This document shows positions 1 to 21,315 of a DNA stretch of 21,315 nucleotides, piece by piece. The translations under genes and the position numbers were made by a program. The first letter of the stretch is position 1. Every line of letters begins with the position of its first letter. Origin of the DNA: Nitrospirae bacterium CG2_30_53_67 (GTDB lineage Bacteria > CG2-30-53-67); NCBI GenBank assembly GCA_001873285.1, contig MNYV01000181.1, positions 1-21,315 of the forward strand, given 5' to 3'. The notes beneath the pieces are model-generated. The model was not told the origin of the DNA and made no database searches. It saw only the letters and a program-made list of their open reading frames with translations.

Positions 1-18
1 TAACTTGTTGTTTTTTAA

Positions 19-105
19 TGGTGCCGAAGACGAGACTCGAACTCGTACGAGGTTTCCCCCACTGCCCCCTCAAGACAGCGTGTCTACCAGTTCCACCACT
101 TCGGC
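19..105 (-). tRNA. tRNA-Leu, anticodon GAG, CCA encoded
   Basis: On the minus strand the 7-bp acceptor stem (GCCGAAG at 99-105 with CTTCGGC at 23-29) is complete, followed by discriminator A (22) and an encoded CCA (19-21). The anticodon stem CTGTC/GGCAG encloses the loop TTGAGGG (67-73 on the plus strand), which puts anticodon GAG at 69-71. A long variable arm follows, as expected of a class II tRNA, then a T arm containing GTTCGAGTC. The length of 87 nt with CCA fits tRNA-Leu. GAG reads CUC and CUU leucine codons. No terminator is visible in the 18 bases left of the gene. Its promoter is at 140-168. Confidence 0.95.
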
Positions 106-139
106 AGGAAATCCTTGCAATCATCCTTTTGCAGGTTTT

Positions 140-168
140 AATGTAGCCAGTTCATGAAACCTTGTCAA
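140..168 (-). promoter_or_regulatory. sigma70-type promoter of tRNA-Leu
   Basis: Read on the minus strand, TTGACA (163-168) is followed after exactly 17 nt by TACATT (140-145). Transcription would start near 133, about 28 nt before the mature 5' end of the tRNA at 105. The perfect -35 box and ideal spacing make this convincing, although no experiment supports it. Confidence 0.75.
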
Positions 169-225
169 GCAAAAACAAGGATGGATGCCGCCTGAAATTC
201 CGGAGATGTTTTCCCGAATTATTCA

Positions 226-254
226 TTGACAAGATTACCGGGTTTCATTATACT
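226..254 (+). promoter_or_regulatory. sigma70-type promoter of the TCA-cycle operon
   Basis: TTGACA (226-231), a 17-nt spacer and TATACT (249-254) form a near-consensus housekeeping promoter. The start site would be near 261, leaving a leader of about 130 nt before the first gene. I see no clear riboswitch or attenuator fold in the leader, which is AT-rich. The promoter is divergent from the tRNA promoter at 140-168, with about 58 bp between their -35 boxes. Confidence 0.75.
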
Positions 255-394
255 TTTCAAAATTGCATATCCGATAAAACGATAGCAGGATCCTAACCCC
301 AGTATTCTTCATTCATTTAAAACCAGTGATTTGGAAGATGAAATGAGGTCATGTTTTAAAAACGGTTTTTTGATATGAGATGAGGAGAATGTCC

Positions 395-2194
395 ATGAGG
401 AGAAAAAGGCCTGATTCAAGAATCACACCGGATTACCGCTTTGAACTCAAGGATGTGAAGGAACCGAATCTATTGCGTGATATGTTTCCATACGTTGAGG
501 TTCCGAAGATCTTCTTTGCCGACCGGCTGATTCCCATGTCGCTTCCGGATGATTTCTGGATTACCGATACCACGTTTCGGGATGGACAGCAGGCGAGGCC
601 CCCCTACACCCCTGAACAGATTCTGAAGATCTTTGATATGATGCACCGTCTTGGGGGGCCGAACGGAGTGATCCGGCAGTCCGAGTTCTTCCTGTACAGC
701 GAGAAGGACCGGAAGGCGCTGGAATTGTGCATGGACCGCCGATACCCGTATCCTGAGATCACCGGGTGGATCCGGGCCAAGAAGGAGGACTTCAAGCTCG
801 TCCGGGAGGCCGGCCTCAAGGAGACCGGGATTCTGGTCTCCTGTTCGGATTACCATATCTATCTTAAACTCAAGAAGACGCGCAAACAGGCCCTGAATGA
901 GTATCTGGATGTGGTTCGCGCTTCGCTGGATGCGGGGATCGTGCCCAGATGCCATCTCGAGGATATCACCCGTGCGGACTTCTACGGATTTGTCATCCCC
1001 TTTGTGAACGAACTGATGCGTTTATCCGAAGAGAGCGGGATCCCGGTCAAGATCCGGGCCTGCGATACCATGGGGTACGCGGTCCCTTATCCGGGGGCGG
1101 CCCTTCCCCGAGGGGTTGCTGATCTGATCTACGGGCTGATTCATTACGGCGGCGTCCCTTCTCATCTTCTCGAGTGGCACGGGCACAATGATTTTCACAA
1201 GGTGCTGGCCAATGCGGCGACGGCCTGGCTGTACGGCTGCTGCGCCGCCAACGGGACTCTCCTCGGTTTCGGCGAACGGACAGGGAACCCGCCTATTGAA
1301 GGGCTGATCATCGAATACATGAGCCTCAAGGGCAAACAGAACGGCGTGGATCCCACGGTGATCACCGAGATCGCTAATTATTTTCAGGATGATCTGGGGT
1401 ATCAAATCCCGTCCAATTATCCTTTTGTGGGCGAGGATTTCAATGTGACCAAGGCCGGTATACATGCCGACGGCGTGCTCAAGAACGAGGAGATTTATAA
1501 CATCTTCGATACCCGGAGTCTCCTGAACCGGCCGCTCGGCGTGATCATCACGGACAAATCCGGTGTGGCCGGGATCAGCTACTGGATCAACACGCACCTG
1601 CGTCAGACGGGCGGCCGCACCGTGGACAAGCACCATCCGGGCATTGCCCGCATCCACAGATGGGTGAGCGAGCAGTACGAACAGGGACGCATCACGGCGA
1701 TCTCCAACGAAGAGATCCTGCATCAGGCGAGGAAGCATCTTCCTGAGTATTTTGTATCAGACCTGGACAAGATCAAGGCCAAGGCCCTCGACATGGCTCA
1801 GGGCATTGTGGAGAAAAGCGCCGCCACGCCGGATCTTCGTTCCATGAAACGTTCAAGGATGGAAAAGACGCTGCGGAAACTGGTAGGGGATAATCCATTT
1901 ATTCAATTTGCTTATATCACCAATACCGACGGGATCAAGGTGACCAGTCATATCACTCAGATCGGCGACAAGGCCAAATACCAGATATTTTCCGAGAAAG
2001 AGGATTTTTCCGACCGGTCATGGTTTATAGAACCGATGAAGGACGGCAAGACCCACGCGAGCGATCTTTACACCTCCAAGGCCACGGGGGTTCTGGCCAT
2101 CACCGTCTCCACGCCGATTTTCGACAAAGAGGACGAGATTATCGGTGTTTTCGGCGTGGATATGCGTTTTGAAGACTTGATCAAAAGCGAATAA
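395..2194 (+). CDS. Re-citrate synthase-like enzyme with C-terminal PDC/Cache sensor domain
   Basis: This protein belongs to the homocitrate/isopropylmalate synthase superfamily (HMGL-like TIM barrel). Visible signatures are DTTFRDGQQ near residue 57, the metal-binding HGHND near 261, and GIHADG near 355. The wider sequence resembles Re-citrate synthases, known from Clostridium kluyveri and Syntrophus, which condense acetyl-CoA with oxaloacetate. Genes for isocitrate dehydrogenase, malate dehydrogenase and fumarase follow directly, which favours citrate over homocitrate or isopropylmalate as product. Residues of about 485-599 form an extra module typical of PDC/Cache sensor domains: DRSWF near 541, SDLYTS near 556, then ITVSTPIFD and IIGVFGVDM. 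There is no signal peptide or membrane segment, so this sensor would be cytoplasmic. ATGs lie at 380, 389 and 395. I chose 395 because GAGGAG (382-387) sits 7 nt upstream of it. Reaction specificity is inferred from similarity and context. Confidence 0.8.
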   Translation: MRRKRPDSRITPDYRFELKDVKEPNLLRDMFPYVEVPKIFFADRLIPMSLPDDFWITDTTFRDGQQARPPYTPEQILKIFDMMHRLGGPNGVIRQSEFFLYSEKDRKALELCMDRRYPYPEITGWIRAKKEDFKLVREAGLKETGILVSCSDYHIYLKLKKTRKQALNEYLDVVRASLDAGIVPRCHLEDITRADFYGFVIPFVNELMRLSEESGIPVKIRACDTMGYAVPYPGAALPRGVADLIYGLIHYGGVPSHLLEWHGHNDFHKVLANAATAWLYGCCAANGTLLGFGERTGNPPIEGLIIEYMSLKGKQNGVDPTVITEIANYFQDDLGYQIPSNYPFVGEDFNVTKAGIHADGVLKNEEIYNIFDTRSLLNRPLGVIITDKSGVAGISYWINTHLRQTGGRTVDKHHPGIARIHRWVSEQYEQGRITAISNEEILHQARKHLPEYFVSDLDKIKAKALDMAQGIVEKSAATPDLRSMKRSRMEKTLRKLVGDNPFIQFAYITNTDGIKVTSHITQIGDKAKYQIFSEKEDFSDRSWFIEPMKDGKTHASDLYTSKATGVLAITVSTPIFDKEDEIIGVFGVDMRFEDLIKSE

Positions 2195-2206
2195 TAGGAC
2201 CACTAA

Positions 2207-2226
2207 GGCCTGCAAGGCGCAGGGCC
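2207..2226 (+). other. intercistronic hairpin between citrate synthase and icd
   Basis: GGCCTGC (2207-2213), a 5-nt loop and GCAGGGCC (2219-2226) form a 7-bp GC-rich stem with one bulged G. It ends just before the AGGAGA ribosome-binding site of icd (2231-2236). No U-run follows, so it is unlikely to be a full terminator. It could affect mRNA processing or the relative expression of the two genes. Confidence 0.4.
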
Positions 2227-2245
2227 GCTGAGGAGAAATATAAAA

Positions 2246-3490
2246 ATGGTCGAGTTTGAAAAGTTTACACCGCCCGAAGAGGGCGTGAGGATCATCGTCC
2301 GCCGCACAGGGCTGGACGTTCCGGATCATCCCGTGATCCCTTTTATCGAAGGGGACGGGATCGGGCCCGACATCATGCGCGCCGCCCAGCGCGTGCTGAA
2401 CGCAGCCGTGGACAAGGCCTACAGCGGGGAACGCAGGCTCTGCTGGTACGAGATCTATGCCGGGGAGAAGGCGCAGAAAAAGTTTGGAGAATGGATTCCC
2501 CAAGATACCTTTGAGGCCGTCCGGTATTTTTCCGTGGCCCTCAAAGGGCCGTTGACCACCCCGGTGGGGGGGGGATTCCGAAGTCTCAATGTCGCCTTGC
2601 GGCAGACGCTGGACCTCTATGCCTGCGTCCGGCCGATCCGCTATTTTGAAGGGGTTCCTGCGCCGGTCAAGGAACCGCACAAGATGGATATGGTGATCTT
2701 CCGGGAAAACACCGAGGACGTCTATGCCGGAATCGAATGGCCCAAGGGTTCCGAGGAGGCCGGGAGAGTGATTGATTTTCTGAACCGGGAGATGGGGTGC
2801 TCTATTCTCCCGGATTCCGGGATCGGGATCAAACCCATGAGCGAGACCAGGAGCAAACGGCTGATTCGCAAGGCCATCCGTTATGCCATTACCAGGAACC
2901 GCAAGAGCGTGACCCTGGTGCACAAAGGGAATATCATGAAATATACCGAAGGGGCCTTCCGGGACTGGGGCTATGAAACGGCGAGCCAGGAGTTCGGAAG
3001 GCAGACCATTATGGAAAAAGATCTTCATGGCGGGGAACTCCCCCCGGGCAAGATCCTGATCAATGACCGGATCGCCGATGCCATGTTCCAGCAGATCCTG
3101 ACCCGGACGGATGAATACAGCGTGCTCGCGACCCCGAACCTGAACGGGGATTACCTCTCGGATGCCTGCGCCGCTCAGGTCGGCGGGCTGGGACTCGCGC
3201 CAGGCGCCAATTTTGGGGATACCATGGCCGTCTTCGAGGCGACGCACGGCACGGCCCCGAAATATGCGGGCCAGGACAAGGTCAATCCGGGCTCCCTGAT
3301 CCTCTCCGGGGTCATGATGCTGGAGCATCTGGGTTGGGATGAGGCCGGAGATATGATTGTCTCCGCCATAGAGGAGACCATACGCCGGAAGAAAGTGACC
3401 TATGACCTGGAACGGCTGATGGAGGGCGCCACACGGCTTTCCACGTCCCAGTTCGCGGATGAGATCATCGCCGACATGAAGCCCCTGTAG
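2246..3490 (+). CDS. icd: isocitrate dehydrogenase, NADP-dependent type
   Basis: The enzyme oxidatively decarboxylates isocitrate to 2-oxoglutarate in the cytoplasm. The 414-residue protein aligns along its length with the E. coli enzyme (416 aa). The substrate loop RSLNVALRQ places serine at residue 113, the same number as the E. coli regulatory serine. [14 protein letters not shown] is the family signature. The NADP-specificity residues are conserved: K339-Y340 in PKYAGQDKV, and Y386 and R390 in VTYDLERL, matching E. coli K344/Y345 and Y391/R395. NADP rather than NAD is therefore well supported. The ATG at 2246 has AGGAGA (2231-2236) 9 nt upstream. The gene lies 51 nt after the citrate synthase gene and 13 nt before mdh, which indicates an operon. 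No kinase/phosphatase gene (aceK) is seen, so Ser113 phosphorylation cannot be assumed. Confidence 0.95.
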
Positions 3491-3503
3491 AGGAGAATTT
3501 GCC

Positions 3504-4436
3504 TTGTATAAAAAAGTCACGGTCATCGGCGCCGGGAACGTCGGCGCCACAACGGCGCAGCGCATTGCAGAAAAGGATCTGGCTGATGTCGTCCTGATTG
3601 ATATTGCCGAAGGAATCCCGCAGGGAAAAGGGCTTGATCTTCTGGAGTCGGCCCCCATCGAGGGGTTTCACAGTCATGTTGCCGGCGCTCATGATTACGG
3701 CGAAACCATGGATTCCGACCTGGTGATCGTGACCGCGGGGATCCCGAGAAAGCCGGGAATGAGCCGTGACGATTTGATCGCGACCAATGCAAAGATCGTC
3801 CGCACGGTCGTGAAGGAGGCGGTCCTGAGGTCTCCGGATGCCATCCTTCTCATGGTGACCAATCCTCTGGATGTGATGTGCTCTGTGGCTAAGAAGGCCA
3901 GCGGGTTCCCCCGTGAAAAGGTGATCGGCATGGCCGGCGTCCTGGATGCCGCCCGTTTCAGGGCCTTCATTTCCATGGAACTCGGCGTCTCGGCAGAGAA
4001 TATCAGCGCCTTGGTCCTGGGCGGGCACGGAGACAGCATGGTCCCCATGCCGAGATATACAACCGTGGCGGGGATTCCGATCACTGAACTTCTCCCTGCA
4101 AAGACCATCGAGGCCATGATCCGGAGGACCCGGGACGGCGGCGCCGAGATCGTGAACCTGATCAAGACGGGGAGCGCCTTTTATGCGCCCTCCTCTGCCG
4201 TGACGGAGATGGCCGAGGCCATTCTTAAAGATCAGAAGAAGGTCCTTCCCTGTTCCGTGTATCTGATGGGGGAATACGGGATACAAGGTGTCTTTATCGG
4301 GGCGCCGGTCAAACTCGGCGCCGGCGGCGCGGAAAAGATTATGGAGATCAGGCTGACGGATGAAGAGCAGCGTCTCTTGAACCTTTCGGCAGAGGCTGTC
4401 CGCAAAACGCTGCTCAAGCTCGATGCGGAACTCTGA
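3504..4436 (+). CDS. mdh: malate dehydrogenase (LDH-like family)
   Basis: The enzyme interconverts malate and oxaloacetate with NAD(H) and would supply or consume oxaloacetate for the upstream citrate synthase. The 310-residue protein has the Rossmann motif G9-A-G11-N-V-G14 and an acidic residue (D33) at the end of the second strand, which favours [12 protein letters not shown] carries the arginines (R82, R88) that distinguish malate from lactate dehydrogenases. VTNPLDV and GGHGDSMVP follow, with catalytic His175. Translation starts at a TTG (3504). AGGAGA (3491-3496) lies 7 nt upstream and overlaps the bases just after the icd stop, so the start is well supported. The gene is tightly packed with icd. 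A 127-bp gap containing a repeat separates it from fumarase. Confidence 0.95.
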
Positions 4437-4445
4437 TTGATTAGC

Positions 4446-4484
4446 TCATCTCCAAAAGAGCGGGTGAAAACATAAGGGGTCAAG
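4446..4484 (+). repeat. 39-bp intergenic repeat, copy 1
   Basis: This segment begins TCATCTCCAAAAGAGCGGGT and ends AGGGGTCAAG. It matches 7536-7574 at 38 of 39 positions; the difference is A at 4474 against C at 7564. A third AGGGGTCAAG follows at 4499-4508. It lies between mdh and fumarase alpha and is not coding in any convincing way. The sharp edges and intergenic location suggest a dispersed short element (REP- or MITE-like), which is an inference. Orientation is given relative to the plus strand only. Confidence 0.75.
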
Positions 4485-4563
4485 GGGGCCAGGATTTTAG
4501 GGGTCAAGTGAAGCGCCAAAAAACATAAGCATGCCCCGTGGGGCCTGAACCTGAGTGAGCCGT

Positions 4564-5406
4564 ATGAAAGAGATTGCCTTTGATACCATCGTGGAGCATG
4601 TCCGTCAAGCCTGCATTGAAGCCAACTGCGTGATTGCCGAGGATGTGGCTCAGGCCGTTCAACAGGCCCTAAACCAAGAAGAGTCTCCGGTCGGAAGGAA
4701 GATCCTGCAGGAGATTCTTGACAACCATCGTGTGGCTCGAGATACAAAACTTCCCCTCTGCCAGGATACCGGGACTGCGGTATTTTTTGTGGAGATCGGC
4801 CAGGACGTCCGAATGACAGGCGGGCTTCTGGAGGATGCGATCAACGAAGGCGTACGACAAGGTTATGCCGCAGGGTTTCTCCGCAATTCCATGGCGGCCA
4901 ATCCATTAAATAGAAAAAATACCGGAGACAATACCCCGGCCGTGATCCATTTCAGTCTCACTCCGGGAGAACGGCTCAAGATCATCTTCTGCCCCAAGGG
5001 GGGCGGCAGCGAGAATATGAGTGATATCGCCATGCTGAGGCCCGGAGACGGGATGGAAGGAGTGCTGCGGTTCGTCGTCCATACCGTGAAGAAGGCGGGA
5101 TCGCACCCTTGCCCGCCGGTGATCGTGGGGGTCGGGATCGGCGGGAATTTCGAGAAATGCGCGATCCTGGCCAAGAAGGCCCTGACCCGGCCGATAGGGA
5201 GCCCCAACCCCAAGCTGGAGCTTTCACACCTTGAGGTATCCTTCCTGGACGAGATCAACAAACTCGGCATCGGTCCCATGGGGCTTGGGGGTAGAGTCAC
5301 CGCCCTTGCGGTGCATATTGAGACCTTTCCCTGTCACATCGCATCACTCCCCGTTGCCGTGAACATCAATTGTCATGCGGCACGGCATAAAGAGATTCTC
5401 TTGTAG
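4564..5406 (+). CDS. fumA: fumarate hydratase class I, alpha subunit
   Basis: This is the iron-sulfur-bearing half of the two-subunit fumarase, which hydrates fumarate to malate. The [4Fe-4S] cysteines of the family are visible: C66 in LCQDTG, C143 in FCPKGGGSEN and C199 in EKCAILAKKAL. NPLNRKNTGDNTP and GVGIGGNFEK are further family motifs. The length of 280 aa fits an alpha subunit. Such enzymes are oxygen-sensitive, in line with an anaerobe. An in-frame stop at 4552 limits the start to GTG 4555 or ATG 4564. Neither has a strong Shine-Dalgarno sequence (only GAGTGAG at 4553-4559), and I chose ATG. The 127-bp gap upstream contains the 39-bp repeat, so normal coupling to mdh may be disturbed. 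The related L-tartrate dehydratase is possible from sequence alone, but the TCA context favours fumarase. Confidence 0.9.
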   Translation: MKEIAFDTIVEHVRQACIEANCVIAEDVAQAVQQALNQEESPVGRKILQEILDNHRVARDTKLPLCQDTGTAVFFVEIGQDVRMTGGLLEDAINEGVRQGYAAGFLRNSMAANPLNRKNTGDNTPAVIHFSLTPGERLKIIFCPKGGGSENMSDIAMLRPGDGMEGVLRFVVHTVKKAGSHPCPPVIVGVGIGGNFEKCAILAKKALTRPIGSPNPKLELSHLEVSFLDEINKLGIGPMGLGGRVTALAVHIETFPCHIASLPVAVNINCHAARHKEILL

Positions 5407-5421
5407 GCAAGGAGAAACGGA

Positions 5422-5994
5422 ATGACCGAAGCCATACGCCTTCATACCCCGCTTAGGGAAGAGGATATCGAACGTCTCAAGATCGGGGACCCGGTGCTTT
5501 TAAACGGCGTGGTTTATGCAGCCAGGGACGCGGCGCACAAGCGCATGATCGAAACCTTGAATAAAGGGGAGTCCCTCCCGTTTGACCTCAAAGGCCAGGT
5601 GATCTATTATGTCGGTCCTGCGCCGGCGCCTCCGGGGAGGATCATCGGATCTGCAGGTCCGACCACGGCTTCACGAATGGATCCCTATACGCCGATCCTG
5701 CTCGATCAGGGGCTTAAAGGACTGGTGGGCAAAGGACAACGTTCACGCGAGGTGGTTAAAAATCTCGTTGACCACAAGGCTGTTTATTTCGTCGCTGTGG
5801 GAGGCGTTGCGGCCCTCCTTTCGGACCACATCAAAGAGAACCGTGTTCTCGCCTATCCTGAACTCGGACCCGAGGCGTTGCGGCAGCTCATATTCGAAGA
5901 CTTCCCTCTGATCGTGGCCAATGATATCCATGGAGACGATCTGTTTCTCTCAGGGTGGAAACGTTACAGGCGCCGCACCCGGAAGAAGGAATAA
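5422..5994 (+). CDS. fumB: fumarate hydratase class I, beta subunit
   Basis: This 190-residue protein is the C-terminal half of class I fumarase, encoded as a separate subunit. It begins with the typical LHTPLREEDIERLKIGD segment and contains IIGSAGPTTASRMDPY, GLKGLVGKG and the VAVGGVAALL region. These build the swivelling domain that completes the active site with the alpha subunit. AAGGAGA (5408-5414) lies 7 nt before the ATG, and only 15 nt separate it from the alpha subunit gene, so co-translation is expected. It is the last metabolic gene of the operon. The next gene starts 80 nt later with no visible terminator between. Confidence 0.93.
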   Translation: MTEAIRLHTPLREEDIERLKIGDPVLLNGVVYAARDAAHKRMIETLNKGESLPFDLKGQVIYYVGPAPAPPGRIIGSAGPTTASRMDPYTPILLDQGLKGLVGKGQRSREVVKNLVDHKAVYFVAVGGVAALLSDHIKENRVLAYPELGPEALRQLIFEDFPLIVANDIHGDDLFLSGWKRYRRRTRKKE

Positions 5995-6074
5995 CCGGCC
6001 TGGCTTCAGATATCAAGGATTCGGCTGATGGGCCCTGCTCGTATGATAAAAGGGCCGCTCACGGAGAAGATCCC

Positions 6075-7526
6075 ATGGGCAGAATGATCCTGAAACGCAT
6101 CTTTCTCATGGCGGGCGCTCTGGTGATTCTTGCAGGAACCTCCTGCGCGGTGAACCCGGTGACCGGACGGCAGGAGATCTCACTGATCAGTGAGGAAAAG
6201 GAGATCGAGATCGGGAGGAACAGCGATCCCGAAATCCTGCGGAAATACGGGGCCTATCCCGACCCCGCCCTTCAGAACTATATCAGCTCCATCGGTGAAG
6301 CGCTTGCCCGGAATTCCCACCGCCCTTCCATTGCCTACCATTTTAAGGTGGTGGACTCACCTGCCGTCAACGCCTTTGCGCTTCCGGGAGGGTATGTCTA
6401 CGTGACACGGGGGATGCTTGCCTACCTTGGAAGCGAAGCGGAACTCGCCGGTGTTATGGGCCATGAGATCGGGCACGTCACGGAACGGCATGCCGTGCAG
6501 CAACTCACGGCGGCCTTTGGACTCCAATTGACCTCCATGATCCTTTCCGCTGCGGTCAAGGGCGGGGGTGAATTCTCCCGGTTGACGGATGTGCTATCTT
6601 CCGGGATCATAAACGGGTACGGCCGGGGCAAAGAGCTCAGCGCGGACAGGCTTGGGCAGGACTACATGTTCAAGACAGGATATGATCCTGAGGCCTCGGT
6701 CAGTTTTTTGACCGCTTTACAGCGGACCGAGGGAGACCCGCTCGATCCTGTGAGCCACTGGCTGGCGGGCACCCATCCGTATGCCTCTGAAAGGATCCGG
6801 AAGGCTCAGGTCCACGCCCGGGAATTGGACCCGCAGATGCTCGTGAAGACGAGGAACAGGGAACGTTACCTGTCACAGATCAACGGGATGGTCTTCGGCG
6901 CCGGTGAAAGGGACGGGCTCCTTGCGGGCCGACGGTATCAGAACCGTTTTTTCCGGGTATCCTGTGAGGTTCCGGAAGGGTGGACGGTCCGCACGGGACG
7001 GGATACGTGGGCGGCGGAGACCCCGGATAAAAAATACCGGATGCAATTCAGGCTTGAGGAACTTAAAGAGGCGGTGGATCTGAATTCCTTTGCGTTTCGT
7101 ATGGAGCAGGGGATGGAATTGAATCATGGCGAACTCTTGTCCAGGGGCAGGCGGAACGGGATGGAGACACTCATGGTACGGTACCGGGCTGCATCCGGTT
7201 CGGTGATCCTTGGGGAGTATCTTCTCCGGGACCGTGTCGGGATCGCGCTCTATGGCATGGTCCCGGAGGTTTCCACTGGTCAGTTGACTGAGGAATGGCG
7301 CAGGGTCGAAGAGAGTATTCAAACCCTATCGGAATCCGAGGCAGGCGCCATACCCCTGGCCAGGATCAGGATCCATCAGGTCCGTCCGGGAGACACCTTT
7401 TCTGGACTGGCCATGGAGTTTCTCAAGGATCCGAAGAAGGCAAAAGAGATTGCGGAGATCAACGGGATGAGCCCGGATGCATCGCCCGCTTTGGGTTCGG
7501 CCATCAAGGTTATAACATACTATTAA
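6075..7526 (+). CDS. M48-family metalloprotease with LysM-like C-terminus, envelope-targeted
   Basis: The protein is a zinc metalloprotease of the BepA/YfgC/Oma1-like M48 group, which handles outer-membrane protein quality control in Gram-negative bacteria. HEIGH (residues 130-134) is the zinc motif and E187 in ELSADRLG is the likely third ligand. CAVNPVTGRQE after a hydrophobic leader matches the start of many M48 lipoproteins. However, the residues before Cys24 (G-T-S) make a weak lipobox, so lipidation is probable but not certain. A non-protease region spans about 300-425. A LysM-like segment (HQVRPGDTFSGLA to the end, about 432-483) could bind peptidoglycan. I chose ATG 6075 over the longer frame opening at 5955 because GGAGAAG (6063-6069) precedes it and because the signal peptide starts there; the longer version would overlap fumB. 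Confidence 0.88.
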   Translation: MGRMILKRIFLMAGALVILAGTSCAVNPVTGRQEISLISEEKEIEIGRNSDPEILRKYGAYPDPALQNYISSIGEALARNSHRPSIAYHFKVVDSPAVNAFALPGGYVYVTRGMLAYLGSEAELAGVMGHEIGHVTERHAVQQLTAAFGLQLTSMILSAAVKGGGEFSRLTDVLSSGIINGYGRGKELSADRLGQDYMFKTGYDPEASVSFLTALQRTEGDPLDPVSHWLAGTHPYASERIRKAQVHARELDPQMLVKTRNRERYLSQINGMVFGAGERDGLLAGRRYQNRFFRVSCEVPEGWTVRTGRDTWAAETPDKKYRMQFRLEELKEAVDLNSFAFRMEQGMELNHGELLSRGRRNGMETLMVRYRAASGSVILGEYLLRDRVGIALYGMVPEVSTGQLTEEWRRVEESIQTLSESEAGAIPLARIRIHQVRPGDTFSGLAMEFLKDPKKAKEIAEINGMSPDASPALGSAIKVITYY

Positions 7527-7535
7527 AATTGAGGT

Positions 7536-7574
7536 TCATCTCCAAAAGAGCGGGTGAAAACATCAGGGGTCAAG
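7536..7574 (+). repeat. 39-bp intergenic repeat, copy 2
   Basis: This is the second copy of the element at 4446-4484, in the same orientation and identical except at 7564. It begins 10 bp after the stop of the M48 protease gene and ends 54 bp before the next start codon. Flanking bases differ between the copies, so the shared unit is well delimited. Confidence 0.75.
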
Positions 7575-7628
7575 TGCTGCGCTCAAACACTTCAAGACCG
7601 ACGATGGCTGTTCAAGAAAAGGAAAAAA

Positions 7629-9557
7629 ATGAACCGAAGATACGGTTTTAGCTCTCTTTTTATCATTTCTTTTTTGCTGTGTCTGGCGTCTTGTACAAGA
7701 GGCCGGGTTCCGGTTCCGGCGGTGCAGCCTCCGGCCCCAAGTTTAAGTGACGCAGAGGCGGCATTCCGAAACGGTCAATACCAGGATGCCGTCCATGCCT
7801 TTCAGTCCTTTCTCGCATCAGACCCGGCGGATCCGAGGATCCCTGAAGCCCGCCTGAGACTGGGTGAGGCCTATTTTGCCATGAAAGAGATCAATCGGTC
7901 CCTGGAGGAACTGGATCAGGTTGTCCGTGATTTTCCGGATACCAGCCAGGCGGATCAGGCCAGACTCCTCATATCCAGGATTCACTATGACCAGGGGAAT
8001 GCGGATGCTTCCCTGGCTGAACTCCGCGGTCTCCTTGTAAGATCACCGAGCCGGGCGGTGGGGGTTCAGGCCTTCCTGCTGAGAGGGGAGATCTTTATGC
8101 AGAGAAGGGATATCTCGCTGGGATTGTCCCAGTGGAAGAAGAGCCTCTCCATGGCGGACGGACAGGAAGAGACCCGCCGCCTCTATGAAGAGATGGCGCG
8201 TATCATGGGACAAAGCGCCGTCGAAGAAAAGACCCTGATGCAGATCATTCGTGAGACACCCGGAGAATTTCCGGCAGACCTCTCTCTTTTCGTCATGGGG
8301 AAGCGCTCATGGGATGGAGGGGACCCCGTCAAGGCTTCCAGGTTTTTTGAGAAGTTTCATTCCCTGTTTCCTGCTCATCCGCTGCTCGGTGAAGCAAAGA
8401 ACTATATGGAGCAGGGGGCGCGCCTTGCATCACTTTCTCACATGCGGATCGGGTGCATTCTCCCTCTTTCAGGCAGGCAGAAGGAAATCGCAAATCAGGT
8501 CCTTCATGGAATTCAATTTTCAGTGGACAGGCTGAACGCCTCATTTCTTGAGAAAAGGATCGAACTGGTCATCAGGGATTCGGAGGAGACCCCCGAGAAG
8601 GCCAAGGCTGAAATGGAGAACCTGGCCGCTGATCCGGATGTCATTGCCGTGATCGGACCCCTGATGAGCCGTTCGGTGATGGAGGCCGCCTCGGTAGCGG
8701 AAAATGCCCATCTGCCGGTCATCACACCGGCGGCGGCCGCAAAAGAGATTGCAAAAACCGACGGCTATATCTTCCGGAATGCCATGACCAACTCGGCACA
8801 GGCCAAGGCCATCGCCGAGTACGCCGTGAGGAATCTCGGCCTGCATACCTTTGTCGTGCTCTATCCGGATGACTATTATGGAACGGAACTCAACGGTTCC
8901 TTTGTGAAGCAAGTCACGGCCCTTGGAGGGAATGTCGTCTGTTCAATTTCTTACAAGAGGGGCGCCGTGGATTACAGGCCCCAGATTCAGAGCATGATCC
9001 GGAAGGATCTGCAGATGACGCTTTCCCGGAACGCCGATATGCTCGCACAGGATCAGGACAGTATCAAGGAATGGTCAAGAAACTATTTTCCGGGTTTTGA
9101 TGCGGTTTACCTGCCGGGTTATGCCGAAGATGTGGGGTTGATTGCCCCTCAACTGGCCTACTACAATATTTCATCCGTACAGCTTCTGGGGAGCCACAAC
9201 TGGAACTCCGTCGAACTCATCCGCCGTGGCGAACGTTTTGTGGAAGGGGCCGTCTTCACCGATGGTTTCTTTGCAGAGAGTCCGCATACGGATATCGCAG
9301 AATTCGTGGAGGGATACCGCAGGACATACGGGGAGGAACCCACTCTTTTTTCCGCGCAGGCTTATGACGCGGCTGAGATGATCCTTCAGACTCTGTACAG
9401 AGGGGGGAAATCCAGGGAGGATATCCGCAAAGGGCTGCTGGCTCAGAAGAACTTTCCAGGCATCTCCGGCCTGACCCATGTGCACGCCTCCGGGGATATG
9501 GAGAAAGAACTCTTCTTGATCCGAGTGGAGAACGGCTCTTTCCGGCAGATCAATTAA
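7629..9557 (+). CDS. LpoA/LppC-like lipoprotein: TPR plus periplasmic-binding fold
   Basis: This 642-residue protein starts with a clear lipoprotein signal: basic MNRRYG, a hydrophobic core, and lipobox L19-A-S-C22. The residue after the cysteine is Thr, not Asp, which by the E. coli rule predicts the outer membrane. Residues of about 40-260 hold TPR-like repeats (for example AFRNGQYQDAVHAF and RLGEAYFAMKEI). From about 271 (RIGCILPLSGRQKE) to the end runs a type 1 periplasmic-binding domain like branched-chain amino-acid receptors (VIGPLMSRSVMEAA, FVVLYPDDYYGTEL). The TPR plus binding-fold order is that of LpoA, the activator of the cell-wall synthase PBP1A. A ligand-binding receptor role cannot be excluded. 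I chose ATG 7629 because the signal peptide starts there, with AAGGA just upstream. An upstream in-frame ATG at 7554 lies inside the repeat and is less likely. Confidence 0.8.
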   Translation: MNRRYGFSSLFIISFLLCLASCTRGRVPVPAVQPPAPSLSDAEAAFRNGQYQDAVHAFQSFLASDPADPRIPEARLRLGEAYFAMKEINRSLEELDQVVRDFPDTSQADQARLLISRIHYDQGNADASLAELRGLLVRSPSRAVGVQAFLLRGEIFMQRRDISLGLSQWKKSLSMADGQEETRRLYEEMARIMGQSAVEEKTLMQIIRETPGEFPADLSLFVMGKRSWDGGDPVKASRFFEKFHSLFPAHPLLGEAKNYMEQGARLASLSHMRIGCILPLSGRQKEIANQVLHGIQFSVDRLNASFLEKRIELVIRDSEETPEKAKAEMENLAADPDVIAVIGPLMSRSVMEAASVAENAHLPVITPAAAAKEIAKTDGYIFRNAMTNSAQAKAIAEYAVRNLGLHTFVVLYPDDYYGTELNGSFVKQVTALGGNVVCSISYKRGAVDYRPQIQSMIRKDLQMTLSRNADMLAQDQDSIKEWSRNYFPGFDAVYLPGYAEDVGLIAPQLAYYNISSVQLLGSHNWNSVELIRRGERFVEGAVFTDGFFAESPHTDIAEFVEGYRRTYGEEPTLFSAQAYDAAEMILQTLYRGGKSREDIRKGLLAQKNFPGISGLTHVHASGDMEKELFLIRVENGSFRQIN

Positions 9558-9558
9558 A

Positions 9559-9600
9559 ATCAAAAATTAAAGATCTAAAATACGATCTTTAATTTTTGAT
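9559..9600. repeat. perfect 17-bp AT-rich inverted repeat
   Basis: ATCAAAAATTAAAGATC (9559-9575) and its exact reverse complement (9584-9600) flank an 8-nt loop. The left arm begins 2 bp after the stop of the LpoA-like gene. The stem has only three G-C pairs and no clean T-tract follows, so it is at best a weak transcription terminator. It could instead stabilise the 3' end of the mRNA or bind a dimeric protein. Confidence 0.7.
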
Positions 9601-9639
9601 ATAACTTTAGAAGCATTCAACATGGAATAAGGAACAGAA

Positions 9640-10536
9640 ATGAGAATGGATCTAACAGGCAAAACTCCATGGCGCTATTATGATACCGGATCTTCCGATG
9701 CTTACACCAATATGGCCATGGACGAGGTTCTTCTCAAGAAGATGCGGAGACCGGATGCCCTTCCCATTCTCAGGGTTTACACCTGGTCCATGCCGTCCAT
9801 TTCCGTGGGATATTTCCAGAACGTGATGGATGACTTCGATCTCACCCTTTGTAAGGAACGCGGCTTGCCCCTGGTTAGACGCCTTACGGGCGGGCGGGCC
9901 GTGTTCCACGACCACGAATTGACGTACAGTATGATCCTTCCCGGGTCGTACCCGTCGCTGCCAAGGGGTTTGCTGGATAGTTACAGATATCTCAGCCGGG
10001 GACTTCTTCTCGGACTCAGGGAACTCGGGGTTGAACCCGAGCTGGCCGCCCTCAAGGATATGAAGGAAGGGCGGAGGGGCCGGGCTCTCAAGTCGCCCAA
10101 CTGTTTTGCCTCTTCCTCCTGGTATGAGATGACGGCCGGCGGGAAAAAGATCGTGGGGAGCGCGCAGAAACGGACGCCGTACGGGATCCTCCAGGAGGGA
10201 TCCATTCTGATTTCGACCCTGCGCTTCAGAGCGTTCAGTGAATTGTTCCGAAAGCGTCCGGATCGGATGGATTCGGGCGGGTACCGGGAGGATGAGTATC
10301 CCATGACCTCTTTGACAGAGATCTTACGGGGGGATTGCCCTGTGGACCGGGTTAAACAGGCGCTCTTGCAGGGGTTTATCAACGCCTACGGCATTCATTT
10401 CCAAAAGACAAGGATCACCCGGGAAGAGAGGCGCTCAGCCTATGAACTGGTTGATGCCCGATATGGAAGAGATAGCTGGAATTTGTATGGAAAATACAAA
10501 CTTTTAGGCGAAAAACCTGAACAGAATCGTCCTTGA
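9640..10536 (+). CDS. LipM-type octanoyltransferase / lipoate-protein ligase family
   Basis: This is a 298-residue biotin/lipoate ligase-fold protein that attaches octanoyl or lipoyl groups to the lipoyl domains of GcvH or 2-oxoacid dehydrogenases. RRLTGGRAVFHDHELTYS is the family nucleotide/acyl-binding motif. GGKKIVGSAQKR carries the conserved lysine. Cys155 in NCFASSSWYEM sits where Bacillus LipM has its catalytic cysteine (C150), and the downstream GILQEGSILI and the ending RYGRDSWNLYGK also look LipM-like. Octanoyl transfer therefore seems more likely than ATP-dependent lipoate ligation, but sequence alone does not settle this. ATG 9640 has AAGGAAC (9629-9635) upstream; a second ATG at 9646 is possible. 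It appears monocistronic between an inverted repeat and the next promoter. Confidence 0.82.
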   Translation: MRMDLTGKTPWRYYDTGSSDAYTNMAMDEVLLKKMRRPDALPILRVYTWSMPSISVGYFQNVMDDFDLTLCKERGLPLVRRLTGGRAVFHDHELTYSMILPGSYPSLPRGLLDSYRYLSRGLLLGLRELGVEPELAALKDMKEGRRGRALKSPNCFASSSWYEMTAGGKKIVGSAQKRTPYGILQEGSILISTLRFRAFSELFRKRPDRMDSGGYREDEYPMTSLTEILRGDCPVDRVKQALLQGFINAYGIHFQKTRITREERRSAYELVDARYGRDSWNLYGKYKLLGEKPEQNRP

Positions 10537-10562
10537 CACAAAAAGGAGTAGCATGATATTCT
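10533..10562 (+). promoter_or_regulatory. putative promoter of the TPR-ATPase operon
   Basis: TTGACA (10533-10538) overlaps the lipM-like stop codon. An 18-nt spacer leads to TATTCT (10557-10562), preceded by TG at 10554-10555 (extended -10). The predicted start near 10569 leaves a leader of about 160 nt before the ATG at 10731. The rest of the gap is AT-rich, with nothing else I can identify. The -10 box is only 4/6. Confidence 0.5.
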
Positions 10563-10730
10563 TTTTATAAGGTGATACGGGGCAGTTGGATTCATAATTC
10601 TTTGATTTTAAAGAAGTTTTAAGCCGGTTCGATCTTTTTGCCCATCTGATCCATTTAAAAATATTCGTTTTCACATTTGTCCTGATTTGTGACCATCGGA
10701 GAGACAAGGCAGGGGTATAAAGGGTGTTTC

Positions 10731-13595
10731 ATGGGTTTGTTCGGCAGCGGTAAGAACAAGGAAGAAAAACAGAAAAATAAGGTGATCCAGAAGGCACAGA
10801 AATATGCGCAAAAAGGCCAGATTGAAAATGCCGTGGCCGAATGGGCAAGTCTTCTGAAGAACAAGGCTGAGGATGCCAACATCTACAATACCATCGGTGA
10901 CCTTTATCTGAAGGGAAACCTGAAGGATAAGGCCATCGAGTCCTACCGAAAAGCGTGCAAGAGCTACACGGATTCCGGATTCGCTCTCAAGGCCATCGCC
11001 GTCAATAAAAAGGTCTTGAAGATCGACCCCAACGATCTGGACTCCATGATGTCCATGGCCCATCTGCATAAAGAGCGTGGTATGGTGGCCAACGCCAAGG
11101 AGTGCTACCTCGCCATTGCCGAATACCATATCCGGACCGGGTCGCATGATAAAGCCCTTGAGGCCTACCAGAAGATCGTGGATATGGACCCCAAGAATCT
11201 CAAGGTTAAGGTGAGCCTCGCCGAACTCTATCTAAAAGAGGAGATGGCGCAGGAAGGGTCCAAGATCTATGGAGAGGTGATCGGAGCGCTTCTTGAAGAG
11301 TCGAGGTATGACGAAGCGGAGAAACTCTGCAAGAAGCTGGAGGGGAGCCTCGGTTCACCCGGCGCGAACCTGAAATACATGGTCCAGATCCATCTGGCTC
11401 AAAACCGAGTGGACGAGGCATCGGTCTGCGCGAAACAGCTGGAAGAACGCGGCGAACAGGATTCCGAAACCGCTGTGTACAATGCTGAAATCCTCATCCG
11501 GAAAGGTCATGCCAAGGAAGGGATCGACGCCCTCAGAAAGATCGACAGGAGCGCCGTCACTGAATTTGTCCTCCTGAAGATTTTCCGCCATCTCCTGGCC
11601 GCCGGTGAGACGGATCAGGCATTGGATGTTTTAAATGAGATTGCCGAAAAATATCTGGCGTCCAACCGTTTTGAAGAGCTATGCCGGTTGTACCAGCAGG
11701 TCATAGATCATGATCCCGACCACCTGAAGGTGCGTCAGCAAATGGTGGATCTCCTGAAGAAGATGAAACGGGATCAGGATCTCATCCAGCAATACAAGGA
11801 GATGGGAAGGATTTATGCCTCATCGGGTCATCAAGAGGAGGCTAGGAACATCTACGAGAAAGTCATGTGCATGATTCCGGAGGATATTGAGACGAAGGCC
11901 CTGCTCAAGGGCATGAACAGAGACGTCTCTCCCGGCGGCGCCATAGAATTCGACGGGACGGTGATCAGCCCGGCATCGGAAGGCGGCGCCGAAACGGCCG
12001 AAGAGGAGAACGTCTATGCCATCGATGATAAGATGGAGATCGAAACCTTTGCGGCCGGCATCAACGAGCCCGAAGTCTTAGGCACGGAGGCCCCAGCGGA
12101 GGCGCCTGCGTCTTCAGGAGACGCCGGTGATGAGATCGAGGTGATCAAGGAGAGCGGTGAGGATCAGGAAACCTTCCTGACGGATAACATCACCGAAGCC
12201 GACGTCTACATGAAATACGGACATATGAAGAAGGCCATCGTTCACCTCGAGAAGAATCTTGAGTCGGCCCCCAAACATATCCCTACGCATGAAAGACTTC
12301 TTCAGATCTTCATTGAACAGGGGAATATCCAGGAGCAGATCAACACCTTGATGATCCTTGCAAAACTGTATCTGGCGCAGGGTGAACACAAAAAGTCTGA
12401 AGAGGCCCTCAACGAAATCCTGGTTCTCGATCCTGGAAACGAGGATGCAGTGAGAAGTCTCAAAGAGGGGCCCATGGCCCTCTCATCCAACGCCACGGAT
12501 GAAGCGGAAGCGCCCAGGGAGGCGGAGAGCTTTGAATTTGAATTTGATGACAAGGGAAAAGCCGGGGCCGGTCCGGGTCAGGAAGAGGCGGACGCCCCGA
12601 AGGAGAAAGCAGGGGATGCGGAGCCCATAGACGATCTCCTTGATGAGGCTGACTTTTATCTTCAGAACGGCATGATAGACGAGGCGCGTGCTGTCTATGA
12701 AAAAATTCTGAATCTCCACCCGGATCGTACAGACGTCGCCGGGAAACTCAAGGAGATCTCAGGGAATGGGGATAAGGAAAGTCCTGCCCCGGATGAGATG
12801 TCCAAGATGTTCTCGGAAGTCGCCCTGGAGTTCGGCGGCAAAACACCCGTTCCCACGGGATCGGCGGAAGACGACCTGACCTCGATCAAGACGGGGATCC
12901 CGGGAGAAGAGGCGCCGTCTCCAATGGTTGATGACTTCAATAGCTTCGCCGAGGCGCTCCGCCAGGAAGTCGACGGTACACTGTCCGGGGAGGACCATGG
13001 GACCGGAGCATCATCCGGCGACGCGGATGACATGCTGGATTTCAGCTCCGAACTCCGCAGGGAGGTTGAAGATTCACTCGCTTCCACCGGGGAGGTGTTT
13101 GGTGATCATGATGTCATGGATATCTTCAACGAGTTCCGGGAGGGGGTTCAGAGAGAACTCGGTGATGAAGATCATGAGACGCACTACAACCTCGGAATCG
13201 CCTACATGGAAATGGGGCTGATTGATGAAGCCTGTGAGGAATTTTCCATCGCATCCCGAGATTCCGGGCGCCTCATGGATTGTCTGACCATGATCGGTCT
13301 CTGTTATACCCAGAAGGGAGAATTCCATAAAGCCCTTGCGGAACTGGAGAGAGGCCTCACGGTTCAGGGCCGCAGCGATGAAGAATACAACAGCATCCGG
13401 TATGAAATCGCGAAGGTTTCCGAACTTCTGGGAAACAAGGAGAGGGCCGTCAAGGAGCTGCTGGATATCCATGAAAACAATCCCGGCTACCGGGATTTGC
13501 AGGCGAAACTGAAGGCCTTCGGCGTCAAGACCGATGACAGGCCCCTCGTCAAGAAAAAGTTCCGGGATAAGAAAAACAAAGTCTCTTACCTTTAA
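10731..13595 (+). CDS. large cytoplasmic tetratricopeptide-repeat protein
   Basis: This 954-residue protein has no signal peptide or membrane segment. Residues of about 15-400 are a run of TPR units (for example NTIGDLYLKGNLKDKAIESY and AHLHKERGMVANAKECY). An acidic, Ala/Glu-rich linker (about 400-485) leads to a second TPR block starting TEADVYMKYGHMKKA (about 488). A second acidic linker leads to DEADFYLQNGMIDEARAVY (about 637). A third low-complexity region holds three related helices: DFNSFAEALRQEV, DFSSELRREVE and IFNEFREGVQREL (about 733-805). The last TPR block starts HETHYNLGIAYMEMG (about 815). Proteins of this kind are scaffolds; the ExeA-like ATPase 51 bp downstream suggests a joint role, perhaps in secretion or type IV pilus-like machinery. 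No exact function is recognised. I chose ATG 10731 (MGLFGSG) over an in-frame ATG at 10689 because AAAGGGTG lies just before it. Confidence 0.82.
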   Translation: MGLFGSGKNKEEKQKNKVIQKAQKYAQKGQIENAVAEWASLLKNKAEDANIYNTIGDLYLKGNLKDKAIESYRKACKSYTDSGFALKAIAVNKKVLKIDPNDLDSMMSMAHLHKERGMVANAKECYLAIAEYHIRTGSHDKALEAYQKIVDMDPKNLKVKVSLAELYLKEEMAQEGSKIYGEVIGALLEESRYDEAEKLCKKLEGSLGSPGANLKYMVQIHLAQNRVDEASVCAKQLEERGEQDSETAVYNAEILIRKGHAKEGIDALRKIDRSAVTEFVLLKIFRHLLAAGETDQALDVLNEIAEKYLASNRFEELCRLYQQVIDHDPDHLKVRQQMVDLLKKMKRDQDLIQQYKEMGRIYASSGHQEEARNIYEKVMCMIPEDIETKALLKGMNRDVSPGGAIEFDGTVISPASEGGAETAEEENVYAIDDKMEIETFAAGINEPEVLGTEAPAEAPASSGDAGDEIEVIKESGEDQETFLTDNITEADVYMKYGHMKKAIVHLEKNLESAPKHIPTHERLLQIFIEQGNIQEQINTLMILAKLYLAQGEHKKSEEALNEILVLDPGNEDAVRSLKEGPMALSSNATDEAEAPREAESFEFEFDDKGKAGAGPGQEEADAPKEKAGDAEPIDDLLDEADFYLQNGMIDEARAVYEKILNLHPDRTDVAGKLKEISGNGDKESPAPDEMSKMFSEVALEFGGKTPVPTGSAEDDLTSIKTGIPGEEAPSPMVDDFNSFAEALRQEVDGTLSGEDHGTGASSGDADDMLDFSSELRREVEDSLASTGEVFGDHDVMDIFNEFREGVQRELGDEDHETHYNLGIAYMEMGLIDEACEEFSIASRDSGRLMDCLTMIGLCYTQKGEFHKALAELERGLTVQGRSDEEYNSIRYEIAKVSELLGNKERAVKELLDIHENNPGYRDLQAKLKAFGVKTDDRPLVKKKFRDKKNKVSYL

Positions 13596-13646
13596 GTCAT
13601 GGGACCAGGTTTGAGACCCTCATACCAGGGAGAAACATAAAAAGAG

Positions 13647-14540
13647 ATGAGTTTGCTGGAGTTTTACGGGATCAAGGGACAACCCTTCTCTAATGCGCCC
13701 GACAACAGGTTCTACTTCAACAGCGAGCAGCACTCTCATGCCCTGCTCCGCCTGAAATATGCCGTGGATTCCATGAAAGGCCTCGCAGTCCTCATCGGTG
13801 ACATCGGCACAGGGAAGACCACCCTCGCGAGGAGAATGCTGGACGAACTCCCTGAAGAGGAGTATGAATCCGCCCTGCTCATCATCATTCATTCGTCTGT
13901 CACGGCGGAATGGCTTCTGAAAAAAATATCGGTCCAGCTCGGCGTCAAGGACGTAGCGGATACCAAGATGGAGATCATCAGTCAGCTTTACCAGCGTCTT
14001 GTGCAGATCCATGAAGCAGGGAAAAAGCCCGTGGTCCTGATCGACGAGGCGCAGATGCTGAACAGCCGGGACCTGATGGAAGAGTTCCGGGGCCTTCTCA
14101 ACATCGAGAACACGGATGGGAAACTTCTCTCTCTGATCTTCTTCGGGATGTCAGGCCTGAATGACTGCCTGGCCCTGGATCCTCCCCTGCAGCAAAGGGT
14201 GGCCGTCAAGTACAAGCTTAAATCTTTGGACGCCGATGCCACCGAAGCGTATATCCGGCACCGCCTGAGCATTGTCGGGTGTGAGACGGACCTCTTCACT
14301 CCCGAGGCCTATCGTTCCATTTACGAACACTCCCATGGGATCCCGCGCCTGATCAATACCATCTGTGACAATGCCTTGTTCGAAGGTTTTCTCGTCAAAA
14401 AGAAAGTCGTTGGCGAGGATCTGATCCAGGAGGTCGCCGAGGAACTGGATCTCGAGAAAAAGCCGGTCGGCATGCTCCGGGAGACCGACGAGGAGATCGA
14501 TCACATTATTGAACGGATCGGAGAAGAGACAAAATCATAA
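13647..14540 (+). CDS. ExeA/GspA-like AAA ATPase
   Basis: A 297-residue ATPase of the ExeA/GspA/MshM group, which serves in type II secretion and pilus assembly. The N-terminal LLEFYGIKGQPFSNAPD is typical of the group. Walker A is GDIGTGKTT (residues 51-59), Walker B is VVLIDEAQML (about 129-138), and the helical domain includes SHGIPRLINTICDNALF. The C-terminal peptidoglycan-binding part of ExeA is missing and no membrane segment is visible, so this is a short cytosolic version. Its substrate or partner is probably the TPR protein encoded 51 bp upstream. The ATG at 13647 has only a distant GGGAGA (13628-13633), 13 nt away, so translation may be modest. The gene ends convergently with the minus-strand sulfur operon, with no clear terminator between. 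Confidence 0.85.
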   Translation: MSLLEFYGIKGQPFSNAPDNRFYFNSEQHSHALLRLKYAVDSMKGLAVLIGDIGTGKTTLARRMLDELPEEEYESALLIIIHSSVTAEWLLKKISVQLGVKDVADTKMEIISQLYQRLVQIHEAGKKPVVLIDEAQMLNSRDLMEEFRGLLNIENTDGKLLSLIFFGMSGLNDCLALDPPLQQRVAVKYKLKSLDADATEAYIRHRLSIVGCETDLFTPEAYRSIYEHSHGIPRLINTICDNALFEGFLVKKKVVGEDLIQEVAEELDLEKKPVGMLRETDEEIDHIIERIGEETKS

Positions 14541-14683
14541 ATCATGATCTTTTCAAACCGGGCCTTGGTCTTGTTGTAGACCCAGAGGTTCCAGACTCCG
14601 GAGGGGAAGCGGTGGTTGGCCCGGTCGCCGGTCTGCGTGCCGTCATGGCAGTTCCCGATGACATGAATCTCATTGGATGATCG
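14541..14683 (-). pseudogene. coding-like fragment without start codon
   Basis: On the minus strand, directly after the stop of the DUF1641-like gene and in the same frame, the sequence reads SNEIHVIGNCHDGTQTGD, then ANHRFPSGVWNLWVYNKT and KARFEKI. The codons are strongly biased to C or G in third position (for example the run for WNLWVYNKTKAR), as in real genes here. No ATG, GTG or TTG gives a sensible start, and the stop at 14684-14686 blocks read-in from upstream. I do not recognise the family. It looks like a piece of a former gene trapped between two convergent genes. The borders are approximate, because the frame stays open into the antisense of the ATPase gene. Confidence 0.45.
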
Positions 14684-15469
14684 TTACAGCTTCGGCCCGC
14701 CTTCGGAAGTTAAACTCTTGTGAAAATTTTTAGCAAAATTCATGACGAAATGGAGACTTTTTTGCACTTCGGGGTCCCGGGCGGTTTTAAGAAGTCCTAT
14801 AATCCCTTTCTTGTAAGGCTCTTCCTTCATGTCTGACATGGTCTCCTGAACACCTTCCACCATGGCTCCGATCAGTTCCTGTACCTGCGGATTCATGATC
14901 CTGCTTACGAAGTTTTCAAACATGGAAAGCATTCGTTCCACAATGCTGTCTGTAAAGGCATGGGTGGCGGAACCCATGAAGGTGGCCATCTGGGTGAGAA
15001 TCTCAAGGCTTCCGGAGTTGATCAGTTCCTGAAGCGCCGGCATGACCCGGATGACGTCGGCTTTTACAACCTCGTCACCGATCTCGATCAGTTTTCCCAT
15101 AGTGTCCGAGGACCGCTCAAGAAGGGTGTCGGTCATGGAATTCTTGGCCGCTGCGGCAAAGGAGGCCATCTGGGTCAGGGCGTCCAATGCCCCGCTGCTG
15201 TGGAGTTCGGTGATCTTGGAAATGGAGGTCCTGATCGCATCAAAGACCTCGGGCTTGGCGATTTCACTGGCCAGCGCACCGATCGGCTCCAGGATGGAGG
15301 CCATCCGTTCGATCATGGGATCGGTCTGGGAGTCCTGATAGGCCCCGATGGTCCTGGTGACTTCGCTTAGAGTAGCGGCCTGTCCCAGAAGTTCCTGAAC
15401 ATGGGAAGAGATTTCAGGACGTTCCAGATGTTCCATGAGCGCATTGATGTTCCCGTTTGTTTTGATCAT
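14684..15469 (-). CDS. DUF1641-like helical protein of the sulfur operon
   Basis: A 261-residue, largely alpha-helical soluble protein without signal peptide or membrane span. It resembles DUF1641 proteins, often encoded beside SQR-like flavoproteins; their biochemical role is unknown. An internal duplication is visible: GALDALTQMASFAAAAKNSM (about residues 94-113) and GSLEILTQMATFMGSATHAF (about 152-171) repeat the same pattern, each followed by TD-x2-[LV]-ER and about 20 helical residues. A weaker copy may precede them (DPMIERMASILEPIG). AGGAGG (15477-15482 on the plus strand) lies 7 nt before the ATG. The start is 14 nt after the SQR-like stop, so the two are co-translated. It may act as a partner or membrane-recruitment subunit of the flavoprotein, which is inference. 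Confidence 0.7.
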   Translation of the reverse strand: MIKTNGNINALMEHLERPEISSHVQELLGQAATLSEVTRTIGAYQDSQTDPMIERMASILEPIGALASEIAKPEVFDAIRTSISKITELHSSGALDALTQMASFAAAAKNSMTDTLLERSSDTMGKLIEIGDEVVKADVIRVMPALQELINSGSLEILTQMATFMGSATHAFTDSIVERMLSMFENFVSRIMNPQVQELIGAMVEGVQETMSDMKEEPYKKGIIGLLKTARDPEVQKSLHFVMNFAKNFHKSLTSEGGPKL

Positions 15470-15483
15470 CCTGTTCCCTCCTT

Positions 15484-16623
15484 TTAAAGAATGCCTCGGG
15501 CGCTCAGCCAGTAGAGCCGGTTATAGGCCAGCTTGAACCAGTGGATCATCTGTGAGGGTTCGCCTGGATTGGGGGGGGTATTGTAGTTGAACCAGACATA
15601 GGTTCCTTTTTCCATGCCGCTTTCCACGAAGCAGAATACCTTGCCGTCGTATTCCCGGCCAGGGCACCCTTCCTTGATCTGGCAGATCAGGGATTCAGCC
15701 ACCGTATCCGCTTCGAAGTGGGCTGTGGATCCGGCCTTGCTGATCGGGATGTTGGTGGTGTCACCGACGACGAAGATGTTTTCCTTCCCATCCATCTGCA
15801 GGCTCTTTTTGTTGGTGGGGATCCACCCTGATGGTCCGAGGTTGGATTCCTCTATGACCGGCTGGCCCTTGTGCGGCGGTACGGCAATCAGGAGATCATA
15901 ATCTACAACCGAACCTTCCTCGCTCTCGATCTGCTTCTTTACCGGGTCGATCTTTTTCATGTTGAAGAAGGTTTCATACTTGATTCCACGCTGTTCAAAG
16001 GCCTTGACCGCCCAATGGGCGACCGGCTCCATGGCATGCACCCGGCCGATGGGATACGTATAATAGATCTCGTACTTGTTCTTCAGTCCGTTTTGGGAGA
16101 AGAGGTCATCGAGCATGAAGGTCATCTCCAACGGGGCCACGGGGCACTTGTGAGGAACGCCCACGGCTATGACAATTCTCCCGCCCTGGAAGGCCTTGAG
16201 GGCGGTACGCAGCTTCTTGGCTCCTTCAAGATCATAGAACCAGTGGGCCCCCTCTTTCATGCCCGGGATCTCTTCGGGAACGATCCGGGATCCGGTGGCG
16301 ATGACCAGATAATCATAAGGATATGCCTTGCCGCTTTTTGCCAGGACTGTTTGTTTCTTCGTGTCGATCTTCACTGCGGGGTCGACATAGAAGTTGATGA
16401 GCGGATCCAGCAGGCTTTTTTGATCCCGGATGAACTCTTCATCCTGCATCCTGCCGAAGGCTACGTAGAGAAAAGCCGGCTGGTAGACGTGCTTGTCCGA
16501 TGCGCTCAGCATGTTGACGGTGACATCGCCCCGCCTCATCTCCGTCCTGAGGCCGCGCGCGACAAGGTTGGCGACGATGGTTCCTCCTGTTCCTCCTCCC
16601 AAGATCAAGATTCTTTTTCCCAT
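15484..16623 (-). CDS. SQR/FCC-like FAD-dependent oxidoreductase
   Basis: A 379-residue flavoprotein of the sulfide:quinone oxidoreductase / flavocytochrome c sulfide dehydrogenase group. The N-terminus RILILGGGTGGTIVAN is the FAD-binding Rossmann motif, LVIATGSRIVPE the second, and FVVGDTTNIPISKAGS the third. Cys160 in HKCPVAPLEMT matches the position of an active-site cysteine of Acidithiobacillus SQR. Other cysteines are C314, C320 and C331 (VFCFVESG). I see no cysteine near residue 128, so the disulfide set is not that of classical SQR. The C-terminal WFKLAYNRLYWLSARGIL is an amphipathic, aromatic helix suited to membrane contact. It probably moves electrons between a sulfane-sulfur substrate and quinone. 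Neighbouring TusA and DsrE proteins suggest a protein-bound persulfide substrate rather than free sulfide. GAGAGGTG precedes the ATG. Confidence 0.83.
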   Translation of the reverse strand: MGKRILILGGGTGGTIVANLVARGLRTEMRRGDVTVNMLSASDKHVYQPAFLYVAFGRMQDEEFIRDQKSLLDPLINFYVDPAVKIDTKKQTVLAKSGKAYPYDYLVIATGSRIVPEEIPGMKEGAHWFYDLEGAKKLRTALKAFQGGRIVIAVGVPHKCPVAPLEMTFMLDDLFSQNGLKNKYEIYYTYPIGRVHAMEPVAHWAVKAFEQRGIKYETFFNMKKIDPVKKQIESEEGSVVDYDLLIAVPPHKGQPVIEESNLGPSGWIPTNKKSLQMDGKENIFVVGDTTNIPISKAGSTAHFEADTVAESLICQIKEGCPGREYDGKVFCFVESGMEKGTYVWFNYNTPPNPGEPSQMIHWFKLAYNRLYWLSARGIL

Positions 16624-16644
16624 GATGCACCTCTCATTTGTCTG

Positions 16645-16797
16645 TTATCCATCCCTGCCCGGGATGTGCCCGGAGAGCAGGTCAAAAATATCCCACTTTC
16701 CCACCCTGATAAGCGCCAGGGGCTGGATCCATGCCTTGATCCATGTTTTGGTGATGCGAATGCCTACTGCAAAGCAGACCGAATCCGGTTCGGTGGT
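16645..16797 (-). other. coding-like open frame without start codon between SQR-like gene and tusA
   Basis: Between two in-frame stops (16798-16800 and 16645-16647) the minus strand is open for 50 codons. It reads VCFAVGIRITKTWIKAW, then IQPLALIRVGKWDIF and DLLSGHIPGRDG. Third positions favour G and C like true genes here. There is no ATG, GTG or TTG start in frame. It could be a relic, a small W-rich peptide using a rare start, or a dispersed non-coding element that happens to be open. The 214-bp gap holding it is unusually long for an otherwise compact operon. Confidence 0.35.
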
Positions 16798-16837
16798 TTA
16801 TTCTCTCAGGCCTGATCCCCTCGGCCTTCAAGAATGG

Positions 16838-17065
16838 TTATTTAATCTTTTTAACCACGATGCTCCAGCAGCCGTCTATTTCACGGGTGCCGATGTGCAC
16901 CTGCCCGGTTCTTGAGGCCCAGTAAGGAATCTCCTTCTTGGAGCCCGGGTCTGAGGAAAGGACCTCAATCACGGTTCCGACCGGTTCGTTCTTCATGGTA
17001 AAGATCAGTTCCATGAGCGGCCCCGGACAGTAGGACCCCCGTGCATCCAGGGTCTTGTGAACCAT
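16838..17065 (-). CDS. tusA: TusA-family sulfur carrier, second of tandem pair
   Basis: A 75-residue sulfurtransferase carrier. LDARGSYCPGPLMELI contains the family Cys-Pro-x-Pro motif, whose cysteine carries a persulfide; the ending CWSIVVKKIK is nearly the same as in its neighbour. In bacteria with Dsr, Hdr or SQR-type sulfur metabolism, TusA shuttles sulfane sulfur between enzymes. The frame is open further upstream to an ATG at 17168-17170, which would add 35 residues with a basic TDRRSREDRR stretch. I prefer the ATG at 17063-17065, because the protein then matches the length and N-terminus of the paralogue, although its ribosome-binding site is weak. It is about half identical to the gene at 17217-17456 and probably arose by duplication. 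Confidence 0.85.
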   Translation of the reverse strand: MVHKTLDARGSYCPGPLMELIFTMKNEPVGTVIEVLSSDPGSKKEIPYWASRTGQVHIGTREIDGCWSIVVKKIK

Positions 17066-17190
17066 GATCTCAGCCTGGTTTCTACGGTCCTCTCTGCTTC
17101 TGCGGTCCGTAACGCACCAAGGTCTCTGATAATCATTTTTATTAATTTTATAAAGGGTCTGTTCCAACATAAAACTTTCTCACTTTACGG

Positions 17191-17207
17191 GTCCATACGG
17201 AATGGAC
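17191..17207. other. hairpin between the two tusA genes
   Basis: GTCCAT (17191-17196), a 5-nt loop and ATGGAC (17202-17207) form a perfect 6-bp stem, 10 nt beyond the stop of the first tusA. No T-run follows on the minus strand, so it is more likely a processing or stability element than a terminator. Confidence 0.4.
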
Positions 17208-17216
17208 GGGCGCTGA

Positions 17217-17456
17217 TTATTTGTTTTTCTTGACCACGATGCTCCAGAAACCATCATTCTGTTCGGTCCCAATGTACTCGTGTCCGACCTTCCTGATCCA
17301 TTCCGGGATATCCTTTGCAGACCCGTTGTCTGAAGAAAGAACCTCGATGACCGATCCGACCGGTTCCGTCTTCATGCTGCCGATCAGTTCCATCAGGGGG
17401 CCGGGGCAGAAGGCGCCTCTTGCATCAATGGTTTTGGATATTCTGAGATCCAGCAT
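17217..17456 (-). CDS. tusA: TusA-family sulfur carrier, first of tandem pair
   Basis: A 79-residue TusA protein: KTIDARGAFCPGPLMELIGS holds the persulfide-carrying Cys-Pro-x-Pro motif, followed by SVIEVLSSDNGSAKDIPEW and the conserved ending FWSIVVKKNK. It is a close paralogue of the next gene. A strong AGGAGGG lies 6 nt before the ATG. The gene is 28 nt after the DsrE-like gene, in a clear operon. Two TusA copies beside a DsrE protein suggest a relay in which each carrier has its own partner; which partner each serves is not readable from sequence. Confidence 0.92.
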   Translation of the reverse strand: MLDLRISKTIDARGAFCPGPLMELIGSMKTEPVGSVIEVLSSDNGSAKDIPEWIRKVGHEYIGTEQNDGFWSIVVKKNK

Positions 17457-17484
17457 GTTTTTCCCTCCTTATATATATGGTAGA

Positions 17485-17889
17485 TTACAAATGAAGCAGT
17501 TGACTTCCATCCGCTTCGATCAAAAACTTGGTCATGCCTGCAACCTCGTCAAACAGATTGTCTTCCAGATCGTCTTTGGTCCATCCGAGGACTTCCATGG
17601 CCATGGGGCAGGCGAACATCCTGACGCCGCCGAATTCTTTTCCCTGCCGGAAGAGATCCAGATAAGGCGGAACCTTTTTCTCACGAAGGACCTTTGAGAA
17701 ATCGCCGCCGGAAAATTTTTCATCGTCCGAGATTCCCTTCTTGAATTTTTTGATCGCTCCCATGGATACAAAAACCAGAACCTCGATTCCAGTCACGGCA
17801 GCCACTGAACTGATCATCCCTGCCAATTGAACCTTTTCATGATGATCCGAGGATAAAATGATCGAGATCTTTTTGGTCTCTTGCGCCAT
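17485..17889 (-). CDS. DsrE-like sulfur relay protein
   Basis: A 134-residue protein of the DsrE/DsrF/DrsE2-like group. The start KKISIILSSDHHEKVQLAGM and the central VLVFVSMGAIKKF fit this fold. The conserved cysteine lies in VRMFACPMAMEVLGW, where DsrE-type proteins carry sulfane sulfur. It is soluble here, with no clear transmembrane segment. As first gene of the operon it would exchange persulfide sulfur with the two TusA proteins encoded next. AGGAGAG lies about 6 nt before the ATG. A sigma54-type promoter is found 46 bp upstream. Confidence 0.87.
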   Translation of the reverse strand: MAQETKKISIILSSDHHEKVQLAGMISSVAAVTGIEVLVFVSMGAIKKFKKGISDDEKFSGGDFSKVLREKKVPPYLDLFRQGKEFGGVRMFACPMAMEVLGWTKDDLEDNLFDEVAGMTKFLIEADGSQLLHL

Positions 17890-17934
17890 AATTTCTCTCC
17901 TAACCGATTCAATGTTTTAATGATTATTTTTTAT

Positions 17935-17951
17935 AGCAATAAACATGCCAA
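17935..17951 (-). promoter_or_regulatory. sigma54 (-24/-12) promoter of the sulfur operon
   Basis: Read on the minus strand the sequence is TTGGCATGTTTATTGCT. It matches the sigma54 consensus TGGCACG-N4-TTGCW at all but one fixed position (T for C), with the GG and GC dinucleotides exactly 10 bp apart. Transcription would begin near 17924, giving a short leader of about 35 nt that ends in the AGGAGAG site of the DsrE-like gene. Sigma54 promoters need an enhancer-binding ATPase bound upstream; candidate sites are the repeats at 17983-18048. Confidence 0.65.
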
Positions 17952-17982
17952 TTTAAGTATTTCCTTGATTCAATATAGTAAC

Positions 17983-18048
17983 GCATTGAAAAATAAAGAT
18001 AATATGGAACTTGGGTGTAATATCAAAAATGAGAAGCATTGAAAAATA
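17983..18048. repeat. 13-bp direct repeats upstream of the sigma54 promoter
   Basis: GCATTGAAAAATA occurs at 17983-17995 and again at 18036-18048, 53 bp apart, about five helical turns. Relative to the predicted start near 17924 the centres are at about -65 and -118, a range common for enhancer-binding-protein sites. They could be such sites, although AT-rich DNA makes chance repeats more likely. An imperfect inverted repeat (ATCAAAAATGAGA at 18022-18034 against 18062-18077, with a 3-nt insertion) overlaps the distal copy. Confidence 0.4.
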
Positions 18049-18365
18049 TTGTGACAAAATGTCTCATCATTTTTGATTGGAAATTCATAGAAATAAATAA
18101 AATCAAAGTGATATGCTATAAACCGCCAAATTGGGCGGGACAGACAAAAACACTACATATTCTAATATTAAAAATTTTTAATTATGGTGGAGGCTTGAAC
18201 ATCCTTGTGATAAGCTTTACAGCCATCCTATGCAATCACCATGCTGTTCCCCGATAAAATCATTCGAGGACAAGTTTGAAAATGCATAGCGAGCGAATAT
18301 CAAACGGAGTCTACCTTACATTTCGAAGATTCCATGCAGTGTTCTGCGGGAAGCTTCAATGACGG

Positions 18366-20183
18366 ATGCAGGCAGTGGCGGCGCTCTCATTAACAGGAAA
18401 ACGTTGGCTGATCCGGGAACCGGATGAGGGGAAGACGAGGGAACTCTCCGAGGCCCTCGGAATCGATCCGGTCATTGCAGGTATCTTGTTTCTGCGCGGA
18501 ATCCGCACAAGAGAGCAAGGTGAGATCTTTCTTAAGGGAAGCCTCAGACAACTCAACAATCCATCGGACATCCCCGGTATCATTCCGGCGGCAGACCGGA
18601 TCATAGAAGCCCTCAGGAATCATGAGAAGATATGCATCTACGGGGATTATGATGTGGACGGCGTCACAGCCGCCGCCCTGATGTTTCTCCTTCTTGCGCG
18701 CTTCGGCGCGGATGTCTCTTATTTTGTCCCGAACCGGATGAAACATGGATACGGTCTTCACGCAGAGGCCGTCCGGGAGATCAGAAACGCGGGCGCCGAT
18801 CTTCTGATCACGGTGGACAACGGCATCTCTGCCAATGATGAGGTCGCCCTTGCACGCTCCTTGGGCATGGAAGTCATCATCACCGACCACCATGAACCCA
18901 CGATTAAATTGCCGGAGACGAAGTTTATCATCAACCCAAAAGTATCCGGAAGACCGGCTGTCGAGGATTCATCATCCGCTTCGACGGGTTCCTCTTCTCA
19001 TCCATGGAGCTTATCGGGAACGGCAGGATCCGACTTCACCAATCTTGCAGGTGTGGGGCTGGCTTTTGCCCTCATGGTTGCGTTGCGTGCCCGGCTTCGG
19101 CAGGGCCCCCTTGCCCGTGAGATCGTCCTGCCGAACCTCAGCGATTACCTTGACCTTGTGGCCATCGGAACCATCGGGGATGTGGCCCCCCTGACAGGCG
19201 AGAACCGGATCCTGGTCAGACACGGTCTTGAAAAGATTGCCCGGAGCAAAAACAAGGGGATTCGTGCCCTGATGCGCGTCTCCGGGTTGAACGGCTCCAT
19301 GGTGACTCCGGGCCAGGTCGGGTTTGTCCTGGCCCCGAGGATCAACGCGGCAGGGCGCATCGGAGACGCCGGGACCGCTATGAAACTCTTGACCTCTTCA
19401 GACGAAAAGGAAGCGGAAGCCGCGGCCCTGATCCTGAATCAGGAGAACATCAAGAGACAGGAGATCGAGAAAGAGATCTGGGATTCGGCGCTCCCGAGGA
19501 TAGAGGGGGAGGGGAGATCCGACAAGGTGATCGTACTCCATGACGAGGATTGGCATGCCGGTGTCATCGGCATCGTGGCTTCGCGTATCGTAGAGCGGTT
19601 TTACCGGCCGACCATCCTGATTACCATGAAGAACGGGAGAGGCACTGGATCGGGGCGAAGCATTCCCGGATTTTCCCTGTACAAGGCCTTGGATGCATGC
19701 CGGGAGGACCTTTCGGGATTCGGCGGCCACAGCCTCGCCGCAGGGCTGACCATGGACTGGGAGCGTATTCAAGGATTCAGAGAGAGAATCAATCGGTATG
19801 CAGAAGACCATTTGAAGGAAGAGGATCTGATCCCGACGATCAAAGTGGATGCGATCTGTGATCCGGATCATATATCAGACGGCCTGCTCCAGGGTCTTTC
19901 GAGGCTGAAACCTTTTGGTATGGGGAATCCCGAACCGATCTTTGTTTCACGGAACGTGCGGATCAACGACCTCCGGCTGGTGGGAGAGGAGCACCTGAGG
20001 TTCCGGATCCCGTCCCGGCAGGGGACCATGACCGTCATCGGATTCAGGATGAAGGATCTTTTGGATTCCATGAGCTCCGAGCCGCCTGTGGATCTCCTTT
20101 ATCATCTCCGATACAATGACTACAATGGGACCCGCTCCATCCAGGCCGTGCTGGTGGATGTGATGCCGTCACGGAACTCGTGA
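18366..20183 (+). CDS. recJ: single-stranded-DNA-specific exonuclease RecJ
   Basis: RecJ degrades single-stranded DNA 5' to 3' in recombination and mismatch or base-excision repair. The DHH phosphoesterase motifs are in order: D94-Y-D96-V-D98-G, D151 in VDNG, and D174-H175-H176-E. Then come LAGVGLAFALM (about 227), DLVAIGTIGDVAPL, APRINAAGRIGDA and the DHHA1 region (GRSIPGFSLYKAL, FGGHSLAAGLT). The C-terminal region (about 500-605) matches the OB-fold domain. The length of 605 aa is normal to slightly long. Between INPK and LAGVG there is an unusual stretch of about 35 residues (about 191-226), rich in Ser, Ala and Gly, where RecJ normally has about 10. The start ATG 18366 has only a distant GGGAAG (about 18348-18353), so it is uncertain by a few codons. 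Confidence 0.93.
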   Translation: MQAVAALSLTGKRWLIREPDEGKTRELSEALGIDPVIAGILFLRGIRTREQGEIFLKGSLRQLNNPSDIPGIIPAADRIIEALRNHEKICIYGDYDVDGVTAAALMFLLLARFGADVSYFVPNRMKHGYGLHAEAVREIRNAGADLLITVDNGISANDEVALARSLGMEVIITDHHEPTIKLPETKFIINPKVSGRPAVEDSSSASTGSSSHPWSLSGTAGSDFTNLAGVGLAFALMVALRARLRQGPLAREIVLPNLSDYLDLVAIGTIGDVAPLTGENRILVRHGLEKIARSKNKGIRALMRVSGLNGSMVTPGQVGFVLAPRINAAGRIGDAGTAMKLLTSSDEKEAEAAALILNQENIKRQEIEKEIWDSALPRIEGEGRSDKVIVLHDEDWHAGVIGIVASRIVERFYRPTILITMKNGRGTGSGRSIPGFSLYKALDACREDLSGFGGHSLAAGLTMDWERIQGFRERINRYAEDHLKEEDLIPTIKVDAICDPDHISDGLLQGLSRLKPFGMGNPEPIFVSRNVRINDLRLVGEEHLRFRIPSRQGTMTVIGFRMKDLLDSMSSEPPVDLLYHLRYNDYNGTRSIQAVLVDVMPSRNS

Positions 20184-20208
20184 CCGGCTTCCGGATTGTG
20201 GGGAGACC

Positions 20209-20406
20209 ATGCCAAAGAGAGCAGACCCCAATACAAATCAGCACGCCCCCGTTAGAAACTCAGTTTATAACGGGGTCCTCTGAATGGATGGGGATGGATG
20301 TGATAAAATCGTCGAATATTTCACTGGGACACAGTGGAATAGAGGTCGGCTGTCATTCGCAGATAGTATGCTCGAGAGGTTTTTTGAGAGATTCGTTTCA
20401 ATGTGA
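20209..20406 (+). other. two tiny consecutive in-frame ORFs, possible gene remnant
   Basis: A 24-codon ORF starts at ATG 20209 (MPKRADPNTNQHAPVRNS) after GGGGAG, and stops with TGA at 20281-20283. An ATG follows immediately in the same frame and opens 40 codons (MDGDGCDKIVEYFTGTQW, then NRGRLSFADSMLERFFERF) to TGA at 20404-20406. Read across the TGA it would be a 64-residue product. I do not recognise it. It may be one small gene broken by a nonsense mutation, or unrelated open stretches by chance. The first ORF overlaps the palindrome at 20247-20275, which argues against strong coding constraint there. Confidence 0.3.
20247..20275. repeat. 29-bp near-perfect palindrome downstream of recJ
   Basis: CCCCGTTA (20247-20254) pairs with TAACGGGG (20268-20275). 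Inside it AAACT (20256-20260) pairs with AGTTT (20262-20266), leaving one G-A mismatch and a single central base. As RNA the innermost pairs would open to form a loop, giving a stable hairpin. No T-run follows, so a classical terminator is doubtful. It may be a terminator relic, a protein-binding palindrome or an element end. Confidence 0.6.
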
Positions 20407-20470
20407 AAGTGTCTCCCATAATTTACGGTTCAAGGCCTGACACGTTGGCAGTTCAGAAGAGACAGCGAAC

Positions 20471-21283
20471 ATGCCCGGGAATGAAGCCAAACCAATCCGT
20501 CTCTTGGACTATCTGACAAGACTCGCTTCTTTGCGTGCGAAGATTGTTAGAGATGTGGTCGAGTATTTTCAGATACTTTGGATACACGAGATTCCAAGAG
20601 AGAAAGGCTGTTTCGCTCAGGCTTGGGGGCCGGATGAAGAGTACGATCAGGATGTTTGGGTTGAGGTTCAGACATCCCATGAACCGGAACTCCCGATCTC
20701 CCCTGAAATCTGTTGCGATTGGATAGATAGAAATACCATTCGAAACACCAAAGACCTGCCTGATCTCCTGAGCACGATTACAATACAAGTGAAAAATCCT
20801 GAATGGAAGGAAGGATCAGATCAGCCCCAGATCATAAATCAAACAGTTAGTCTGGACGACCACCCCGAAGTGGCAGAAGCCTGGGAAAAGTATGTTGAAC
20901 AGAAATGGCTCCCGTGGGCTGAACAGCACAACAAATGGGAAAAGATCCACCGGGTTTATTCGACTCTTTTTGCCATACATCAGGAACAACTCAGACTCGG
21001 TGAAGAGTATGAGCTGGTTATCGGGATCGGGTTGTTGACTTGGCAGACGCCGAGCAATCAAAGGGCCAGGCGTCATCTTATCGTTGCAAATGCTTTACTT
21101 GAATTCGAAGCCCGTTTGGGCAAGTTCACGGTCCGGCCCAATCCCGATGGCGCCAATCTGAGGCCAGAGCTGGATATGCTCGACACAAACTTCAAGTTTT
21201 ATAAACGTGTCACCGACGACCCAGACTTCGCTAAATTTTTCCTGGACTGGCTATTTGAAAGGTTCAGGAGGGGGTTGGGGTAG
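20471..21283 (+). CDS. truncated N-terminus of a large helicase-like protein with foreign C-terminus
   Basis: The 270-residue product begins KPIRLLDYLTRLASLRAK and continues with KIHRVYSTLFAIHQEQLRL, YELVIGIGLLTWQTP and RRHLIVANALLEFE. In my judgement this resembles the N-terminal domain of very large (over 1000 aa) superfamily 1 helicase/nuclease proteins common in defence islands. Here the helicase motifs are absent: after LRPELDMLD (about residue 237) the protein runs into NFKFYKRVTDDPDFAKFFLD and WLFERFRRGLG, then TAG. That tail has the flavour of a type I restriction HsdR C-terminus. This suggests a deletion that joined two defence genes, an inference to be tested by search. No helicase activity is possible from this product. 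The ribosome-binding site is weak (GAAGAG near 20456). Codon use is less GC-biased than in recJ, consistent with transfer. Confidence 0.55.
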   Translation: MPGNEAKPIRLLDYLTRLASLRAKIVRDVVEYFQILWIHEIPREKGCFAQAWGPDEEYDQDVWVEVQTSHEPELPISPEICCDWIDRNTIRNTKDLPDLLSTITIQVKNPEWKEGSDQPQIINQTVSLDDHPEVAEAWEKYVEQKWLPWAEQHNKWEKIHRVYSTLFAIHQEQLRLGEEYELVIGIGLLTWQTPSNQRARRHLIVANALLEFEARLGKFTVRPNPDGANLRPELDMLDTNFKFYKRVTDDPDFAKFFLDWLFERFRRGLG

Positions 21284-21315
21284 AAAATAACGGGAATTTA
21301 AAAACTGGCCATCGC

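Follow-up and report, generated by a model that had tools for sequence, protein, structure and literature searches.

A predicted cytoplasmic PDC/Cache domain fused to a Re-citrate-synthase-like enzyme in many anaerobic phyla

Isopropylmalate synthase (LeuA) and homocitrate synthase are under feedback control by leucine or lysine, which act through a C-terminal regulatory domain. How the related Re-citrate synthases control the entry of citrate in anaerobes has been little studied. These enzymes fall into two clades, and those of Syntrophus and Clostridium kluyveri belong to the same one (PMC12016533). Descriptions of Cache/PDC domains mostly present them as sensors outside the cell, on receptors, kinases, and cyclic-di-GMP enzymes, and Upadhyay et al. 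found the Cache families to lie mainly outside the cell, with Diacid_rec and YkuI_C as exceptions (PMC4822843). In the amino-acid receptor PctA, R126 touches the carboxyl group of the ligand, and D173 also makes a key contact with the ligand (PMC10104139). Pyruvate and other small carboxylates have been reported as ligands of KinD, which has been grouped with carboxylate sensors (PMC8534201, PMC8694187). Here we describe a Cache/PDC domain on what appears to be an enzyme of central metabolism, in a fusion that recurs across many anaerobic phyla, Desulfovibrio and syntrophs included.

The gene under study was found in Nitrospirae bacterium CG2_30_53_67 (GCA_001873285.1, contig MNYV01000181.1, positions 1 to 21,315; this whole stretch of 21,315 nucleotides is called the window below). 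It occupies positions 395 to 2194 of the forward strand, where an open reading frame with matches to Pfam PF00682 and PF22673 encodes 599 amino acids. The stop codon ends at 2194, and direct reading of the sequence shows an AGGAG ribosome-binding site at 383 to 387 (+), 7 bases 5' of the ATG at 395. An AlphaFold model of the whole protein (pLDDT 91) matches the Sulfolobus homocitrate synthase 6ktq with a Z score of 33.8, and residues 56 to 328 (560 to 1378, +) form an HMGL-like TIM-barrel catalytic domain (PF00682, E = 2.3e-28). This barrel carries the catalytic/metal motif R62-D63-G-Q-Q66 (578 to 592, +) and the metal-site motif E260-W-H262-G-H264-N265 (1172 to 1189, +); R62, D63, and Q66 in the former and E260, H262, H264, and N265 in the latter do not vary among 77 fused and 29 unfused homologs.

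What the enzyme makes is less directly legible than its fold. The NCBIfam models for homocitrate synthase (NifV) and isopropylmalate synthase (LEU1) match far below their cut-offs, and we therefore withheld both names. The homologs of anammox bacteria (Brocadiaceae) are 62 to 65% identical to the 599-residue protein, and the anammox Re-citrate synthase candidate is itself 55.1% identical to C. kluyveri Re-citrate synthase (PMC8027424). A search of the host genome, 95% complete, found no Si-citrate synthase (PF00285). In the same family, four sister genomes nevertheless hold both the fused gene and a Si-citrate synthase, so its absence from the host may be an assembly gap, and the fused enzyme may not be the sole citrate synthase; we have accordingly dropped the firm claim that it is the only one of its host. 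Among genomes of other families that hold the fused enzyme, 1 of 12 has a Si-citrate synthase, compared with 134 of the 193 genomes sampled (Fisher p = 4e-5, with genomes that are not fully independent). Given the catalytic residues, the fold match, the anammox identity, and this depletion, Re-citrate synthase is the best assignment that the sequence evidence offers. A separate genome, G263, holds a fused copy (L100), an unfused copy, and a Si-citrate synthase together and would provide a natural comparison of both forms.

The C-terminal part of the protein, residues 485 to 599 (1847 to 2191, +), is a PDC/Cache sensor domain. Pfam MCP-like_PDC_1 (PF22673) matches residues 490 to 596 with 57 bits (cut-off 27; E = 3.2e-15), and dCache_1 (PF02743) barely passes its own cut-off (45.5 versus 45). 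The dCache_1 match covers model positions 57 to 155 of 240, and a single PDC module is present, which rules out a double Cache of two tandem modules. Modelled alone, the domain reaches a pLDDT of 95 and shows the PDC fold, with a long N-terminal helix and a PAS-like sheet; its structural matches are led by the distal Cache of KinD (Z = 14.8, with 110 residues aligned at an rmsd of 2.5), followed by 5ere (12.5), DctB (12.1), and Tlp3 (12.0). A helix at residues 456 to 476 (1760 to 1822, +) connects enzyme and sensor in the AlphaFold model, and the 90% conservation of K461 and A464 within it would be consistent with a single fusion event.

These results confirm the observation in the first-pass annotation and support part of its interpretation; the annotation had been made from the letters of the DNA and had described a Re-citrate-synthase-like enzyme ending in a PDC/Cache domain. 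The enzyme call agrees with PF00682 and the invariant catalytic residues, and the sensor call was confirmed by PF22673 at residues 490 to 596. It had further placed the sensor where LeuA and homocitrate synthases have their regulatory domains, and this also holds: LeuA_dimer (PF08502), ACT, and RAM gave no Pfam match at E up to 1 in the 599-residue protein, which excludes a LeuA-type regulatory domain at the C terminus. Its view that there is no membrane segment stands as well. The protein has no hydrophobic segment, the highest 19-residue Kyte-Doolittle mean being 1.05, and this value rules out an extracellular Cache receptor with flanking transmembrane helices. The PDC of the fused enzyme is thus predicted to be cytoplasmic.

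The fusion is not confined to this genome. An enzyme-profile scan of species genomes yielded 560 loci, of which the best 80 were kept; ORFs from these and from the loci of a genome search were aligned into a set of 110 proteins. The PDC is carried by 81 of the 110 (3 of the 81 being cut or masked) and is clearly absent in 28, and when 59 PDC regions were scanned singly, all 59 matched PF22673. Proteins with the fusion occur in Thermodesulfobacteriota (Desulfovibrio and Syntrophales among them), Nitrospirota, Spirochaetota, Lentisphaerota, Fibrobacterota, Elusimicrobiota, Omnitrophota, Margulisbacteria, and Auribacterota, and they are seen in the cultured isolates Desulfocarbo indianensis, Fundidesulfovibrio agrisoli, and Desulfovibrio sp. 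ZJ369. With about 80 fused homologs, isolates included, a chance fusion or an assembly artefact is excluded. The Bacillota and Brocadiaceae homologs that were retrieved are unfused, which implies that the PDC is not needed for catalysis. In a sample of 386 genomes, the enzyme (E up to 1e-80) is present in 31, and 17 of these 31 have the fused form; a plasmid search returned distant, unfused homologs only. One fused homolog (L008:1438-3516) ends in an additional tail very rich in charged residues, and its pocket is degenerate, with H at the positions of both F544 and D589.

On the tree of the enzyme domain, the PDC trait requires at least 7 changes, 3 of them forced by well-supported branches, and because the tree is unrooted, gain and loss are indistinguishable. 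Between close pairs, the dN/dS of the PDC is about 0.02 to 0.15, which shows strong purifying selection on the domain. Distances in the PDC follow those in the enzyme (Mantel r = 0.70, with 0 of 2,000 permutations as high), as would be expected if the two had a joint descent. Judged by sequence, the pairing of enzyme and PDC is both widespread and ancient, and such an architecture seems to be the norm in its clade. The impression of a rare oddity of one gene therefore has to be given up, the fused form being the commoner one among the homologs retrieved and spanning many phyla. The first-pass annotation had also allowed that the fusion might already be described as standard: it is standard in sequence, but no paper describing it was found. 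A search of open-licence papers found none that ties Re-citrate synthase or homocitrate/isopropylmalate synthase to Cache/PDC domains. The parts are known; their conserved combination is undescribed in the open-licence literature, and a prior description elsewhere is possible.

The conservation of the predicted pocket makes it likely that the PDC is a ligand sensor, as had been supposed from the sequence of this one gene. Aligned to solved receptors, the PDC profile matches Tlp3 (E = 1e-11), KinD (3e-10), PctA (4e-7), and YkuI (8e-4), and HMMER alignment with PctA and KinD locates a pocket signature, R-x-W-F/Y-x-S/D, that the fused family keeps. Its first part, R541-x-W543-F544 (2015 to 2026, +), corresponds to R126/W128/Y129 of PctA and is conserved in 94% (R), 100% (W), and 95% (F) of 78 fused homologs. 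The second, Y559-x-S561 (2069 to 2077, +), corresponds to Y144/D146 of PctA and to the Y-x-S of KinD, with Y in 82% (F in 15%) and S in 100% of the 78. D589 (2159 to 2161, +), the counterpart of PctA D173, is kept in 99%. R541, W543, F544, Y559, and D589 thus all align with residues of the PctA amino-acid motif, but the position of PctA Y121 is E in the 599-residue protein (Y in only 9 of the 78 fused homologs), and that of D146 is the invariant S561. Membership in the dCache_1AA class of universal amino-acid sensors was rejected, because the motif is incomplete at the Y121 position although the R, W, aromatic, Y, and D residues are present. In the solved R131A mutant of KinD, the changed residue aligns with R541, while D589 has no counterpart in KinD. 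With D589 unmatched there and E in place of Y121, the pocket sequence does not by itself name a ligand; a small carboxylate or 2-oxo acid seems to us likelier than an amino acid because KinD is the best structural match and shares the Y-x-S and Arg positions.

The relatives of the sensor are also informative about its kind. We ran a PDC profile over the 386 genomes; it was built from the fused enzymes' own PDCs, so that some gap in score is to be expected. Next after the fused enzymes came four chemoreceptors with a C-terminal PDC (L126, L133, L134, and L135) at 90 to 120 bits, and the remaining proteins scored 51 bits or less, except for a contig-end fragment of the G145 enzyme. All four chemoreceptor PDCs show the R-x-W-F, Y-x-S, and D signature; L126, L133, and L134 are without membrane helices, and L135 has two N-terminal helices. 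Weaker matches, again C-terminal and with Y-x-S, were a chemoreceptor without transmembrane segments (L139) and YkuI-type EAL proteins (L138 and L145). From this ranking, the enzyme's PDC appears to belong with cytoplasmic C-terminal PDC sensors and not with periplasmic receptors. No second PDC of the enzyme's type was found in the host genome, which led us to reject the idea that the domain had been recruited from one of the host's own chemoreceptors. The mostly helix-free chemoreceptors with a C-terminal PDC (L126:319-1851, L133, L134, L135, and L139) represent a little-described layout in their own right.

The gene context points to the tricarboxylic acid (TCA) cycle. Downstream of the fused gene lie genes for an NADP-dependent isocitrate dehydrogenase (icd, 2246 to 3490, +; TIGR00183, 666 bits), a malate dehydrogenase (mdh, 3504 to 4436, +; TIGR01763, 466 bits), a fumarate hydratase alpha subunit (fumA, 4555 to 5406, +; NF004885, 410 bits), and an Fe-S hydro-lyase (fumarate hydratase) beta subunit (fumB, 5422 to 5994, +; NF005310, 255 bits), all above the cut-offs of their models. 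The fused gene opens this icd-mdh-fumA-fumB cluster, and because all of these genes share a strand and are separated by short gaps, it is probably the first gene of a TCA-cycle operon. At 226 to 254 (+) lies a sigma-70-like promoter, TTGACA-17-TATACT with 11 of 12 matches, which is a consensus match only, in a region where 9 such sites were found against 3.8 expected. An icd gene is downstream of the enzyme gene in many homologs too, and at L037 an aconitase gene directly follows the fused enzyme. At several Thermodesulfobacteriota-type loci (L016:4169-5998, L028:4147-5925, L037:4122-5873, and L043:3241-5031), an aspartyl-tRNA synthetase gene lies just upstream of the fused enzyme, preceded at L016 by histidyl-tRNA synthetase. 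Elsewhere in the window are a tRNA-Leu (gag) near its start (19 to 105, -) and, at 14684 to 17889 (-), clustered genes for DUF1641, pyridine-nucleotide-disulphide (sulfide:quinone-like) oxidoreductase, TusA-like, and DsrE-like proteins, a cluster that suggests sulfur metabolism.

On this domain make-up, fold, position, conservation, purifying selection, and gene context we build our main reading, to which we give a probability of roughly 0.58: that the protein is a Re-citrate synthase whose cytoplasmic PDC senses a small carboxylate or 2-oxo acid and tunes activity allosterically. We infer that acetyl-CoA and oxaloacetate would be condensed to citrate, with Re-stereospecificity, on a metal-dependent TIM barrel of the C. 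kluyveri/Syntrophus type, itself related to homocitrate synthase. A carboxylate or 2-oxo acid of central metabolism would bind the predicted pocket formed by R541, W543, Y559, S561, and D589; candidates are 2-oxoglutarate, pyruvate, oxaloacetate, and succinate, with glutamate or aspartate less likely. The signal may then pass through the helix at residues 456 to 476 and across the oligomer to the barrel, moving activity up or down. Such control would resemble the action of leucine and lysine through the regulatory domains of related enzymes.

The pocket could instead serve an amino-acid sensor, for glutamate, aspartate, or something similar, that exerts end-product feedback on the 2-oxoglutarate/glutamate branch. 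Five pocket residues match PctA motif positions (R541, W543, F544, Y559, and D589), and two amino-acid receptors, Tlp3 and PctA, rank high in the sequence comparison, yet we consider this idea unlikely: the residue in place of Y121 is E and varies across the family, D146 is replaced by an invariant Ser that KinD and proteins of the YkuI type also have, and the top structural match is a carboxylate sensor rather than an amino-acid receptor. It is also conceivable that the PDC binds no regulatory ligand at all and acts as an oligomerisation or stability module, for example in tetramer formation. Cache and PAS folds often dimerise, and homologs without the PDC exist, both of which would sit well with such a role. 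The pocket residues, however, are among the most conserved positions of a domain in which much else varies, and the nearest PDC relatives sit on signalling proteins, so that we regard a purely structural module as quite improbable.

A further alternative concerns the enzyme itself, which might be another acyltransferase of the family, making homocitrate, citramalate, or the product of a new condensation, and likewise controlled by its PDC. NifV and LEU1 models that match only far below cut-off, and the Si-citrate synthase also present in the four sister genomes, would leave room for such an activity. The operon with icd, mdh, and fum speaks against it, as do the depletion of Si-citrate synthase in fused-enzyme genomes of other families and the chain of identity from this protein to the anammox homologs (62 to 65%) and from the anammox candidate to C. 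kluyveri Re-citrate synthase (55.1%; PMC8027424); we see little chance that it is correct.

If the main reading of a PDC-regulated Re-citrate synthase is right, the role of Cache domains goes beyond signalling proteins and includes the direct allosteric regulation of metabolism, and the PDC is a concrete and testable candidate site for the control of citrate entry. Only tentatively, and at well short of even odds, do we extend this to a cytoplasmic PDC subfamily common to the TCA-entry enzyme and the chemoreceptors with a C-terminal PDC, through which one internal metabolite pool would set citrate synthesis and, in other bacteria, swimming, the Cache domain being a true allosteric enzyme domain.

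Several known systems each share part of this arrangement. LeuA and homocitrate synthase have a related TIM barrel with a C-terminal add-on at the same place, but their regulatory domain has the LeuA_dimer or RAM fold, neither of which was detected in the 599-residue protein. The distal Cache of KinD, sporulation kinase D of B. subtilis, shares the Arg and Y-x-S pocket positions and is the best fold match; it differs in being part of a double Cache that a membrane kinase carries outside the cell, in lacking an Asp at the D589 position, and in being only 23% identical. The chemoreceptors L126, L133, L134, and L135 have the same signature and the same cytoplasmic C-terminal placement, although their output is an MCP signalling domain rather than an enzyme. 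YkuI, an EAL protein with a Cache of the YkuI_C family, which is described as mainly intracellular (PMC4822843), also bears an intracellular C-terminal Cache on a soluble, enzyme-like protein and is a structural match, but its output domain is EAL, and the sequence match is weak and below the Pfam cut-off. The Re-citrate synthases of the C. kluyveri/S. aciditrophicus clade share the superfamily, the invariant catalytic residues, the TCA gene context, and the distribution among anaerobes. Their Bacillota and anammox homologs are without the PDC, unlike the protein described here, while the Syntrophales members of the clade are fused, at about 71 to 72 kDa without a tag. The characterised S. aciditrophicus Re-citrate synthase is reportedly a tetramer of ~72.9-kDa subunits that contained, when isolated, roughly one Ca each. 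That subunit mass fits the fused Syntrophales form and not an unfused one of about 460 residues, and a purified, active enzyme carrying the PDC may therefore already exist.
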